A stretch of DNA of 64,000 bases from Solirubrobacteraceae bacterium (GTDB lineage: Bacteria; Actinomycetota; Thermoleophilia; Solirubrobacterales; Solirubrobacteraceae). The stretch covers positions 1 through 64,000 of the forward strand of contig JAUYGN010000011.1 in assembly GCA_030690545.1 (NCBI GenBank), in the 5' to 3' direction. This document shows, in pieces, positions 1 through 64,000 of this stretch. The notes under the pieces are model-generated. The model did not search any database. It had not been told where the DNA came from and was given only the letters and a program-made list of their open reading frames with translations. The first letter of the stretch is position 1. Every line of letters starts with the position of its first letter. Position numbers and translations under genes: made by a program.

Positions 1-469
1 CGGGCTCGGTCGAAGACAACTCGCCCCGGACCAGTTCCGCATGCGCTGCGAAGACGAGTTCTCCCGGCAATCCCGTCATCCAGCCATCCGGCAACGCGGC
101 GATCGCGGACGTGGAAAACGCGGGCGCGCCATCCCCGCGCACGTAGACGGCGTAAGTGGAGAACTCGGTGTGGCGCTCCCACCGCATGCGGCACGGACCG
201 AGTTCGGCGCGAAAGTGGCTTGCATCGGGCGAAGGCGGCCGAACGCCGAACCGCGCGCACAGGTCCGAGATGCAGGCAAGCTCCGCCGCCCGCGACTCGG
301 GCGGCGCGAGCAGCGCGATGACACTCGCCCGCAGCGGCGTCTCGTGCGCCTCGTAGGGGCGCGCGTGCACCTCGTGCGCGAGTTCCAGGCGCGCGCCGTG
401 CGCGCTCGGCAGCACGGTCTTCACGGCCTGCGCTGCTTCCTTTTCCGCTTCCTGCCCCGCTTGGTTCAC
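1..469 (-). CDS. DUF3422 family protein, N-terminal part (runs off window edge)
   Basis: About 156 residues from a GTG at 469, preceded by a GGAGAG ribosome binding site; the C-terminus lies beyond base 1. The sequence carries the typical opening of the DUF3422 family: ELAHEVHARPYEA near residue 30, then RFGVRPP, then the conserved stretch MRWERHTEFSTY and a GWMTGLPGELVFAAHAEL block. The family is of unknown function, probably membrane-anchored at its C-terminus, and is known mainly from Proteobacteria. Codon use (GAA, CTT, TTT, TTC mixed) and lower GC differ from the rest of the window, and the gene sits next to the abrupt junction at about 1,300. Family assignment is from recalled motifs, not a search. 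Confidence 0.72.
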   Translation of the reverse strand, partial: MNQAGQEAEKEAAQAVKTVLPSAHGARLELAHEVHARPYEAHETPLRASVIALLAPPESRAAELACISDLCARFGVRPPSPDASHFRAELGPCRMRWERHTEFSTYAVYVRGDGAPAFSTSAIAALPDGWMTGLPGELVFAAHAELVRGELSSTEP

Positions 470-477
470 AGGTTCTC

Positions 478-669
478 TCCCTGATTCCCGCCCCCTGCCC
501 GGTGAAATTAGCACGAATCACGACCGCCAGCCATTTACGTCGGGCGCGGGGTAAAAACGGTAGAATCCGCTGGTACCGCTTGCCCAGGTGTTGCGGGCAG
601 CGGATGCGCCTTCGCTTGAGGCGCAATGGCATCCGAAGCGTCCGGACTCGATTCGGGAGGGAGAAAAAC
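478..669. promoter_or_regulatory. Divergent intergenic region in the foreign segment
   Basis: This gap separates the leftward DUF3422 gene from the rightward membrane-protein gene and should hold both promoters. A TAGAAT hexamer near 560 could be a -10 element for the rightward gene, but no convincing -35 was seen. A GGGAGGGAG ribosome binding site lies just before 670. Confidence 0.3.
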
Positions 670-1296
670 ATGGCCACGATCCAGAGCGCGGTTCAACAGC
701 TGTTGCTCCCGAGCGCCGTCATTTTCCTGTTTCTGGGCAGCGTTTTTGCCATTGTCGCCGGCGCGGGACTGATCCTGCGCGGCGAGGCGACGTTGCGGCT
801 TTTTGGCAAATTGAACCGCTGGGTGTCCACCCGGGAAGCGCTCAAGACGGTGGATCAGCAGCACGACATCGAACAGACGATGCATCGACGGCAACGCTTG
901 CTCGGCGCTGTCTTTCTGGCCCTCGCGGCGCTCTCGTTCATCGTGCTTGTCGCGAAATACGACGTTGCGGTCCTGAGCTCGGTTTTTGCGCGCAGATTTC
1001 CGCCCATCGCGGTTGAATTGGCGGTCGTAACCCTTAAGTGGACCCTGATCGCCGGCGACATACTGGCCATCATCGTCGGCGCGGCGCTGATCCTGTCTCC
1101 CGACGTTCTGGCAAAGGTCGAAGCCCGGACGAACAGGTGGTACTCGACCCGCACGGACGCCGACGATGCCGCCCTCATGCACCTGACTCTGGACAAATGG
1201 GCCGAGAAACACGCGCGTGCCGCGGGCTGGATCGTCATCGTGCTTGCGGCGTTCGTGGCCCTCAATCTCGGGATCGTCCTGATCGGCCCGCGCTAG
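670..1296 (+). CDS. Four-helix membrane protein of unknown function
   Basis: A 208-residue integral membrane protein beginning ATG at 670 behind a strong GGGAGGGAG ribosome binding site. Hydrophobic segments lie at roughly residues 12-38, 78-100, 118-146 and 185-206. Two similar RWxSTR stretches follow helices 1 and 3 (NRWVSTREAL and NRWYSTRTDA), so the protein looks like an internal duplication of a two-helix unit. I do not recognise a named family. Its codon use (TTT, AGA, GAA common) differs from the rest of the window and matches the neighbouring DUF3422 gene, so both probably come from another lineage. Its stop TAG overlaps the stop of the truncated rpsA on the other strand. Confidence 0.7.
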   Translation: MATIQSAVQQLLLPSAVIFLFLGSVFAIVAGAGLILRGEATLRLFGKLNRWVSTREALKTVDQQHDIEQTMHRRQRLLGAVFLALAALSFIVLVAKYDVAVLSSVFARRFPPIAVELAVVTLKWTLIAGDILAIIVGAALILSPDVLAKVEARTNRWYSTRTDADDAALMHLTLDKWAEKHARAAGWIVIVLAAFVALNLGIVLIGPR

Positions 1297-1325
1297 GGCA
1301 TGTTCGGGTCCCGTTTGCAGTCGCC
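1293..1325. other. Junction between foreign segment and actinobacterial sequence
   Basis: Homology to ribosomal protein S1 ends at the codon 1323-1325 and sequence with the composition of the leftmost two genes takes over. The two convergent genes share the tetranucleotide CTAG at 1293-1296 as overlapping stop codons. No direct repeat, terminal inverted repeat or tRNA remnant is visible at the joint. Confidence 0.65.
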
Positions 1326-2165
1326 GAGTGAGATGCGCTGCCGGTCGCGGTCGATGTCGAGCACCTTGACGGCGACGGTGTCGCCGATCGAGAGGATCTC
1401 GCTCGGGTGGTTGACATGCGACCAGGACAGCTCGGAGATGTGGATCAGGCCGTCGATGCCGTTGAGGTCGACGAACGCGCCGAAGTCGACGATGTTCGAG
1501 ATCTGGCCCTCGACGATGAGCCCGGGCTGCAGGCGGTCGAGGATCTCCTGGCGCTGCTCCTTGCGCTCCTCCTCGAGCACGGCGCGGCGGGAGAGGACGA
1601 CGTTGTTGCGCGAGCGGTTGAGCTCGATGACCTTGCACTCGATCTTGCCGTGCAGGTACTCGTCGAGGTTCGGCACGCGGCGGATGTCGACGAGCGAGGC
1701 GGGCAGGAAGCCGCGCACCCCGAGGTCGATGATCAGGCCGCCCTTGACGACCTCGATGACCGTGCCCTCGACGGGCTGGCCGGACTCGGCGGCCGCCTCG
1801 ATGCGCCGCCACGCCTTCTCGAAGCGGGCGCGCTTCTTGGACATGATCAGGCGGCCGTCCTGATCCTCCTTCGTGAGGACGAGGGCGTCGACCTCCTCGC
1901 CCATCTCGACCTCGTCGTGCGGGTCGACGGCCTTGCGAATCGAAAGCTCGTTGGAGGGGATGACCCCCTCGCTCTTGTACCCGATGTCGACGAGCACTTC
2001 GTCGTTGTCGATCCGGACGACGATGCCGGTGACGACCTCGCCCTCCTCGAAGAGGGTGAACGTGGCGTCGTAGTTGGGAACGATCTGCCCGTCGATCTCG
2101 AGCAGCAGGCCGTCAGATCCCGCGACGACCTTCGCTTCTGGCGCAGCTTCGGTGATGGTGGTCAT
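1293..2165 (-). CDS. rpsA: 30S ribosomal protein S1, truncated after the third S1 domain
   Basis: The product binds mRNA on the small ribosomal subunit and is normally essential. Here it is 290 residues. Three S1 RNA-binding domains are visible at about residues 41-110, 131-194 and 216-281; domain 3 contains VDFGAFVDLNGIDGLIHISEL and ends in RQRISLG. Actinobacterial S1 normally continues with LKQ-type sequence, a fourth domain and a tail (about 480 residues in mycobacteria). Instead nine unrelated residues follow (DCKRDPNMP) and then a stop lying in the foreign segment. The reading frame is cut at about base 1,322. The start ATG at 2165 has a TAACCT hexamer 10 nt upstream. The truncation is probably an assembly artefact, or else a disruptive insertion. 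Confidence 0.9.
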   Translation of the reverse strand: MTTITEAAPEAKVVAGSDGLLLEIDGQIVPNYDATFTLFEEGEVVTGIVVRIDNDEVLVDIGYKSEGVIPSNELSIRKAVDPHDEVEMGEEVDALVLTKEDQDGRLIMSKKRARFEKAWRRIEAAAESGQPVEGTVIEVVKGGLIIDLGVRGFLPASLVDIRRVPNLDEYLHGKIECKVIELNRSRNNVVLSRRAVLEEERKEQRQEILDRLQPGLIVEGQISNIVDFGAFVDLNGIDGLIHISELSWSHVNHPSEILSIGDTVAVKVLDIDRDRQRISLGDCKRDPNMP

Positions 2166-2244
2166 GTATCGACGGAGGTTAGCGCCCCGCGCCCGCGGCG
2201 GGAGAAGATCGTCGCCGACTCGGCGGCGGGAGTCCGGCCCGCCC

Positions 2245-2250
2245 TAGAAT
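2245..2250 (+). promoter_or_regulatory. -10 hexamer TAGAAT
   Basis: TAGAAT lies 9 nt before the ATG of the reductase gene at 2260, too close for a ribosome binding site, so the transcript is probably leaderless. No clear -35. Confidence 0.45.
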
Positions 2251-2259
2251 CCCGTCGCG

Positions 2260-3420
2260 ATGCCAGTTCGCGCAACGAAGCGGGGCGATGCGCGCACGCC
2301 GCTGCACGGCGAGTGGGATGTGCTCATCTGCGGCGCGAGCTTCGCCGGGCTGACGGTCGCGCGCGAGCTCGCGCGTACCGATGCGCGCGTGCTGATCGTC
2401 GACCGCTACGAGATCGGCGAGCGCCAGACGAGCGCCTGCGCGGCGCCGACGACCTGGCTGGCGCACCTCGGCCTGATGGACGCCGTCCAGCAGACGTTCG
2501 GCGAGCTCGTCGTGCACGTCCCCGGCCGCACGCTGCGCTGGCCGCTGCCGTTCACGTTCTCGACCTTCGACTACCGCCGCATCTGCACGCTGCTGCGCGA
2601 GCAGTCGGCGGGCGGCGCGAGCTTCGAGACGGCGAAGGTCGAGCGACGGACCGGCTTCACCGTGCACACCGACCGCGGCGACCTCAGCGCCCCGCTGATC
2701 GTCGACGGGCTCGGCTGGCGGCGGATCCTCGGCGCGGGCGACAACGTCCAGCCGCCGGACGCGCGCCTGTCGCGCGGGCTGGAGGTCCATCCGCATGCCT
2801 CCGGCGACGACCTCGAGCTGTGGATCGACCCGAAGTACGTCAAGCGCGGCTACTCGTGGTCGTTTCCGGCCGACGGCGAGCTGCGCGTCGGCGTCGGCTC
2901 GTTCGACCCGCGCGACCACGTCAAGCAGCCGACGCTGCAGCTCGCCGACGACGTCGGCGTGCCGGCCGAGCGCTGGCAGGGCAACTGGATCCCCCACCAG
3001 CTGCGCCCCGCCGTCGAGGACGGGATCTTCTTCGTCGGCGACTCCGCCGGCCACTGCCTGCCGACGACGGCCGAGGGCATCCGCCCGGCGTTCTACTTCG
3101 GCCTCGCGCTGGGCCGCGAGCTCGTCGACGTCGTCGAGGGCCGCCAGACGCGCGAGCAGGCGCTGGCGCGCTACGGCGCGTTCTCCGACGACCACGTCTG
3201 GCAGTACCGCTGGCTGCTGCGCGTGCAGAACTGGGTCGGGCGCATCACGCCGACGCGCCTGCTCACCCCTGCGATCCGCGCGATCAGCCCGCCGCAGCTC
3301 GTGCGCTGGGCGTTCGGCAGCTACCGGGACATCTGCCCGCCGGAGTACGCGCTCGCGGGCGAGACGCCCGCGCCACCGCTGCGTCGCGACGAGCCCGAAG
3401 CCGCCGCGACGGCCGCCTGA
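2260..3420 (+). CDS. Geranylgeranyl-reductase-family FAD-dependent oxidoreductase
   Basis: A 386-residue flavoprotein. The N-terminal Rossmann motif is DVLICGASFAGLTVARELA (about residues 20-38), followed by the NAD/FAD acidic end (LIVDRYEIGERQTSA). A second FAD contact, FFVGDSAGHCLPTTAEGIRPA, is near residue 257. These are hallmarks of the geranylgeranyl reductase/digeranylgeranylglycerophospholipid reductase family, which saturates isoprenoid chains such as menaquinone side chains or chlorophyll/lipid prenyl groups. The C-terminal part (QYRWLLRVQNWVGRITPTRLL) is amphipathic and may contact membrane. The actual substrate cannot be told from sequence. It stands alone, divergent from rpsA, with a leaderless-type promoter. 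Confidence 0.82.
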   Translation: MPVRATKRGDARTPLHGEWDVLICGASFAGLTVARELARTDARVLIVDRYEIGERQTSACAAPTTWLAHLGLMDAVQQTFGELVVHVPGRTLRWPLPFTFSTFDYRRICTLLREQSAGGASFETAKVERRTGFTVHTDRGDLSAPLIVDGLGWRRILGAGDNVQPPDARLSRGLEVHPHASGDDLELWIDPKYVKRGYSWSFPADGELRVGVGSFDPRDHVKQPTLQLADDVGVPAERWQGNWIPHQLRPAVEDGIFFVGDSAGHCLPTTAEGIRPAFYFGLALGRELVDVVEGRQTREQALARYGAFSDDHVWQYRWLLRVQNWVGRITPTRLLTPAIRAISPPQLVRWAFGSYRDICPPEYALAGETPAPPLRRDEPEAAATAA

Positions 3421-3449
3421 GCGCCTGCGAGACGCTGCGCACGCGCCCG

Positions 3450-4175
3450 CTACGGGCGCGGGCCCTGCGGCAGTCCGGCGCCCTTGCGCTGGAAGACCCA
3501 GAGCAGCTCGTTCTCGTGCGCGACGCGGCCCTGCGCGCCGTCGAGCTCGCGAAACGCCGCCTTGAGGATCGCGACGCCCTCGGGCGAGTGCGCGGCGACG
3601 TGCGCGGCGAGCTTCAGCGCGGCGGCCTCGGCCTCCTCGGCCGGCACGCTGTCGTGGACGAGCCCGATCGTCGCCGCCTCCTCCGCGTTGACGACGCGGC
3701 CGGTGAAGATCAGCTCCTTCGCGCGCGCGACGCCGACGAGCGGCGTCAGCCGCGCCGGCCCGACCGGCACGCCGAGGCGCGCGCCCGCCCACGCGAGCTT
3801 GAGGTTGTCGCCGGCGATCCGCAGGTCGCAGCCGGCGACGATCTCGGCGCCGCCGCCGACGCAGTTGCCGACGCAGACGGCGATCGTCGGCACCGGGAAC
3901 GCCTCGAGCGCCGCGAGGAACTGCGAGAAGCAGCGCATCCGCGTGACGCCGTCCTCGTAGCTCAGCTCCTCCTTGATGTCGACGCCGGAGCAGAGCGCCT
4001 TCGTCGACGTCGTCGAGAAGACGAGCACGCGCAGGTCGTCGTCGATCGCCAGGCGCTCGAGCGCCTCGCGCAATTCGGACAGCAGCTCGATGTTGAGCGC
4101 GTTGCGCTGCTGCGGACGGTCGAGGCGCAGGACGATGATCCCGGGCGCGACGACGTCCTGCTGGAGTGATGGCAC
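3450..4175 (-). CDS. Enoyl-CoA hydratase/isomerase family protein
   Basis: A crotonase-fold enzyme of 241 residues acting on acyl-CoA thioesters. It has the N-terminal LDRPQQRNALN motif, the first oxyanion-hole segment ALCSGVDIKEE (about residue 58) and the second GNCVGGGAEIVAGCDLRIA (about residue 103). I chose the GTG at 4175 because a TACTCT hexamer sits 7 nt upstream and the protein then begins directly with the crotonase core; upstream ATG codons at 4205 and 4232 would add a tail lacking family character. It is convergent with the reductase gene (29-bp gap). Whether it is a hydratase, isomerase or other crotonase cannot be decided. Confidence 0.85.
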   Translation of the reverse strand: MPSLQQDVVAPGIIVLRLDRPQQRNALNIELLSELREALERLAIDDDLRVLVFSTTSTKALCSGVDIKEELSYEDGVTRMRCFSQFLAALEAFPVPTIAVCVGNCVGGGAEIVAGCDLRIAGDNLKLAWAGARLGVPVGPARLTPLVGVARAKELIFTGRVVNAEEAATIGLVHDSVPAEEAEAAALKLAAHVAAHSPEGVAILKAAFRELDGAQGRVAHENELLWVFQRKGAGLPQGPRP

Positions 4176-4182
4176 GGCCGAA

Positions 4183-4188
4183 AGAGTA
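4183..4188 (-). promoter_or_regulatory. -10 hexamer TACTCT
   Basis: Read on the minus strand, TACTCT lies 7 nt before the chosen GTG start of the enoyl-CoA hydratase gene. No clear -35. Confidence 0.4.
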
Positions 4189-4250
4189 CGGACGTCTGCG
4201 CGCATCGAGCGTCGACCATCCCCGCGCTGCATCCCGAGCCGATCGTCGAC

Positions 4251-5276
4251 TCACCCGCTGCCGACGAACGAGCGCTCGGCGAGCGCCGCGAGGCACTGCA
4301 GCGGCACCCGCTTCCACTGCTCGTCGACGTCGGTCGGGTCGAGCGCGCGCAGCAGCCGGTCCCAGGTCAGCGCGCGGGTGATCTTGGCCGCGCGGCAGGC
4401 CAGCTCGAGCGTCGCGACGAGCTCGGCGTGCGGCGCGCGGTCGGCGTACGCCTCGAGGTAGGCGTCGCGCAGCGTCACGAGGCGCGGATCGCCGGACGCG
4501 CAGGACAGCGTGGACTGCATGAACACGAGCGGCTCGAGCATGCTCGCGAACGGATGCGCGACGACGCAGTCGCCCCAGTCGTAGAAGCGCACGTCCTCCC
4601 CGGTCGGACCGCCAGCGAGCACGTTCCACGGGTGCAGGTCGTTGTGGTCGACGCTCACGCCGCCCGGCGCGGCGGCGAGCTGCTCGCACCAGGCGGCGAC
4701 CTCGCCGCGCATCCCGGCGGCGCGCCGCAGCGCGCCCCGGTCCTCGTCGCTGCCGTCCGCGGCGACCCGCTCGCCGACGGCCTGCACCGCCTCGTCGAAG
4801 CGCTGGACGAGCACGGTCGGGCGCATGTCCGCGATCCCGAGCTCGAGCATGCGGTCGGCATGCGGCGCGAGCGCGCGCTGCAGCGCGCCGTAGCGGCGCA
4901 GGGCGGTCGCGAACGGAGCGATCAGCTCCTCTCCCTCGAAGCGCTCGGCGAGCGGCTCGCCGCCGTCGGGCAGCAGCATCCAGGCGCGCTCCACGTCGAT
5001 CGCCAGTGGGACGAGCACGCCGGCCGGCGCGACCTCGCCGAGCAGCTCGTAGAACCCGATCTCGAACGCCGTGGCGGGCCCGGCGGCCTTCAGCCAGACC
5101 GTGCCGGCGGACGTCGGCGCCGACAGGACCGTCGCCCACGGGCGCAGATGCGGCTGCCGCACGGCTCCGGTTCGCGCCAGCCCGGCGCCCGCGAGCTGCG
5201 CGTCGATCCAGGCACCAGCCTCCGCGCGCCACGCGGGCGAGGACCAGTGCTCGATGCCGTAGCCGAGCTTCGCCAC
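4251..5276 (-). CDS. Aminoglycoside-phosphotransferase-family kinase
   Basis: A 341-residue protein of the APH/choline-kinase fold. The catalytic loop SVDHNDLHPWNVLAG (near residue 212) is the Brenner motif HxDLxxxN, and the following FYDWGD is the metal-binding DxD-type segment. The N-terminal half has a nucleotide-binding lobe with VWLKAAGPATAFEIGFYELL. This fold phosphorylates antibiotics, sugars or small alcohols; no feature points to a drug and I would not call it a resistance gene. The start is GTG at 5276; no strong ribosome binding site was seen. The gene lies immediately downstream of the short UvrA-like remnant. Confidence 0.8.
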   Translation of the reverse strand: MAKLGYGIEHWSSPAWRAEAGAWIDAQLAGAGLARTGAVRQPHLRPWATVLSAPTSAGTVWLKAAGPATAFEIGFYELLGEVAPAGVLVPLAIDVERAWMLLPDGGEPLAERFEGEELIAPFATALRRYGALQRALAPHADRMLELGIADMRPTVLVQRFDEAVQAVGERVAADGSDEDRGALRRAAGMRGEVAAWCEQLAAAPGGVSVDHNDLHPWNVLAGGPTGEDVRFYDWGDCVVAHPFASMLEPLVFMQSTLSCASGDPRLVTLRDAYLEAYADRAPHAELVATLELACRAAKITRALTWDRLLRALDPTDVDEQWKRVPLQCLAALAERSFVGSG

Positions 5277-5278
5277 GC

Positions 5279-5395
5279 CTACATCGCAGCGCCGGCGGCC
5301 ACGACGACTCGCATCGCGAGGAGGCTGTTCTCGCGGGCGCCGCGGATGATGATCGAGCCGTGAATCGCTGCCCCTTCGGTAGCCGGACTGCGCAT
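5279..5395 (-). pseudogene. Short UvrA N-terminus-like remnant
   Basis: A 38-codon frame beginning ATG at 5395 encodes GSIIIRGARENSLLAM in its middle. This closely resembles the opening of excinuclease UvrA proteins (IIIRGAREHNLKN-type), but the expected Walker A region (TGVSGSGKSS) never follows and the frame ends 16 codons later. It may be the relic of a UvrA-like ABC ATPase gene lost by deletion, with the kinase gene now 2 bp downstream. The similarity is short, so chance resemblance remains possible. Confidence 0.38.
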
Positions 5396-5427
5396 GCTGT
5401 CGCATCGGCGGCCTCGCGCGCGTGAGG

Positions 5428-5925
5428 TCATCGGGCGACGGAGGACCTGGCCGACGACCCGGGCAACAGCCGCTTCTCGCCGAAGAACGTCGCGACCGGA
5501 TTGGCGTTGAAGTTCTCGATCGCGCGGTAGCCGGCACGCTCGTACATCCGCTGCGCACGCGGCTGGCGCGGCCCGGTGTCGAGCCGCACGACGGCATAGC
5601 CGAGCTCGCGCGCGCGCCGCTCGAGCTCCTCGAGCAGCGCTCGCGCGACGCCGCGCCCGCGCGCCTCCTGCGTGACGAACATCCGCTTGATCTCGCCGGC
5701 CCCGTCCGGCAGCCGCTTGATCGCGCCGCAGCAGACCGCGACGCCGTCCTCGAGCCCGACGACGAACGCGCCGCCGGGCGCGGCGAGCTCGTCCGGCCCT
5801 GCCTTCGGCATCTGCGGCCCGTCGAGGTCCAGCCCGTCGTACAGCGCGGCGATCTCGTCGCGCATCCCCTGCACGAGCGTGGCGGCGGGCTCCTCGTCGA
5901 CAGCACAACGCTGGAACTCAAGCAT
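5428..5925 (-). CDS. GNAT family N-acetyltransferase
   Basis: A 165-residue protein starting ATG at 5925. The acetyl-CoA pyrophosphate-binding segment is clear: IKRMFVTQEARGRGVARALLEELE (about residues 90-113), which contains the RGxGxA motif. It is followed by LGYAVVRLDTGPRQPRAQRMYERAGYR, the typical fourth strand and helix of GNAT enzymes. The acceptor substrate is unknown. About 30 bp of the far C-terminus (GSSARSSVAR) looks unstructured. It lies between the UvrA-like remnant and the lipoprotein gene, all read leftwards. Confidence 0.85.
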   Translation of the reverse strand: MLEFQRCAVDEEPAATLVQGMRDEIAALYDGLDLDGPQMPKAGPDELAAPGGAFVVGLEDGVAVCCGAIKRLPDGAGEIKRMFVTQEARGRGVARALLEELERRARELGYAVVRLDTGPRQPRAQRMYERAGYRAIENFNANPVATFFGEKRLLPGSSARSSVAR

Positions 5926-6022
5926 CGGTGGGTAGCTTGGCGCACATCGCCGCCGATGCATCTGACCCCTGCGATCTCGCGTACGCCGTCTCGCCGACGC
6001 CGACGGACTCTGCTGGGGCCGG

Positions 6023-6793
6023 CTACGGCCTCGGGCATCGCATGTCATCGACATCGTCGCCTGGGCGGTGGTCCACGCGCCGACCCTGGGGATAGCTGAT
6101 CCATGCATCCTGAGGCGCACAGTCGACGGTGACGACGACCGTGTCGCCCTTGAGCATGAACTCGCTGGCGCTTCGCAGGCGCCACCGGAAGCGGTCACCA
6201 AGAGAGAGTGGATAGGAGGCGACCAGGTCCGCAACACGGACGGCCACGCTGATCGTGGGCCCACGCTCGCGATACCCGTGCGTCACCTCGGCCTCCTCGA
6301 CTGGCGCATTGCCGTCGGGCAACCAAAGCACCACAGAGCCGATGAGCAACACGTTGGATCCCGCGGGCTCGTCAACCGGTGCGAACCGTAGCTCGTAGCT
6401 CTCGCCGGCGTTCCTCGGTGCCGGTGCTGCGCGACGGATCGTCACGCACAGCAAGCCGCTTTGCACTTTCACGGTCACACGGACCAGATCGATCCATGGC
6501 TGCGGAGCGCCGGTAAACGGCGCGATGATCGCTCCAGTGGCCGGTCGGCGCGGCTGCCCTGTCCCGTCCAACGCGCGCTGGAGCACCGTGTCTCCTCGCC
6601 GGTCGGTTGCACCGGTCGCCGCGCCGCCTTGGCAGCGCTCGAGCATCCTGTCGCTGACATCGGTCGTGCTCGGCCCGTCGGAGGAGCGCGTATCACCATC
6701 ACCGCAGCCGGCAACAACGCTCAGGGCAGCCGCTGCGATGATCAACGCGGTCCCGCACTGGCGGCCAAGGCGGCTGCGAGCCAGGCGCCCCAA
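6023..6793 (-). CDS. Putative secreted lipoprotein
   Basis: About 256 residues, with start uncertain; a TTG at 6793 is the best placed, lying 36 bp downstream of the polA stop. It gives a positively charged stretch (ARSRLGRQ), a hydrophobic core (LIIAAAALSVVAG) and a lipobox VAGC, predicting lipid attachment at that cysteine and export by Sec. The mature part has no family I recognise and is rich in beta-type sequence (VRVTVKVQSGLLCVTIRR; FRWRLRSASEFMLKGDTVVVTVDC). No strong ribosome binding site was seen. The gene is GC-poorer than its neighbours and may be a lineage-specific addition. Confidence 0.6.
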   Translation of the reverse strand: MGRLARSRLGRQCGTALIIAAAALSVVAGCGDGDTRSSDGPSTTDVSDRMLERCQGGAATGATDRRGDTVLQRALDGTGQPRRPATGAIIAPFTGAPQPWIDLVRVTVKVQSGLLCVTIRRAAPAPRNAGESYELRFAPVDEPAGSNVLLIGSVVLWLPDGNAPVEEAEVTHGYRERGPTISVAVRVADLVASYPLSLGDRFRWRLRSASEFMLKGDTVVVTVDCAPQDAWISYPQGRRVDHRPGDDVDDMRCPRP

Positions 6794-6828
6794 AGCGCCC
6801 GGCTCGCGCCAGCTCGGAAGCTGCCGGC

Positions 6829-9405
6829 CTACTTGGCGTCCATCCACGTCGGGCCGACGCCGATCTCGACGACGAGCGGCGGGTCGTGCTCCCAGAAGGA
6901 GCACATCTCGCTGCGGATCAGCTCGCGCACCGACTCGATCTCATCGGGCGGGCCCTCGAACAGCAGCTCGTCGTGGACGGTCAGGATCGGCCGCACGGCG
7001 GAGTCGCGCAGCGCCGCGTCGACGCGCACGAGCGCGAGCTTCATCACGTCGGCTGCCGTGCCCTGGATGACGGTGTTGACGGCCAGCCGCTCGCCGAGCG
7101 TGCGGACCTGCCAGTTGCGCGCCTTCAGCTCCGGGATCTGACGACGGCGGCCCCACAGCGTCGTGACGTGGCCGATCTCCGTGGCGCTTGAGATCGTCGA
7201 CTCGATGAACGCGCGCACGGCCGGGAAGCGCTCGAGGTACGTGTCGATGATCGCCTTGGCCTCCTCGCGCGGGATGCCGAGCCGGTCGGCGAGGCCGAAG
7301 TCGCTGAGGCCGTACACGATCCCGTAGTTGACCATCTTCGCCTTCGAGCGCTGGCCGAGGTCGAGCTCGCCGGGCGGCGTCGAGAAGATCGCCGATGCCG
7401 TCGCGGTGTGGACGTCCTCGCCGCGCACGAAGATCTCCTTCAGCACCGGCTCGCCGGCGATGTGGGCGAGCACGCGCAGCTCGACCTGCTCGTAGTCGGC
7501 GCTCAGCAGCACGTTGCCCGGCGCGGCGTCGAAGCAGCCGCGGATCTCGCGTCCGAGCTCGGTGCGTATCGGGACGTTCTGCATGTTCGGGTTCGTCGAC
7601 GCCAGGCGCCCGGTCGTGGCGGCGGCCTGCAGGAACGTCGTGTGGATCCGCGACTCGGAGTCGACGAGCTGCGGCAGGACGCTGAAGTACGTCTTGTCGA
7701 GCTGGTTGAGCTCGCGCCAGCGCTCGATCAGCGGGATGATCTCGTGCTCCGAGCGGATCGCCTGCAGGACGCGCGCGTCGGTCGAGAAGCCGGTCTTGCC
7801 GCGGCGCTTGCGCGACAGGCCGAGCTTGACGAAGAGGATCTCGCCGAGCTGCTGCGGCGAGCCGATCACGAACTCCGTCTCGGCCAGGCGCCAGATCTCC
7901 TGCTCCAGCGAGCGGATCTCCTCGCGCACGCGCGCGGTGATCTCGCGCAGGCGCTCGACGTTCAGCCGCACGCCGGCGAACTCCATCCGGCGCAGCACCG
8001 CGATCAGCGGCAGCTCGATCTCCCGCATCACCGTGACGAGGCCGCGCTCGACGATCTGCTCGCGCTGCCAGACCGCCAGCTCGCCGATCAGCAGCGCCTC
8101 GGCGGCGAGCTCGTCCTCGATGCCGGGAGCGCCGAGGCCGCGCTCCTCGAGCAGCTCGCGCAGCGGGTATCCGCGGCGCGCGGGCTCCAGCAGGTAGGCG
8201 CCGAGCAGGACGTCGTGGGCGATGCTCGGCGCGACGACGCCGAGCGCCTTGGCGTCGTAGGCGACGATCGGCCGCTCGCCGGCGGCGGCGACGAGCTGCT
8301 CGGGACCGTCGATCGTGCCGGTCAGGACCTCCTCGCCGCCGGCGACCGCGAAGCGCCACGAGCTGTCGACCGCCAGCAGCTCGCCCTCGGGGACCTCCGG
8401 CGGCCGCGCGACGAGCACGAGCTCCTCCCCCTTCAGGCCGGCGACGCCGGCAAGCGTGCCCGCGCGGACGCGCGCGCGCACCTCCGTCGAGGCGACCGGC
8501 GCCGGCGCGGCCTCGTCGGCGCCGAGGAACTCCTCCAGCCGGCGCAGCGGGTCGCGCAGCTCGAACTCGCGGAAGACCTCGCGCAGCCTGGAGCGGTCGG
8601 GCACCTGCGAGGCCGCCTGCACGACGTCGAGATCGACGTCGAGGTCGCGGCGCATCGTCGCGAGGACCTTCGAGACGCGCGCGTCCTCGGCGTGGTTGGC
8701 GAGGTTCTCCTTGCGCTTGGCGCCGGTTACCTCATCGATGCTGTCGAGCACGCCCTCCAGGTCGCCGAAGCGCTGCAGCAGCTGCGCGGCCGTCTTGTCG
8801 CCGATCCCGGGAACGCCGGGGATGTTGTCGCTCGTGTCGCCCTTCAGGCCGTAGAAGTCGGGGATCAGCTCGGGCGCGATCCCGTAGCGCTCGATCACGG
8901 CGGCGTGGTCGTAGAGCTTCGTGTCCGTGATGCCGCGCGAGGTCGCCATCACCGAGACGACGCCCTCCGGGTCGATCAGTTGGAACGCGTCGCGGTCGCC
9001 CGTCACGATCACGACGGGGATCCGCTGCTCTCGGGCACGCTCGGCGAGCGTGGCGATGACGTCGTCGGCCTCGAAGCCCTCCAGGCGCGTGTTGGCGTAG
9101 CCGAAGGCCTCGACGAGCGGCTCGAAGTGCGGCCACTGCTCCTTGAGCAGGTCCGGTCGCGTCGAGCGGCCCGCCTTGTACTCGCTGTAGACCTCCTTGC
9201 GCCCGCTCGCGCCCGCGTCCCAGACGACGATCGTCGGCTTCGTGCCGTGCTCGGTGAGGATCTTGACGAGCATCGAGGCGAACCCGAAGATCGCGTTCGT
9301 CGGAAAGCCGGTCGAAGTCGCGATCGACTCGGGCAGCGCGAAGAACGCTCGGTAGACGAGCGAGTTGCCGTCGATCAGGTACAGCTCGTCGGGGCGATCG
9401 GCCAT
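6829..9405 (-). CDS. polA: DNA polymerase I
   Basis: An 858-residue family A polymerase for Okazaki-fragment processing and repair synthesis. Residues 1-290 form the 5'-3' exonuclease (LYLIDGNSLVYRAFFALP; LEGFEADDVIATLA; VTGDRDAFQLID; GLKGDTSDNIPGVPGIGDKTA). Residues about 310-480 occupy the place of the 3'-5' proofreading domain but lack the DEDD acidic pattern, so that domain looks inactive, as in many actinobacteria. The polymerase domain has motif A (LLSADYEQVELR), motif B (RSKAKMVNYGIVYG) and motif C (LTVHDELLFE). The ATG at 9405 is preceded, 8 nt upstream, by TAGAGT (9414-9419), suggesting a leaderless mRNA. Confidence 0.97.
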   Translation of the reverse strand: MADRPDELYLIDGNSLVYRAFFALPESIATSTGFPTNAIFGFASMLVKILTEHGTKPTIVVWDAGASGRKEVYSEYKAGRSTRPDLLKEQWPHFEPLVEAFGYANTRLEGFEADDVIATLAERAREQRIPVVIVTGDRDAFQLIDPEGVVSVMATSRGITDTKLYDHAAVIERYGIAPELIPDFYGLKGDTSDNIPGVPGIGDKTAAQLLQRFGDLEGVLDSIDEVTGAKRKENLANHAEDARVSKVLATMRRDLDVDLDVVQAASQVPDRSRLREVFREFELRDPLRRLEEFLGADEAAPAPVASTEVRARVRAGTLAGVAGLKGEELVLVARPPEVPEGELLAVDSSWRFAVAGGEEVLTGTIDGPEQLVAAAGERPIVAYDAKALGVVAPSIAHDVLLGAYLLEPARRGYPLRELLEERGLGAPGIEDELAAEALLIGELAVWQREQIVERGLVTVMREIELPLIAVLRRMEFAGVRLNVERLREITARVREEIRSLEQEIWRLAETEFVIGSPQQLGEILFVKLGLSRKRRGKTGFSTDARVLQAIRSEHEIIPLIERWRELNQLDKTYFSVLPQLVDSESRIHTTFLQAAATTGRLASTNPNMQNVPIRTELGREIRGCFDAAPGNVLLSADYEQVELRVLAHIAGEPVLKEIFVRGEDVHTATASAIFSTPPGELDLGQRSKAKMVNYGIVYGLSDFGLADRLGIPREEAKAIIDTYLERFPAVRAFIESTISSATEIGHVTTLWGRRRQIPELKARNWQVRTLGERLAVNTVIQGTAADVMKLALVRVDAALRDSAVRPILTVHDELLFEGPPDEIESVRELIRSEMCSFWEHDPPLVVEIGVGPTWMDAK

Positions 9406-9469
9406 CGCGCGGCACTCTACGCACCGCCCACGCCGAACCGGCGTCTCGGGCGCCCCGTATGCTCGCACG
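9406..9469. promoter_or_regulatory. Divergent promoter region of polA and the epimerase gene
   Basis: The 64-bp gap holds two oppositely oriented -10-like hexamers: TAGAGT on the minus strand (9414-9419, 8 nt before polA) and TATGCT on the plus strand (9458-9463, 6 nt before the epimerase). Both spacings imply leaderless transcripts. Confidence 0.45.
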
Positions 9470-10375
9470 ATGAAGGTCACCGTCAGCGGAGCGACGGGCC
9501 GCGTCGGGCGCCACCTCGTCGCCGCCCTGAAGGCTCGCGGTGACGAGGTCACCGCGCTGTCGCGCGACGCCGACAAGGCCAGCGACCTGCTCGGCGTCGA
9601 GGCCGTCGCCTGGAACCTGCTCGAGGAGGCGGTGCCGTCGCAGGCGCTCGCCGGTCGCGACGCGATCGTCCACCTCGCCGGCGAGGACGTCGGCCAGCGC
9701 TGGAGCGCCGAGGTCAAGGCGAGGATCCTCGACAGCCGCGAGAAGGGCACGCGCAACCTCGTGCACAGCATCTTCGACACGAAGCCCCGGCCGAAGGCGC
9801 TGATCTGCGCGTCGGCGTCGGGCTACTACGGCGCGCGCGGCGACGAGCCCGTCGACGAGTCCGGCGCGCCGGGCGACGACTGGCTGGCCGAGGTCTGCGT
9901 GCGCTGGGAGCGTCAGGTCGAGACGGCCAAGATCGGGACGCGGACGGTGATCGTCCGCACCGGGATCGTGCTCGACGCCGGCGGCGGAGCGCTCGCGAAG
10001 ATGCTGCCGCCGTTCAAGGCCGGCATCGGCGGGCCGATCGGCAGCGGCAGGCAGTACATGCCGTGGATCCACCGCGACGACCTCGTCGGGCTGTACCTGG
10101 CGGCGATCGACGACGCCGACTTCGCCGGCCCGATCAACGCGTCCGCGCCCGAGCCGGTCACCAACAAGCAGTTCGCCAAGGCGCTCGGCCGCGCGCTCAA
10201 CCGCCCCGCCGTCGCCCCCGTGCCCGGCTTCACGATCAAGGTCATGTTCGGCGAGATGAGCCAGATCGTGCTCAAGGGCGTGCGGATGGTGCCCGGCCGA
10301 GCCGCCGAGCTCGGCTACGAGTTCCGGCATCCCGACCTCGACGAGGCGCTGCGCGACACGCTCGACGACGAGTAG
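9470..10375 (+). CDS. TIGR01777-type epimerase (SulA-like NAD-dependent epimerase)
   Basis: A 301-residue protein with an N-terminal Rossmann motif VTVSGATGRVGRHLV. The conserved blocks of the TIGR01777/YfcH family follow: LAGRDAIVHLAGEDVG, ILDSREKGTRNLV, CASASGYYGARGDEPVDES and the DUF1731-like C-terminus (APVPGFTIKVMFGEMSQIVLKGVRMVPGRA). The family is distantly related to sugar epimerases; its physiological substrate is not established. The start is ATG at 9470, with TATGCT 6 nt before it. It converges on the liv operon, leaving only 15 bp between stops. Confidence 0.88.
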   Translation: MKVTVSGATGRVGRHLVAALKARGDEVTALSRDADKASDLLGVEAVAWNLLEEAVPSQALAGRDAIVHLAGEDVGQRWSAEVKARILDSREKGTRNLVHSIFDTKPRPKALICASASGYYGARGDEPVDESGAPGDDWLAEVCVRWERQVETAKIGTRTVIVRTGIVLDAGGGALAKMLPPFKAGIGGPIGSGRQYMPWIHRDDLVGLYLAAIDDADFAGPINASAPEPVTNKQFAKALGRALNRPAVAPVPGFTIKVMFGEMSQIVLKGVRMVPGRAAELGYEFRHPDLDEALRDTLDDE

Positions 10376-10390
10376 CCCGACGAGAACGGC

Positions 10391-10618
10391 TCAACCGCGC
10401 CGCCGCGCGAGCTTGCGGCGGCCCCAGTCCGACGTCGGCTTGATGGGCATCGCGAGCCAGATCACGACGCCGATGACGGCCAGCAGCAGGCCGCTGGCGA
10501 GGCCGATGCGCTCGCCGTAGCCCTTCTTGCCCGACAGGTAGCTGGCGATGATCGCCGACGCCAGCCAGCCGTACAGCAGGAACAGCGCGGTCGAGCCGAT
10601 GACGGCGACGATCGTCAT
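10391..10618 (-). CDS. Small two-helix membrane protein at the end of the liv operon
   Basis: Seventy-five residues with two hydrophobic segments (about residues 2-27 and 38-57) separated by a charged loop SGKKGYGERIG, and a basic C-terminus (RRKLARRRG). Its ATG overlaps the livF stop codon (ATGA at 10615-10618), so it is probably translationally coupled to the transporter operon. I do not recognise the family. By position it could assist or modulate the branched-chain amino acid transporter, but nothing in the sequence shows this. Confidence 0.7.
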   Translation of the reverse strand: MTIVAVIGSTALFLLYGWLASAIIASYLSGKKGYGERIGLASGLLLAVIGVVIWLAMPIKPTSDWGRRKLARRRG

Positions 10619-11322
10619 CCGCCGAGGTAGGCCTTCTGCACGTCGGGGTTGGTGCGCAGCGCCGCGGAGCTGTCGCTGAGCGCGACCGTGCCGGTCTCCA
10701 GCACGTAGGCGCGCTGGGAGACCGCGAGCGCGTAGTTGGCGTTCTGCTCGACGAGCAGGATCGTCGTACCCTGGCGGTTGATCTCGGCGATCGTCTCGTA
10801 GATGCGCTCGACGAGGATCGGCGCGATGCCCATCGACGGCTCGTCGAGCAGCAGGAGCTTGGGCCGGGCCATCAGCGCGCGCCCGATCGCCAGCATCTGC
10901 TGCTCGCCGCCGGACATCGTGCCGGCCTTCTGGCGCTCGCGCTCCTGCAAGCGGGGAAACAGCCCGAAGACGCGCTCGACGTCGCCGGCGATGCCGTCGT
11001 CGCGGCGCAGGTAGGCGCCCATGTCGAGGTTCTCGCGGACCGTCATGCGGGGGAAGCAGCGCCGCCCCTCCGGCGACTGCGAGATCCCGAGCCGGACGAT
11101 CGCCGCCGGCGGCGTGCGCGTGATGTTCTCGCCCTCGAAGACGATGTCGCCGGTGCGCGGCGGCGTCAGGCCGGAGATCGAGCGCAGCGTCGTCGACTTG
11201 CCGGCGCCGTTGGAGCCGATCAGCGTGACGCACTCGCCCTCCTCGACGGTCAGCGAGATGCCCTTCAGCGCCGCGATGTTGCCGTAGTACGTGTGGATGT
11301 CGTCGACTTCGAGCATCGCCAT
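10615..11322 (-). CDS. livF: Branched-chain amino acid ABC transporter ATP-binding protein LivF
   Basis: A 235-residue ABC ATPase, one of the pair that powers high-affinity uptake of leucine, isoleucine and valine (or related amino acids/amides). Walker A is GSNGAGKST, the signature SGGEQQM, and Walker B LLLLDEPSMGIAP, which is the LivF-specific form. The start ATG at 11322 overlaps the livG stop (ATGA). It is fifth in the cluster read leftwards after the two binding proteins, livH, livM and livG. Confidence 0.94.
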   Translation of the reverse strand: MAMLEVDDIHTYYGNIAALKGISLTVEEGECVTLIGSNGAGKSTTLRSISGLTPPRTGDIVFEGENITRTPPAAIVRLGISQSPEGRRCFPRMTVRENLDMGAYLRRDDGIAGDVERVFGLFPRLQERERQKAGTMSGGEQQMLAIGRALMARPKLLLLDEPSMGIAPILVERIYETIAEINRQGTTILLVEQNANYALAVSQRAYVLETGTVALSDSSAALRTNPDVQKAYLGG

Positions 11323-12143
11323 CAGCCCACACCATCCTCCGTCCGCTGGCGCTCGGCCTCCTGCTTGCCGAGGTAGGCCTCGACGACCTGCGGGTCGGTG
11401 CGCACCGTCAGCGCGTCGCCCTCGGAGATCTTCTCGCCGTGGTCGAGCACGGTGACGTGCTCCGAGACGCCCATCACGACCTTCATGTCGTGCTCGATCA
11501 GCAGGATCGACAGGCCAAGCTCGTCGCGCAGGCGCTCCATGAAGCGCGTCAGGTCGCCGGACTCCTGCGGGTTCATCCCCGCGGTCGGCTCGTCGAGCAG
11601 CAGCAGCTTCGGGTCGGACGCCAGCGCACGGGCGATCTCGACGCGGCGCTGGTCGCCGTAGGAGAGGTTCGTGGCCAGCTGGTCGTGCAGCGCCGGGCGC
11701 AGCCCGACGAAGCTGAGCAGCTCGGCGGCCTTGTCGCGCACGTGGCGCTCCTCGCGGCGCACGCGCGGCAGCCGCAGGATCGAGCCGAACAGCCCGGCCT
11801 TCATGCGCGTGTGCTGGCCGACCATGACGTTCTCCAGCGCGGTCATCGTGCCGAACAGCCGGATGTTCTGAAACGTCCGCGCGACGCCGAGCGCCATGAT
11901 CTTGTCGGGCCGGCCGCCGGTGATGTCCCTGCCGTCGAAGCTGACGCGACCGAGCGTCGGCTTGTAGAGCCCGGTGAGGATGTTGAAGAACGTCGTCTTG
12001 CCGGCGCCGTTGGGGCCGATCAGCGAGACGATCGCGTTGCGCGGGATCGCGAAGCTCACGTCGTCGACCGCGGTCAGGCCGCCGAACTGCTTCGTGACGC
12101 CGCTGGCGACGAGCAGCGGCCCGTTGGACGTGGCCTCGCTCAT
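11322..12143 (-). CDS. livG: Branched-chain amino acid ABC transporter ATP-binding protein LivG
   Basis: A 273-residue ABC ATPase. Walker A is GPNGAGKTTFFNILTG, the signature LSYGDQRRVEIARAL, and Walker B LLLLDEPTAGMNPQE. The long segment between Walker A and the signature (residues ~85-135) and the GMNPQES ending are typical of LivG. Its ATG overlaps the livM stop (ATGA at 12140-12143) and its own stop overlaps the livF start, so the operon is tightly coupled. Confidence 0.94.
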   Translation of the reverse strand: MSEATSNGPLLVASGVTKQFGGLTAVDDVSFAIPRNAIVSLIGPNGAGKTTFFNILTGLYKPTLGRVSFDGRDITGGRPDKIMALGVARTFQNIRLFGTMTALENVMVGQHTRMKAGLFGSILRLPRVRREERHVRDKAAELLSFVGLRPALHDQLATNLSYGDQRRVEIARALASDPKLLLLDEPTAGMNPQESGDLTRFMERLRDELGLSILLIEHDMKVVMGVSEHVTVLDHGEKISEGDALTVRTDPQVVEAYLGKQEAERQRTEDGVG

Positions 12144-13360
12144 GGCCTCACCGCCGGCTGGACGTCGTCGCCGTCGACCGCCAGGTCCTCGATCCCCTCC
12201 TGCAGCTCGAGCTGACGTCTTCGCTCCGGGATCAGCCCCTCGGGTCGCAGCACCATCATGATCACGAGCAGGAAGCCGAAGATGCCGAACGACAGCTGCG
12301 TCAGGTCGAAGTCCAAGCCGATCCGCGCCGGGACGTTGTTGAGGACGTCGGGGATCAGGTAGTTGTTGATGAACGACAGCGCGATCGCTCCGACGACGAC
12401 GCCCCAGATCGAGCCCAGGCCGCCGAGGATCACCATCGCGAGGATGAAGATCGAGAACGAGAACTGGAACTGGTCGGCGTTGACGGTGTTCAGGTAGGAG
12501 CCCAGGAACGCGCCCGAGATGCCGCCGAAGGCCGCCCCGGTGCCGTAGGCCAGCAGCTTCGTCTTGACCGCCGGGACGCCCATGCTGACGGCCGCGACCT
12601 CGTCCTCGCGCAGCGCGATCCAGGCCCGACCGAGGCGCGAGTCGCGCAGCCGGAAGTTCACGAACAGGACGAGCAGCACCATCACGAACGCGACCCAGTA
12701 CCAGGGCCTGAGGTTCAGCGCCGTGAAGGGATCGAGGAACGGCAGGTCGATCTTGTCGACCGGCGTGATGCCCTGGCGGCCGTTCGTGAGCTTCGTGCCG
12801 AAGCCGGTGATCTCGTCGCCGTTGATCGCGATCCGGCCGACGATCTCGCCGAAGGCGAGCGTCACGATCGCGATGTAGTCGCCGCGCAGGCGCAGCGTCG
12901 GCAGGCCGATCAGCATGCCGGCGATCGTCGTGGCGATGATCGCCAGCACGACGATCAGCAGGAAGTTCAGGTGGATCCCCGGCAGCTCGGCGGCGACGCC
13001 GCTGACGAGCACGTGGATGCCCTCGCCGCCGTTGACGTTGATGTGAAACAGCGATCCGAAGTAGCCCATCGTGTACGCGCCGATCGCGAAGAAGGCGACG
13101 TAGCCGAGGTCCAGCAGCCCGGCGAAGCCGACGATGATGTTCAGGCCCAGCGCCATCACGACATAGGCCAGCGCGAGCGTCGCGTCCTCGATCAGGCCGC
13201 CGCCGCTGGCGAGGAACAGCGGCAGGATCGCGCCGCCCAGGAGCGCCGCCGCGGCGAGCCCGACGCGCGCCCGGCGCGGCAGCTTGGGCGCGCGCGGCCG
13301 GGTGCGCGGACCCCGCACGGGTGCGGGCGCGCGGCGGGGGGCGGCGGCGTCGCCCGTCAT
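12140..13360 (-). CDS. livM: Branched-chain amino acid ABC transporter permease LivM
   Basis: A 406-residue inner-membrane permease with about ten hydrophobic segments. The LivM signature region is clear: ALGLNIIVGFAGLLDLGYVAFFAIGAY near residue 70 and GLPTLRLRGDYIAIVTLAFGEI near residue 170, plus the EAA-like loop LRDSRLGRAWIALREDEVAA. It begins with an unusual 30-residue Pro/Arg-rich cytoplasmic tail (RRAPAPVRGPRTRPRAP). It is separated from livH by 3 bp. Confidence 0.93.
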   Translation of the reverse strand: MTGDAAAPRRAPAPVRGPRTRPRAPKLPRRARVGLAAAALLGGAILPLFLASGGGLIEDATLALAYVVMALGLNIIVGFAGLLDLGYVAFFAIGAYTMGYFGSLFHINVNGGEGIHVLVSGVAAELPGIHLNFLLIVVLAIIATTIAGMLIGLPTLRLRGDYIAIVTLAFGEIVGRIAINGDEITGFGTKLTNGRQGITPVDKIDLPFLDPFTALNLRPWYWVAFVMVLLVLFVNFRLRDSRLGRAWIALREDEVAAVSMGVPAVKTKLLAYGTGAAFGGISGAFLGSYLNTVNADQFQFSFSIFILAMVILGGLGSIWGVVVGAIALSFINNYLIPDVLNNVPARIGLDFDLTQLSFGIFGFLLVIMMVLRPEGLIPERRRQLELQEGIEDLAVDGDDVQPAVRP

Positions 13361-13363
13361 CGC

Positions 13364-14425
13364 TCAGCCCGCCTCACGTGTCTCCTCGCCGAGCAGCCCG
13401 GAGGGCTTGAAGACCATGATCAGCACGAGGAAGGCGAACACGATCGCCGGTGTCCACTGGCTGCCGATCCGATTGTCGGAGATCTGCTGGATGACGCCGA
13501 TGATGAGCCCGCCCAGCACCGCACCGCGGATGTTGCCGATGCCCCCCATGACCGCGGCGGTGAAGGCGATCAGGCCGGCGGTGAAGCCCTGGAAGTACCA
13601 CACCGTCGTCTGGTAGAGCGCGTACGTCAGGCCGGCCGCGCCGGCCAGCATGCCGCCGATCAGGAACGTCGCCGAGATCGTCGTGTCGACGTTGATGCCC
13701 ATCAGCCGCGCCGCGTCCGGGTCCTGCGCCGTGGCGCGCATCGCCTTGCCGAGCCGGGTGCGCGAGATGAACAGCGTCATCGCCAGCACGAGCGGGATCG
13801 TGACCGCGATCGCCAGCGTGTCGCCGTGCGTCACGCTCACGCCCGCGATCATCACGAGCTCCTTCTGCGAGTTGATCAGGTCGACGATGCCCTGCTGCGA
13901 TCCGCCGCGCCACAGCAGGCCGACGTTCTGCAGGATGAACGAGAAGCCGACGGCGGCGACGAGCGGCGCCAGTCGCGGCGCGCCGCGCAGCGGCCGGTAC
14001 GCGACGCGCTCGATCATGAGGTTCAGCGAGCCCGACGCGAGCATCGCGACGAGCAGCGTCAGCAGCAGCCCGGCGATCAGCCCGGGCACGCCGGTCGCCG
14101 CCGTCAGGCCGATCGTCCCAAAGAAGCCGGCGGCCGTGAACGAGCCGATCATGAAGACGTCGCCGTGCGCGAAGTTGATCAGCTCGACGATCCCGTAGAC
14201 GAGCGTGTAGCCAATCGCCACGAGCGCCCAGATCGAGCCGTTGGAGAGCCCGTCGAGGAGGTTGTTGCCCAGCCGCGAGAGGTCGCCCTCCGTGCGCAGG
14301 TCGTGGATCCCGAACGCGACCGGCATGACCAGCAGCAGGCAGATCAGGCCGTACTTGTCGAGGAACGCGCGCACGACGCGTGCGGGCGCGGCGGCGCGGG
14401 CGCCGGTCAGGCTGGCAGAGGCCAT
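13364..14425 (-). CDS. livH: Branched-chain amino acid ABC transporter permease LivH
   Basis: A 353-residue membrane permease. It contains the LivH hallmark GLSNGSIWALVAIGYTLVYGIVELINFAHGDVFMIG (about residues 63-98) and the EAA-like loop ISRTRLGKAMRATAQDPDAARLMGINVD. Eight or so hydrophobic helices follow. A 60-residue N-terminal extension with one extra helix (LICLLLVMPVAFGI) precedes the core. The start ATG at 14425 lies 87 bp downstream of livJ, and the intervening region carries a GC-rich hairpin. Confidence 0.93.
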   Translation of the reverse strand: MASASLTGARAAAPARVVRAFLDKYGLICLLLVMPVAFGIHDLRTEGDLSRLGNNLLDGLSNGSIWALVAIGYTLVYGIVELINFAHGDVFMIGSFTAAGFFGTIGLTAATGVPGLIAGLLLTLLVAMLASGSLNLMIERVAYRPLRGAPRLAPLVAAVGFSFILQNVGLLWRGGSQQGIVDLINSQKELVMIAGVSVTHGDTLAIAVTIPLVLAMTLFISRTRLGKAMRATAQDPDAARLMGINVDTTISATFLIGGMLAGAAGLTYALYQTTVWYFQGFTAGLIAFTAAVMGGIGNIRGAVLGGLIIGVIQQISDNRIGSQWTPAIVFAFLVLIMVFKPSGLLGEETREAG

Positions 14426-14466
14426 CGCTGGATTGTCGTGCTCGCGAATCCGTTCTCACACGACCG

Positions 14467-14492
14467 GGGGGCGGAGCCGGGGCCCCGCCCCC
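14467..14492 (-). terminator. GC-rich hairpin between livJ and livH
   Basis: An 8-bp perfect stem GGGGGCGG/CCGCCCCC closes a 10-nt loop between the binding-protein gene and the permease genes. There is no U tract. In liv operons such a hairpin commonly attenuates the permease genes relative to the more abundant binding protein; that role is inferred here. Confidence 0.5.
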
Positions 14493-14512
14493 TGGACGCG
14501 ATGTCGGTCGGG

Positions 14513-15778
14513 CTAGGTTTCCGCCGTGACCGTCTGGTCGAACTTCAGCTCGCCGCCGTCGATCGTGTAGACGCCGTAGTCGGTCAGCGTCGTATCGCCG
14601 TTGTCGTCGATCGAGTACGTGCCGAGCACGCTCGTGCGGTCCTCGGTGTCGAACAGCGCCTTGACGATGTCCTCACGCTCGCCGGTCTCGGAGCGCTCGA
14701 TCGCGTCGAGCGCGAGGCGCATCGCCTCGTAGCCGTAGATCGCGTACGGGTCGGGCTGGCGCTCCTCGTACTCCTCGGCGTACTGCCGGAAGAACTCCCG
14801 GCCCTCGGGCGGGTAGCTGGCGGGAGCGAGCGTCGCGACGGTGATCTTCGTACGGCTGGCGATCGCCGCCGGGATGCCGCCCTCGCCCTCGTCGGCGAAC
14901 GCGGAGTCCGACACGCCGTCCGGCCCGTACAGCTTCGCCTCGGGCAGCGCCGCCCCGAAGTCCTTGAAGATCTGGACCGCGTTGTTCGGCGTCGTGCCGG
15001 CGAACACGAAGCAGTCGGCGTCCTGGCCGCGGGCGCGCGACGCCAGCGCGCGGTAGTTGGCCGCGCGCGGGTCGATGCCCTCGTTGAAGAGGACCTCGAG
15101 ATCCTGCGCCTCGGCTGCCGCGACGACGTTGCGCGCCAGGCCGGCGCCGTAGACCTCCTTGTCGTTGGCCAGCACGACCTTCGTGCAACCGTCCTCCTTC
15201 ATGACGGTCGCCAGTGCGGCGCCCTGGATCGTGTCCTTCGGGACGATCCGGACGAAGTTGCGGAAGCCCGATGGGTAGTACTTCGCGGGCTCGCCCGGCT
15301 CGGCGCCGGGCTCGTCGGAGGTCAGGCCGACAGCCGTGTTGGCGGGCGACAGCTGCGGCACCTTGGCGTCGCTGAGGATCGGGATCGAGACGGCGCTGGC
15401 GCCGGAGTTGAACTCACCGATGAAGACCGCGGTGCTGTCGTCCTGGGCCGCCCTGCGCGCGTTCGCCGAGACGGCCTCCGGCGTCCAGTTGCCGGCCTGC
15501 GCGGTCGAGTCGTCGAGCGACTCGTACTTGATCGTGAAGTTGCCGGCCTTGTTGTCGGCCTCCTTCAGCGCGAGCCGGATGCCGTTGACCATCGCGGCCG
15601 ACTGCGTGCGCAGCCCGCCCTGCAGCGGCAGGCTCGAGTAGATCGTCAGCTCGCCGCCGGCGGTCGCCCCGGTCGTGGCGTCCGAGCCGGCGTCGTCATC
15701 GTCGTCCCCGCAGGCGGCGATGCCGACCGCCGAGAGCATCAGGACACAGCTGTATGTGGCAAGGCGGTGGAGTTGCAA
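14513..15778 (-). CDS. livJ: Branched-chain amino acid ABC transporter substrate-binding lipoprotein (first copy)
   Basis: A 421-residue periplasmic-binding-type protein of the Leu/Ile/Val family. A signal peptide ends in the lipobox IAAC, followed by an acidic run (GDDDDD). The mature start LTIYSSLPLQGG and the blocks VFIGEFNSGASAVSIPILS, YYPSGFRNFVRIVPKD and DPYAIYGYEAMRLALDAIE match the family. The start is TTG at 15778 behind GGGAGGACGAC. It lies 87 bp upstream of livH and just downstream of a second, diverged binding protein. Confidence 0.9.
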   Translation of the reverse strand: MQLHRLATYSCVLMLSAVGIAACGDDDDDAGSDATTGATAGGELTIYSSLPLQGGLRTQSAAMVNGIRLALKEADNKAGNFTIKYESLDDSTAQAGNWTPEAVSANARRAAQDDSTAVFIGEFNSGASAVSIPILSDAKVPQLSPANTAVGLTSDEPGAEPGEPAKYYPSGFRNFVRIVPKDTIQGAALATVMKEDGCTKVVLANDKEVYGAGLARNVVAAAEAQDLEVLFNEGIDPRAANYRALASRARGQDADCFVFAGTTPNNAVQIFKDFGAALPEAKLYGPDGVSDSAFADEGEGGIPAAIASRTKITVATLAPASYPPEGREFFRQYAEEYEERQPDPYAIYGYEAMRLALDAIERSETGEREDIVKALFDTEDRTSVLGTYSIDDNGDTTLTDYGVYTIDGGELKFDQTVTAET

Positions 15779-15881
15779 GTCGTCCTCCCGGAGGACAGTG
15801 GACAGGAAGCCGCGCGATCGTACACCTGTTCACACGCCCAGCGCTGAAATATCCGGAAGCGTTCAGCAAACGACGCCCGCG

Positions 15882-17123
15882 TCAGCGGCGGACCTCGAGC
15901 AGCTTCTGCAGGACGAACTGCGACTCACGGATCCGGTTTCCCGCGTATCGCGACAAGCTCGTGTCACCGGCTTGGTCGATCGAGTATCGGCCGAGCACCG
16001 ACTCGCGGTTGCGGATCGCGAAGAACGCCTCGGTGACGGCGCGGCGGTTGTTGCCCCTGACGCCCGCGGTGCGGATCGCGTGCAGCACGGCGCTGGCCGC
16101 CTCGTAGGCCTGCAGCGCCTCGGGCGCCGGCTGGTTGCCGAACGTCGCTCGGAAGTTGTCGCGGAAGGCGCGCGCGCTGGGCGGCAGCAGGCGCGGCGGG
16201 AGCGCGGGACTCGTCACGTGCATGCGCCGCTGGGCGCTCGGGCGCAGCGCGTTGACGAACGCCCGATCGGCGACGGCCGCGGGGCCGAACAGCTGCATCC
16301 GCGGTGCCGCGACCGCGACGGCGTTGAAGATCCGCGCCGCGCCCGTATCCGTCCGGCCGGCGAACAGGAACGCGTCCGCGCCCGTCGCGGCGACCTGGTC
16401 GGCGGGACCTGAGAGGTCGTCGCGCTGGGCGTCGATGCTGCCGCGATCGAACACCTCGATGCCCTGGCGCTCGGCGGCCTTCTCGACCTCGTCGGCGAGG
16501 CCGCCACCGTAGATCTCGCGGTCGGAGTGCAGCGCGAGGGTCTCGACGCCCTCGGCCTTCATGTAGCCGACGAGCGCCGATGCCTGCACGTGGTCGGCCG
16601 GCACGACGCGAGCGAAGGTCCGCCGGCCGGAGGGGTAGAAGCGGTCGGGCTCGCCTTGGCGCCGGCTCGCGCGCGTCAGCCCGTGGTACGTGCTCGACGG
16701 GCTGACCTGGAGGATGTGGCCCTCGTTGGTGAGCGGCAGCGAGAGCGCCGTGGCGGCCGACTCGCGGTCGCCGATGTAGGCGATCGCGTTGAGGTCGCGG
16801 ACCGCCTGGCGGGCGTTGGCGAGCACCTTGTCGGCGGTCCACTTGCCCTCCTCGCGCGTCGCGGAGTCCAGCGACACGTAGGTCACGCTGAACGGGCCGA
16901 CCTTGCCGCCGGCCTCCTGCAACGCGAGCTTGATCGCGTTGACCATGTCGCGCGAGCGCGGGCGGTCGGGACCCTGCAGCGGCAGGCTGGAGTAGACCGT
17001 CAGCGTGTCGCTGCCGCTCGGGACCGTGCTCGAGCTATCGTCGCTGCCACAGGCGGACAGGCCTCCGGCGAGCACGGCTGCGCCGAGCACGCAGGCGATG
17101 ACCGCCCGAAGCCGGCGCGGCAC
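15882..17123 (-). CDS. Branched-chain amino acid-type ABC substrate-binding lipoprotein (second copy)
   Basis: A 413-residue paralogue of the adjacent binding protein. It has a signal peptide with lipobox LSAC and the mature opening LTVYSSLPLQGPDRPRSRDMVNAIKLAL. Later segments (YPSGRRTFARVVPADHVQASALV; ESVLGRYSIDQAGDTSL) correspond to those of the downstream copy. Compared with it, the ligand-site loop GEFNSGASAVS is replaced by GDRESAATALS, so the ligand may differ. The gene starts ATG at 17123, 8 bp after a 52-codon membrane-protein gene, and could share the one permease set. Confidence 0.87.
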   Translation of the reverse strand: MPRRLRAVIACVLGAAVLAGGLSACGSDDSSSTVPSGSDTLTVYSSLPLQGPDRPRSRDMVNAIKLALQEAGGKVGPFSVTYVSLDSATREEGKWTADKVLANARQAVRDLNAIAYIGDRESAATALSLPLTNEGHILQVSPSSTYHGLTRASRRQGEPDRFYPSGRRTFARVVPADHVQASALVGYMKAEGVETLALHSDREIYGGGLADEVEKAAERQGIEVFDRGSIDAQRDDLSGPADQVAATGADAFLFAGRTDTGAARIFNAVAVAAPRMQLFGPAAVADRAFVNALRPSAQRRMHVTSPALPPRLLPPSARAFRDNFRATFGNQPAPEALQAYEAASAVLHAIRTAGVRGNNRRAVTEAFFAIRNRESVLGRYSIDQAGDTSLSRYAGNRIRESQFVLQKLLEVRR

Positions 17124-17130
17124 CGGGTGG

Positions 17131-17289
17131 CTACTCCCGGCCGGGCAGGTACGGCGTGAGGATCTTGGCCGTCGCGCCCAGCGTGATGATCACGGCCGTG
17201 ACCATGAACGCGTCGAGCGCGCTGCTGCCGGTCGCCCACAGGACGATCCAGGCGGTGAGACCGACGGTGGTGGCGATGACGAGGCCCAT
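17131..17289 (-). CDS. Small two-helix membrane protein between trpA and liv genes
   Basis: Fifty-two residues from ATG at 17289, 14 bp downstream of the trpA stop. Two hydrophobic segments (about residues 2-19 and 24-44) are joined by a short polar turn (TGSSAL), and the C-terminus PYLPGRE is charged. No family was recognised. It appears co-transcribed with trpA upstream and the second binding protein downstream, linking the trp and liv blocks into one leftward run. Confidence 0.6.
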   Translation of the reverse strand: MGLVIATTVGLTAWIVLWATGSSALDAFMVTAVIITLGATAKILTPYLPGRE

Positions 17290-17303
17290 GGTCGGCGCGC
17301 AGC

Positions 17304-18131
17304 CTAACGGATGAGCCCGGCAGCGAGCTTCGCTACCAGCTCGCCGGCCGCCGCGGCCGGGTCGTCGGACTCCGCCGCCGCACGCACGAGCCGGCTCCCG
17401 ACGATGACGCCGTCGGCGCCGGCGCCGGCCGCCTCGGCAGCGTGCTCCGCGGTCGCGATCCCGAAGCCGAGCGCGACCGGCGCCGTCGTCTGCGCCTTGA
17501 CGCGCGCCAGCAGCTCGCCGAAGGCCTGCTCGCGACTGCCCCGCTCGCCGGTCGTGCCGGTCACCGAGACGGCGTAGAGAAAGCCGCGCGCCCGGGCGCC
17601 GATCAGGGCCAGCCGCTCGTCGGTCGTCGTCGGCGCGACGAGCGGCACGAGCGCGATGCCGTGCGCCGCGCAGGCGTCCGCGATCGCCGGCTCCTCGCCG
17701 AGCGGCAGGTCGGGCACGATCAGGCCGCTGATGCCGGCCTCGCGCAGCGTCTGTGCGAACGCGTCGGCCCCGCGTGCGAGCACGAGGTTGACGTAGCACA
17801 TGAGCACCACCGGCACGCGCCCTGCGAGCGCCTCGCCGACGCCGAGGACGCCGTCGAGCGTCGCGCCGGCGCGCAGCGCGGCGGTGCCGGCGGCATGGAT
17901 CACGGGTCCGTCGGCGAGCGGGTCGGAGTACGGCACGCCGAGCTCGATCAGGTCGGCGCCGTTGGCGGCGTAGGCCTCGCCGATCGCGCGCGAGGTCGCG
18001 ATGTCCGGGAAGCCGCCCATCAGGTAGGGCATCAGGGCCGCGCTGCCGCTGCGCAGCGCGAAGGCGGCGGCGATCCGATCCTCGCCGGTCTGCTCGACGG
18101 CGGGAACGCGGTCGCGGGCGGGCTTACCCAT
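17304..18131 (-). CDS. trpA: Tryptophan synthase alpha subunit
   Basis: A 275-residue TIM-barrel enzyme that cleaves indole-3-glycerol phosphate to indole and glyceraldehyde 3-phosphate. The catalytic residues are present: Glu63 in LIELGVPYSDP and Asp74 in PLADGP. The phosphate-binding end is visible as ALGFGIATAEHA and GADGVIVGSRLV. It follows trpB with a 62-bp gap that holds a perfect palindrome. Confidence 0.96.
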   Translation of the reverse strand: MGKPARDRVPAVEQTGEDRIAAAFALRSGSAALMPYLMGGFPDIATSRAIGEAYAANGADLIELGVPYSDPLADGPVIHAAGTAALRAGATLDGVLGVGEALAGRVPVVLMCYVNLVLARGADAFAQTLREAGISGLIVPDLPLGEEPAIADACAAHGIALVPLVAPTTTDERLALIGARARGFLYAVSVTGTTGERGSREQAFGELLARVKAQTTAPVALGFGIATAEHAAEAAGAGADGVIVGSRLVRAAAESDDPAAAAGELVAKLAAGLIR

Positions 18132-18139
18132 CGCGACGC

Positions 18140-18159
18140 CGGTCAGACCGGTCTGACCG
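18140..18159. repeat. 20-bp perfect palindrome between trpB and trpA
   Basis: CGGTCAGACCGGTCTGACCG reads identically on both strands. It lies in the 62-bp gap between trpB and trpA, 8 bp upstream of the trpA start. It could be a protein-binding site or form a stem in the mRNA near the trpA start. It is not a terminator because no loop or U tract is present. Confidence 0.6.
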
Positions 18160-18193
18160 TGTGTCTCGACGCCCGGCCGTGCGGGCGCGCTGG

Positions 18194-19389
<1,196 letters not shown>

Positions 19390-19393
<4 letters not shown>

Positions 19394-19455
19394 CGCGCGG
19401 CGTTGCCCGGGCGGTCGAGCCGGCCGGAGTCGACGGGACGGGCGCAGGCGGTCAT
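19390..19455 (-). CDS. Possible 21-residue leader peptide coupled to trpB
   Basis: An ATG at 19455 opens 21 codons ending in TGA that overlaps the trpB ATG (ATGA at 19390-19393). A TACGAT hexamer (19463-19468) lies 7 nt upstream, so this could be the first codon of a leaderless transcript. It contains no Trp codons, so it is not a tryptophan attenuator; translational coupling would be the likely role. Coding status is inferred only from position. Confidence 0.3.
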
Positions 19456-19462
19456 CGCGGTC

Positions 19463-19468
19463 ATCGTA
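19463..19468 (-). promoter_or_regulatory. -10 hexamer TACGAT upstream of trpB
   Basis: TACGAT on the minus strand is placed 7 nt before the leader ATG at 19455; a weak -35-like TCGACC lies 16 nt further upstream. It suggests that trpB-trpA has its own promoter. Confidence 0.4.
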
Positions 19469-19491
19469 GATGCACCCGAGGGCTGGTCGAC

Positions 19492-20169
19492 TTATTCATG
19501 TGGTGCGTGCGCAAGTCGACCCGACCCGTCGACCACCTCATCCGACGTGCCGCGCACCGCCTCGTGGAAGGCCACGAGCTTGGCGGGGTCCTTGACGCCG
19601 GGCGCGAGCTCGGTGCCGCTCGCAGCGTCGACGGCGAACGGCTCGGTCGCGGCGATCGCGGCGGCGACGTTGTCCGGGCCAAGCCCGCCGCTGAGGATCA
19701 GCGGCGCGCTCAGCTGGGCGCCGCGCACGAGCTCCCAGTCGATCGTGCGGCCGGTGCCGCCGGGAACGCCCTCGACGTGGGCGTCGAGCAGCAGGAGGTC
19801 GGTGTGGAAGGCCGCCGCGGCCTGCAGCGTCGCGCGCGACTGCACGCGGACGGCCTTGATCACCTTCGCCCCCGTGCGGCGCGCGACCTCGCTGCAGAAG
19901 ACGGGGCCCTCGTCGCCGTGCAGCTGGACGTGCGACAGGCCGACCGCCTGGACGGTCATGTCGATCTCCTCCAGACGCGCGTTGACGAAGACGCCGGCGA
20001 GCTGCAGCGTGCGCCGCAGCGCGACGCCGATCTGCTGCGCCTCGGCCAGCTCGCAGCGCCGCGGCGAGCCGGGCCAGAAGATCATCCCCAGCGCCCAGGC
20101 GCCGGCCTCGGCGGCGCGATGGGCGTCGTCGACGTTGGTGATCCCGCAGTGCTTGATGCGCGTCGACAT
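19492..20169 (-). CDS. trpF: Phosphoribosylanthranilate isomerase
   Basis: A 225-residue TIM-barrel isomerase for the third step of tryptophan synthesis. The catalytic cysteine is Cys8 in IKHCGITN. The motif [10 protein letters not shown] and the phosphate-binding stretches [16 protein letters not shown] and [12 protein letters not shown] are present. I chose the ATG at 20169: a TACGAT hexamer sits 7 nt upstream and overlaps the alternative ATG at 20178. About 20 polar residues extend the C-terminus beyond the barrel. Confidence 0.94.
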
Positions 20170-20176
20170 GATGCTC

Positions 20177-20182
20177 ATCGTA
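20177..20182 (-). promoter_or_regulatory. -10 hexamer TACGAT upstream of trpF
   Basis: TACGAT on the minus strand lies 7 nt before the chosen trpF ATG. No -35 was seen. Confidence 0.4.
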
Positions 20183-20219
20183 GAGCGGCCGGCTCGCCGC
20201 CCGGCTTCGAAGGCCGCGC

Positions 20220-21356
20220 TCAGAACGTCGGGCGGCGCCCGAGTCGCACGGTCACTTCGATGCGGGTGCCGTCGCGGATGATCTGCAGCGAGATGCTGTC
20301 GCCGGGACGGCGCTCGGCGATCAGGTCCGAGACCTCGTCGGAGGTGGTCACCTTCTTGCCGTCGATCGCCTTGATGATGTCGCCGCCGACGCGCACGGGC
20401 TCACCGCCGACCTCGAGCGCGTCGCCGCCCCCGCGCAGACCGGCGCGGGCGGCCGGACTGCCGGGCTCGACGGTCTCGACGAGCGCCCCGTCGGGCGAGG
20501 CGAGGTTCAGCGCCTGCAGCGCACCGTCGATCGTCCGCGTGCCGACGCCGAGGTACGCGCGCTGCACCGCGCCGCCGCGGCGCAGCTGCGGGATGACCTC
20601 CTTGGCCGTGTCGATCGGGACCGCGAAGCCGATCCCGACGTTGCCGCCTCCGCCGCCGCCGGTCTCGATCTGCGAGTTCACGCCGATCACGTCGCCGCGC
20701 GCGTCGATCAGCGGGCCGCCGGAGTTGCCGGGGTTGATCGCGGCGTCGGTCTGGATCACGTTGTTGATCGTGAAGCCGGGCTGCAGCGAGGGGATCGAGC
20801 GCTGCAGCGCCGAGATCACGCCGGTCGTCAGGGTCCGGTCCAGGCCGAACGGGTTGCCGATCGCGACGGTCGGATCGCCGACCTGCACGCCCTTGGAGGA
20901 GCCGAGCCGCAGCGGCTTGAGGTCGAGACCGGCGGGGTCGACGAGCAGCAGCGCGAGGTCGGTCGACGGATCGGCCCCGGCGATCCGCGCGCGGGCCGTC
21001 TTGCCGTCGCCGAAGCGCACCGACACGCTCGTCGAACCCTCGACGACGTGGGCGTTCGTCACGATCGAGCCGCCCTTGCCGATCACGAAGCCCGAGCCCG
21101 TCGACTGGCCGCGCTGCTCGGGCACGAACGGCGAGCTCGACGCCTGTTGGAGATCGGCGGTGATGAAGACCACGCCGGGCGCGTCGCGCTTGTAGATCTC
21201 GCGCGGGGTCAGCGCGCCCTGCTGCGGGTTGGCGACGGCCGAGCCGGCGGCGACGGTCGTCGTCTCGCCGCTGCCACCGGCGCCGGTCAGCAGCAGGACG
21301 CCGGCGACGACGGCGCCGCCGATCAGCGCGGCGAGGAAGTGGGTGATCTGGCTCAT
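20220..21356 (-). CDS. HtrA/DegP-type trypsin-like serine protease with PDZ domain
   Basis: A 378-residue envelope protease. An N-terminal helix (residues 7-24) acts as signal anchor. The trypsin-like catalytic triad is intact: His103 in TNAHVVEG, Asp133 in PSTDLALL and Ser212 in INPGNSGGPLI. A single PDZ domain follows (about residues 270-375; AYLGVGTRTID...GGDIIKAIDGKKV). HtrA proteases degrade or refold misfolded exported proteins. The gene lies between trpC (37-bp gap) and trpF on the same strand, an odd place for a protease. Confidence 0.93.
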   Translation of the reverse strand: MSQITHFLAALIGGAVVAGVLLLTGAGGSGETTTVAAGSAVANPQQGALTPREIYKRDAPGVVFITADLQQASSSPFVPEQRGQSTGSGFVIGKGGSIVTNAHVVEGSTSVSVRFGDGKTARARIAGADPSTDLALLLVDPAGLDLKPLRLGSSKGVQVGDPTVAIGNPFGLDRTLTTGVISALQRSIPSLQPGFTINNVIQTDAAINPGNSGGPLIDARGDVIGVNSQIETGGGGGGNVGIGFAVPIDTAKEVIPQLRRGGAVQRAYLGVGTRTIDGALQALNLASPDGALVETVEPGSPAARAGLRGGGDALEVGGEPVRVGGDIIKAIDGKKVTTSDEVSDLIAERRPGDSISLQIIRDGTRIEVTVRLGRRPTF

Positions 21357-21393
21357 CGGGTCAGATCGTGACGGTGGGCCGCGCCCGCGCGCG

Positions 21394-22200
21394 TCAATGG
21401 GGAAGCTCGCCGAGGTCGCCGTCGGCGCCCGTCAGCGCGCGCAGCGCGGCCTGCGGGTCGGGCGCGCGCATCAGCGACTCCCCGACGAGCACGCCGTCGA
21501 CGCCGACGCGCTCGAGCGCGTCGAGCTGATCGCGCGAGTGAAAGCCCGACTCCGAGACGACGGTCTTGCCGGCCGGGATGTCGACGAGCAGCTCGAACGT
21601 GCGCTCGATGTCGACGCTGAAGTCGGTCAGGTCACGGTTGTTGATGCCGATCACGTCGGCGTCGACGCGCTCCAGCGCGGACGCGAGCTCGTCCTCGTCG
21701 TGCACCTCGACGAGCACGTCGAGGTCGAGCGCGCGCGCCTCGCCGTAGAGCGCGACGAGCAGCTTCGCATCGAGCGCCGCGACGATCAGCAGGATCGCGT
21801 CGGCGCCGGCAGCCGCCGACTCGTAGAGCTGGTAGGGATCGACGATGAAGTCCTTGCGCAGGATCGGCAGCGCCGAGGCCCTGCGCGCCTCGCGCAGGTC
21901 GTCCAGCGAGCCGCCGAAGTACCTGCCCTCGGTCAGGATCGAGATCGCCGCGGCGCCGCCGTGCTCGTAGGCGAGCACGACGTCGGCGACCGTCGCGCCC
22001 TCGCGGATCGCGCCGGCCGAGGGCGACCGGCGCTTGTGCTCGGCGATCACCGAGACGCCGGGCAGCGTCAGCGCCTCGGAGAACGGACGGTCGTCTCCGC
22101 GCTTGGCAAGCTCGGATTCGAGCACCGACAGGGGAAGCTCGTCGCGCCGCCGGCGCACGTCGTCGCGCGTCGACGCGACGATCCGGTCGAGCACGTTCAT
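21394..22200 (-). CDS. trpC: Indole-3-glycerol phosphate synthase
   Basis: A 268-residue TIM-barrel enzyme for the fourth step of tryptophan synthesis. Catalytic and substrate motifs are present: SVIAEHKRRSPSAG (family EVKRASPSKG), PILRKDFIVDPYQLYES, VEVHDEDEL, GINNRDL and VSESGFHSRDQ. It is monofunctional, with trpF as a separate gene. The ATG at 22200 overlaps the trpD stop (ATGA). Confidence 0.97.
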   Translation of the reverse strand: MNVLDRIVASTRDDVRRRRDELPLSVLESELAKRGDDRPFSEALTLPGVSVIAEHKRRSPSAGAIREGATVADVVLAYEHGGAAAISILTEGRYFGGSLDDLREARRASALPILRKDFIVDPYQLYESAAAGADAILLIVAALDAKLLVALYGEARALDLDVLVEVHDEDELASALERVDADVIGINNRDLTDFSVDIERTFELLVDIPAGKTVVSESGFHSRDQLDALERVGVDGVLVGESLMRAPDPQAALRALTGADGDLGELPH

Positions 22201-23243
22201 GCGCGCGCCGTCTCCTCGGCAAGCGCCTGCGTGTGCGCGACGAGCGCGTCGAGCGTGCGCGTCGCGGCGCCTCCGTCGATCGCTGCCTGCGCCGCCGCGA
22301 CCCCCGCGGCGATGTCGTCGGCGCGGCCGGCGGCATAGATCGCCGCGCCCGCGTTGAGGACGGCGATGTCGCGTCGCGCGCCGGTCTCGCCGGCGAGGAT
22401 CGCGCGCGTCGTCGCGGCATTGTCCTGCGGCGAGCCGCCGTCGAGAGCGTCCGGATCGGCGATCGTGGCCAGCCCGCAGTCCTCCGGGCTGACCGTGTAG
22501 CTCCTCACGTCGGCGCCGTCGACCTCGACGACGGTCGTCGCGGCCGAGATGCTGACCTCGTCGAGCCCGTCGTGCGAGGACACGACGAGCGCCCGATCGG
22601 CGCCGAGCAGCGCCAGCGCGCCGGCGACGACGTCGACGAAGGCCGGGTCGGACACGCCGATCACCTGGCGGCGCACGCCGGCCGGGTTCGTCAACGGCCC
22701 GAGGAAGTTGAAGATCGTGCGCACCGCGAGCTGCTTGCGCACCGGGATCACGAAGCGCGTCGCCTGATGGTGGTTGGGCGCGAACATGAAGCCGAAGCCG
22801 ATCTCGTCGATGCACGCGCCGACCGCCGCGGGCGACAGGTCGATCCGCACGCCGAGCGCTTCGAGCAGGTCGGCCGAGCCGGAGCGGCTCGTCGCCGATC
22901 GGTTGCCGTGCTTGGCGACCGCGCAGCCGGCGCCTGCGGCGATCAGCGCGGCGGTCGTCGAGACGTTGAACGTCGTCCGCCCGCCGCCCGTCCCGGCGGT
23001 GTCGACGAGGTCGTCGCGCGCGGTCGCGACGGGCGCGGCCAGCGCGCGCATCGTGCGCGCGAGGCCGGCGACCTCCTCGATCGTCTCGCCCTTCGTGCGC
23101 AGTGCGATCAGGACGGCCGCGATCTGCGCCTCGGATGCCTCGCCGGCCATGATGAGCCCGAGCACCTCGGCCGCCTCGTCGGCGCTGAGGTCGTGGCCCG
23201 AAGCGAGCTTGTCGATCGCCTGCGTGAGGACGGGATCAGGCAC
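22197..23243 (-). CDS. trpD: Anthranilate phosphoribosyltransferase
   Basis: A 348-residue transferase that joins anthranilate to PRPP. The PRPP-binding signature DTAGTGGGRTTFNVSTTAA (about residues 82-100), KHGNRSATSRSGSADLLEALG and NFLGPLTNPA identify it. The start is GTG at 23243, with TAGGCT 9 nt upstream. It is first of the trpD-trpC-htrA-trpF-trpB-trpA block and is not fused to trpG, which lies 10.8 kb away with trpE. Confidence 0.97.
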   Translation of the reverse strand: MPDPVLTQAIDKLASGHDLSADEAAEVLGLIMAGEASEAQIAAVLIALRTKGETIEEVAGLARTMRALAAPVATARDDLVDTAGTGGGRTTFNVSTTAALIAAGAGCAVAKHGNRSATSRSGSADLLEALGVRIDLSPAAVGACIDEIGFGFMFAPNHHQATRFVIPVRKQLAVRTIFNFLGPLTNPAGVRRQVIGVSDPAFVDVVAGALALLGADRALVVSSHDGLDEVSISAATTVVEVDGADVRSYTVSPEDCGLATIADPDALDGGSPQDNAATTRAILAGETGARRDIAVLNAGAAIYAAGRADDIAAGVAAAQAAIDGGAATRTLDALVAHTQALAEETARA

Positions 23244-23252
23244 GAGGCGCGC

Positions 23253-23258
23253 AGCCTA
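23253..23258 (-). promoter_or_regulatory. -10 hexamer TAGGCT upstream of trpD
   Basis: TAGGCT on the minus strand lies 9 nt before the trpD GTG, giving this trp block its own, probably leaderless, promoter. Confidence 0.45.
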
Positions 23259-23368
23259 GTGCACCGTCCCCTCACGAACGGCCTCTCGACGAGGACCGCC
23301 GCGAGCACGCAGGCGCCGGCCCGGGTCGGGTGATCGGGTTCTTCGACCGCCCCTTCGCCAAGTCCGTC

Positions 23369-23417
23369 TTGACAGGACTCCCGTTCGAACCACAATCTGG
23401 ACTATGTCGATCGACAT
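23369..23417 (+). promoter_or_regulatory. Promoter and operator of the sfnB-ssuBAC operon
   Basis: A perfect -35 TTGACA (23369-23374) is followed after 16 bp by CACAAT, a 4/6 match to the -10. Just downstream, ATGTCGATCGACAT (23404-23417) is a perfect 14-bp palindrome. Its core GTCGATCGAC differs by one base from GTCGATCAAC found upstream of ssuD at 31508-31517, so one regulator may control both. Confidence 0.5.
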
Positions 23418-23486
23418 TAGAGTATTAGGCGGGTCGCGGGGCTCGAACCCTCCCTACCCGGTTGCCGGCGGCACCCGTCCGGTTCG

Positions 23487-24734
23487 ATGAGCGCCCACGG
23501 CTCCGTCGTCGCGCCCGGCGAGCGCCGGGCCGCGCGGATCGCCTCCGACAGCGAGGCGATCGAGGCCGCGCGGGCGCTTGCGGTCCGCGGCGAGGCCGGG
23601 GCGGCGGCGCGCGATCGCGGGCGGCTCGCACCGACCGGCGAGCTGGACGATCTCGGCCGCTCGGGCCTGCTCGGCATCACGGTTCCCGATCGGCTCGGCG
23701 GGCCCGAGGTCTCGGTGGCGACGGTGACCGAGGTGCTGCGGCTGCTCGCCACCGCCGACGCGAGCGTCGCGCAGATCCCGCAGGGCCACTTCACCTTCCT
23801 CGACGCGCTGCGCCGGCAGGGCACGGCCGCGCAGCAGGACCGGTACTTCGGCGAGGCGCTCGCCGGCCGGCGCTTCGCCAACGCGCAGGTCGAGCGCACC
23901 AGCCGGACCGTGACCGACGATGCCACGACGCTGCGGCGGCGCGACGCCGGCGAGCCGGGCTACGTGCTGAGCGGCACGAAGTACTACGCCACCGGATCGC
24001 TGCACGCCGACTGGCTCGTGGTGCGGGCCGTGGCCGCCGACGAGCCCGCCGGCGCGGACGGGACGCGGCCGAAGGTCCTCGTCTACGTCGCGGCCTCCGC
24101 GCCCGGCATCCGCATCGAGGACGACTGGGACGGCCTCGGGCAGCGCACCACGGCGAGCGGCACCGTGCACCTGTCCGACGTCGCCGTCGACCCGCAGCAG
24201 GTCGTGCCCTACGCGGACATCTTCGACCATCCGACGACGTTCGGCGCCCGCGCCCAGATCCTCCACGCCGCGATCGACGCCGGCATCGCGCGCGGCGCGC
24301 TGGAGGCCGGCCGGGCGGCGGCGGAGCGCGCCCGGCCCTGGTTCGAGGCCGGCGTCGAGCGGGCGATCGACGACCCGCTGCTCGTGCAGGTGGCGGGCGA
24401 GCTGGAGGTCGCGGTCCGCGGCGCCGAGGCGCTGCTGCGCGACGCCGCAGCGCGCATCGACGAGGCCGAGGCCGACCCGACCGACGCGTCGACCGCGGAG
24501 GCCTCGATCGCCACGGCGGCGGCGAAGGTCGCCGCGGCGCGGGCGTCGATCGAGGCGTCCTCGGCGCTGTTCGAGCTCGGCGGCGCGCGGGCCTCCGTCG
24601 ACGCGCTCAACCTGTCGCGGTACTGGCGCGACGCCCGCACCCACACCCTGCACGACCCCGTCCGCTGGAAGGTCCAGCACATCGGACGGTGGACCCTGTC
24701 GAGCACGCGCCCGCCGCGGCACGGGCAGATCTGA
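23487..24734 (+). CDS. sfnB: SfnB-like sulfur-acquisition oxidoreductase (acyl-CoA dehydrogenase fold)
   Basis: A 415-residue flavoprotein of the acyl-CoA dehydrogenase superfamily, resembling the SfnB/DszC group that serves growth on sulfones and sulfonates. Visible blocks are GLLGITVPDRLGGPEVS, the substrate/FAD segment ASVAQIPQGHFTFLDALRRQG, GTKYYATGSLHADWLVV, WDGLGQRTTASGTVHL and the C-terminal SALFELGGARASVDALNLSRYWRDARTHTLHDP, where the family catalytic base is absent as in monooxygenase-type members. It opens the ssu-type ABC operon and probably takes FMN from the reductases encoded at 33-34 kb. No strong ribosome binding site was seen. Confidence 0.82.
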   Translation: MSAHGSVVAPGERRAARIASDSEAIEAARALAVRGEAGAAARDRGRLAPTGELDDLGRSGLLGITVPDRLGGPEVSVATVTEVLRLLATADASVAQIPQGHFTFLDALRRQGTAAQQDRYFGEALAGRRFANAQVERTSRTVTDDATTLRRRDAGEPGYVLSGTKYYATGSLHADWLVVRAVAADEPAGADGTRPKVLVYVAASAPGIRIEDDWDGLGQRTTASGTVHLSDVAVDPQQVVPYADIFDHPTTFGARAQILHAAIDAGIARGALEAGRAAAERARPWFEAGVERAIDDPLLVQVAGELEVAVRGAEALLRDAAARIDEAEADPTDASTAEASIATAAAKVAAARASIEASSALFELGGARASVDALNLSRYWRDARTHTLHDPVRWKVQHIGRWTLSSTRPPRHGQI

Positions 24735-24773
24735 GATGGCCCCGATCGCCGACCGGCGGAGCGGGATGACGAC

Positions 24774-25673
24774 GTGACGACCACCGTCGAGCGTCCCGAC
24801 GCCCGCGTGCCGGTCGCCGACCGCGCCTTCGGCGTCACCTTCTCGGGCCTCGGGCGCGCGTTCGCCTCGCGCCACGAGGCGAGCCGCCCGGTGCTGCGCG
24901 ACATCACGATCGACGTCGAGCCCGGCGAGATCCTCGCGATCCTCGGGGCGAGCGGCTGCGGCAAGTCGACGCTGCTGCGCATCGCCGGCGGCCTCGACCG
25001 CCCGACCTCGGGGAGCGTCGCGATCGCCGGAACCGCCGTCGAGGCCTACGACACACGCTGCGCCGTCGGCTTCCAGGCGCCCCGGCTGCTGCCGTGGCGG
25101 ACGGTGCAGGGCAACGTCACGCTCGGGCTGCCGCCCGGCACGCCGAAGGCCGACGGCAAGGCCTCGGTGACGCGCCTGCTCGAGCTCGTGGGGCTCGCCG
25201 ACTTCGCCGACCACCGGCCGCGCGAGATCTCGGGCGGCATGGCGCAGCGCACCTCGCTGGCCCGCGCGCTCGCGCGCAACCCGGGCGTCCTGCTGCTCGA
25301 CGAGCCGTTCGGCGCGCTCGACGCGCTCACCCGGCTGCGGATGCAGGACCTCCTGCTCGACGTCCACGCGGCGGCGCCGACGACGGTCCTGCTCGTCACA
25401 CACGACGTCGACGAGGCGCTGCAGCTCGCCGACCGGATCATCCTGCTCGGCCTCGACGGCGACGTGCCGGGCGCCGACATCCGCCAGACCGTCGTCGTGC
25501 CGGGCACCCGCCCGCGGGATCGCGGCTCGGCCCGGCTCGCCGAGCTGCGCGCCCGCCTGCTCGACGGCCTCGGCATCGACCGCCACAGCGCCGACGGCCG
25601 CTCCGAGCCCGACCTCGCCGGCCCCGACCTTTCCGACCCGACCCCGAACACCACCAGCAAAGGAACACCATGA
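24774..25673 (+). CDS. ssuB: Sulfonate/nitrate/taurine-type ABC transporter ATP-binding protein
   Basis: A 299-residue ABC ATPase with Walker A GASGCGKST, signature ISGGMAQR and Walker B VLLLDEPFGALDALT, the form typical of SsuB/TauB/NrtD. The start is GTG at 24774; a nearby ATG (24766) is out of frame and closes at once. About 50 polar residues (RSEPDLAGPDLSDPTP) extend the C-terminus. Its stop overlaps the ATG of the binding-protein gene (ATGA at 25670-25673). Confidence 0.9.
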   Translation: MTTTVERPDARVPVADRAFGVTFSGLGRAFASRHEASRPVLRDITIDVEPGEILAILGASGCGKSTLLRIAGGLDRPTSGSVAIAGTAVEAYDTRCAVGFQAPRLLPWRTVQGNVTLGLPPGTPKADGKASVTRLLELVGLADFADHRPREISGGMAQRTSLARALARNPGVLLLDEPFGALDALTRLRMQDLLLDVHAAAPTTVLLVTHDVDEALQLADRIILLGLDGDVPGADIRQTVVVPGTRPRDRGSARLAELRARLLDGLGIDRHSADGRSEPDLAGPDLSDPTPNTTSKGTP

Positions 25674-26701
25674 AGAAGCCTCCCTCGTTCATCCTCGCCC
25701 TCGTCTCGGCCCTCGTGGCCGCCCTGGTGCTCGGCGCGTGCGGCTCGGATGACGGCCCCGACGCGGCCCCGGCCGCAGCGGCCGGCGGGAGCGACCGACC
25801 CGTCAGCGGCCAGACCCTCAACATCGACTACGCCACCTACAACCCGCTCAGCCTGATCATCAAGGAGAAGGGCTGGCTCGAGGCCGAGGGCGTGGAGGTC
25901 AACTGGGTCCAGTCGGCCGGCTCCAACAAGGCCAACGAGGCGCTGCGCGCGAAGGCCGTCGACGTCGGCTCGACCGCCGGCTCGGCCGCGCTGCTCGCGC
26001 GCGCCAACGGCTCGCCGATCCAGGCGATCGCCATCTACTCGCAGCCCGAGTGGGCGACGCTGGTGGTCCCGAAGAACTCGGACATCACCGAGGTCGCCGA
26101 CCTGAAGGGCAAGAACGTCGCCGCGACGAAGGGCACCGATCCGTACTTCTTCCTGCTCCAGGCGCTCGAGACGGCCGGGCTGTCGGCGGACGACATCACC
26201 GTGCAGAACCTCCAGCACGCCGACGGCTGGGCCGCGCTGCAGAACGGCTCCGTCGACGCGTGGGCCGGCCTGGACCCGATCACGGCGGGCGCCGAGGAGG
26301 AGGGCGCGAAGCTCTTCTTCCGCAACGTCGACTTCAACAGCTACGGCTTCCTCAACGCGACCGAGGACTTCATCTCCTCCAAGCCCGAGCTGGCGCAGCT
26401 CGTCGTCGACGTCTACGAGCGGGCGCGCGCGTGGGCGGCCGAGAACACCGACGAGACGGCGAAGATCCTCGCCGACGTCGCCGGCCTGAAGCTGCCGGTC
26501 GCCGAGAAGGTCATCGCCGAGCGCTCCAACCTCGACGTCAGCGGGATCCCCGGGCCGACCCAGGTCGGAGTGCTCGAGAAGATCGGACCGATCTTCGTGG
26601 ACCTCGGCGACGTCGCCTCGCAGGACCAGGTCGACGAGGCCCTGTCGACGCTGATCAACGACGGCTTCGCCAAGCAGGCCGATCCGGACCGCTTCGAGTA
26701 G
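25670..26701 (+). CDS. ssuA: Sulfonate-type ABC transporter substrate-binding lipoprotein
   Basis: A 343-residue extracytoplasmic binding protein starting at the ATG that overlaps the ssuB stop, behind AAAGGAA. The signal peptide ends in the lipobox LGAC. The mature part resembles SsuA/NrtA proteins: YNPLSLIIKEKGWLEAEGVEVNWVQSAGSNKANEALRAKAVDVGSTAGSAALLARANG, then VAATKGTDPYFFLLQALETAGL. The neighbours SfnB and SsuD suggest sulfonate or sulfone sulfur as ligand; taurine or nitrate-type ligands are not excluded. Confidence 0.88.
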   Translation: MKKPPSFILALVSALVAALVLGACGSDDGPDAAPAAAAGGSDRPVSGQTLNIDYATYNPLSLIIKEKGWLEAEGVEVNWVQSAGSNKANEALRAKAVDVGSTAGSAALLARANGSPIQAIAIYSQPEWATLVVPKNSDITEVADLKGKNVAATKGTDPYFFLLQALETAGLSADDITVQNLQHADGWAALQNGSVDAWAGLDPITAGAEEEGAKLFFRNVDFNSYGFLNATEDFISSKPELAQLVVDVYERARAWAAENTDETAKILADVAGLKLPVAEKVIAERSNLDVSGIPGPTQVGVLEKIGPIFVDLGDVASQDQVDEALSTLINDGFAKQADPDRFE

Positions 26702-26783
26702 GCGCCTCGCGTCGCTGCCCGCCATCCGGCCGCCAATCGCGGCGGTCCGGGCGGTGGGGGCGCCGCCGGCCAGGAGACCGAGC

Positions 26784-27722
26784 ATGACCCGACACGACAC
26801 GATCGACCCGGCGACCGTCGCCCCCTCGGACCGCGGGGACGTCGCGGCGCCCGCCGGGAACGGCAGGAGCAGGGCACCCGCCGTGCGCCTCCCTGCCCTC
26901 CGGGCCCTCGCGGCGGCCGACGCGCCCGTGCCGCCGCCGGCGGGCCCGGGCTCCGGGTCGCGCATCGCCGACCAGACCTGGCTGCGCGTCCTCGGCGGAG
27001 CGGTGGTCCCGCTCGGGCTGCTGGTCGCGTGGCAGATCATCTCCACGAGCGGGATGGTCCCGACCTCGCGGCTGCCGTCGCCGGAGATGGTCTGGAACGC
27101 GGCGGTCGACCTCGCCGGTCGCGGGCTGCTCAGCGAGTACGTCGCGATCTCGACGCAGCGCGTGCTCACCGGCTTCGCCTTCGGGGCCGGGATCGGGCTG
27201 GCGCTCGGGGCGATCGTCGGGCTCTCGCGGCTCGGCGACATCCTGCTCGCGCCGACGCTGGGGGCGATCCGCGCCGTCCCCTCGCTGGCCTGGGTGCCGC
27301 TGCTGATCCTCTGGTTCAAGATCGGCGAGGAGTCGAAGATCATCCTGATCTCGATCGGCGCGTTCTTCCCGGTCTACACCGTCGTCTCCGGCGCGCTGCG
27401 CCATGTCGACCGCGAGCTGATCGAGGCCAGCCGAGCGTTCGGCCTGCACGGCATGTCGCTCTTCACCACCGTGCAGCTGCCGGCGGTCATCCCATCGGTG
27501 ATCTCGGGCCTGCGCCTGGCGCTGGCGCAGGCATGGCTGTTCCTCGTCGCCGCCGAGCTGATCGCCGCGTCCGCGGGGCTCGGGTTCCTGCTGTCGGACT
27601 CCGGCAACAACGGACGGATCGACCGCGTCTTCCTGGCGATCATCCTGCTCGCCCTGCTGGGCAAGCTGACCGACTCGATCCTCGGCCTCTTCGAGCGATG
27701 GGCGATCCGCCGCTGGGCCTGA
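26784..27722 (+). CDS. ssuC: Sulfonate-type ABC transporter permease
   Basis: A 312-residue membrane permease of the SsuC/TauC/NrtB family. About 70 Ala/Pro-rich cytoplasmic residues precede the first helix. The EAA loop is visible as ELIEASRAFGLHGMSLFTTVQLPAVIPSVISGLRLA, and FGAGIGLALGAIVGLSRLGDILLAPTLGAIRAVPSLAWVPLLILWFKIGE is the family core. It ends the sfnB-ssuB-ssuA-ssuC run (82-bp gap after ssuA) and converges on plsC. Confidence 0.9.
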   Translation: MTRHDTIDPATVAPSDRGDVAAPAGNGRSRAPAVRLPALRALAAADAPVPPPAGPGSGSRIADQTWLRVLGGAVVPLGLLVAWQIISTSGMVPTSRLPSPEMVWNAAVDLAGRGLLSEYVAISTQRVLTGFAFGAGIGLALGAIVGLSRLGDILLAPTLGAIRAVPSLAWVPLLILWFKIGEESKIILISIGAFFPVYTVVSGALRHVDRELIEASRAFGLHGMSLFTTVQLPAVIPSVISGLRLALAQAWLFLVAAELIAASAGLGFLLSDSGNNGRIDRVFLAIILLALLGKLTDSILGLFERWAIRRWA

Positions 27723-27737
27723 CCGACGATCGGACCC

Positions 27738-28394
27738 TCACTCGGGCGGGGACGAGATCTGCTTGCGGCGCTTGCGTCCGGCCGTGCTGACGGGCGCAAG
27801 CTCGCGGATCTCCGCGAGGACCCGCGTGGCGAAGTCCGTCGGCGACTCGCCCTCGCGCAGTCCCTCCGCCGCCGGCAGGAAGCGGACGCGCAGGCGCGGG
27901 CGCCTGGGAAAGCGCGCGATGTCGGTCGTCCCGCTGATCACGACCGGAACGACCGTGCTCTCCGGCACCGCGGCCAGGAGCCGCCCGACGCCGCTGCGCG
28001 GGCGCAGCGTGCGGCCGAGGCTACGGGTTCCCTCGGGGAAGATCCCGACGCAGCTGCCGCCGCGCAGCTCGGTGATCGCGCGGTCCAGCGCGTCCGCGTC
28101 GCGGCTGCCGCGCACGATCGGGATCTGCCCCATCCCGTCGAGCACCTTGCTGAGGCCCTTGACCTTCCACAGCGTGGACTTCGACAGCGCACGGATCTGA
28201 CGGCGCTCGATCGCGGCGATGCCGACGACGATCGGGTCCCAGTAGGAGTCGTGGTTGCCGGGCAGCAGCAGCGGTCCCACGGCCGGCAGGTGCTCCAGTC
28301 CCTCGACCTCCAGGCGGCCCCAGGAGCGAACGATCGGCACGCAGATGCCGAGCGCGACGCGGTACGTGCGGGTCATCGGCTCGCGCTCGCTCAT
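27738..28394 (-). CDS. plsC: 1-acyl-sn-glycerol-3-phosphate acyltransferase-family protein
   Basis: A 218-residue PlsC-fold acyltransferase. Motif I is NHDSYWDP (the HX4D catalytic pair), motif II about GQIPIVRGSRDADALDRA, motif III FPEGTRS and motif IV VVPVVISGT. Such enzymes acylate lysophosphatidic acid in phospholipid synthesis or related lipids. The ATG at 28394 has TATGAT 8 nt upstream (28403-28408), suggesting a leaderless transcript. The C-terminus ends in a basic stretch (AGRKRRKQ). Confidence 0.9.
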   Translation of the reverse strand: MSEREPMTRTYRVALGICVPIVRSWGRLEVEGLEHLPAVGPLLLPGNHDSYWDPIVVGIAAIERRQIRALSKSTLWKVKGLSKVLDGMGQIPIVRGSRDADALDRAITELRGGSCVGIFPEGTRSLGRTLRPRSGVGRLLAAVPESTVVPVVISGTTDIARFPRRPRLRVRFLPAAEGLREGESPTDFATRVLAEIRELAPVSTAGRKRRKQISSPPE

Positions 28395-28402
28395 CGGCCG
28401 CG

Positions 28403-28408
28403 ATCATA
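28403..28408 (-). promoter_or_regulatory. -10 hexamer TATGAT upstream of plsC
   Basis: TATGAT on the minus strand, a 5/6 match to the consensus, lies 8 nt before the plsC ATG. Confidence 0.45.
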
Positions 28409-28460
28409 GGCGCAGCCGGGCTCGACGGGACCGCCGATCGACCCTCTGACCGCCTGACGC

Positions 28461-29459
28461 TCAGCTCGCCGGCTGCGGCACGAGCTCGAACGCCCGCGCG
28501 ACCTGCTCGAGCGCCCGGGCGCGCTCGGTCGCGTCGGCGACCTGCGAGGTCAGCATCAGCTCGTCGGCGCCGGTGCGCTCGATCAGGTCCAGCAGCGCCG
28601 CGTGGACCGTCGCCGGACCGCCGACGATCGCGCGGCCGACCGCGTCCTGCACGACCGCGAGCTCGACCTCGGGCAGGTCGCGCACGGTCGCCTCGGCATC
28701 CTGCACGCTCGGGATCGGCGCCGGCCGGCCCTGGCGCAGGCGCAGCATCGACACGCCGCCCGGCAGCGCACGGCGCAGCGCGTCCTCGTCGTCTTCGCCG
28801 ACGACGATCCCCGCCGCGACGATCGTGCGCGGCGCCGCGAGCAGCTCGGACGGCTCGAAGAGCGCGCGGTACAGCTCCAGCGCCGGCTCGGTGAAATGCG
28901 GATGGAAGTGGTGGGCGAAGACGAACGGCAGGCCGAGCGCGCCCGCGATCCGCGCGCCGCCGTCGGTCGATCCGAGCATCCACAGCTCGGGCGCCGTGTG
29001 CGCTCCCGCGACCGCGCGCATGCCGCCGTAGCCGCTGCCGAGGTGGCCGCGCAGCTGCATGAACTGCTCCTCGAAGCGCTCTGGCGAGGTGCTGCGCAGC
29101 GCCAGCGCGGTGCGCTGATCGGTGCCGGGCGCGCGGCCGAGGCCGAGGTCGATCCGATGCGGATGCAGCGCCTCGAGCATGGCGAAGCGCTCGGCGACCG
29201 CCAGCGGCGCGTGGTTGGGCAGCATCACCCCGCCGGAGCCGACGCGGATCCGCTCGGTGTTCGCGGCGACATGGGCGATCAGCACCTCGGGAGCGGTCGA
29301 GGCGACCGAGGGGATGTTGTGATGCTCGGCGACCCAGAAGCGCCGGAAGCCGAGCTCGTCGGCGCGGCGAGCGAGCGCGGTCGTGCCGGCGAGCGCGTCG
29401 GCGGCGCGCTGGCCGGCGCCGATCGGGGCGAGGTCGAGGACTGAGAGCGCGACGCTCAC
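28461..29459 (-). CDS. LLM-class (luciferase-like) flavin-dependent oxidoreductase
   Basis: A 332-residue TIM-barrel FMN-dependent enzyme. Family blocks are LSVLDLAPIGAGQ at the N-terminus, ELGFRRFWVAEHHNIPSVASTAPEVLIAH, RIRVGSGGVMLPNHAPLAVAERFAMLEALHPHRIDLGLGRAPGTD and PELWMLGSTDGGARIAG. I chose the GTG at 29459 because the protein then starts at the usual VALSVLDLAP and TACCCT (29467-29472) lies 7 nt upstream. The substrate is unknown. Its position between ssu genes suggests, but does not prove, a part in organosulfur metabolism. Confidence 0.87.
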   Translation of the reverse strand: MSVALSVLDLAPIGAGQRAADALAGTTALARRADELGFRRFWVAEHHNIPSVASTAPEVLIAHVAANTERIRVGSGGVMLPNHAPLAVAERFAMLEALHPHRIDLGLGRAPGTDQRTALALRSTSPERFEEQFMQLRGHLGSGYGGMRAVAGAHTAPELWMLGSTDGGARIAGALGLPFVFAHHFHPHFTEPALELYRALFEPSELLAAPRTIVAAGIVVGEDDEDALRRALPGGVSMLRLRQGRPAPIPSVQDAEATVRDLPEVELAVVQDAVGRAIVGGPATVHAALLDLIERTGADELMLTSQVADATERARALEQVARAFELVPQPAS

Positions 29460-29466
29460 CGGTACC

Positions 29467-29472
29467 AGGGTA
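29467..29472 (-). promoter_or_regulatory. -10 hexamer TACCCT
   Basis: TACCCT on the minus strand lies 7 nt before the GTG of the luciferase-like gene; it supports that start. Confidence 0.38.
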
Positions 29473-29549
29473 GGCCCTGCGACGGTTCGTCCGGACGCGC
29501 ACGGCGCGGTGACCGCCGGATGCCGCGCGCGCTCAGGCATGCTGGCGGC

Positions 29550-30524
29550 ATGCGCGCCGTCGCCGCTCGCCTCGAGCACCACCAGGTCGCCGTCTACCTC
29601 GTTGCGCTGCTCGTCGGCGCGCTGGTCGGAGCAGTGGTGCCCGGCGCCGGCGGTGGCTTGGAGGCGCTGATCTATCCGGTGCTCGGCGCGCTGCTGTACG
29701 CGACGTTCCTGCAGGTGCCGTTCACCGCGATGCGCGCAGCGTTCGCCGACCGTCGCTTCCTGCTCGCCGCGATCGGGCTGAACTTCCTCGTCGTTCCCCC
29801 GATCGCGTTCGCGCTCAGCCGCTTCGCGCCGGCCGACCAGGCGGTGCGGCTGGGCGTCCTGCTGGTGCTGCTGACGCCGTGCATCGACTACGTGATCGTC
29901 TTCACGCGCCTGGCCGGCGGCAGCGACCGGCGCCTGCTCGCGGCCGCGCCGCTGCTGATGCTGGCCCAGCTCGCGTTGCTGCCCGTCTACCTCTGGTTGT
30001 TCGTCGGGTCCGAGCTGGCGGACATCATCGATCCCGGACCCTTCGTGGAGGCCTTCGGCCTGCTGATCGTGCTGCCGCTCGCGCTCGCCTGGGCCACCCA
30101 GGCATGGGCCTCGCGCTCGGCGGCCGGCGCGCGCCTGAAGGCGACCGTCGATCTGACGCCCGTCGCCCTGATGGCCTTGACGTTGCTCGTCGTCGTCGCG
30201 TCGCAGGTTCCGCGCGTCCAGGACGACTTCCGGGACATCGCCGGCGTCGTGCCGATCTATGTCGCGTTCCTCGTGATCATGGCCTTCGTCGGGCGCCTGC
30301 TCGCGCGGGCGGCGCGTCTCGACGTGCCGGCCGGCAGGGCGCTCGTCTTCACCGGCGCGACACGCAACTCGCTCGTCGTGCTGCCCCTTGCGCTGGCGCT
30401 CGGCGACGCCTATGCGCTGACCGCGGCCGTCGTCGTTGCCCAGACCCTGGTCGAGATCGTCGGCATGGTCGTCTACATCCGTCTCGTACCGCGGCTGCTG
30501 CCGGCCGAGCCGGTGCCGGCGTAG
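29550..30524 (+). CDS. BASS-superfamily transporter (bile acid:Na+ symporter/Acr3-like)
   Basis: A 324-residue membrane protein with about ten hydrophobic helices. The blocks LLVLLTPCIDYVIVFTRLAGG and FTGATRNSLVVLPLALALG resemble the two crossing helices of the BASS fold, and the TPCIDYVIVFT stretch is close to Acr3-type arsenite permeases, where a helix-4 cysteine matters for transport. It could export arsenite or carry an organic anion; it is far from the ars operon at 61-64 kb. An ATG at 29520 would add ten residues. Confidence 0.75.
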   Translation: MRAVAARLEHHQVAVYLVALLVGALVGAVVPGAGGGLEALIYPVLGALLYATFLQVPFTAMRAAFADRRFLLAAIGLNFLVVPPIAFALSRFAPADQAVRLGVLLVLLTPCIDYVIVFTRLAGGSDRRLLAAAPLLMLAQLALLPVYLWLFVGSELADIIDPGPFVEAFGLLIVLPLALAWATQAWASRSAAGARLKATVDLTPVALMALTLLVVVASQVPRVQDDFRDIAGVVPIYVAFLVIMAFVGRLLARAARLDVPAGRALVFTGATRNSLVVLPLALALGDAYALTAAVVVAQTLVEIVGMVVYIRLVPRLLPAEPVPA

Positions 30525-30525
30525 C

Positions 30526-31464
30526 TCAGCCGCCGGCGACCTCCGGCCAGCGAAGGCCGGCGTCCTCGCGGTACTGCCGGGCGCGTGCGACGAAGATCTC
30601 GTGCAGGTCGCGCGCGGCGCGCGGGGTCGAGCCCGAGCGGCGGCGCTGGACCACGAGCAGGACGTCCGTGTCGTCGTGCTCGAGCGGGCGCACCGTGATC
30701 ACACCGCAGCGCTCCAGCGGGTCGCCGATCACGCTGAAGTCGGGCAGCACGGTCACGCCGAGGCCCTCGGCGACCATCAGCTTGCCCATCTCGGCGCCGT
30801 CGGCCGAGTACGAGAAGGCCGGCATCCGACCGTCGAGCAGCCGGTGCACAAGGCGGTGCATGAGGTAGCCCGAGCGCATCGCGATCAGCGACTCGTCGAG
30901 CAGGCTGCTCAGCGGGATCGTCGCCCGCTGGGCCAGCGGATGGTCCGCGCGCAGGCACGCGACCGCCTGCCCGCGCAGCAGCCGGGTGGTGTCCAGCTCG
31001 GGCGGCATGTCATCGCCGTCGAGGCAGGTCACGAGCCCGAGGTCGAAGCCCCCTTCCAGCAGCGCGCGGTGGATGTCGTCCTGCTGCGCGCCGATCACCT
31101 CGACCTGGGTCGACGGGTGCGTGTCGCGAAACTGGCGGACCGCGGGCGCCAGCAGCGGCACCGTCGCGGCGTTGACCGTCGCCAGCCGCACGACGCGGCT
31201 GGTGTGGTGCTGGTCGTCGGCGGCGCGGCGCAGGCGATCGACCGCGTCGATCACGGTGATGATGTGCGGCAGCAGCTCGCGACCCTCGTCGCTGATCCGC
31301 GCTCCCGTGCGCCCGCGGTCGAGCACGTCGACGCCGAGCTCGCGCTCGAGGTTGCGGACCGTCGCGCTCAGCGCGGGCTGCGAGATGTGCATCTCGTCGG
31401 CGGCGCGGCGAAACGATCCCAGCCGCGCGACGGCCGCGACGTACTCGAGTTGCTCAGTGCGCAC
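30526..31464 (-). CDS. LysR-type transcriptional regulator
   Basis: A 312-residue regulator with an N-terminal winged helix-turn-helix (FRRAADEMHISQPALSATVRNLERELGVDVLDRG, residues ~19-52) and a periplasmic-binding-like effector domain. The start is GTG at 31464. It is divergent from ssuD across a 266-bp gap, the classical LysR arrangement, and may regulate ssuD and perhaps sfnB, whose upstream regions share GTCGATCRAC. By function it could be compared with the Cbl/CysB regulators of sulfur starvation, though closeness was not tested. Confidence 0.9.
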   Translation of the reverse strand: MRTEQLEYVAAVARLGSFRRAADEMHISQPALSATVRNLERELGVDVLDRGRTGARISDEGRELLPHIITVIDAVDRLRRAADDQHHTSRVVRLATVNAATVPLLAPAVRQFRDTHPSTQVEVIGAQQDDIHRALLEGGFDLGLVTCLDGDDMPPELDTTRLLRGQAVACLRADHPLAQRATIPLSSLLDESLIAMRSGYLMHRLVHRLLDGRMPAFSYSADGAEMGKLMVAEGLGVTVLPDFSVIGDPLERCGVITVRPLEHDDTDVLLVVQRRRSGSTPRAARDLHEIFVARARQYREDAGLRWPEVAGG

Positions 31465-31505
31465 GGTGCGGTGTGAGGGCAGGCCCGGAAGCTAGAAATA
31501 CGTCA

Positions 31506-31538
31506 AAGTCGATCAACTTGGTAGGGAAAGCCTATCAG
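31506..31538 (+). promoter_or_regulatory. Putative LysR operator region upstream of ssuD
   Basis: AAGTCGATCAACTT (31506-31519) contains an inverted repeat AAGT-N6-ACTT and shares GTCGATCRAC with the sfnB operator. Adjacent is an imperfect palindrome TGGTAGG-GAAAG-CCTATCA (31519-31537, 6 of 7 paired), whose TATCAG could be a weak -10. No good -35 is present, as expected for an activated promoter. Confidence 0.45.
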
Positions 31539-31570
31539 GCCCTCGCGGATGTCTATTTGACGCCCTCGCG

Positions 31571-31696
31571 ATGCCCGGTGATCCTTGCCTCAGGGTGCAG
31601 TTGACCAGACGCGCCCCTCGCACGTGCAGCACGCTCGCGTCCAGGGCCTCCTCGCCTTGGGCGCGAGCGCGTCGCACCGCCTGCCGGACACCATGA
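31571..31696 (+). CDS. Possible leader peptide upstream of ssuD
   Basis: ATG at 31571 opens 41 codons in the long ssuD leader. The frame holds Cys codons at positions 6, 19 and 38 and a segment VQLTRRAPRT. Actinobacterial sulfur genes are often preceded by short peptides of the type LTRRxHVDLxRV; here the first half is in this frame and a related-looking SHVQHARV is in another, so a frameshifted or chance match is possible. Its TGA overlaps the ATG of a second short frame (31693-31740) whose stop lies just past the ssuD start. Confidence 0.28.
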   Translation: MPGDPCLRVQLTRRAPRTCSTLASRASSPWARARRTACRTP

Positions 31697-31740
31697 CCTC
31701 GACCTCGACCAAGCTAGCGGAGGCTCACAGATGGCCGTGA
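31693..31740 (+). CDS. Possible 15-codon upstream frame overlapping the ssuD start
   Basis: ATG at 31693 overlaps the stop of the preceding leader frame, and its own TGA (31738-31740) lies inside the first codons of ssuD. It has no ribosome binding site. It might couple leader translation to ssuD; coding is unproven. Confidence 0.2.
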   Translation: MTSTSTKLAEAHRWP

Positions 31741-32900
31741 CGCTGCACTGGTTTCTGCCCACCAACGGCGACTCGCGCTCGGACCTCAGCCTCGGCAACG
31801 CGGTCGGCTCGCATGGCGATCGCGTGACCGAGGCGGGCCTCGAACGCGCGCCCGACATCGCCTACATCGGCCAGATCGCGCGTGCCGCCGAGCAACTCGG
31901 CTTCGTCGGCGCGCTGACGCCGACGAGCTCGTGGTGCGAGGACGCCTGGATCATCACGGCCGGGCTGACGCAGCTCACGGAGCGCTTCAAGTTCCTCGTC
32001 GCGTTCCGCCCCGGGCTGCAGTCGCCGACGCTCGTCGCGCAGATGGCGGCCACCTACCAGCGCATCTCCGGCGACCGCCTGCTGCTGAACGTCGTGACCG
32101 GCGGCGACGACGTCGAGCAGCGGCGCTTCGGCGACCACGCCGGCAAGGAGGAGCGCTACGCGCGCGCCGCAGAGCACCTGCACGTGCTGCGCGAGCTGTG
32201 GAGCGGCGAGCCCGTCGACTTCGCCGGCGAGTACGTCGACGTGCGCGGGGCGCAGATCGTGCCGACCTCCAACCGGCCGCAGATCTACTTCGGCGGCTCG
32301 TCGGCGCCCGCGCTCGACGTCGCCGCGCGCTACGCGGACGTCTACCTGACCTGGGGCGAGCCTCCCGACGCCGTCGCCGCCAAGCTCGACAGCGTGCGCG
32401 AGCGCGCCGCCGCGGTCGGCCGCGAGCTGCGCTTCGGCATCCGCCTGCACGTGATCGCGCGCGACAGCGCGCAGGAGGCGTGGGCCGAGGCCCAGCGCCT
32501 GCTCGACGGCTTCGATCCGGCCGCGATCGAGCGCGCCCAGGCGGTCCAGCGCGCCTCGCAGTCCGAGGGCCAGCGGCGGATGGTCGCGCTGCACGACGGC
32601 CGCACCGACGAGCTCGAGGTGTCGCCGAACCTGTGGGCCGGCGTCGGGCTCGTGCGCGGCGGCGCCGGCACGGCGCTCGTCGGCAGCCACGAGGAGGTCG
32701 CCGACCGCATCGCCGAGTACCACGAGCTCGGCATCGACGAGTTCATCCTGTCCGGCTACCCCCATCTCGAGGAGGCCTACAGGGTCGGCGAGGGCGTGCT
32801 GCCGGCACTCGCACGACGCGGACTGCTGGCGCCGACGGCGGCCGTCGACGCGACCGCGGGGCTGTCGACCGGCGGTCCGGCGTTGTCGTTCGCCGGATGA
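31731..32900 (+). CDS. ssuD: Alkanesulfonate monooxygenase (FMNH2-dependent)
   Basis: A 389-residue luciferase-superfamily enzyme that releases sulfite from alkanesulfonates using reduced FMN and oxygen. Close family blocks are LHWFLPTNGDSR at the N-terminus, LTPTSSWCEDAWIITAGLTQLTERFKFLVAFRPGLQSPTLVAQMAATYQRISGDRLLLNVVTGGD, and RPQIYFGGSSAPALDVAARYADVYLTWGEPP. The start ATG is preceded by AGCGGAGG. Two flavin reductase genes follow directly and would supply FMNH2. The C-terminus TAGLSTGGPALSFAG is polar and probably disordered. Confidence 0.95.
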   Translation: MAVTLHWFLPTNGDSRSDLSLGNAVGSHGDRVTEAGLERAPDIAYIGQIARAAEQLGFVGALTPTSSWCEDAWIITAGLTQLTERFKFLVAFRPGLQSPTLVAQMAATYQRISGDRLLLNVVTGGDDVEQRRFGDHAGKEERYARAAEHLHVLRELWSGEPVDFAGEYVDVRGAQIVPTSNRPQIYFGGSSAPALDVAARYADVYLTWGEPPDAVAAKLDSVRERAAAVGRELRFGIRLHVIARDSAQEAWAEAQRLLDGFDPAAIERAQAVQRASQSEGQRRMVALHDGRTDELEVSPNLWAGVGLVRGGAGTALVGSHEEVADRIAEYHELGIDEFILSGYPHLEEAYRVGEGVLPALARRGLLAPTAAVDATAGLSTGGPALSFAG

Positions 32901-32974
32901 GCAGCCTCGCGGCGACCGTGGTCGGCGACCTGCTGCTCGTCGGCATCCGGCTTCCCGACCGCGGCCAGCTCTGA
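32897..32974 (+). CDS. Possible 25-residue micro-protein between ssuD and flavin reductase
   Basis: Its ATG overlaps the ssuD stop (ATGA at 32897-32900) and its TGA lies 5 bp before the next gene, so it fills the gap exactly. It has a hydrophobic middle (AATVVGDLLLVGIRL). It may only couple translation between the two genes or be a remnant; no family was recognised. Confidence 0.25.
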   Translation: MSSLAATVVGDLLLVGIRLPDRGQL

Positions 32975-32979
32975 CGACG

Positions 32980-33504
32980 ATGACCACGAGCGGCCCGCAC
33001 GCGCTCGTCGCGACCGTCTCCGCCGGCACGCTGCGCGAGGCGATCGGCCGCTTCGCGACAGGGGTGACGGTCGTGACGTCGATCGCCGGCCACGACGAGC
33101 CGGTCGGAACGACGGCCAGCGCCGTCAGCTCGCTGTCGCTCGATCCCCCACTCGTGCTCGTCTGCCTGGATCGCGCGAGCCGCACGCTCGCCGCGCTGCG
33201 CGAGCACGGCGCGTTCGCGATCAACGTGCTGACGGCCGACCAGCGCGATGTCGCGACGAACTTCGCCCGCCGCGGGCAGGCGGCGGCCTGGGAGGCCGTC
33301 GCACACGGGCGCGGTCCGACCGGCTGCCCGCGGCTGGACGACGTGCTCGCCGTGCTGGATTGCGCCGTCGAGCGGTGCCTGCCCGGCGGCGACCACGAGA
33401 TCGTCGTCGGCCGCGTGCGCGACGTCGCGACGGGCGCCGAGGACGCCGGGCCGCTGCTGCACTACCGCGGCGCCTACGCGTCGCTGGGAGGCGGCGCAGC
33501 GTGA
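32980..33504 (+). CDS. Flavin reductase family protein
   Basis: A 174-residue HpaC-like FMN-binding reductase. REAIGRFATGVTVVTS near residue 19, GTTASAVSSLSLDPPLVLVCLD and HGAFAINVLTADQRDVATNFA are the conserved flavin-binding stretches; GDHEIVVGRV is the family GDH motif. It probably reduces FMN with NAD(P)H for SsuD, SfnB or the luciferase-like enzyme. Its stop overlaps the GTG start of the next reductase (GTGA at 33501-33504). Confidence 0.9.
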   Translation: MTTSGPHALVATVSAGTLREAIGRFATGVTVVTSIAGHDEPVGTTASAVSSLSLDPPLVLVCLDRASRTLAALREHGAFAINVLTADQRDVATNFARRGQAAAWEAVAHGRGPTGCPRLDDVLAVLDCAVERCLPGGDHEIVVGRVRDVATGAEDAGPLLHYRGAYASLGGGAA

Positions 33505-34016
33505 GCGCGACGCGGATCGTCGCGCTCGTCGGCAACCCGCGACCGGCATCGCGCACGCACGGGCTCGCGCGGACCCTCGCCGTCGCCCTGGAGCATGCGC
33601 TGCCGGACGCGACGGCGACGGTCGACGTCGACCTCGCCGCGCTCGGAGCCCGGACGCTCGATCCGGCTGACGCGGAGGCATCGGCCGCCGTCGAGCGCGT
33701 GCTCGCCGCCGACGTGCTCGTCGTCGCCAGCCCGACCTACAAGGCGACCTACTCGGGCCTGCTGAAGGCGTTCCTCGACCGGCTCGCGACCGGTGCCCTG
33801 GCCGGCACCGCCGCCGTGCCGGTCCTGCTCGGCGGCGCGCCGGACCACCGGCTCGCCGTCGACGTCCACCTCACGCCGCTGCTGCTCGAGCTCGGCGCCA
33901 GCGTCCCGGTGCGCGGGCTGTTCGTGCTCGAGCGCGAGGTCGCGGACTTCGACGCGGCGGCCGCCGACTGGGCGCAGGCGCACGCCCCGGCGCTCGTCGC
34001 GGCGCGGCCAGCGTGA
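33501..34016 (+). CDS. ssuE: NADPH-dependent FMN reductase, SsuE/MsuE type
   Basis: A 171-residue flavodoxin-like reductase. The phosphate-binding loop GNPRPASRTHGLARTLA and the segment VVASPTYKATYSGLLKAFLDRL are characteristic of SsuE/MsuE, partners of two-component sulfonate monooxygenases. GTG start at 33501 overlaps the previous gene. Having both an HpaC-like and an SsuE-like reductase behind one ssuD is redundant; one may serve SfnB. Confidence 0.88.
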   Translation: MSATRIVALVGNPRPASRTHGLARTLAVALEHALPDATATVDVDLAALGARTLDPADAEASAAVERVLAADVLVVASPTYKATYSGLLKAFLDRLATGALAGTAAVPVLLGGAPDHRLAVDVHLTPLLLELGASVPVRGLFVLEREVADFDAAAADWAQAHAPALVAARPA

Positions 34017-34056
34017 GCGGGCGCACGTCGCGCAGGCGAGCGCCCCCGCCGTTGCC

Positions 34057-34623
<567 letters not shown>

Positions 34624-34625
34624 GC

Positions 34626-35015
34626 TCACCACACCGCCGTTCGGCGATCGAACGCTCGGATCGCGCGATCACGGGTGACGAGACGGGCGCGGGACGCGCG
34701 CGCCGTGGCGTAGATGATCCGGTCGACCGGATCGCCGGGAAACGCGTCGCGGTCCAGCAACGCGGCGGCGACCGCGATGTCCGCGCTCGGCGCGAGGGCC
34801 TCGACCCGCGGAGCCGCGAACGCTTGGCGCACCCATGCGCTCACGTCGCGATCCAGCGAGACGCGCCCGCGGACCGCCAGCATCGCGACCTCCAGCGCGC
34901 TGAGCGTGCAGACGCCGATCCGCGAGGCGCCGTCGATCGCCTGACGCGCGCCCGGCGACAGACGGTCGGGCTGAGCGAGCCACCACAGCCAGACGTGGGT
35001 GTCGAGCACGATCAT
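34626..35015 (-). CDS. vapC: PIN-domain toxin, VapC family
   Basis: A 129-residue PIN ribonuclease. The acidic active-site set is present: Asp5 in MIVLDTHVW, Glu42 in ALEVAML, Asp98 in DPVDRIIYATA and Asp116 in LVTRDRAI. VapC toxins cleave specific tRNAs or rRNA when freed from antitoxin. The ATG at 35015 overlaps the antitoxin stop (ATGA). The pair sits between trpE and trpG, inside the anthranilate synthase operon. Confidence 0.9.
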   Translation of the reverse strand: MIVLDTHVWLWWLAQPDRLSPGARQAIDGASRIGVCTLSALEVAMLAVRGRVSLDRDVSAWVRQAFAAPRVEALAPSADIAVAAALLDRDAFPGDPVDRIIYATARASRARLVTRDRAIRAFDRRTAVW

Positions 35016-35242
35016 CCGCGCTCGGCATCCCAGGCTTCGTCCAGCGGAGCGATCAGCTCGTCGTCGGTCACGTTGAACGTGACCGAGCCCTCCAGGCCGG
35101 CGGGCTGCTCGATCGCGACGACCCGCGCGACCGGGCGGCCGCGCTTCGTGACGACGATCTGCTCCCCCGACGCGGCCACCTCGTCGAGCATCGCCAGGCA
35201 GTGGGCCTTGAACCTGCTCGCGGGAACCGTACGCTCCGACAT
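35012..35242 (-). CDS. Phd/YefM-type antitoxin partner of VapC
   Basis: A 76-residue antitoxin. The N-terminal half (TVPASRFKAHCLAMLDEVAASGEQIVVTKRGRPVARVVAI) is the Phd/YefM DNA-binding fold; the C-terminal acidic tail (DDELIAPLDEAWDAERG) would wrap the toxin. The ATG at 35242 has TACGAT (35253-35258) 10 nt upstream; an ATG at 35254 overlaps that hexamer and is less likely. The start region carries repeats suited to autoregulation. Confidence 0.88.
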   Translation of the reverse strand: MSERTVPASRFKAHCLAMLDEVAASGEQIVVTKRGRPVARVVAIEQPAGLEGSVTFNVTDDELIAPLDEAWDAERG

Positions 35243-35267
35243 GACTATGGTCATCGTATCATGGTCA
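35241..35267. promoter_or_regulatory. Operator-like repeats at the antitoxin promoter
   Basis: ATGGTCAT occurs twice (35247-35254 and 35260-35267, 13 bp apart), and ATGAC-TATG-GTCAT (35241-35254) is a perfect inverted repeat. They overlap the TACGAT -10 of the antitoxin gene. This fits negative autoregulation by the toxin-antitoxin complex, which would then also govern trpG. Confidence 0.5.
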
Positions 35268-35336
35268 TAAATGTTCCGGAGGTGTCCCATGGCGACCGTC
35301 CGGAAGGGGACTAGAAAGGCGGGCGTTCGGCGCCCT

Positions 35337-36905
35337 TCATGGCCAGTCCGGCTGGCGGGACGCGAGCTCGATCGCGCGCAGCACGGCGCGCGCCTTCGCC
35401 TCCGACTCGGCGAACTCGTAGGCCGGCACGGCGTCGGCGACGGTGCCGCCGCCGGCCTGCACATGCGCCCGGCCGTCCTTCATGACGACCGTGCGGATGT
35501 GGATCGCGGTGTCGAGGTCGCCCGTGTAGGAGAGGTAGCCGATCGCGCCGCCGTAGCCGCCGCGCTTGACCGGCTCGAGCTCGTCGATGATCTGCATCGC
35601 GCGGACCTTCGGCGCACCCGACAGCGTGCCGGCCGGCAGCACCGAGCGCAGCGCGTCCATCGCCGTGACGTCCGCGCGCAGCATGCCCGAGACGTTCGAG
35701 ACGATGTGCATGACGTGCGAGTAGGTCTCGATCGCCATGAAGCGGTCGACCGAGACCGTGCCGTACTCGCAGACGCGGCCGAGGTCGTTGCGGCCGAGGT
35801 CGACGAGCATCACGTGCTCGGCACGCTCCTTCTCGTCGGCGAGCAGCTCCTCGGCGATCCGCTCGTCGTCGGCGAGCGTCGCGCCGCGCGGCCGCGTCCC
35901 GGCGATCGGCCGCGTCGTGACGTGACGCCCCGTGACGGTCAGCACCGGCTCGGGCGAGGCGCCCGCGACCTGGAAGTCGAGGAAGTCCAGGAAGTACATG
36001 TACGGGCTCGGGTTGACGACGCGCAGCCCGCGATAGACGGAGAACGGGTCGATCCCGAGGTCGGCCGACCAGCGCTGCGAGGGCACGACCTGGAAGGCGT
36101 CGCCGGCGTGGACGTACTCGACGATTCGCGCGACGTTCGCTTCGAACTGCTCGCGCGTCATGTTCGAGTGAAACTGGGGGCGCGGCCGGGCCGGCGTCGG
36201 CGCGGGCCGCGGCACGGGACCGGCGAGCAGCTCGCGGACGCGCTCGATCGTCGCGACGGCATCGGCGTACGACGCCGCGAGGTCGGCGGCGTTCCCGTCG
36301 TCGTCGGCGTAGACGTTGACGAGCACGCTGATCGTGTGCTTGAGGTGGTCGAACACGACGAGCACGTCGGACAGCATCAGCGCCATGTCGGGCAGGCCGA
36401 CCGGATCGGGGTTCGGCGCGCCGAGCGGCTCGACGGTGCGCACGAGGTCATAGCCGAAGTAGCCGACGGCGCCGCCGGCGAACGGCGGCATGTCCGGCCA
36501 GGGCGCCTGGCGGTGGCGAGCGACCTCGTCGGCGGCGAACGCGTACGGGTCGGCCGGCTCGTCGCCCAGCGACCAGCGCACGACCTTGCGCGGCCGCACG
36601 CCGATGAAGCTGTAGCGGCCGAACTGCTGGCCGCGCTCGGCGGACTCCAGCAGGAAGGCAGCCGAGGTCGGCTCCGTGCCGCGCAGCTTCAGGAAGGCCG
36701 AGACCGGCGTCTCGGTGTCGTCGATGAACGCATGGCGCAGGGCGATGACGTTGTAGTCGCGGGCGAGCTCGCGGACCTCGCCGAGCGAGGGCTCGACCGG
36801 CAGCGATCCACTCCCGTCGCGTTCCGACGAGCCGGCCCGACCGGACGGACCAGGAGTGCCGGGAGCGCCGGGAGCGCCGGGCGGATCGTCAGCGGCGACG
36901 GTCAT
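35337..36905 (-). CDS. trpE: Anthranilate synthase component I
   Basis: A 522-residue chorismate-utilising enzyme. The regulatory tryptophan-binding motif is visible as [19 protein letters not shown] near residue 84. The catalytic C-terminal domain has [70 protein letters not shown] and [11 protein letters not shown] Pro/Gly-rich N-terminal tail (about 35 residues) precedes it. The start overlaps the end of hisIE by 17 bp. TrpE makes anthranilate with TrpG, encoded beyond the inserted vapBC pair. Confidence 0.96.
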
Positions 36906-37485
36906 TGAGCACGGTCTCGGCGTCCGCCAGCGAGCGCTCGCGCCCGTGCAGCAGCACGGCGAGGTGGTACAGGACGTCGGCCGCCTCGTTGTCGACGCGC
37001 TCGTCGCTCTCCTCGCGCACCGCGCGCGTGACCTCCTCGGCCTCCTCGAGCACCTTCTCCCCCGCGAGCTGCGGGTCTTCGAGCAGCGTCACGGTGTAGG
37101 AGCCCGGCGGACGCTCGGCGGCCCGCTGGCGCAGCGTGCGCTCGAGCGACGGCAGCGCCTCGTGCGGCGCGGGCGGCTGCAGCTGGCCATGGTGAAAGCA
37201 CGTCCGCTCGCCGGTGTGGCAGGCCGGGCCGGCGGGCTCGACGAGCGCCAGCAGCGCGTCGCCGTCGCAGTCCAGCCGCAGCACACGCACCGCCTGCGTG
37301 TTGCCGCTCGTCGCGCCCTTGTGCCACTGCTCGCTGCGCGAGCGGCTGTACAGGTGCAGCTCGCCCGATTCGCGCGTGCGGCGGACCGCCTCGGCGTTGG
37401 CGTAGGCCAGCGTGAGCACCTCGCCGCTGTGCCAGTCCTGCACGATGACCGGCACGAGCCCGTGTTCGTCGTAGGCGATCTCCAT
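36889..37485 (-). CDS. hisI: Bifunctional phosphoribosyl-AMP cyclohydrolase/phosphoribosyl-ATP pyrophosphatase
   Basis: A 198-residue HisIE fusion catalysing the second and third steps of histidine synthesis. The HisI half (residues 1-105) has [13 protein letters not shown], the metal/zinc set [27 protein letters not shown]. The HisE half has [25 protein letters not shown] and [18 protein letters not shown]. The ATG at 37485 has TAGACT (37495-37500) 9 nt upstream, so transcription of hisIE-trpE probably starts here and is leaderless. Confidence 0.95.
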
Positions 37486-37494
37486 GGGCGTGGG

Positions 37495-37500
37495 AGTCTA
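37495..37500 (-). promoter_or_regulatory. -10 hexamer TAGACT upstream of hisIE-trpE
   Basis: TAGACT on the minus strand lies 9 nt before the hisIE ATG. Confidence 0.42.
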
Positions 37501-37586
37501 GGCGGCATGCTGATGGTGACCGACCCGGCCCAACGCGGCGCGGCAGGCCGAGCGCACCCTTTGCACCGCCGCGACGTTGGAGGTGC

Positions 37587-38576
37587 ATGCGCGCCGTCCC
37601 GACCGCCGTCCTGGCGACCGCCGTCCTGGGCGCGATCGTCAGCGCCACCGCCGCCATCTCGGTCGTGCCGGGTGCCGCGGCCGATGCCCGCGCCGGGTCG
37701 GCGGCCGGCGCCACGACCTCCGCGACGCGCTTCGAGGGCCGCCGCTGCACGCCGCCGTCCGGCCACCGGATCGCCGACTGCCGGCTCGGGCGCCACGGCA
37801 CGCCCGACCTCAGCCGCGCAGCCTGGCGCGCCCTGCGCGGCGCCGAGGTCACGATCAGCGTGCAGGTCCACTCGGTCGCGCCCAACCCGGCGGCGGGCGG
37901 CGCGCGCAGCTGGCCGCTGATCGACTCGCTCGCCCAGCCGATCGGTCAGCTGACCTATCTCGGCGGGCGCCGCTTCGAGGTGACCGGCACGGATCGCACG
38001 TCTTACCGCGTCACGTCGGTGCGGATGCGCGGCCGCGGCTGTGCGGCCTCGCCGCGCCAGAGCCGCGACTTCCCGCTCGTGCAGGTCATCGCGCGGGCGC
38101 CGTCGGGCGGCACGCAGGCGTTCGTCGACGGCGCCGCGCTGAACCGCGCGTCGGCCTCCGGGCGCGCAGCGCTGCGCGCGTTTCGCGACCAGCGCGGCGG
38201 CGGCACGGGCTGCGGCCCGTCGGGCCGGGAGGTCGGCAAGCTGCGCCCGCTCGCCAACCCGAACGTCGGCGCCCACGCCCACGCGCGCCTGTCCAACGGC
38301 GAGATCAACACGGTCACCGAGTACGACGCCAAGCCCGCCTTCGGCAACGTCCTGTACTTCATGTCCAACACGACGAACGTGTCCGTCGGCGGCATCGCGC
38401 GCGGGATGGTGCGCGTCGGCACGCCCGTCGCGAAGGTCGACTCGCTCGCACGCTGCGATCCCAACAGCGACGGCACCCTGACCTGGCGCTACTGGTCGAT
38501 CCGCACCGGCCGCGCGGACCGCCCGCGGCTGTACGGCTGGATCCCCACGCGCTGCCCGGCGCAAATGCGCGGGTAG
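37587..38576 (+). CDS. Secreted protein of unknown function
   Basis: A 329-residue protein with a Sec signal peptide (hydrophobic core about residues 5-28, AAADARA cleavage region) behind GGAGGTGC. The mature part contains six or more cysteines in pairs (RRCTPP...ADCRLG; RGCAAS; TGCGPSG; ARCDPNS; TRCPAQ), suggesting disulphides. WRALRGAEVTISVQVHSVAPN and VLYFMSNTTNVSVGGIARGMVRVGTPVAKVDSLARCDPNSDGTLTWRYWSI look beta-rich. I recognise no family. It stands alone, divergent from hisIE. Confidence 0.65.
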   Translation: MRAVPTAVLATAVLGAIVSATAAISVVPGAAADARAGSAAGATTSATRFEGRRCTPPSGHRIADCRLGRHGTPDLSRAAWRALRGAEVTISVQVHSVAPNPAAGGARSWPLIDSLAQPIGQLTYLGGRRFEVTGTDRTSYRVTSVRMRGRGCAASPRQSRDFPLVQVIARAPSGGTQAFVDGAALNRASASGRAALRAFRDQRGGGTGCGPSGREVGKLRPLANPNVGAHAHARLSNGEINTVTEYDAKPAFGNVLYFMSNTTNVSVGGIARGMVRVGTPVAKVDSLARCDPNSDGTLTWRYWSIRTGRADRPRLYGWIPTRCPAQMRG

Positions 38577-38714
38577 CCGCAATGTCCCGGTCCCTCGTGG
38601 CGTCGCTCGAAGCCTCTGAACGGCATGCTGCGCAGGCCGGTGCCCTTGTCGTTGCGGATCTGCGTTCTCGCGTGCGCGCGCTGGCCGATCTCGAGGCTCT
38701 GGACGCCAGTGCTA
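38577..38714. other. Intergenic stretch with no recognised feature
   Basis: Between the secreted-protein gene and the orphan RHS tip I see no gene, hairpin with a U tract or promoter. Together with the following segment it forms the 361-bp gap ending at 38937. Confidence 0.5.
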
Positions 38715-38835
38715 GTCACCCGCGAACGTACACATGACGCCACCACGCATCGTGGCCTTCCTGCCTGGACGAGCCGCAAGGAGGCCCAGACAGCACCACG
38801 GCACGCGGAGACCCCGATGTCGCCGACAACACCAT
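38715..38835 (-). pseudogene. Degenerate orphan copy of the RHS C-terminal tip
   Basis: On the minus strand this reads GDIGVSACRGAVWASLRLVQ followed by RCVVASCV, matching the tip of the large RHS gene 1.1 kb upstream (GDIGISAGLGAATAPLPLLR then ACVVGVAC). At the DNA level the similarity continues over about 120 bp against 39865-39990, e.g. CCGCGAACGTACAC and GATGTCGCCGAC are identical. It has no start and no RHS core. Orphan tips left behind by replacement of the C-terminus are a known hallmark of RHS/polymorphic toxin loci. Confidence 0.65.
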
Positions 38836-38937
38836 CCGGGTACTGCTCGTCACGCGATCACCGAGATCGTGCTCGTAGCTGACCGTCGGCCGTCGTCGTC
38901 GAGGGACTCGTCAGCTACTCTGCGAGTCGAGAGGGGG

Positions 38938-39741
38938 TCAGCGTGACCACGGCCACCGACGGCGACTGCCACGCGACAACTCGTCGAGCACCGTCCGCGC
39001 CCACGCCACGAACTCGTGGATCTCGGGATCGTCGTCGTCGGCATAGCCCTGTACCACGCGCTCGCACAACGCGCGAGCCTCGCCGAGCAACCCCTGCTCG
39101 CAGAGCAGGTCCGCCTTCCAGATCGAGGCTGCGACGACCTTGTATCGGAGATCCACATCCTCCTGATCGCCGAGCAACTCGATCACGGTCGTGTAGCAGC
39201 GCTGCGCTCCATTGGCATCCCCATGCTTCGAGCGGATCCATCCCTTATCCAAGGTCGCGGCAGCACGCGTATTGAGGTGCCCTGGTATTCCCGGCTGCCC
39301 ATACCGCTCGATCAATCGATCAAGCAGCGCTAGCGCGCCCGTGCGATCGCCCACGTCCTTAAGCAGCCGCGCGAGCAAGAGCGTCGCGTTCGCGATCGCC
39401 TCTGCCGCATCCAGCGGAGCGTCATCAAAGTGCTCCTGGACAAGCACCTCAGCCGCGGCCTGGCTCTCGGCGTACCGCCCATGCTCCATATGGATCACGG
39501 CGATCGTGTTCATCGTCGAGATCCACATCGATCGCGGACCCGAATCACTCCGCCCGACAAGGCGCTGCGCGGCCTCCTCGTATAAGGCCAGCGCAGCATC
39601 ATTACCACGCTCACGTCGTACAAGAACTGCCTGGTCATGCACCAGCGCCGCCGCGCGCCACGCGCCACGCGACGTTCCCAGCGCGTCCTCGCCAGCGATC
39701 TTCGCGGCAAGGCGTTCCAAGGACTCGTCCAGATCAGTCAT
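38938..39741 (-). CDS. TPR-repeat protein downstream of the RHS gene (possible immunity protein)
   Basis: A 267-residue cytoplasmic-looking protein (no signal peptide) composed of helical pairs resembling tetratricopeptide repeats: DAALALYEEAAQRLVG, YAESQAAAEVLVQEHF, TGALALLDRLIERYG, NGAQRCYTTVIELLG and LGEARALCERVVQGYA, with 35-45 residue spacing. It starts ATG at 39741, 24 bp after the RHS stop on the same strand. Its lower GC matches the RHS tip region. Position between a full RHS gene and an orphan tip suggests an immunity protein, but TPR proteins have many roles and no toxin activity is known here. Confidence 0.7.
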   Translation of the reverse strand: MTDLDESLERLAAKIAGEDALGTSRGAWRAAALVHDQAVLVRRERGNDAALALYEEAAQRLVGRSDSGPRSMWISTMNTIAVIHMEHGRYAESQAAAEVLVQEHFDDAPLDAAEAIANATLLLARLLKDVGDRTGALALLDRLIERYGQPGIPGHLNTRAAATLDKGWIRSKHGDANGAQRCYTTVIELLGDQEDVDLRYKVVAASIWKADLLCEQGLLGEARALCERVVQGYADDDDPEIHEFVAWARTVLDELSRGSRRRWPWSR

Positions 39742-39765
39742 CTACTTGCCGTAGATCACGGTTGG

Positions 39766-42700
39766 CTAACGAGGCGGCCCGGAGATGGGCGGATCCTTCT
39801 TGAGGTCTCGGGTCGACTGGCCCGGTATCGGAGGCCGTCTTGGTGGATGCGGAATCTGGAAGTAATCATCCGCGAACGTACACGCGACACCCACCACGCA
39901 GGCAGCCTTCTTGCCTGGCACCAAGCGCAGGAGCGGCAATGGCGCGGTGGCTGCCCCAAGGCCTGCGGAGATCCCGATGTCGCCGACGTCGATGTCGTCG
40001 AGGGGGCCACAGCCGCGGAAGAGGTTGCCGGCGACCTGGCTTCCGAAGTCGATCGCCGCGCCGCCAGCCGCTCCCCCTCCGCCAAGGATCAGGGCGGCGA
40101 CCAGGAGCGGCGGGGCCTCGCCGCTCGGGTCGGTGTGCGTGATTGGGTTGTTGTTGGCGTATGCGTACGCCTGCCCGGTCAGCGTCTCCAGCGGATCCCT
40201 TGTGAGGAACTGCCCCGTGCCGGGGTCGTAGTAGCGAGCGCGCAGGTAGACGAGGCCGGTCTCGGCGTCGTGGTATTCGCCGGCGTACCCGAACGGCTGC
40301 TGGAGCGTCCCGGTGCTGTTGGTGGTGTTGCCGTAGGGGTCATACGTGTATGTCGCGACCGGGTCTGCGTTCTGATCGGTGATCAGGCGGACGCTGCCGA
40401 GCTGGTCGTGGCTGTAGTAGACCGGATCGCCGGATGGGTCCAGGCGCTGCATGACCTGGCCGCCGGGGCCGTAGAGGTACGCGGTCGTGTCCGTGCCGGT
40501 CGTCTCGGTCAATAGCAGCGCCAGGCCCTGGCTGGCATCCCACGCAAACGATGTCGTGACCGCATCGACGGTCTTGCTGATCCTCAGGCCGTCGCCGTCG
40601 TAGGCGTACGACGCGTCCAGCGATCCCTCCGTAACGCTCGTCAAGCGATCAGCCTGGTCATACCCGAGTGCCTGCGCCGGCCCCGACGGCGGCGTCACCA
40701 TCGTGCGACTGCCGCTCTGATCGTAGGCGTAGGTCGTGGCGCCCGTCGGTGGTGCTCCGCACGACCCGCCCGGCGTGGGCGCCGTGAAGCACAGCTCGTT
40801 GGCCGTGTTGAATGCCTGGTGGGTGCCTTCCAGCAGGGCCGTGAGGTTCTCGGCCGGGTCGTAGGCGTACGCGTCTGTGTCAACGTCCTGTAGCTGGTTG
40901 AGCTGCGTGTAGCCGTAGTCGTGATCGTCGGCATCCAGAAGGCCGGTCGACGCGACCGATTCCAGCTGCCCCGTGGGGTCGCGGACGTACGCGAACGTTG
41001 CAAGCTCCGTGCTCGTGTCGTCCTCGACGCCGATCCCCGAAAGGCGCCCAGCATGATCGTAGGTGAGGGTGTCGGTCACGCCGTTGGCCAACCCACGGGT
41101 CGTGACGTTGCCGTCGGCGTCATAGCCAAACGTGCTCTCGCGATCAACGGGATCCTTCACGCTCGTCAACCGCCCGGCGTCGTCATAGCCCCGCGTGATC
41201 GTCCCGACGCCGTTGGGGTAGCTGATGCTCGTCAACCGGTCGGCAAGATCGTGGGCGTAGCCGATCGTGCCGGCCGCCGTCGCCGAACTCGTGAGCCGCC
41301 CCAGCGAGTCGTACGCCCACGTCGAGGTGCCGGTCTGGTCGGTCATCGCGACCCGCCGGCCGAGATCGTCGTACGTGATCCCAGTGACGTCCGGCGTACC
41401 CGGATCGGAGTAGTCGATCGCGGTCACCTGACCCGCCACGTCGTGCGAGAGCGACGCGACCCGGCTCTGCGGATCGGTCACCGACGCGCGATTGCCGGCC
41501 AGGTCATAGGAGATCGTCGTCTCGCGACTCAGCGGATCGGTGGTCGTGGTCATCCGGTCCAGCGGATCGTACGCATACGTCCGGTCCGCACCGGCGCCGT
41601 CAGATCGCGTCGTGACGTTGCCATTGTCGTCGTACTCGTACCCGAGCTCGCTGTCGTCCGGACGCTCGACACGCACGAGCTGGTCGGCCGGGTCATACGC
41701 GTACGTCGTCTCGTTGCCGTTGGGATCGGTCTGCTCGACGAGGTTGCGGTTGGCGTCGTACGCCAACAGGGTCTCGCCGCCCTCGGGGTCGGTGACCTTC
41801 GTCACGAGCCCGTCCGGGTCGTGCTCGTAGGTCGTCGTGTAGTCCGCGGGATCGGCCCCGGACGCGTTGCCACGCGCCGACACCATTGACGTCATGCGCC
41901 CCGCGGTGTCGAACACGGACGTCGTCGTGTTGCCGAGCGGATCGGTTGCCGACACGCGGTCGCCCTGCGCGTTGTAGTCGTACGTCCATTCCTTGCCGAG
42001 CGGGTCGGCGATCTTCGTCACGTCACCCGGCTGCCCGTCATAGGACAGGGTCGTGGTGGCGGCGTCGATCGTCGACCCACCGGAGTCCTTCAACGGCCGC
42101 GACGTCGTCAGCAGGTTCCCCGCACCGTCATAGGTCATCGTCGTCGTGTCCCCCGCCGGATCGGTGATCGTCAGCGGCCGGTTGAGCGCGTCGTACGTGG
42201 AGACCGTCTCGCGATCCAGCGCGTCGGTCTCGCTGAGCACGTTGCCCGCCGCGTCATACGTACGGGTCCGCTCGCGGTCCAGCGGATCGGTGACCTTCGT
42301 GACCCCCAGCGTGTCCGGATCGTGCTCGTACGTCCAGGTCGCCTCGTCGGCGCTGCCGGCGCCTCTCGTCAGCGAGACCAGCAACCCGTCCTCGAACTCC
42401 TCGACCTCGACGTTGCCCTCCGGGTCGGTGATCCTCGTCGACCCCGGCACCGTCGTGTAGTCGAACAGCATCTCGCGGCCCAGCGGGTCGGTCTGCGACA
42501 CGACCCGGTCCTCGCCGTCATAGACGTTCGTGAACTCCGGGACGGGGACCGTCGTCGTATCGCCGAAGTGCCCGGGCATCCTCATCGTCAGCACCCGATG
42601 CGAGCCGTCATAGCCGAACGTCGTCGTGCCGCCGTTGACGTCCACGACGTGCGTCAGGTTCCCCGACCCGTCGTACGTGTACGACAGCGTTCGCGCCGGC

Positions 42701-44469
42701 GAGCTCGAATCCGACACCGACGTCACGCGACCACCGGTCAGGGACATCGTGATCGTCCGGCCTGCGGGATCGGTGGCGACGATCGTCGACGCATCCGGAT
42801 AGGACAGCTGCACCTCGTACCCGTTCAGGTCGCGGATCGCGGCCAACCGGCCGGACGGGTCGAAGTCGAAGATCTCATGCTTGCGCCGCGTGAACGTCCA
42901 CGATCCGTCGACGTTCTCGACCAGCTCGACGTGCAGCCTCGGCGGCACGTAGAACCCGCCCGCGCCGTCGGCGTTCAGGGTCACGAGACTGCCGTTCTCC
43001 TCGGTGATCGTCGCGGTCCCCGTCTCGGCGTCGACGTCCAGCGACATCGTCAGACTCGAATCCCACCCGAACCCGAACGGGCCGTCGGCGGCCGCGCGCG
43101 ACGAGTTGTACGTCCGCTCCAGCACGAAGCCCGACCCGCGGCCCGGAATCGACAGGTCCGTGAACGTGTGCCAGAAGTTCCCCGTCGCGCAGTTGACCGG
43201 CTGCCCCTTGCACGGATCGCGGTGATCGGTCGACCGCGAGCCCCCGCCGTTGCGCTCGTCATCTGCCGGATCGTTCGGGATTCCCAACCCGGAGACCGCC
43301 ACCTGCGTCAGCCGCGTCGTCGTCGTCCCGTCGCCCACCTGTCCGGACGAGTTCAGCCCCCACGCCCGGAACCCCGTGTCCGACCTGACCGCCAGCGAAT
43401 GCGACGCCCCGCCCGCGACGGCGACCGCGTTCGCGATCTCGAACACCGCTACGGGCGCATCGCGCTGCGTCGTCGTGCCGTCTCCCAGCTGCCCCGACGA
43501 GTTCGCACCCCAAGCACGAGCCGTGTCGTCACCGGCGATCGCGAGACCGTGGGACTCGCCGGCGGCGACCGCGTTCATCTCCGACAGCCCGGCGATCATT
43601 CCCGGCACCGCCGAGTCGATGCACGTCCCGAAGATGCAGTTGCGGCCCAGCTGGCCGTCCGTGTTGCGACCCCATGTCCAGACCCGGCCGAGGTCGTCGC
43701 GCGCCATCGACCAGTCCCCGGCGGCCGCGACCTCGACGATGTTCGTCAGCCCCGGGATCACATCCGGGGGATCGCCCGTTCCGCTCGCCGGCGAACGGCC
43801 CAGCTGCCCGTTGGTCCCCAGGCCCCAGCTCCACACCGTCCCCGTGCTGCTGAGCGCCAGCGTGTGGTTGGCGCCCTGCGCCACCGCCGTGAACGTGCCC
43901 GTCGCCCCGACCACGGCGACCGGCGCATGACGATCGATCGTCGTGCCGTCGCCGACCTGCTGGAGGAAGTTCTCCCCCCACGCATACAACGCACCGCTCG
44001 CCACCGCCACCGAGTTGCTCGGGCCGGTGGCGATCGCGGACACGCCCGTCAGCCCCGACACCGCGACCGGGCTCGAGCGCTGGATCGTCGTCCCGTCGCC
44101 CAGCTCGCCGTCGTCGTTCGAGCCCCAGGCGCGCAACGTCCGGTCGTGGAGAAGCGCCAGCGAGTGGTTCCCACCGGCGGCAACCGCACGCACCCCGCCC
44201 GTCAGATCGGACACGGCGACCGGGACACTCGACGACGACGACTCGCCGTCGCCCAGCTGGCCGCTTGTCCCAGCGCCCCAAGCCCGCACCGAGCCATCCG
44301 GGATCACGGCGACCGAGTGGGCCGCTCCCGCCGCAACTCGCGCAGCGGCCGGTTCCACGAACGAGGGCGGTCCCATCCCGAGAACCCCCAGCATGACCAG
44401 ACCAAGCACCAACATGCCCGCCCGCGACAGGTGTCCGCGCGAGTGTCGAGGATTCCAAGCAGCAGTCAT
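39766..44469 (-). CDS. Large secreted RCC1-YD repeat (RHS) protein
   Basis: A 1567-residue protein starting ATG at 44469 behind GGAGGAGATT. Residues 1-42 form a signal peptide (MLVLGLVMLGVLG). Residues ~43-400 hold about seven RCC1-type repeats (xRAWGxNxxGQLGDGTTxxRxxPVAV). A linker leads to a DUF6531-like start (CATGNFWHTFTDLSIPGRGSGFVLERTYNS) and about 900 residues of YD repeats (YDxxGxLTxxT), ending in the RHS core box YLRARYYDPGTGQFLTRDPL near residue 1410. The last ~110 residues are a variable tip with a small hydrophobic stretch, VGDIGISAGLGAATA and a Pro-rich end. RHS shells encapsulate C-terminal toxins or act as surface proteins; tip activity is unknown. Confidence 0.92.
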   Translation of the reverse strand: MTAAWNPRHSRGHLSRAGMLVLGLVMLGVLGMGPPSFVEPAAARVAAGAAHSVAVIPDGSVRAWGAGTSGQLGDGESSSSSVPVAVSDLTGGVRAVAAGGNHSLALLHDRTLRAWGSNDDGELGDGTTIQRSSPVAVSGLTGVSAIATGPSNSVAVASGALYAWGENFLQQVGDGTTIDRHAPVAVVGATGTFTAVAQGANHTLALSSTGTVWSWGLGTNGQLGRSPASGTGDPPDVIPGLTNIVEVAAAGDWSMARDDLGRVWTWGRNTDGQLGRNCIFGTCIDSAVPGMIAGLSEMNAVAAGESHGLAIAGDDTARAWGANSSGQLGDGTTTQRDAPVAVFEIANAVAVAGGASHSLAVRSDTGFRAWGLNSSGQVGDGTTTTRLTQVAVSGLGIPNDPADDERNGGGSRSTDHRDPCKGQPVNCATGNFWHTFTDLSIPGRGSGFVLERTYNSSRAAADGPFGFGWDSSLTMSLDVDAETGTATITEENGSLVTLNADGAGGFYVPPRLHVELVENVDGSWTFTRRKHEIFDFDPSGRLAAIRDLNGYEVQLSYPDASTIVATDPAGRTITMSLTGGRVTSVSDSSSPARTLSYTYDGSGNLTHVVDVNGGTTTFGYDGSHRVLTMRMPGHFGDTTTVPVPEFTNVYDGEDRVVSQTDPLGREMLFDYTTVPGSTRITDPEGNVEVEEFEDGLLVSLTRGAGSADEATWTYEHDPDTLGVTKVTDPLDRERTRTYDAAGNVLSETDALDRETVSTYDALNRPLTITDPAGDTTTMTYDGAGNLLTTSRPLKDSGGSTIDAATTTLSYDGQPGDVTKIADPLGKEWTYDYNAQGDRVSATDPLGNTTTSVFDTAGRMTSMVSARGNASGADPADYTTTYEHDPDGLVTKVTDPEGGETLLAYDANRNLVEQTDPNGNETTYAYDPADQLVRVERPDDSELGYEYDDNGNVTTRSDGAGADRTYAYDPLDRMTTTTDPLSRETTISYDLAGNRASVTDPQSRVASLSHDVAGQVTAIDYSDPGTPDVTGITYDDLGRRVAMTDQTGTSTWAYDSLGRLTSSATAAGTIGYAHDLADRLTSISYPNGVGTITRGYDDAGRLTSVKDPVDRESTFGYDADGNVTTRGLANGVTDTLTYDHAGRLSGIGVEDDTSTELATFAYVRDPTGQLESVASTGLLDADDHDYGYTQLNQLQDVDTDAYAYDPAENLTALLEGTHQAFNTANELCFTAPTPGGSCGAPPTGATTYAYDQSGSRTMVTPPSGPAQALGYDQADRLTSVTEGSLDASYAYDGDGLRISKTVDAVTTSFAWDASQGLALLLTETTGTDTTAYLYGPGGQVMQRLDPSGDPVYYSHDQLGSVRLITDQNADPVATYTYDPYGNTTNSTGTLQQPFGYAGEYHDAETGLVYLRARYYDPGTGQFLTRDPLETLTGQAYAYANNNPITHTDPSGEAPPLLVAALILGGGGAAGGAAIDFGSQVAGNLFRGCGPLDDIDVGDIGISAGLGAATAPLPLLRLVPGKKAACVVGVACTFADDYFQIPHPPRRPPIPGQSTRDLKKDPPISGPPR

Positions 44470-44522
44470 GCAATCTCCTCCGCCGACGAGTCACCGTGAG
44501 ATCGGCCATCCCACGCCCGTGC

Positions 44523-44552
44523 AGCCTATGCATTACCTATGAATATAGTCAA
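44523..44552 (-). promoter_or_regulatory. Promoter of the RHS gene
   Basis: On the minus strand, TTGACT (44547-44552) and TAGGCT (44523-44528) are spaced by 18 bp in an AT-rich patch, giving a leader of about 50 nt before the RHS ATG. The remaining gap to 44790 (about 240 bp) shows no gene; it should hold the promoter of the AI-2E-type gene. Confidence 0.45.
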
Positions 44553-44790
44553 GAACTTGGGCTCGTCCTGCGTCATGCGCTGGTTCGAAACCCGCAATTC
44601 ACCTCAATACGCAGCAAGCTGGAGTCTTGTGCGCAGCCGCTTGGCACGTCGTGCTCGACGCCGCATCGCACGACTTCGGGGGCACGCTGCCTGAGCGATC
44701 GCCGCGCGCGTCCGCGGACCAAGCTCGCCGACCGCGACCGGTAGCGTGTGCGGCGGCCACGCTCAGGACGGGCGCCGCTCCTCACCCATC

Positions 44791-45951
44791 ATGAGCCGTC
44801 CGGTATCCGAACAGAACCCGCCTCCCGCCGTCTCGCCAGACGGTGCGCAGCCACGACCGCTGCTCGCCGTGGCCGCCGAGCGCAGCCTGCAGCTGCTGCT
44901 GATCGCGGCCGCCGTGACGGCGATCGTCTTCGTGCTCGTCCAGCTGCGGCTCGTCGTCCTGCCGGTCATCGCGGCGCTGTTCGTCGCGACCGTGCTGGCG
45001 CCCGTGGCGCTCTGGCTGCGACGTCACCGCTGGCCCGCAGCGCTCGCCGCCGTCACGACGATGACGCTCGCGGTGGCGTTCCTGGGGCTCATCGTGGCGG
45101 CGATCGTGCCAGCGGTCGTCAGCGAGGTCGGCAACGTCGGCGGCAGCGCGCGGCAGGGCCTCGACGAGGTGCTCACCTGGCTGACGCGCGGTCCGCTCGA
45201 CCTGGACCAGCAGGACATCAACCGGGCGATCGACCGAGGGCTCGAGCAGCTGCGCGAGAGCAGCGGCCTGATCGCCGGCGGGGTGATCAGCGGCGCGCTG
45301 CTGATCGGAGAGCTGATCGCCGGCCTGCTGCTCGTCATCGTCCTGCTGTTCTTCTTCCTGAAGGACGGCGATCGCATCTGGAGCTGGCTCGTCGGGCTCG
45401 CGCCCGCGCCGCGCCGCGCCGATCTCGACGAGGTCGGACGGCGCGCCTGGTCGACGCTCAGCGGCTACATACGCGGCATCAGCATCATCGCGATGATCGA
45501 CGCGATCCTGATCGGCATCGCCCTGGCATTGATCGGGGTGCCGCTCGTCGTCCCGCTGATGGTGCTGACCTTCTTCGGCGCGTTCATCCCGCTCGTCGGA
45601 GCGTTCGTCGCCGGCGGCGTCGCCGCGCTCGTCGCGCTCGTCTCCGTCGGACCGTTCGCGGCATTGCTCGTGGTCGTCGTGATCACGGTCATCCAGCAGC
45701 TCGAAGGAGACCTGCTGTACCCGGTCATCGTCGGCCAGAGCATCGACCTGCATCCCGTCGCGATCCTGCTCGTGCTGACCGGCGGCGTCGTCGTCGCCGG
45801 CATCATCGGCGCCCTGCTGGCCGTCCCGCTCGCGGCCGTCGTCTGGGCGGTCGTCTGCTACGTCCGCGACAAGAGCGAGGAGGCGTCCGGCGAGCCACCG
45901 GCTGCCGGCAGCGACTCGTCGGCGTCGGAGCCCGAGCCGGCGAACGCGTAA
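44791..45951 (+). CDS. AI-2E family transporter (TqsA/PerM-like permease)
   Basis: A 386-residue membrane protein with about eight helices in the arrangement of the AI-2E/UPF0118 family: three near the N-terminus (residues 30-110), a soluble segment (about 110-165), then LLVIVLLFFFLKDGDRIW, GYIRGISIIAMIDAILIGIALALIGVPLVVPLMVLTFFGAFIPLVGAFVAG and QQLEGDLLYPVIVGQSIDLHPVAILL, which are the family signatures. Members export autoinducer-2 or act as Na+/H+ antiporters; the substrate cannot be told. Start ATG at 44791 preferred over an in-frame GTG at 44746. Acidic Ser-rich C-terminus. Confidence 0.88.
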   Translation: MSRPVSEQNPPPAVSPDGAQPRPLLAVAAERSLQLLLIAAAVTAIVFVLVQLRLVVLPVIAALFVATVLAPVALWLRRHRWPAALAAVTTMTLAVAFLGLIVAAIVPAVVSEVGNVGGSARQGLDEVLTWLTRGPLDLDQQDINRAIDRGLEQLRESSGLIAGGVISGALLIGELIAGLLLVIVLLFFFLKDGDRIWSWLVGLAPAPRRADLDEVGRRAWSTLSGYIRGISIIAMIDAILIGIALALIGVPLVVPLMVLTFFGAFIPLVGAFVAGGVAALVALVSVGPFAALLVVVVITVIQQLEGDLLYPVIVGQSIDLHPVAILLVLTGGVVVAGIIGALLAVPLAAVVWAVVCYVRDKSEEASGEPPAAGSDSSASEPEPANA

Positions 45952-45968
45952 GGACGCCACCGCCACGG

Positions 45969-46005
45969 GTGCGAGTTTCGGCGGTTGAACCGCCGAACGT
46001 CGCAC
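45969..46005. terminator. Bidirectional hairpin between the AI-2E-type gene and dapL
   Basis: Arms of 18 nt (45969-45986 and 45988-46005) pair with two mismatches around a tight turn, lying between two convergent genes. There is no U tract, as usual in GC-rich actinobacteria. Confidence 0.6.
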
Positions 46006-46066
46006 CGCGACGCGCGCTCGGCGAGAGGACCCGGCCGCACGCGCGCGTCACACGCCGCGCGAGCCG

Positions 46067-47233
46067 TCAGGCCGCGAGCCGGCCGAGCCGCTGGACGGCC
46101 TCCAGCAGCCGGTCGTCGGGCGTCGTCAGCGAGATCCTGAAGAAGCCCTCGCCGTTGGGCCCATAGGCGCCGCCCGGCGAGATCACGACGGCGGCCTCCT
46201 CGAGCACGTGCTCGCAGTACGCGGCGGCGTCCTCGAAGCCGGCGGGCACCGGTGCCCAGACGTAGATCGTGCCCTTCGGCGGCGTGACGTCGACGCCGAT
46301 CCTCCGCAGCGCGTCGACGACGAGGTCGCGGCGGCGCAGGTAGAGCGCGTTCATCTCCCTGACGTCGCCGTCGGCGTCCGGGCTGAGCGCGGCGATCGCG
46401 GCGAGCTGGACGGCTTCGAAGTTGCCCGAGTCGATGTTCGTCTTGAGCTTCCAGTACGCCGCGATCGCGTCGGCGTTGCCGACGATCGCCGCGCAGCGCC
46501 AGCCGGTCATGTTGTAGCCCTTCGACCACGAGAACACCTCGACGCCGACGTCCTTCGCGCCCGGCGTGGCGAGGAACGAGGGCGCGCGGTAGCCGTCGTA
46601 CGTCGTCTCGGAGTAGGCGTTGTCGTGCACGGCGAGGACGTCGTTGGCAGCCGCGAAGTCGACGGCCTCCTCGAAGAAGCCGGGGCGCACGACCGCTCCG
46701 GTCGGGTTGTTCGGGTAGTTGAAGAACATGAGCTTCGCGCGCTTGCGGTCGGCCTCGGAGATCGCCGACAGGTCGGGCGTGAAGCCGCGCTCGGGCAGCA
46801 GCGCCATCAGCACCGGGTCGCCGCCGGCGATCAGCGGCCCGCCGGTGTAGACCGGGTAGCCGGGATCGGCGCTGAGCGCCGCGTCGCCTGGATCGAGGAA
46901 CGCCAGGTTGAGGTTGAAGATGCACTCCTTGGCGCCGATCGCCGGCATGATCTCGGTGTCCGGGTCGAGCTCGACGTCGAAGCGGCGCATGTAGAAGTCC
47001 GAGACGGCCTGGCGGAAGTCCTGACGACCGCGGTTGGACGGGTACCGGTGCGTCTCGGGCTCGCTGACGGCCTCCTGCATCGCGTCGACGATGATCGCCG
47101 GCGTCGGCCGGTCCGGATCGCCGATCCCGAGCGAGATGACGTCGATGCCCTGCGCGCGCTTGGCAGCGATCTTGCGCTCGAGCTCGGCGAACAGGTAGGG
47201 CGGGATCAGGTCGAGGCGCTTGGAGGGCTTCAC
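46067..47233 (-). CDS. dapL: LL-diaminopimelate aminotransferase
   Basis: A 388-residue class I/II PLP aminotransferase converting tetrahydrodipicolinate directly to LL-diaminopimelate. RLDLIPPYLFAELERKIAAKRAQGIDVISLGIGDPDRPTP at the N-terminus is typical of DapL. The PLP lysine is in FSWSKGYNMTGWR; FFNYPNNPTGAVV and HDNAYSETTYDG bind cofactor and substrate. GTG at 47233 overlaps the dapF stop (GTGA at 47230-47233). The pair dapF-dapL is a lysine/peptidoglycan cluster that bypasses the acylated DAP routes. Confidence 0.92.
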   Translation of the reverse strand: MKPSKRLDLIPPYLFAELERKIAAKRAQGIDVISLGIGDPDRPTPAIIVDAMQEAVSEPETHRYPSNRGRQDFRQAVSDFYMRRFDVELDPDTEIMPAIGAKECIFNLNLAFLDPGDAALSADPGYPVYTGGPLIAGGDPVLMALLPERGFTPDLSAISEADRKRAKLMFFNYPNNPTGAVVRPGFFEEAVDFAAANDVLAVHDNAYSETTYDGYRAPSFLATPGAKDVGVEVFSWSKGYNMTGWRCAAIVGNADAIAAYWKLKTNIDSGNFEAVQLAAIAALSPDADGDVREMNALYLRRRDLVVDALRRIGVDVTPPKGTIYVWAPVPAGFEDAAAYCEHVLEEAAVVISPGGAYGPNGEGFFRISLTTPDDRLLEAVQRLGRLAA

Positions 47234-48090
47234 AGGTTCTCCAGTTCGGTGCAGAAGTCGTCGGCGAGCTCGCCACGGTAGACGGGCCTCGCCCATCCGG
47301 TCAGGTCGAAGTGCAGGTCCTCGGCGACGTCGACGACGAGCTCGCCGCCGTCGAGGCGCACGGTCACGGGCGAGTCGCCGCCGCGCAGGACGTAGGCGAT
47401 CGCGGCGCCGCTGGCGCCTGTCCCCGAGGACATCGTCTCCCCCACGCCACGCTCGAAGATCCGCGCGCGGATCACGCCGGGCTCAAGCTCCGCGTACCAG
47501 GAGACGTTCGTGCGGTTCGGGAACAGCTCGTGACGCTCGATCGCCGGGCCGACCCGCGCGAGCTCGAGCGCCTCGAGCTCGTCGAGGTCGGGATGGTGGA
47601 TCGCGCATTGCGGGTTGCCGACCTGGACGTGCTGGAAGCGCCATGTGCGGCCGTCCTGCGTCGTCAGCTGGGCGGCGCCGTCGGCGTCGCCGGACGGGAA
47701 GTCGTCCGACGACGTGCGCGCGCGGCCCATGTCCAGCGTGCACGTGTCGGGGCCGGTGATGTGCGGGCGGATCTCGCCGGCGCCGGTCTGGATCGAGAAG
47801 CGGTCCGTGTCGACCCAGCCGTTGCGGCGCAGGTACATGACGGCCTCGCGCGCGCCGTTGCCCGACAGCCCGGACTCCGAGCCGTCGGGGTTGAAGATCC
47901 TCAGCCGCGCGACGAATCCTGGCCCGTCGGGCTCGGACAGCAGCAGGATCCCGTCCGAGCCGACGCCGGTGTGGACGTCGCAGATGCGCTCGATGCGCTG
48001 CGGCGTGAAATCGAACGCCAGGGCCCGCTGCTCGAAGATGAGGTAGTCGTTGCCGAGCGCCTGCCACTTCTCGAATGCGATCGTCGTCAT
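47230..48090 (-). CDS. dapF: Diaminopimelate epimerase-like protein lacking both catalytic cysteines
   Basis: A 286-residue DapF-fold protein: FEKWQALGNDYLIFEQ, IERICDVHTGVGSDGILLL, RIFNPDGSESGLSGNGAREA, QVGNPQCAIHHPD and ERGVGETMSSGTGASGAA. DapF converts LL- to meso-diaminopimelate through two cysteines acting as base and acid. In the signature NxDGSx4CGNGxR the cysteine is Ser76 (codon TCG, 47863-47865). In the second motif, normally ACGTG, it is Ser222 (TCG, 47425-47427). The rest of the fold seems intact. Either serine works in this lineage, or the protein has another activity. The ATG at 48090 overlaps the miaA stop; an internal TAGACT lies 10 nt upstream. Confidence 0.85.
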   Translation of the reverse strand: MTTIAFEKWQALGNDYLIFEQRALAFDFTPQRIERICDVHTGVGSDGILLLSEPDGPGFVARLRIFNPDGSESGLSGNGAREAVMYLRRNGWVDTDRFSIQTGAGEIRPHITGPDTCTLDMGRARTSSDDFPSGDADGAAQLTTQDGRTWRFQHVQVGNPQCAIHHPDLDELEALELARVGPAIERHELFPNRTNVSWYAELEPGVIRARIFERGVGETMSSGTGASGAAIAYVLRGGDSPVTVRLDGGELVVDVAEDLHFDLTGWARPVYRGELADDFCTELENL

Positions 48091-48989
48091 GCGGGCGCGG
48101 AGTCTATGAGGGCTGCCACGTGCTCTGGCTCCTGGCTGGTCATGTCGATCGCCTCCACGTCGGGCAGCTTGCGCATCCAGGTCAGCTGGCGGCGAGCGTA
48201 GTTGCGGGTGCGCCGCTTCATCGCATCGACGTCGCCGCTGCGCAGCTGCTCGAAGCCGAGCGCGGCGCGAGCGGTGTCCGAGGCGCCGGCGGCGTGCGCC
48301 CGCTGCACCTCGGCGACGACGCCCGCGGCGACCATCGCGTCGACGCGCGCCTCGATCCGCGCGTAGAGCTCCTCGCGGTCGCGGATCAGGCCGACGAGGC
48401 GCGTCGGGTGGCGCGTCTCGCGCGTCCACAGCTGGCTGGGCGTGGTCGCGGGCACGAGCGCGCCCTGGTCGTGCAGCTCGAGCGCGCGCACGATCCGGTG
48501 GCGGTCGCGCGGCTCGATCCGCTCGGCGGCCCACGGTGCCTTGCCGGCGAGCTCGGCGTGCAGCGCCTGCGGCCCGCGCGCGTCGAGCTCGGCCTGCCAG
48601 CGCTCGCGCACGCCCGCGGGCGGCGGTGGGCGCAGCTCCAGCTCGGCGAGCGCGGCGCGCAGGTACAGCCCGGTGCCGCCGACGACGATCGGCGTGGCGC
48701 CCTCGGCCAGCAGTCCGTCGATCTCGGCGTGCGCGAGGGCGGCGTACTCGGCGACCGAGAAGCGCTCGCTCACGGGCAGGAACGCGACGAGCCGGTGCTC
48801 GAGGACCGCGCGCTGCGCCGCGTCGGGAACGCCGGTGAGGATCTCCAGGCCCCGGTAGACCTGCAGCGCGTCGGCCGAGACCGCCACCGGTCGCTCGCCT
48901 CTGGCGCGCAGCCGCTGCGCGAGCGCCAGCGCGACCTCGGTCTTGCCGACGCCGGTGGGGCCGAACATGGCGAGCAGTCGTCGCGTCAC
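48087..48989 (-). CDS. miaA: tRNA dimethylallyltransferase
   Basis: A 300-residue enzyme adding an isopentenyl group to A37 of tRNAs reading UNN codons. The P-loop is GPTGVGKTEVALALA at the N-terminus; SADALQVYRGLEILT, VGGTGLYLRAALAEL, RIEPRDRHRIVRALE and the C-terminal RNYARRQLTWMRKLP are family signatures. The start is GTG at 48989. It begins the overlapping run miaA-dapF-dapL. Its partner miaB lies 11 kb away in this window. Confidence 0.95.
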   Translation of the reverse strand: MTRRLLAMFGPTGVGKTEVALALAQRLRARGERPVAVSADALQVYRGLEILTGVPDAAQRAVLEHRLVAFLPVSERFSVAEYAALAHAEIDGLLAEGATPIVVGGTGLYLRAALAELELRPPPPAGVRERWQAELDARGPQALHAELAGKAPWAAERIEPRDRHRIVRALELHDQGALVPATTPSQLWTRETRHPTRLVGLIRDREELYARIEARVDAMVAAGVVAEVQRAHAAGASDTARAALGFEQLRSGDVDAMKRRTRNYARRQLTWMRKLPDVEAIDMTSQEPEHVAALIDSAPA

Positions 48990-49033
48990 GAGGCGCAGTA
49001 TGGGCGCAGCGCGACGGGTATCGTGCGCTCGCG

Positions 49034-50197
49034 ATGAGCGTGCGCATCGCGTGTGGCCTGTCCACCGCGTCCGATCCACGGACAGGAGCCGTCGAGGCGG
49101 CCGCCAAGGTGGCCGCGGAGCTGCCCGACGCGAGCATCGATCTGGCGGTCGTGTTCGCTTCGGGCGCGCACCTCGCCAGCCCCGAGGCGACGCTCGAAGG
49201 CGTCCACGACGCGCTGGCGCCCGACGTGCTGATCGGCTGCGGCGCCGGTGGCGTCGTCGGCGACGGCCGCGAGATCGAGGGCGGCACCGCGATCGCCGTC
49301 TGGGCAGCCGCCTTCGAGCACGGGGTCGTCTCGACGTTCCACGCCGAGGTGACCGAGGTGCGAGACGGCGTCGCGATCGCCGGGGTGCCCGACCTGCAGG
49401 GCGCCGGCGGCGCGATCCTGCTGCCCGACCCGTACTCCTTTCCGACCGACGCGGTGCTCGCCGAGCTCGCCGGGCGCGCGCCGGGCGTGCCGGTCCTGGG
49501 CGGGGTCTCGAGCGCTCGCACGCTGCGCGGGCAGGCGGCGCTGTTCCTCGGCGAGCGCGTCGTGCCCGGCGGCGCCGTCGGCGTGCGCTTCGACGGCGTC
49601 GAGCTGCTGCCGTGCGTCTCGCAGGGCGCGACGCCGATCGGCCCCGAGCTCGAGATCACCGCCGGCGAGGGCCGGCTGATCAAGGAGCTCGGCGGGCGAC
49701 CGGCGCTGACCGCCCTGCGCGACGTGCTCGATCGCCTCGACGACGACCAGCGCGAGCTGCTCGCCGAGGGCATGCTGCTCGGGATCGTCGTCGAGCACGG
49801 TCTCGGCGACCACCGGCACGGCGACTTCCTCGTGCGCAGCGTGCTCGGCGGCGACCCGGAGACGGGGACGATCGCCGTCGGGGCGACGATCGAGCAGGGC
49901 CAGGTCGTGCGGGTGCACGCGCGCGACGCGGCATCGGCGGATCGCGATCTCGACGAGGCGCTCGGCCTGCGTCGCCGTGCGCTCGGCGACGACGCCCCGG
50001 CGGGCGCGCTGATGTTCACCTGCAACGGCCGCGGACGCGGGATGTTCGGCCTGCCCGACCACGACGCGGCGGCCGTCACGAGCTGCCTGGGCGACATCCC
50101 GACCGCCGGCTTCTTCGCCGCCGGCGAGATCGGACCGGTCGGCGGCGAGAACTTCCTGCACGGATTCACGGCTACCGTCGCGGTCTTCGCCTCATGA
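49034..50197 (+). CDS. FIST-domain sensory protein
   Basis: A 387-residue protein with the FIST N-terminal domain (GLSTASDPRTGAVEAAAKVAAEL; LIGCGAGGVVGDGREIEGG; PVLGGVSSA) and a FIST_C domain (LFTCNGRGRGMFG-type stretch MFTCNGRGRGMFGLPDHDA, then DIPTAGFFAAGEIGPVGGENFLHGFTATVAVF). FIST domains are proposed to bind small ligands such as amino acids and are often coupled to signalling domains; here no output domain is fused. TATCGT (49019-49024) lies 9 nt before the ATG, so the transcript is probably leaderless. Confidence 0.88.
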   Translation: MSVRIACGLSTASDPRTGAVEAAAKVAAELPDASIDLAVVFASGAHLASPEATLEGVHDALAPDVLIGCGAGGVVGDGREIEGGTAIAVWAAAFEHGVVSTFHAEVTEVRDGVAIAGVPDLQGAGGAILLPDPYSFPTDAVLAELAGRAPGVPVLGGVSSARTLRGQAALFLGERVVPGGAVGVRFDGVELLPCVSQGATPIGPELEITAGEGRLIKELGGRPALTALRDVLDRLDDDQRELLAEGMLLGIVVEHGLGDHRHGDFLVRSVLGGDPETGTIAVGATIEQGQVVRVHARDAASADRDLDEALGLRRRALGDDAPAGALMFTCNGRGRGMFGLPDHDAAAVTSCLGDIPTAGFFAAGEIGPVGGENFLHGFTATVAVFAS

Positions 50198-50270
50198 GCG
50201 CCCGGGCGATGCACGGCGCGCCGCTGGCGTCGGTGCGCAGCCGGCGGCGCGGCGTGGCAGTCTTCGTCGC

Positions 50271-51062
50271 ATGAACGTCAAGGGGAAGACCGTGCTGCTG
50301 ACGGGCGCGACCGGTGGACTGGGCCAGGCGATCGCGCGCAAGCTCGCGGGCGCGGGCGCGAGTCTCGTCCTGAGCGGGCGACGCGCCGACGTGCTCGCAG
50401 ACCTCGCCGACGAGATCGGCGCCGAGGTCGTGGCAGCCGATCTGTCCGATCCGGCGGCCGTGCAGGAGCTCGCGGCGGCGCAGTCGAGCGTCGACATCTT
50501 CATCGCCAACGCCGCGGTCCCGGCGTCGGGTCGTCTGGAGACGTACAGCGCCGAGCAGATCGAGCGGGCGCTCGTCGTCAACCTCCACGCGCCGATCTTC
50601 CTCACCCACGCGCTCGCGCCGCAGATGGTCGCTCGCGGCAGCGGCCACATCCTCTTCATGTCCTCGCTCGCCGGCAAGACGGCGACCGCGGGCAGCTCGC
50701 TGTACAACGCGACGAAGTACGGCCTGCGCGGCTTCGCGGGCGCGATGCGCGCCGAGCTGCACGGGACCGGCGTCGGCGTGTCGGCGATCTTCCCCGGCTT
50801 CATCCGCGACGCCGGCATGTTCGCCGACGCGAACGTCACCCTGCCCAAGGGCGTCGGCACGAAGTCGCCCGAGCACGTCGCGACCGCGACGTTGCGCGCG
50901 ATCGAGCGCAACCGCGGCGAGATCGACGTCGCGCCGGTCGGGCTGAAGGTCGGCGCGACCTTCGGCGGCGTGGCACCCGAGCTGGCCGCCTTCGTCACGC
51001 GCAAGTCCGGCGGCGACAAGGTCGCGATGCAGTTCGAGACCGGCCAGCTCGACAAGCGCTGA
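50271..51062 (+). CDS. Short-chain dehydrogenase/reductase
   Basis: A 263-residue classical SDR. NAD(P) binding: LLTGATGGLGQAIARKL. Active site: Ser in LFMSSLAGKT and the YxxxK pair in SLYNATKYGLRG. IFIANAAVPASG is the NNAG-equivalent segment. Substrate unknown; the C-terminus (GGDKVAMQFETGQLDKR) is polar. It is separated from the upstream FIST gene by 73 bp and followed by a hairpin near the toxin-antitoxin promoter. Confidence 0.92.
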   Translation: MNVKGKTVLLTGATGGLGQAIARKLAGAGASLVLSGRRADVLADLADEIGAEVVAADLSDPAAVQELAAAQSSVDIFIANAAVPASGRLETYSAEQIERALVVNLHAPIFLTHALAPQMVARGSGHILFMSSLAGKTATAGSSLYNATKYGLRGFAGAMRAELHGTGVGVSAIFPGFIRDAGMFADANVTLPKGVGTKSPEHVATATLRAIERNRGEIDVAPVGLKVGATFGGVAPELAAFVTRKSGGDKVAMQFETGQLDKR

Positions 51063-51066
51063 TCAG

Positions 51067-51108
51067 TCGATGAGCCTGAGCTGATTGTGGGCTCATCGAT
51101 GCTAAGGT
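51067..51108 (+). promoter_or_regulatory. Inverted repeat and promoter of the second toxin-antitoxin pair
   Basis: TCGATGAGCC (51067-51076) and GGCTCATCGA (51090-51099) form a perfect 10-bp inverted repeat with a 13-nt spacer. TAAGGT (51103-51108), 6 nt before the antitoxin ATG, is a likely -10. The repeat can serve as the antitoxin operator and/or as a terminator for the upstream dehydrogenase gene. Confidence 0.5.
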
Positions 51109-51114
51109 GACCAC

Positions 51115-51390
51115 ATGCGTGAGATGGGCGTCCGCGAGCTGAAGCAGTCGCTGAGCGCGACGTTGCGCGCCGTCGCCCGTGGTGAGCAGGTGCGCGTGAC
51201 GGTGCGCGGACGGCCGCTTGCCGACATCGTCCCCGCCGGCGCCGCCGTCGACGACGGGCTGCGCGAGCTCGTCGCGAGCGGCCAGGTCACACCACCCGCG
51301 CGAGCACGACCGAAGCATCCGCCGCAACCAGCGTCAGCCGGCACGAGCGCCGCCGCGCTCGTGCGCTCCGAGCGGGACGCCGAGCGCTGA
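51115..51390 (+). CDS. Phd/YefM-type antitoxin
   Basis: A 91-residue antitoxin. Residues 1-45 (MGVRELKQSLSATLRAVARGEQVRVTVRGRPLADIVPAG) form the Phd-like DNA-binding domain; the Pro/Arg-rich C-terminus should contact the toxin. ATG at 51115 follows a -10-like TAAGGT by 6 nt, so it is probably leaderless. Its TGA (51388-51390) overlaps the start of the PIN toxin. Confidence 0.85.
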   Translation: MREMGVRELKQSLSATLRAVARGEQVRVTVRGRPLADIVPAGAAVDDGLRELVASGQVTPPARARPKHPPQPASAGTSAAALVRSERDAER

Positions 51391-51788
51391 AGCTCTATCT
51401 CGACGCGAGCGCGCTGGTCAAGCGCTATGTCGCCGAGCCGGGAACCGAGGTCGTTCGCAAGGCGATGACCGATGCCGACGGCTGGTACATGTGCCGTGCG
51501 GGATTCGTCGAGACGGTGCGAGCGGTCGGCCTCGCCGCCGGTGCCGAGGCGGCGGCTGCCGTTGCGCAGGAGTGGCCGGCGTTCGGCGTCGTGGAGGTAG
51601 GCCAGTCGCTCGTCGAGCACGCCGCCGCGCTCGCGCTGCGCCACGATCTGCGCAGTCTCGACTCGATCCACCTCGCCGCCGGCCTCCTCCTGCCCGGCGA
51701 GGATCTCGCCTTCGCGACGTGGGATCATCGCCTCCACGCCGCCGCCCGCGCCGAAGGGCTGGCGCTGATCCCGGCCACGCTCGACTGA
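51387..51788 (+). CDS. vapC: PIN-domain toxin, VapC family, apparently starting at CTG
   Basis: A 133-residue PIN ribonuclease. The first active-site Asp is in KLYLDASALVKRY; Glu in CRAGFVETVRAV, Asp in LRSLDSIHLAAG and Asp in FATWDHRL complete the set. No ATG, GTG or TTG precedes the essential first strand in this frame. The codon directly before KLYLDAS is CTG at 51387, which overlaps the antitoxin stop (CTGA), the same coupling geometry as ATGA/GTGA elsewhere here. A sequencing error (CTG for GTG or ATG) is the alternative. Confidence 0.82.
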   Translation: MKLYLDASALVKRYVAEPGTEVVRKAMTDADGWYMCRAGFVETVRAVGLAAGAEAAAAVAQEWPAFGVVEVGQSLVEHAAALALRHDLRSLDSIHLAAGLLLPGEDLAFATWDHRLHAAARAEGLALIPATLD

Positions 51789-51836
51789 CGACCGGTCGAC
51801 GTGCTCGCGTACCGCCCGGCGGCCCGGGACCTGATG

Positions 51837-52862
51837 TCAGAACAGCGATCTCTGCGCCGGCGACGGCGCAGCCGTCACGGGTGGGTGCCCCGACTCGGCT
51901 GCCTCATCCCGAGCGCGGAATCGCGACGGCCACGCGGTCGCTTCACGCCGGACGAGCCTCGCCAGCCGGCGGCGCTCCTCGACGGGCGCGTAGGCGCCGC
52001 GCGCGTAGAGCCGCTCGTAGCGCGCCACGAGGTCGGGGCGGTAGGAGCGCAGCCAGTCCATGTAGAGCTGCTTGACCTCGCCGCGGAGGTGCAGCGCGAT
52101 CCCGCCGATGCCGGTCGCGCCGGCATCGGCGGCGGCCTGCAGGAGCGGCTCGACCTGCTCGGGCGCGTCGTTGACGCCCGGCATCAGCGGCGCGATCAGC
52201 ACGCCGGTCGGGATGCCGGCGCGGTTGAGCTCGGCGACCGCCTCCAGGCGCGCCCGCGGGTGCGGCGTGTGCGGCTCCGTCGCCCGCCAGGCCGCCGGGT
52301 CGAGCGTCGGGATCGACAGGTTCGCGTGGATGTCGGCCACCGCCGCGATCTCCTTCATGAGGTCGATGTCGCGCAGTAGCAGCGGCGACTTCGTGAGGAT
52401 CGAGCACGGGTTGCGCGCGTCGCGCATCGCCTCCCAGATGCCGGGCATCAGCCGGTAGCGAGACTCGACCCACTGGTAGGGGTCGGTGTTCGTCCCCAGC
52501 GCGACGTGCTCGCCCTTCCACGAGGGCCGCGCGAGCTCGACGCGAACGACCTCGGGCGCGTTGACCTTGACGACGATCTCGCGCTCGAAGTCGCGACCCG
52601 CGTCGAAGTCGAGATACGTGTGCGTCGGGCGAGCGAAGCAGTAGACACAGCCATGGCTGCAACCCCGATACGGGTTGATCGTCCAGCGAAACGGCATCTT
52701 CGAAGCGGCCGGGACGCGGTTGAGCGCGGACTTCGCGTGGATCTCGTAGAAGCGGACGTCGAGCGCCTCGGGGGCGTCGAAGCGACGCACGACCGCGGGG
52801 TCCCGGTACCCCGGCAGGCGTGCCGCCGCCTGCTCGCCGATCGTCAGGTTGTCCCAGCGCAC
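51837..52862 (-). CDS. Rv2578c-family radical SAM protein
   Basis: A 341-residue radical SAM protein. The 4Fe-4S/SAM site is GCSHGCVYCFARPTHTYLD (CX3CX2C, near residue 64). KSALNRVP(A/E)ASKMPFRWTINPYRGC, IVVKVNAPEVVRVELARPSWKGEHVALGTNTDPYQ and ILTKSPLLLRDIDLM are typical of the SplB-like Rv2578c group of actinobacteria, whose reaction is not established. I chose GTG at 52862, giving the usual start RWDNL; a GTG at 52868 is possible. The C-terminal tail (PVTAAPSPAQRSLF) is disordered. Confidence 0.9.
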   Translation of the reverse strand: MRWDNLTIGEQAAARLPGYRDPAVVRRFDAPEALDVRFYEIHAKSALNRVPAASKMPFRWTINPYRGCSHGCVYCFARPTHTYLDFDAGRDFEREIVVKVNAPEVVRVELARPSWKGEHVALGTNTDPYQWVESRYRLMPGIWEAMRDARNPCSILTKSPLLLRDIDLMKEIAAVADIHANLSIPTLDPAAWRATEPHTPHPRARLEAVAELNRAGIPTGVLIAPLMPGVNDAPEQVEPLLQAAADAGATGIGGIALHLRGEVKQLYMDWLRSYRPDLVARYERLYARGAYAPVEERRRLARLVRREATAWPSRFRARDEAAESGHPPVTAAPSPAQRSLF

Positions 52863-52986
52863 GAACACATGTTCGCATCCGCGGCGGACGGGACGGCGCC
52901 TCCCGACGAGCATCACCGCCGAATGTCGATCGCTCGACCGGGTACGGCAAACGGACCCGTCGAAACGCGAACGCGAAGGAGACGAG

Positions 52987-53436
52987 ATGAGCACCATCAT
53001 CGAGCAGACGATTGACGTCGAAGCACCCCTCAGCACGGTCTACAACCAGTGGACCCAGTTCGAGGAGTTCCCGAGGTTCATGGAGGGCGTCGACGAGGTG
53101 CGTCAGCTCGACGACACGCACCTGCGCTGGGTCGCGAGCTTCGGAGGCTCGCAGCATGCGTGGGACGCGGTCATCGTCGAGCAGGTTCCCGACGAGCGCG
53201 TCGCGTGGGGCAACACCGACGGCAAGGACAACGCCGGCGTGGTGTCGTTCGAGCAGGTCGACGACGACACGACGCGCGTCACCGTCCAGCTGGACTTCGT
53301 TCCCGAGGGCGTCAAGGAGAAGGTCGGAGCGGCGCTCGGCGCTCCGGATCGCCGCGTGCAGGGCGACCTCGAGCGCTTCAAGGAGCTCATCGAGGAGCGC
53401 GGCGTCGCGACAGGGGCCTGGCGCGGCGCGATCTAG
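52987..53436 (+). CDS. SRPBCC family protein (polyketide cyclase/dehydrase-like)
   Basis: A 149-residue START-like fold protein behind AAGGAGACGAG. EQTIDVEAPLSTVYNQWTQFEEFPRFMEGVDEVRQLDDTHLRWVA and WGNTDGKDNAGVVSFEQVDDDTTRVTVQLDF match the coenzyme Q-binding/YndB-type SRPBCC group often found in actinobacteria. The cavity may bind a hydrophobic ligand; function is unknown. It is divergent from the radical SAM gene. Confidence 0.86.
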   Translation: MSTIIEQTIDVEAPLSTVYNQWTQFEEFPRFMEGVDEVRQLDDTHLRWVASFGGSQHAWDAVIVEQVPDERVAWGNTDGKDNAGVVSFEQVDDDTTRVTVQLDFVPEGVKEKVGAALGAPDRRVQGDLERFKELIEERGVATGAWRGAI

Positions 53437-53552
53437 CGCGCTCGTCGGGCTGACCGCCGCCATCGCGCTCGACCGCCGCCTCGGGCGCTCGCTCGCAACC
53501 TGACCGCCTGCCGCGCCCTGGACGACCGCCTGCTGGTTGTACGGTCCGCGCC

Positions 53553-54566
53553 GTGAGCGGACCTCGCGCACTCGTCGCGCCGGATTCCTTCAAGGGCACG
53601 TTCTCCGCGGCCGACGTCGCCGACGCCGTCGCGCGCGGGCTCGAGCGGGGCGGCGTGACCGCCGACCGCTGCCCCGTCGCGGACGGCGGCGAAGGGACGA
53701 TGAGCGTCATGCTCGCCGCACTCGGCGGCCGGATCGCGCAAGCGAGCTCGCGCGATCCGCTGGGCCGGCCGGTCAGCGCGCAGCTCGCGCTGCTCGACGA
53801 GGGCGCGCGCGCCCTCGTCGAGACGGCGGCGGCGAGCGGGCTCGCGCTGCTGGCCGAGCACGAGCGCGATCCCTGGTCGGCCAGCACGTGGGGCACCGGA
53901 CGGCTGATCGGAGCCGCCGTCGAGGCCGGCGCGCGCGAGGTGCTCGTCGCCGTCGGCGGATCGGCGACGGTCGACGGCGGGCGCGGCGCGCTCGCCGCGA
54001 TCGAGGAGAGCGGCGGCCTCGCGGGTGCGCGCATCACGGTCCTGTGCGACGTCGCCACGCCGTGGGAGCGCTGCGCGGAGATCTACGGCCCGCAGAAGGG
54101 CGCCGACGCGGCGATGGTCGCGCGCCTCGCCACGCGGCTGGAGCGCTTCGCGGACGAGCTTGCGCGCGACCCGCGGGGGGTCGCGATGACGGGCGCCGCG
54201 GGCGGCCTGGCGGGCGGCCTCTGGAGCGCGCTGGACGCGCGCCTCGTCGGCGGCGCCGATCACGTGCTCGACGCGATCGGGTTCGACCGGCGCCTGCGCG
54301 AGGTCGATGCGGTCATCGTCGGCGAGGGACGGATCGACGAGCAGAGCGCGATGGGCAAGGTCGCCGGCGTGATCGCCAGGCGAGCGCTGGCGGCCGGCAT
54401 GCCCGCGCACGCGATCGTCGGTCGCAATGCGCTCGATCCCGCCATCGGTCAGGCGATCGGCCTGCGCTCGATCGTCGAGGCGACGACGCTCGCCCAGCTC
54501 GAAGCCGCCGGCGAGCGGATCGCCGCGGCGATCGGCGCGGCAGGGCACGCGCCGCGCACCCGCTGA
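53553..54566 (+). CDS. glxK: Glycerate kinase
   Basis: A 337-residue kinase of the GlxK/GarK family phosphorylating glycerate. LVAPDSFKGTFSAADVADAVARGLE at the N-terminus, PVADGGEGTMSVM, GSATVDGGRGALAAI (family GSATNDGGxGML), VLCDVATPW, YGPQKGA and GAAGGLAGGLWSAL are signatures; VGEGRIDEQSAMGKVAGVIA is the C-terminal block. GTG start at 53553 with TACGGT (53540-53545) 7 nt upstream suggests a leaderless mRNA. In the glycine-rich motif the usual Asn is Val (ATVDGG), worth noting. Confidence 0.92.
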   Translation: MSGPRALVAPDSFKGTFSAADVADAVARGLERGGVTADRCPVADGGEGTMSVMLAALGGRIAQASSRDPLGRPVSAQLALLDEGARALVETAAASGLALLAEHERDPWSASTWGTGRLIGAAVEAGAREVLVAVGGSATVDGGRGALAAIEESGGLAGARITVLCDVATPWERCAEIYGPQKGADAAMVARLATRLERFADELARDPRGVAMTGAAGGLAGGLWSALDARLVGGADHVLDAIGFDRRLREVDAVIVGEGRIDEQSAMGKVAGVIARRALAAGMPAHAIVGRNALDPAIGQAIGLRSIVEATTLAQLEAAGERIAAAIGAAGHAPRTR

Positions 54567-54645
54567 CACGTGATCGCACAGGCCGGAGCCCGGCGCAGGC
54601 AGCGTTGGGTCCGCGCCGGCGCATGAGCCCTTAGCATCCGGGCGC

Positions 54646-55128
54646 GTGAGTCCGATCGATCATCTCGATCTCGTCGTCACCTCGCTGGAGCGCAGCCTCG
54701 CCTTCTACCGCGGGCTGCTGGAGCCACTCGGCTACGTCCGCGTGAGCGAGATCGAGGGTGAGCGCGGCGAGCGCGTCGTGTACCTCGGACGGATCGGCGG
54801 GATGGGCTCGGTCTCGCTGCGCGAGGCGCAGTCGGCCGCCCACCCCGTCCCCTACGACCGCTACGCCGTCGGCCTGCACCACCTCGCGTTCAGCGCCTCA
54901 TCCCGCGCAGCAGTCGACGAGCGGGCCGCCTGGCTACGCGAGCGGGGCGCGACGATCGAGAGCGGACCCGAGGAGTACGCCTACACCCCCGGCTACTACG
55001 CGGTCTTCTTCCACGACCCCGACGCGATCAAGCTCGAGCTCGTGCACCGCCCCGACGAGGCGGACCTCGTCACCGAGGTCCGCCGCCTCGCCGCGCGCCT
55101 GGAGCGCCTGGAGCAGGCGCGCCGCTGA
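54646..55128 (+). CDS. VOC family (glyoxalase/dioxygenase-fold) protein
   Basis: A 160-residue vicinal-oxygen-chelate protein. IDHLDLVVTSLERSLAFYRGLLEPLGY at the start and LHHLAFSASSRAAVDERAAWLRERGATIE in the second half are the two beta-alpha-beta3 modules; metal ligand candidates are His6, His about 78 and the Glu of IKLELVHR. Substrate unknown. GTG start at 54646 has TAGCAT (54632-54637) 8 nt upstream. Confidence 0.88.
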   Translation: MSPIDHLDLVVTSLERSLAFYRGLLEPLGYVRVSEIEGERGERVVYLGRIGGMGSVSLREAQSAAHPVPYDRYAVGLHHLAFSASSRAAVDERAAWLRERGATIESGPEEYAYTPGYYAVFFHDPDAIKLELVHRPDEADLVTEVRRLAARLERLEQARR

Positions 55129-55130
55129 GC

Positions 55131-55151
55131 GCCGAGCGCTGCACGCTCGGC
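55131..55151. terminator. Hairpin between convergent genes
   Basis: GCCGAGCG and CGCTCGGC form a perfect 8-bp stem with a 5-nt loop just after the VOC gene stop and before the end of the leftward monooxygenase-like gene. Confidence 0.5.
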
Positions 55152-55170
55152 ACCGGCGTCCGTCAGCAGC

Positions 55171-55470
55171 TCATGCGGTCAACTGCTCGACGACCTCGAA
55201 CAGGTCGTCGACGACGACGGCGTCCACGGACGCTGCGATCTCCGCCAGCTGCTCGGCTCGGCCGAGCGACGCGGAGCTCGCGCGCAGCTCCTCGGCGGTG
55301 CCGTCGAAGAATCCGAAGCAGACGACCTCGTCGGGATCGCTCGTGCCGCGAACCATCGCGAACTGCTTCCATCCCTCGGGAGCCTCGTCGCCGACGTAGC
55401 GCATGAACGCCGCACGGAACGCTTCGAACGTGCCGGGCTTCAGCCGGCGAACCGTCAGTGCGCAGAGCAT
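55171..55470 (-). CDS. Small antibiotic-biosynthesis-monooxygenase-like protein
   Basis: Ninety-nine residues with a ferredoxin-like pattern: MLCALTVRRLKPGTFEAFRAAFMRYVG at the start, then EVVCFGFFDGTAEELRA. This resembles the dimeric alpha/beta-barrel (ABM) group but the match is loose. I give ATG at 55470; a GTG at 55479 would overlap the upstream stop (GTGA) and is equally possible by coupling. It follows the NTF2-like gene and may share its operon. Confidence 0.6.
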   Translation of the reverse strand: MLCALTVRRLKPGTFEAFRAAFMRYVGDEAPEGWKQFAMVRGTSDPDEVVCFGFFDGTAEELRASSASLGRAEQLAEIAASVDAVVVDDLFEVVEQLTA

Positions 55471-55475
55471 CGCCG

Positions 55476-55838
55476 TCACCCGTCCCAGACCTCGACGCGG
55501 GTCTCCCGCACGATGCGGCCGTCCTCGTGGTCGAACGTGCTCGAGCACAGCACCTGCAGACCGTCGGGATACGTGCAGCGCACCTGCAGCGCGCCGACGC
55601 GATCGTTCGCGACGGCGCGCTGCACGTCATGGGTGAGGCGCCGCGCGGCGACGTCGTCGAGCGCCGCGCGCAGGGCGTCGCGTCCGCGCAGGACGAGCGG
55701 CGCAGCGGGGCCGTGGTCGCGGTTGAAGGCCTCGACGACGGCATCGGGCGCGTAGGCGGCGAGCTGGCCGGCGGGATCGTCGCCCTCGACCGCCGCGATC
55801 AGGGCGTCGAGGTCGAAGTGGTTCGTTGCGGTGGGCAT
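55476..55838 (-). CDS. NTF2-like/SnoaL-like protein
   Basis: A 120-residue protein with the SnoaL-type cone fold: NHFDLDALIAAVEGDDPAGQLAAYAPDAVVEAFNRDHGPAAPLVLRGRDALRAAL, and the C-terminal strand RIVRETRVEVWDG. Behind a good GGAGGAGC ribosome binding site, ATG at 55838. Ligand unknown. It is divergent from the large SARP-type regulator, which may control it. Confidence 0.78.
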   Translation of the reverse strand: MPTATNHFDLDALIAAVEGDDPAGQLAAYAPDAVVEAFNRDHGPAAPLVLRGRDALRAALDDVAARRLTHDVQRAVANDRVGALQVRCTYPDGLQVLCSSTFDHEDGRIVRETRVEVWDG

Positions 55839-55959
55839 GGTGCTCCTCCGTTCGTCGTGGATGTCGCCAGCGACCCTCTCGCGCGTGCGTCAGCGCGCCG
55901 TCAACGGCGCGTCATCAGCCCTGGTGACGCGCGCGAGACGGAGGTACTCTTCGCTGGCG

Positions 55960-58900
55960 ATGCTGCACATCGCGCTCATGGGAGGGCTCACGCTGCAGCT
56001 CGACGGTGAGCTGCGTGCCGCGCCGCGCGCCGCCGGCGCACGAGAGCTGCTCGCCTGGCTCGCGCTGCACTCGGGTCCGCACCCGCGCAACGAGCTCGCC
56101 GCGCGCTTCTGGCCGGACGTGCTCGACGAGAGCGCCCGCCAGAGCCTGCGCAACGCGCTCTGGCACCTGCGTCGCGACCTCGCCCCCGATGACGGCGCGA
56201 TCATCGTCACGCGTGAGGCGCTCGAGCTGGCGGCCACCGTCGAGGTCGACGTCCGGCGGCTCGACGCGGCGCTCGCGCGCGGGGAAGCCGGCGCCGCGGC
56301 CGCGCTGGCCGAGCGCGGTGAGCTGCTCCGCGGCTTCGACCAGGAGTGGGCGATCGTCGCCCGCGACGACCGCCGAGAACGGCTCGGGGCGCTCCTCGCG
56401 CAGCGCGCGGAGGCGGCCGGCGAGGCGCGCGACGCGGTGATCTGGGCACGGCGCCGGGCCCGCCTCGACCCGCTCTCCGAGGACGCGCTGCGCGACCTCA
56501 TGCGCCACCTCGCCGCTGCCGGGGACGCCGCCGCCGCGCTCGCCGCCTACGACCGCTTCGCCGCGCGCCTGCAGCGCGAGCTGCGCGTGGCCCCGTCGAC
56601 GCCGACGCGCGCCCTCGCCGCCGAGCTGCGCACCGTGTCCACGCCGGACCCGAGCCTCGCCGAGCCGCATGCCGCGCCGACGCCTGCACTCGACCGCACC
56701 GGGGCGCATGCCGCTCCCGCGGCGGACGCCGTCCCGACCGGCGCGGCACCGCGCACGACGCCGGATGTCCTGCCGCGGCCGCTGCCCCTCACCGGCCGCG
56801 GCACCGAGTTCGGCGCGCTGCTCGGCGAGTGGCTGGCGGCGACCGCCGGCGAGGGCGGTGTCGTCATCCTCGAGGGCGACCCTGGCGCGGGCAAGACGCG
56901 GCTGGCTGCCGAGCTCGCCGCCCGCGCGCAGGCCGACGGCGCGCGGGTCGCGCTCGGCATCGCGCTCGAGCTCGAGGGCGCGGCACCGCTCGCGCCGTGG
57001 GCCGAGATGCTCGACGGCCTGCTCGACCCGCCGCCGGACGCCGCCTGGGTGGCCGACCTCGCGCGGCTCGTGCCCCGGCTCGGCGAGACGCCGGGCGTGA
57101 CGGGCGACGCGCTGGATCGCGTGCGGCTGCACGAGGCCGCCGTCGCCGCGCTCGCGCACGTCGCGTCCGGCGGGCCGCTGCTGCTCGTGCTCGAGGACGC
57201 CCACGCCGCCGACGCCGCGACGCTCGCGCTGACCGCGCACGTCGGCCGGCGCCTGCGCGGGCGACCGGCGCTGCTCGTGCTGACGCGCCGCCCCGCCGCA
57301 CAGCACGGCGCACTCGACGCGATCGAGGCGCATCTCGCCGCAGCGGGCGCACTGCGCGCGCGCGTGACGCTCGCCCCGCTGCGCAACCTCGATGCCGCGC
57401 AGCTCGTCCGCGCCGTCGCGCCGCTCGACGAGGACGGCGTCCGCCGCGCCATCGCCGCCGCCGACGGCAACGCACTGCTCGTCGTCGAGTGCGCGCGGGC
57501 CGTGGCGGCCGGCCACGACGGACCGCCCCCGTCGCTGCGGACGCTCGTCCGAACGCTGCTGGCAGCGCTGTCGAGCGACGCGCGGGCGGTCGCCGAGCTC
57601 GTCGCGGTCGCGGGCCGCGCACTCGAGCCGGCCGAGCTCGAGGCGCTGCCGATCGGCGACGCGGCCGCCGCAGCCTGCGAGGCGATGGCGGCCGGGCTGC
57701 TGGCCGAGGGCGACGCCGTCGGCTACCGGCACGCCCTGCTGCGCGACGCGGCCTACGGCGCCGTGCAGCCGCCGCGACGCCGAGTGCTGCACGGCTCGCT
57801 GGCCGAAGCGCTGCTCGTCGCCGGGCAGGCACCGCCCGCCGAGATCGCACGACACCTGCGCCGCGCAGGACGCGACGACGAGGCCGTCACCCATCTCGCC
57901 GACGCCGCCCGGGCAGCGCGCGACGTGGCGGCGCTCACGGAGTCGCGGGCGTTCGTCCGGGAGGCGCTCGCCGTGCGCCCGGAGCACGCCGAGCTGTGGT
58001 TCCTGCTCGCGCACGTCGACGCGCTGCGCGGCCAGCACCTCGAGGCGCGGTCGGCGAGCGACCGCGGACTGGAGCTGCTGGCGCCCGGCGACCACCGGGC
58101 GCGTGGCCTGGCGCTGCTCGATCGCGGCGTGTGGATGTCGTCGGTGCTCTGCTGGCCGTCGGATGCGCTCGCCGACTTCCATGAGGCGGTCGGCCTGCTC
58201 GAAGGGGAGCTCGGCCTCGATGCCGAGCGCGCGCACCTCGCGGCCGCGTCGGCCTGGGCCGAGGCCGTCGCAGGCGATCCCGACCGCGTCGACGCGCTGC
58301 TCGCCGAGGCCGATGCGCTCAGCCCGCCGGGACGCTCGGGGATCGTCGATCTGCACAAGCTCACCGCGCGTGTCAACGCGCTGCTGCGCCAGGACCGACC
58401 CCACGACGCGCTCGGCCATGCCGGCGAGCTGGAATCGATCGTCGACCGCGGCGGCTGGTCGCATCGCCTCGGCGAGAAGGTCTGGCTGGAGTTCTCCTCG
58501 ATCGCGGCGTTCGTCGGTGAGTTCACGCAGGCCCTCGCCTTCGCCGATCGCTACCTCGCCGTCAGCGGCGTGCTGCACTCGAGGCGGATCGAGGGACTCG
58601 CCGCGCGCGCGTACCTGCTGGTGCGGCTGGCCCGTCCCGACGAGGCGGTTGCCGCCGCCGAGGAGATGGTCGCGCTCGCCGACGAGCTCGGCGACGACGA
58701 GCTGCCGGCGCTCGCGCGTCACGATCTCGGGATGGTCCTCTGCGAGATCGGCGAGCACGAACGCGGCGTCGAGCTCATCGCCGGCGCGCTCGAGGCCGGC
58801 GTGAAGGCGCCCGTCTCGCACGCGCGGCTGCGACGAGCGGAGTCGCTCGTCGCGCTCGCCCGCCTGGTGGAGGCGCGCCGGGAGCTGCGGGCGACCGTGC

Positions 58901-59187
58901 TCGCGCCGCTCACGCCGGCCGACCAGCCCGAGACGCTCGTGCCGCGCGTCGCGCGCGTGCAGGCGCTGCTCGCGCACGCGGACGGCGAGCGCGACCGTAC
59001 CGCCGCCCTGTACGACGAGGCGGCGGACGGGTGGCGACAGCTCGGTGCGCTCGACCAGCGGGAGGCGTACCTGTCGAACCTCGTCGACCTCGGGCGACCG
59101 CCACTCGCCGGCCTGACCGAGCCCGCGCGCGAGCTCGCACGCGTGCAATCCGAGCAACGGGAGCTGCTCGATGCCCAGCTTCACTGA
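55960..59187 (+). CDS. SARP/BTAD-type transcriptional regulator with AAA ATPase and TPR domains
   Basis: A 1075-residue regulator. Residues 1-95 are an OmpR-like winged helix (LHIALMGGLTLQLDGELRAAPRAAGARELLAWLALHSG), 95-240 a bacterial transcriptional activation domain (BTAD: EVDVRRLDAAL, LRDLMRHLAAAGDAAAALAAYDRFAARLQRELRVAPS). An AAA/NB-ARC-like ATPase follows, with P-loop EGDPGAGKTRL near residue 306 and a Walker B LLLVLEDAHAADAATL. The C-terminal 450 residues are TPR-like helices. Similar to AfsR/MalT-type STAND regulators. TACTCT (55945-55950) lies 9 nt before the ATG. Its end overlaps the next gene by 17 bp. Confidence 0.9.
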   Translation: MLHIALMGGLTLQLDGELRAAPRAAGARELLAWLALHSGPHPRNELAARFWPDVLDESARQSLRNALWHLRRDLAPDDGAIIVTREALELAATVEVDVRRLDAALARGEAGAAAALAERGELLRGFDQEWAIVARDDRRERLGALLAQRAEAAGEARDAVIWARRRARLDPLSEDALRDLMRHLAAAGDAAAALAAYDRFAARLQRELRVAPSTPTRALAAELRTVSTPDPSLAEPHAAPTPALDRTGAHAAPAADAVPTGAAPRTTPDVLPRPLPLTGRGTEFGALLGEWLAATAGEGGVVILEGDPGAGKTRLAAELAARAQADGARVALGIALELEGAAPLAPWAEMLDGLLDPPPDAAWVADLARLVPRLGETPGVTGDALDRVRLHEAAVAALAHVASGGPLLLVLEDAHAADAATLALTAHVGRRLRGRPALLVLTRRPAAQHGALDAIEAHLAAAGALRARVTLAPLRNLDAAQLVRAVAPLDEDGVRRAIAAADGNALLVVECARAVAAGHDGPPPSLRTLVRTLLAALSSDARAVAELVAVAGRALEPAELEALPIGDAAAAACEAMAAGLLAEGDAVGYRHALLRDAAYGAVQPPRRRVLHGSLAEALLVAGQAPPAEIARHLRRAGRDDEAVTHLADAARAARDVAALTESRAFVREALAVRPEHAELWFLLAHVDALRGQHLEARSASDRGLELLAPGDHRARGLALLDRGVWMSSVLCWPSDALADFHEAVGLLEGELGLDAERAHLAAASAWAEAVAGDPDRVDALLAEADALSPPGRSGIVDLHKLTARVNALLRQDRPHDALGHAGELESIVDRGGWSHRLGEKVWLEFSSIAAFVGEFTQALAFADRYLAVSGVLHSRRIEGLAARAYLLVRLARPDEAVAAAEEMVALADELGDDELPALARHDLGMVLCEIGEHERGVELIAGALEAGVKAPVSHARLRRAESLVALARLVEARRELRATVLAPLTPADQPETLVPRVARVQALLAHADGERDRTAALYDEAADGWRQLGALDQREAYLSNLVDLGRPPLAGLTEPARELARVQSEQRELLDAQLH

Positions 59188-59602
59188 CGCGATCACCGTC
59201 GACAGCCCGCCGGAGGAGGTCTTCAAGCTCGTCCACGACCCGACGCGGATGCCCGAGTGGATGGCCGGCGTCGGCCACGTCGAGGACGTGGCGACCGACG
59301 ACGACGGCACGGGCTTCACGCTCTACCCGGAGGGCTGGCCCGACTTCCCGATGGCCCAGCGACTGACGAGCTCGCCTGACGGCCGCCGCGTGACCGTCTC
59401 CTGCCACGTCTCGTTCCTCGAGATCGCGATCGCCCTCGAGGAGGCCGACGACGACCGCACGCACGTCACGATCGAGGTCGACATCCCGCCCGAGGAGGCG
59501 GCGCGCCTGAAGGACCAGCGCGCAGCCGTCCGCGCGACGCTCGAACGGCTCGCGCAGGTGGCGCCCACCGCGCGCGGGCGAGGCGGCGACGGCGACGCGT
59601 GA
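59171..59602 (+). CDS. SRPBCC family protein coupled to the SARP-type regulator
   Basis: A 143-residue START-like protein: SFTDAITVDSPPEEVFKLVHDPTRMPEWMAGVGHVEDVATDDDGTGFTL. It starts within the 3' end of the regulator gene (17-bp overlap), so the two are probably co-translated. It could bind the ligand or product relevant to that regulator; no direct evidence. The tail after residue 125 is Arg/Gly-rich. Confidence 0.82.
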   Translation: MPSFTDAITVDSPPEEVFKLVHDPTRMPEWMAGVGHVEDVATDDDGTGFTLYPEGWPDFPMAQRLTSSPDGRRVTVSCHVSFLEIAIALEEADDDRTHVTIEVDIPPEEAARLKDQRAAVRATLERLAQVAPTARGRGGDGDA

Positions 59603-59617
59603 ACGAGCTCCGTTGCG

Positions 59618-59665
59618 GGTCGCCGCGGGCCGCACAGCGGCCTTCGCTGAAGCCCGTCGGCGACC
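59618..59665. terminator. Hairpin between convergent SRPBCC and miaB genes
   Basis: GGTCGCCG (59618-59625) pairs with CGGCGACC (59658-59665), with an inner GGGC/GCCC pair, in the 72-bp gap between convergent genes. No U tract. Confidence 0.5.
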
Positions 59666-59674
59666 GGGCGCGGC

Positions 59675-61012
59675 TCAGCCGGCCGAGGACGCGGCGGCCA
59701 GCAGCGACAGCTCGCCGGTCAGCGTCTGGCTCGTCGCGCCCGTGATCCGCACCGGCACGAGCTCGCCGGGCGCCGCCAGCCCGCTGAAGTTGACGGCCTT
59801 GTTGTGGCGCGAGCGGCCGCGCAGCCGCGACGGGTCGGTGCGCGACGCGCCCTCGACGAGCACCTCGAGCTCGCGGCCGACGAAGCGCTGCGCGCGCTCG
59901 GTCGCGCGCCGCTGGACGAGCTCGACGAGGCGCTGCATGCGCTCGACCTTCTCCTCGTGCGCGACCAGCCCTTCGGTGAAGCCGCCCGCCTCGGTTCCGC
60001 GCCGCGGCGAGAAGATGAACGTGAACGCGCCGTCGTAGCCGACCTGCTCGCAGACTTCGAGCGTCTGCGCGAAGTCGTCCTCGGTCTCGCCGGGGAAGCC
60101 GACGATGATGTCCGTCGTGATGGCCGCGTCGGGCACGTGCTCGCGGATCAGCGCGACGCGATCCATGTAGCGCTCGCGGGTGTACGTGCGGCGCATCGCC
60201 TTCAGGATCCGCGACGAGCCGGACTGCAGCGGCAGGTGGATGTGCTCGCAGACCGACGGAAGCTGCGCGTGGGCGAGGATGACGTCCTCGCGCATGTCCT
60301 TCGGGTGCGGGCTCGTGTAGCGGATCCGCTCGATCCCCTCGATCGCGTCGAGTTGGGTCAGCAGCTCGGCGAACGAGGTGGCCCCGTCCCGCCCACCCCG
60401 CAGGTCGCGGCCGTAGGAGTTGACGTTCTGGCCCAGCAGCGTGACCTCGCGCACGCCCTCCCCCGCCAGCCGCGCGACCTCCGCGACGAGCTCGCCGGCG
60501 GGCCGGCTGACCTCGCGCCCGCGGGTCGACGGCACGATGCAGTACGAGCACCTGCAGTTGCAGCCGACCGAGATCTGCACCCAGGCCTGGAACTCGCGCG
60601 CGCGCTTGTCGGGCAGGTGCCCGGTGAAGCCCTCGAACTCGAAGAAGCCCTGCGCGGTCAGCGAGTCGGAGGTCAGGAACTCGGCCAGCTTGTGGACCTG
60701 GCCGGGACCGAACGCGACGTCGACGAACGGAAAGCGGGCGAATACCTCGTCCTTGACGGACTGCGCCCAGCAGCCGCCGACGCCGACGATCCGCTCGGGG
60801 TCCTCGCGCTTGAGCCGCTTGGCGTGGCCGAGGTGCGCGAGGAAGCGGCTGTCGGCCTTCTCGCGGATCGAGCACGTGTTGAAGAGGATCACGTCGGCGT
60901 CCTCAGCGGCCCCGGCCTCGCCGTAGCCGAGCGACTCGAGCATGCCCTTCATCCGCTCGGAGTCGTGCTCGTTCATCTGGCAGCCGAACGTCGTGACGTG
61001 GTAGCGCTTCAT
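59675..61012 (-). CDS. miaB: tRNA-2-methylthio-N6-dimethylallyladenosine synthase
   Basis: A 445-residue radical SAM methylthiotransferase that adds a methylthio group to i6A37, the product of MiaA. The N-terminal UPF0004 domain holds cluster cysteines Cys11 (FGCQMNEHDS), Cys47 (FNTCSIREKAD) and Cys82 (GGCWAQ). The radical SAM cluster is Cys152, Cys156 and Cys159 (GCNCRCSYC). A TRAM domain ends the protein (ELEVLVEGASRTDPSRLRGRSRHNKAVNF). ATG at 61012 has TACCCT (61022-61027) 9 nt upstream. Confidence 0.97.
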   Translation of the reverse strand: MKRYHVTTFGCQMNEHDSERMKGMLESLGYGEAGAAEDADVILFNTCSIREKADSRFLAHLGHAKRLKREDPERIVGVGGCWAQSVKDEVFARFPFVDVAFGPGQVHKLAEFLTSDSLTAQGFFEFEGFTGHLPDKRAREFQAWVQISVGCNCRCSYCIVPSTRGREVSRPAGELVAEVARLAGEGVREVTLLGQNVNSYGRDLRGGRDGATSFAELLTQLDAIEGIERIRYTSPHPKDMREDVILAHAQLPSVCEHIHLPLQSGSSRILKAMRRTYTRERYMDRVALIREHVPDAAITTDIIVGFPGETEDDFAQTLEVCEQVGYDGAFTFIFSPRRGTEAGGFTEGLVAHEEKVERMQRLVELVQRRATERAQRFVGRELEVLVEGASRTDPSRLRGRSRHNKAVNFSGLAAPGELVPVRITGATSQTLTGELSLLAAASSAG

Positions 61013-61021
61013 GCCGTGCCA

Positions 61022-61027
61022 AGGGTA
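61022..61027 (-). promoter_or_regulatory. -10 hexamer TACCCT upstream of miaB
   Basis: TACCCT on the minus strand lies 9 nt before the miaB ATG; a leaderless start is likely. A perfect TTGACA on the same strand is much farther away (61162-61167). Confidence 0.4.
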
Positions 61028-61123
61028 TCCGGCGCGGACGGCCGGACGCAGCGGTATGTCGAATGGTTCGCGGCGGCCGCGAGTCTTTCGACACGCCCCC
61101 AAGCCCGAGCGCGTCCTCGGAGT

Positions 61124-61177
61124 ACGCATAACCAATTCGTATTGTCATTGCTGAATGGTTCTGTCAAGCTGGCGACC
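61124..61177 (+). promoter_or_regulatory. AT-rich promoter/operator region of the arsR operon
   Basis: TTGTCA (61142-61147) and CAAGCT (61165-61170) are spaced 17 bp and the latter ends 7 nt before the arsR GTG. Symmetric elements suitable for an ArsR dimer are CAAT-TCGT-ATTG (61132-61143) and ATTC-N14-GAAT (61134-61155). The region is clearly less GC-rich than its surroundings. Confidence 0.42.
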
Positions 61178-61531
61178 GTGCCGACCACCGCTCCCGTCCT
61201 CACGCCGCGCCGCCGCCAGCCGGCGGGCTGCCAGGCGACCGCGGCACAGCCACAGGTCGACGCCGCGCAGGCGTCCGAGCTCGCCGCGACAGCCAAGGCG
61301 CTCGGCGACCCGACGCGGCTGCGGATCGTCGACGCGATCCGCCACGCCGCGCCTGAAGCCGTTTGCCAGTGCGAGCTCGTGCCGCTGTTCGAGATGTCGC
61401 AGCCAGCGCTGGCCAAGCATCTGAAGGTGCTCGTCGGAGCCGGCATCCTCGCCTCGGAGCGGCGCGGCGCCTGGACGTACTACTACCCCCGCCCCGGTGG
61501 GCTGGGCGGATTGACCGCATGGCTCGGCTGA
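61178..61531 (+). CDS. arsR: ArsR/SmtB family arsenic-responsive repressor
   Basis: A 117-residue winged-helix repressor. [21 protein letters not shown], then the metalloid-binding-type AVCQCELV, and the recognition helix [34 protein letters not shown]. The cysteines of CQC and an N-terminal Cys18 (AGCQ) could bind As(III). I chose GTG at 61178. It leads the operon arsR-gapdh-arsJ with 7- and overlapping-base spacing and probably represses it until arsenite binds. Confidence 0.92.
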
Positions 61532-61538
61532 CGAGCCG

Positions 61539-62552
61539 ATGACGCCCACGCGGATCGCGATCAACGGCTTCGGACGCATCGGTCGCCTTGCGCTGCGGGC
61601 CGGATGGGACCGCGACGACCTGCGCTTCGTGCACGTCAACGAGCCGCACGGCGACGCCGCCACGGCCGCGCACCTGCTGATGTTCGACTCCGTCCACGGC
61701 CGCTGGGACCGTGCGGCGGGCGGCGGCGACGCCACGCTGACCGTCGACGGCCAGCCGCTGACCTACGGCAGCGAGCACGCGCCCGGCGACGTCGCATGGG
61801 CCGAACGCGGCGCCGAGATCGTGCTCGAATGCTCGGGACGGTTTCGCACGATCGCCTCGCTCGAGCCGTACTTCGAGCGCGGCGTGCGCAAGGTGATCGT
61901 CGCCGCGCCCGTCAAGGACCCGCGCGCACTGAACGTCGTCGTCGGCGTCAACGACGAGCGCTACGACGCCGCGCGGCACGACGTCGTCACCGCCGCCTCC
62001 TGCACGACGAACTGCCTGGCGCCGCTCGTCAAGGTCATCCACGCGGGCGTCGGCATCCGGCGCGGCTCGATCACCACCTTGCACGACGTCACGAACACGC
62101 AGACGATCGTCGACGCGCCGCACTCCGACCTGCGCCGGGCCCGCGCCGCGTCGCTGTCGCTGATCCCGACGACGACCGGCTCGGCGACCGCGATCGGGCT
62201 GATCTTCCCCGAGCTCGAGGGCAAGCTCGACGGGCTCGCGGTCCGCGTGCCGCTGCTGAACGCCTCGCTGACCGACGCCGTCTTCGAGGTCGCGCGCCCG
62301 ACGACGATCGCAGAGGTCAACGCGCTGCTCGAGGCCGCGGCTGCCGGACCGCTGCACGGCATCCTCGGCTACGAGGCGCGCCCGCTCGTGTCGGTCGACT
62401 TCAAGGACGACCCGCGCTCGGCCGTCGTCGACGCGCCATCGACGATGGTGACCGACGCGACCCAGGTCAAGGTGCTGGCCTGGTACGACAACGAGTGGGG
62501 CTACGCCAACCGGCTCGTCGAGCTCGCCGCGTCGGTCGCCCGCGCGCTGTGA
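61539..62552 (+). CDS. ArsJ-associated glyceraldehyde-3-phosphate dehydrogenase
   Basis: A 337-residue [22 protein letters not shown] is the NAD-binding start, [17 protein letters not shown] the catalytic cysteine site, and [20 protein letters not shown]-type sequence ([19 protein letters not shown]) the C-terminus. Next to arsJ such an enzyme uses arsenate in place of phosphate to form unstable 1-arseno-3-phosphoglycerate for export, a known resistance route. The stop overlaps the arsJ GTG (GTGA). Confidence 0.93.
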
Positions 62553-63817
62553 GCCGCTCGCTGGACCTGCGCAACTACGCCCTCGTCACCGGGGCCTACT
62601 GGGCCGACACGATCACCGACGGCGCAATCCGCGTGCTCGTGCTGTTCTCCTTCCACGAGCTCGGCTACAGCCCGTTCGCCGTCGCCTCGCTGTTCCTGTT
62701 CTACGAGGTCTTCGGGATCGTCACGAATCTCGTCGGCGGCTGGCTGGCCGCCCGCTTCGGCCTGCGCGCGACGCTGTTCGGCGGCCTGAGCACGCAGCTC
62801 GTCGCGCTGTTGATGCTCGCCGTCGTCCCGGCGTCGTGGCTCGTCGTCGCCTACGTGATGGTCAGCCAGGCGCTGTCGGGCATCGCCAAGGACCTGACGA
62901 AGATGAGCGCCAAGAGCGCCGTCAAGCTCGTCGTGCCCACAGACGCGCCGGGCGCGCTCTACAGATGGGTCGCGGTCCTGACCGGCTCGAAGAACGCGCT
63001 GAAGGGCGTCGGCTTCTTCGTCGGCGGGCTGCTGCTGACCGTGATCGGGTTCCAGCCGGCGCTGTTCGTCCTCGCCGCGATCGTGCTGAGCGCGCTGATC
63101 GTCGTCGCCGTGATGATGCGCGGCGAGCTGGGGCGTCCCGACCGCCGGGCGAGGTTCGGCCAGATGTTCTCCAACTCGCGGGCGGTCAACGTCCTCGCCG
63201 GGGCTCGGATCTTCCTGTTCGCCTCGCGCGACGTGTGGTTCGTCGTCGGCCTGCCGGTCTTCCTGCGCGCAGAGCTGGGCTGGAGCTTCTGGCAGGTCGG
63301 CACCTTCCTCGCCGTCTGGGTGATCGGCTACGGCGCAGTGCAGGCGCTCGCGCCGCGGCTCATGCGCCGCCGCACACGGGCGCGCGGCGCGGATCCCGAC
63401 GGGACCACCGCGACCTGGCTGGCGTTCGCGCTCGCCGCCTTCCCGGCCGCGATCGCCGTCGTGCTGGCGACCGGCCTCGACGCCGGCGCCGTGATCGTCG
63501 CCGGCCTGATCGCGTTCGGCGTCATCTTCGCGCTGAACTCGGCCGTGCACTCCTATCTCATCCTCGCCTACGCCGACGGCGACAGGGTCGCGATGAACGT
63601 CGGCTTCTACTACATGGCCAACGCCGGCGGGCGGCTCACGGGCACCGTGCTGTCGGGCGCGCTGTATCAGTGGCGGGGGCTGCAGGCGTGCCTGTGGGCA
63701 TCGGTCGCGTTCGTCCTCGTCGCCGGCCTGCTGTCACGCATGCTCCCCGCTCGCGGCTCGACGATCACCGCGGCGCCAACGGCGGGCCTGCGGGCCGCAC
63801 ACGGCGATACGACCTGA
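62549..63817 (+). CDS. arsJ: Organoarsenical efflux MFS transporter ArsJ
   Basis: A 422-residue major facilitator protein with about twelve helices. [86 protein letters not shown] and [13 protein letters not shown] are ArsJ-type signatures. It exports 1-arseno-3-phosphoglycerate, which then decays to arsenate outside. GTG at 62549 overlaps the gapdh stop. A strong hairpin follows at 63857. Confidence 0.93.
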
Positions 63818-63856
63818 CGTCCGCAGCGTCGCCGTGTGCGCGACGAGTCGGCCATC

Positions 63857-63905
63857 GTCGAGTGGCGACGAGCGGTGCCTCAGGACATGCTCGTCGCCAC
63901 TCGAC
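63857..63905. terminator. Strong hairpin downstream of arsJ
   Basis: Two perfectly complementary 17-nt arms (63857-63873 and 63889-63905) enclose a 15-nt loop, between arsJ and the convergent gene at the window edge. There is no U tract. It probably terminates transcription from both sides. Confidence 0.65.
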
Positions 63906-63923
63906 CTTCGAGGGGCGGGAACG

Positions 63924-64000
63924 TCAGCGCGCGGTCATCGCGTCGAGCGCGACGTCGGGCAGGTCGCGCTCGAGCTGCTCGAGGCTGTAGCGATGGCGAA
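63924..64000 (-). CDS. C-terminal end of a gene entering from the right edge
   Basis: An open frame reads RHRYSLEQLERDLPDVALDAMTAR and ends in TGA at 63924-63926. It is uninterrupted to the window edge and coding-like in composition, but too short to identify. It converges on arsJ. Confidence 0.5.
   Translation of the reverse strand, partial: RHRYSLEQLERDLPDVALDAMTAR

What the first reader, a model, noticed from the sequence alone, without database searches (positions are those of the whole stretch)
47230..48090. DapF with both catalytic cysteines replaced by serine
In the signature NxDGSx4CGNGxR the active-site Cys is Ser76, and in the second motif (ACGTG) it is Ser222; the codons are TCG in both. 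The gene is embedded between miaA and dapL with overlapping codons and the remaining motifs are intact, so it is not a decaying pseudogene. A two-serine epimerase would be chemically unusual; alternatively the protein is a non-epimerase and the cell uses LL-diaminopimelate in its wall or another enzyme for meso-diaminopimelate.
Basis: partly seen in the sequence, partly recalled or inferred. Interest (0 to 1): 0.68.

Follow-up and report, generated by a model that had tools for sequence, protein, structure and literature searches.

The report
DapF epimerase with two catalytic serines
A cell-wall enzyme thought to need two cysteines (diaminopimelate epimerase) has serines in both places, not only here but as the only copy in whole orders of bacteria that are recorded as making the product, so either a thiol-free version of this reaction exists or an unknown enzyme does the job.

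Summary
In detail: dapF (47230-48090, minus strand) encodes Ser76 and Ser222, both TCG, where DapF has its two catalytic cysteines. It is not an isolated oddity or an error. All 65 distinct DapF proteins read from the same order are Ser/Ser, from independent assemblies, with TCN and AGY codons both in use. Ser/Ser DapF also occurs in two other Thermoleophilia families and in Nitrospirota, Acidobacteria, Chloroflexi and Deltaproteobacteria MAGs; on a tree with the sites masked these form about five separate groups, and a single origin is modestly rejected (AU p 0.033). Four proteins from two lineages are Ser/Cys; no Cys/Ser was seen. In the genomes checked Ser/Ser DapF is nearly always the only DapF, meso-DAP dehydrogenase is absent, and LysA, which needs meso-DAP, is present. 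Published chemotaxonomy gives meso-DAP as the wall diamino acid of all Solirubrobacterales. Residues that bind DAP are invariant. The best reading is that this is a working LL-DAP epimerase whose two general acid/bases are serines, although laboratory Cys-to-Ser mutants of relatives are almost dead. The activity itself is not shown. The rival that stays open is an unrecognised second epimerase.

The parts
47230..48090 (-). dapF, 286 aa, Ser/Ser diaminopimelate epimerase homologue
   Evidence: AF2 model pLDDT 95.6; best PDB matches are O-ureidoserine racemase and DapF structures, Z 34-37
47863..47865 (-). codon TCG of Ser76, at the position of catalytic Cys73 (H. influenzae numbering), N-terminus of helix 77-89
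47425..47427 (-). codon TCG of Ser222, at the position of catalytic Cys217, N-terminus of helix 223-235
47608..47610 (-). codon of Gln161 (GNPQ instead of GNPH), invariant in the order, His in all 56 Cys/Cys rows compared
46067..47233 (-). dapL, LL-diaminopimelate aminotransferase, 4-nt overlap (GTGA) with dapF
   Evidence: NF006756 530.8 bits, over its cut-off of 507
48087..49037 (-). miaA, tRNA dimethylallyltransferase, 4-nt overlap (ATGA) with dapF (start codon not fixed)
   Evidence: TIGR00174 170 bits, over its cut-off

Best explanation
The gene encodes the cell's only LL-diaminopimelate epimerase. DapL makes LL-DAP and this enzyme converts it to meso-DAP for the wall (MurE) and for lysine (LysA). 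The fold and the DAP-binding residues are those of DapF, but the pair of general acid/bases is Ser76/Ser222 instead of Cys/Cys. Shown: the serines, their conservation and recurrence, single copy in nearly all genomes checked, absence of Ddh, presence of LysA, intact binding residues. From literature: meso-DAP in the walls of the order. Inferred: that the protein is active; that the serines, each at the N-terminus of a helix as the cysteines are, carry the 1,1-proton transfer; that it is probably slower than Cys DapF but cannot be inactivated by the disulfide and peroxide chemistry that shuts off Cys DapF. The replacement may have gone through Ser/Cys.
For: Ser/Ser in all 65 distinct DapF of the order, with TCG/TCC/AGC at site 1 and TCN/AGY at site 2: serine has been kept across codon families that no single base change connects. 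Five Ser/Ser groups on a site-masked tree, each with 99-100 support in bootstraps, interleaved with Cys/Cys groups; minimum 7 state changes; single origin rejected at AU p 0.033. Ser/Cys in genus g58 of family f9 and in L125, and no Cys/Ser. N14, N67, G77, N78, N159, N195, E213, R214, G223 are 100% invariant in all Ser/Ser groups. One DapF in the own genome and in each of 17 checked genomes, including Patulibacter americanus DSM 16676 and Nitrospira MAGs. No Ddh. LysA in the own genome and nearly all others. meso-DAP walls (PMC3035278; PMC10722151). miaA beside it in 73 of 77 loci of the order, dapL in 59 (some loci are the same genome or cut short); a dapD-like gene beside it in Patulibacter. 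Natural Ser/Cys hydroxyproline epimerase in the same fold superfamily (PMC4113996). Overall purifying selection.
Against: Cys-to-Ser mutants of PddB keep under 0.1% activity, and the same is reported for M. tuberculosis DapF (PMC8225329); Cys-to-Ala mutants of C. glutamicum DapF are almost dead (PMC5296763). A serine hydroxyl has a far higher pKa than a thiol, and no shared compensating base was found in the alignment; this order has even lost the nearby His. No activity has been measured for any Ser/Ser member that I could find.
Confidence: 0.72

Rival explanations
1. The Ser/Ser protein is not the epimerase: another, unrecognised enzyme makes meso-DAP, and this DapF-fold protein was kept for another task, such as binding DAP or regulation.
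For: Cys-to-Ser kills known DapF-fold racemases. Family searches can only find known epimerases. In two Nitrospirota genomes (G578, G588) a Cys/Cys DapF sits beside the Ser/Ser one in the genome.
Against: It would need the same takeover in about five lineages, each keeping the DapF gene, its DAP-binding residues and, in the window's order, its operon. No second DAP_epimerase-family gene and no Ddh were found in the own genome.
Confidence: 0.17
2. The protein has changed reaction or substrate, for example one-sided proton abstraction or dehydration as in the Ser/Thr hydroxyproline dehydratases of the superfamily, and meso-DAP comes from elsewhere.
For: In the proline racemase superfamily, loss of a cysteine goes with dehydratase activity (PMC4113996).
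Against: All residues that bind both ends of DAP are kept; the gene lies with miaA and dapL or a dapD-like gene; it scores above the DapF equivalog cut-off.
Confidence: 0.07
3. Cells use LL-DAP in the wall and tolerate a dead epimerase.
For: DapL makes LL-DAP directly; some Actinobacteria have LL-DAP walls (general knowledge).
Against: meso-DAP is reported for all Solirubrobacterales and directly for Solirubrobacter and Conexibacter; LysA is present with its key motifs (HIGSQ, EPGR, CESGD) and needs meso-DAP.
Confidence: 0.03
4. Sequencing or assembly error, or a decaying gene.
For: None beyond the rarity of the change.
Against: 65 distinct proteins from independent assemblies agree, with several serine codons; dN/dS 0.18-0.44.
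Confidence: 0.01

Closest known systems
Diaminopimelate epimerase DapF (TIGR00652; PF01678; structures 9mro, 3ejx, 1gqz)
   Same: Fold (Z 34-37 over about 270 residues), all DAP-contact residues, operon with DAP genes
   Different: Both catalytic cysteines are serine; GNPH is GNPQ in this order
Ser/Cys 4-hydroxyproline 2-epimerase of Agrobacterium vitis (PMC4113996)
   Same: A natural two-base epimerase of the same fold with a serine as one acid/base
   Different: Only one serine; substrate hydroxyproline; another family
trans-3-hydroxyproline dehydratase with Ser/Thr (PMC4113996)
   Same: No cysteine at the two positions, catalytic serine
   Different: One-sided dehydration, not epimerisation; not a DapF
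Engineered DapF C73S and C217S mutants (2q9h, 2q9j)
   Same: Serine in the same places, close fold match (Z 33.5-34)
   Different: Single laboratory mutants made of a Cys enzyme; here both are natural and long conserved
O-ureidoserine racemase (7vdy) and Dab racemase PddB
   Same: DapF-fold relatives; 7vdy is the top structural match
   Different: PddB uses the two cysteines (PMC8225329); other substrates

Membership tests
DapF (TIGR00652, equivalog) | Score above the curated cut-off over the full length | tested here: met
   184.3 bits against 114.65, residues 5-276
DapF | Two-domain DapF fold | tested here: met
   AF2 pLDDT 95.6; Z 36.6 to 9mro and 35.5 to 3ejx
DapF | DAP-contact residues (Asn11, Asn64, Asn157, Asn190, Glu208, Arg209, Gly-Asn and Gly-Thr/Ser after the catalytic residues) | tested here: met
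   N14, N67, N159, N195, E213, R214, G77-N78, G223-T224 present; 100% kept in all Ser/Ser groups except Thr/Ser at 224. Correspondence to H. influenzae numbers by motif
DapF | First catalytic cysteine in N-x-[DN]-[GS]-x5-C-[GI]-N-[GA]-x-R | tested here: not met
   Ser76; the rest of the signature is present; signature as quoted in PMC8225329
DapF | Second catalytic cysteine in the (A/S)CGTG motif | tested here: not met
   Ser222
DapF | Genome context of DAP synthesis | tested here: met
   dapL overlaps downstream; LysA elsewhere in the genome
DapF | LL-DAP / meso-DAP epimerase activity | not testable with these tools
   Needs an assay; filed here as a DapF homologue that very likely works as one
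meso-DAP dehydrogenase (Ddh, PF16654) as substitute route | Ddh gene in the genome | tested here: not met
   No match in G000; 1 of 119 genomes of the class, in another family

The most novel reading that the evidence does not exclude
A thiol-free, cofactor-independent amino acid epimerase: both acid/bases of DapF have been exchanged for serines several times, keeping the reaction going by a mechanism not yet described, and whole orders, including Nitrospira, depend on it for all their meso-DAP and lysine.
Probability: 0.68. Interest if true: 0.85.

Novelty: new variant of a known kind. Interest (0 to 1): 0.75.

Why it matters
DapF is a textbook two-cysteine enzyme, and the cysteine pair is the target of its covalent inhibitors and of oxidative inactivation. 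If serines can do the same job, the accepted account of how such enzymes pull a proton of very high pKa needs widening, thiol-directed DapF inhibitors would miss these bacteria, and annotation rules that require the cysteines would be wrong for whole orders. If the serines are inactive, an unknown meso-DAP-forming enzyme waits to be found in several phyla. Either outcome follows from one simple assay.

Tried and rejected
Second DapF in the genome: none. Ddh route: none in the order sample; G563 gave a weak 49-residue stretch only. LL-DAP wall: contradicted by the literature. Sequencing error or pseudogene: rejected. Shared compensating residue: a column-by-column comparison of five Ser/Ser groups with 56 Cys/Cys rows found none common to all; Gly225 became Ser/Cys in three groups, and His161 became Gln in one and Asn in another. 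Viral relatives: no hit with six peptide patterns. Papers describing natural serine DapF: none found in the open-access library, which lacks most subscription journals. RNA fold around the start codon: nothing.

Full report
The gene. The minus-strand ORF 48090-47230 encodes 286 aa, a DapF by NCBIfam equivalog (184.3 bits, cut-off 114.65) and Pfam. At the positions of the two catalytic cysteines it has Ser76 (codon 47865-47863) and Ser222 (47427-47425), both TCG. miaA overlaps upstream by ATGA and dapL downstream by GTGA (dapL and miaA). The window lies in a 3.53-Mb draft genome, 98.6% complete.

The order. In 121 sampled genomes of the same order 119 hold a DAP_epimerase match, nearly all with the two domain hits expected of one gene (G064, G077 and G120 show three or four, not followed up). 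Reading the proteins shows Ser at both sites and GNPQ instead of GNPH in every one; with later loci this is 65 distinct proteins, all Ser/Ser, with site-1 codons TCG 36, TCC 26, AGC 3 and site-2 codons TCG 35, TCC 14, AGC 10, TCA 3, TCT 2, AGT 1. Named records that carry the same type are Patulibacter americanus DSM 16676 and MAGs labelled Conexibacter, Solirubrobacterales and Thermoleophilaceae, so the order is very probably Solirubrobacterales. dN/dS for eight pairs is 0.18-0.44.

Beyond the order. In the same class, families f7 and f11 are Ser/Ser with GNPH; f5, f6, f8, f10, f12 and most of f9 are Cys/Cys; genus g58 of f9 is Ser/Cys in all but one of the members read (families bear codes, no names). 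Outside the class, Ser/Ser DapF occurs in Nitrospira and Nitrospirales MAGs, one Deltaproteobacteria MAG, one Chloroflexi MAG and two Acidobacteria MAGs, and Ser/Cys in L125 of the same phylum. A sample of Nitrospirota shows both Ser/Ser and Cys/Cys genomes. G578 and G588 carry one of each type; G600 has two Ser/Ser copies.

Tree. A careful IQ-TREE of 99 DapF with the two sites and column 161 masked puts Ser/Ser rows in five supported groups (order; f11; f7; Nitrospira with Deltaproteobacteria and Chloroflexi; Acidobacteria) and needs at least 7 changes among CC, SC and SS. f11 and the order flank Cys/Cys family f10, so one origin with reversal in f10 is possible there. Holding all Ser/Ser rows together costs 81 log-likelihood units, AU p 0.033: a modest rejection, with some long branches in the set, and the groups were named after the states were seen.

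Is it the cell's epimerase? DapF is single in the own genome and in each of 17 further genomes. Ddh is absent from the own genome, the order sample and the Ser/Ser genomes of other groups (only a weak partial stretch in G563). LysA is present in the own genome (415.9 bits, cut-off 297.9) with its PLP and CESGD motifs, and in nearly all others; G563 and G387 lack a match. Published chemotaxonomy states that meso-DAP is the diamino acid of all Solirubrobacterales (PMC3035278) and finds it in Solirubrobacter deserti (PMC10722151). So meso-DAP is made by cells in which the only recognisable enzyme for it is a Ser/Ser DapF.

Active site. The AF2 model (pLDDT 95.6) matches DapF crystal structures. 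Helices start at residues 77 and 223, directly after the two serines, as they do after the cysteines in DapF, where this placement is thought to lower the thiol pKa (PMC12039745). All DAP-contact residues are invariant in all Ser/Ser groups. No new shared base was found; Gly225 is Ser or Cys in three of five groups, and His161 is lost in two.

Chemistry. Single Cys-to-Ser changes leave under 0.1% activity in PddB and similarly little in M. tuberculosis DapF (PMC8225329). In contrast, a natural hydroxyproline epimerase of the superfamily works with Ser/Cys (PMC4113996). C. glutamicum DapF is inactivated by peroxide through a disulfide between its catalytic cysteines (PMC5296763), so an oxidation-proof but slower enzyme is a reasonable, untested reason for the exchange.

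Verdict. The most likely reading is a working thiol-free DapF, with an unknown second epimerase as the main rival. One enzyme assay decides.

Noticed in passing
window 39766-44469 (-): 1567-aa protein that joins RCC1 repeats (N-terminal) to RHS repeats with DUF6531; the C-terminal end after the RHS core is short.
   Followed up: partly
window 49034-50197 (+): FIST N and FIST C domain protein, divergent from miaA-dapF-dapL.
   Followed up: no
L077, L086, L087 (family f9, genus g58) and L125 (family f34): Natural Ser/Cys DapF proteins, possibly the intermediate state between Cys/Cys and Ser/Ser.
   Followed up: partly
L275-L278 (genomes G578, G588): Nitrospirota genomes with one Ser/Ser DapF and one Cys/Cys DapF of a type with TGVPH instead of GNPH; natural settings to ask which one makes meso-DAP.
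   Followed up: partly
L141, L152 (Acidobacteria MAGs): Ser/Ser DapF with GNPN and SGTCSC, next to a PBP4-type carboxypeptidase in L141.
   Followed up: no
L132, 5034-6173 (-), Patulibacter americanus: A dapD-like gene (THDP succinyltransferase) beside Ser/Ser dapF where the window has dapL, so the serine DapF may occur with both routes to LL-DAP.
   Followed up: no
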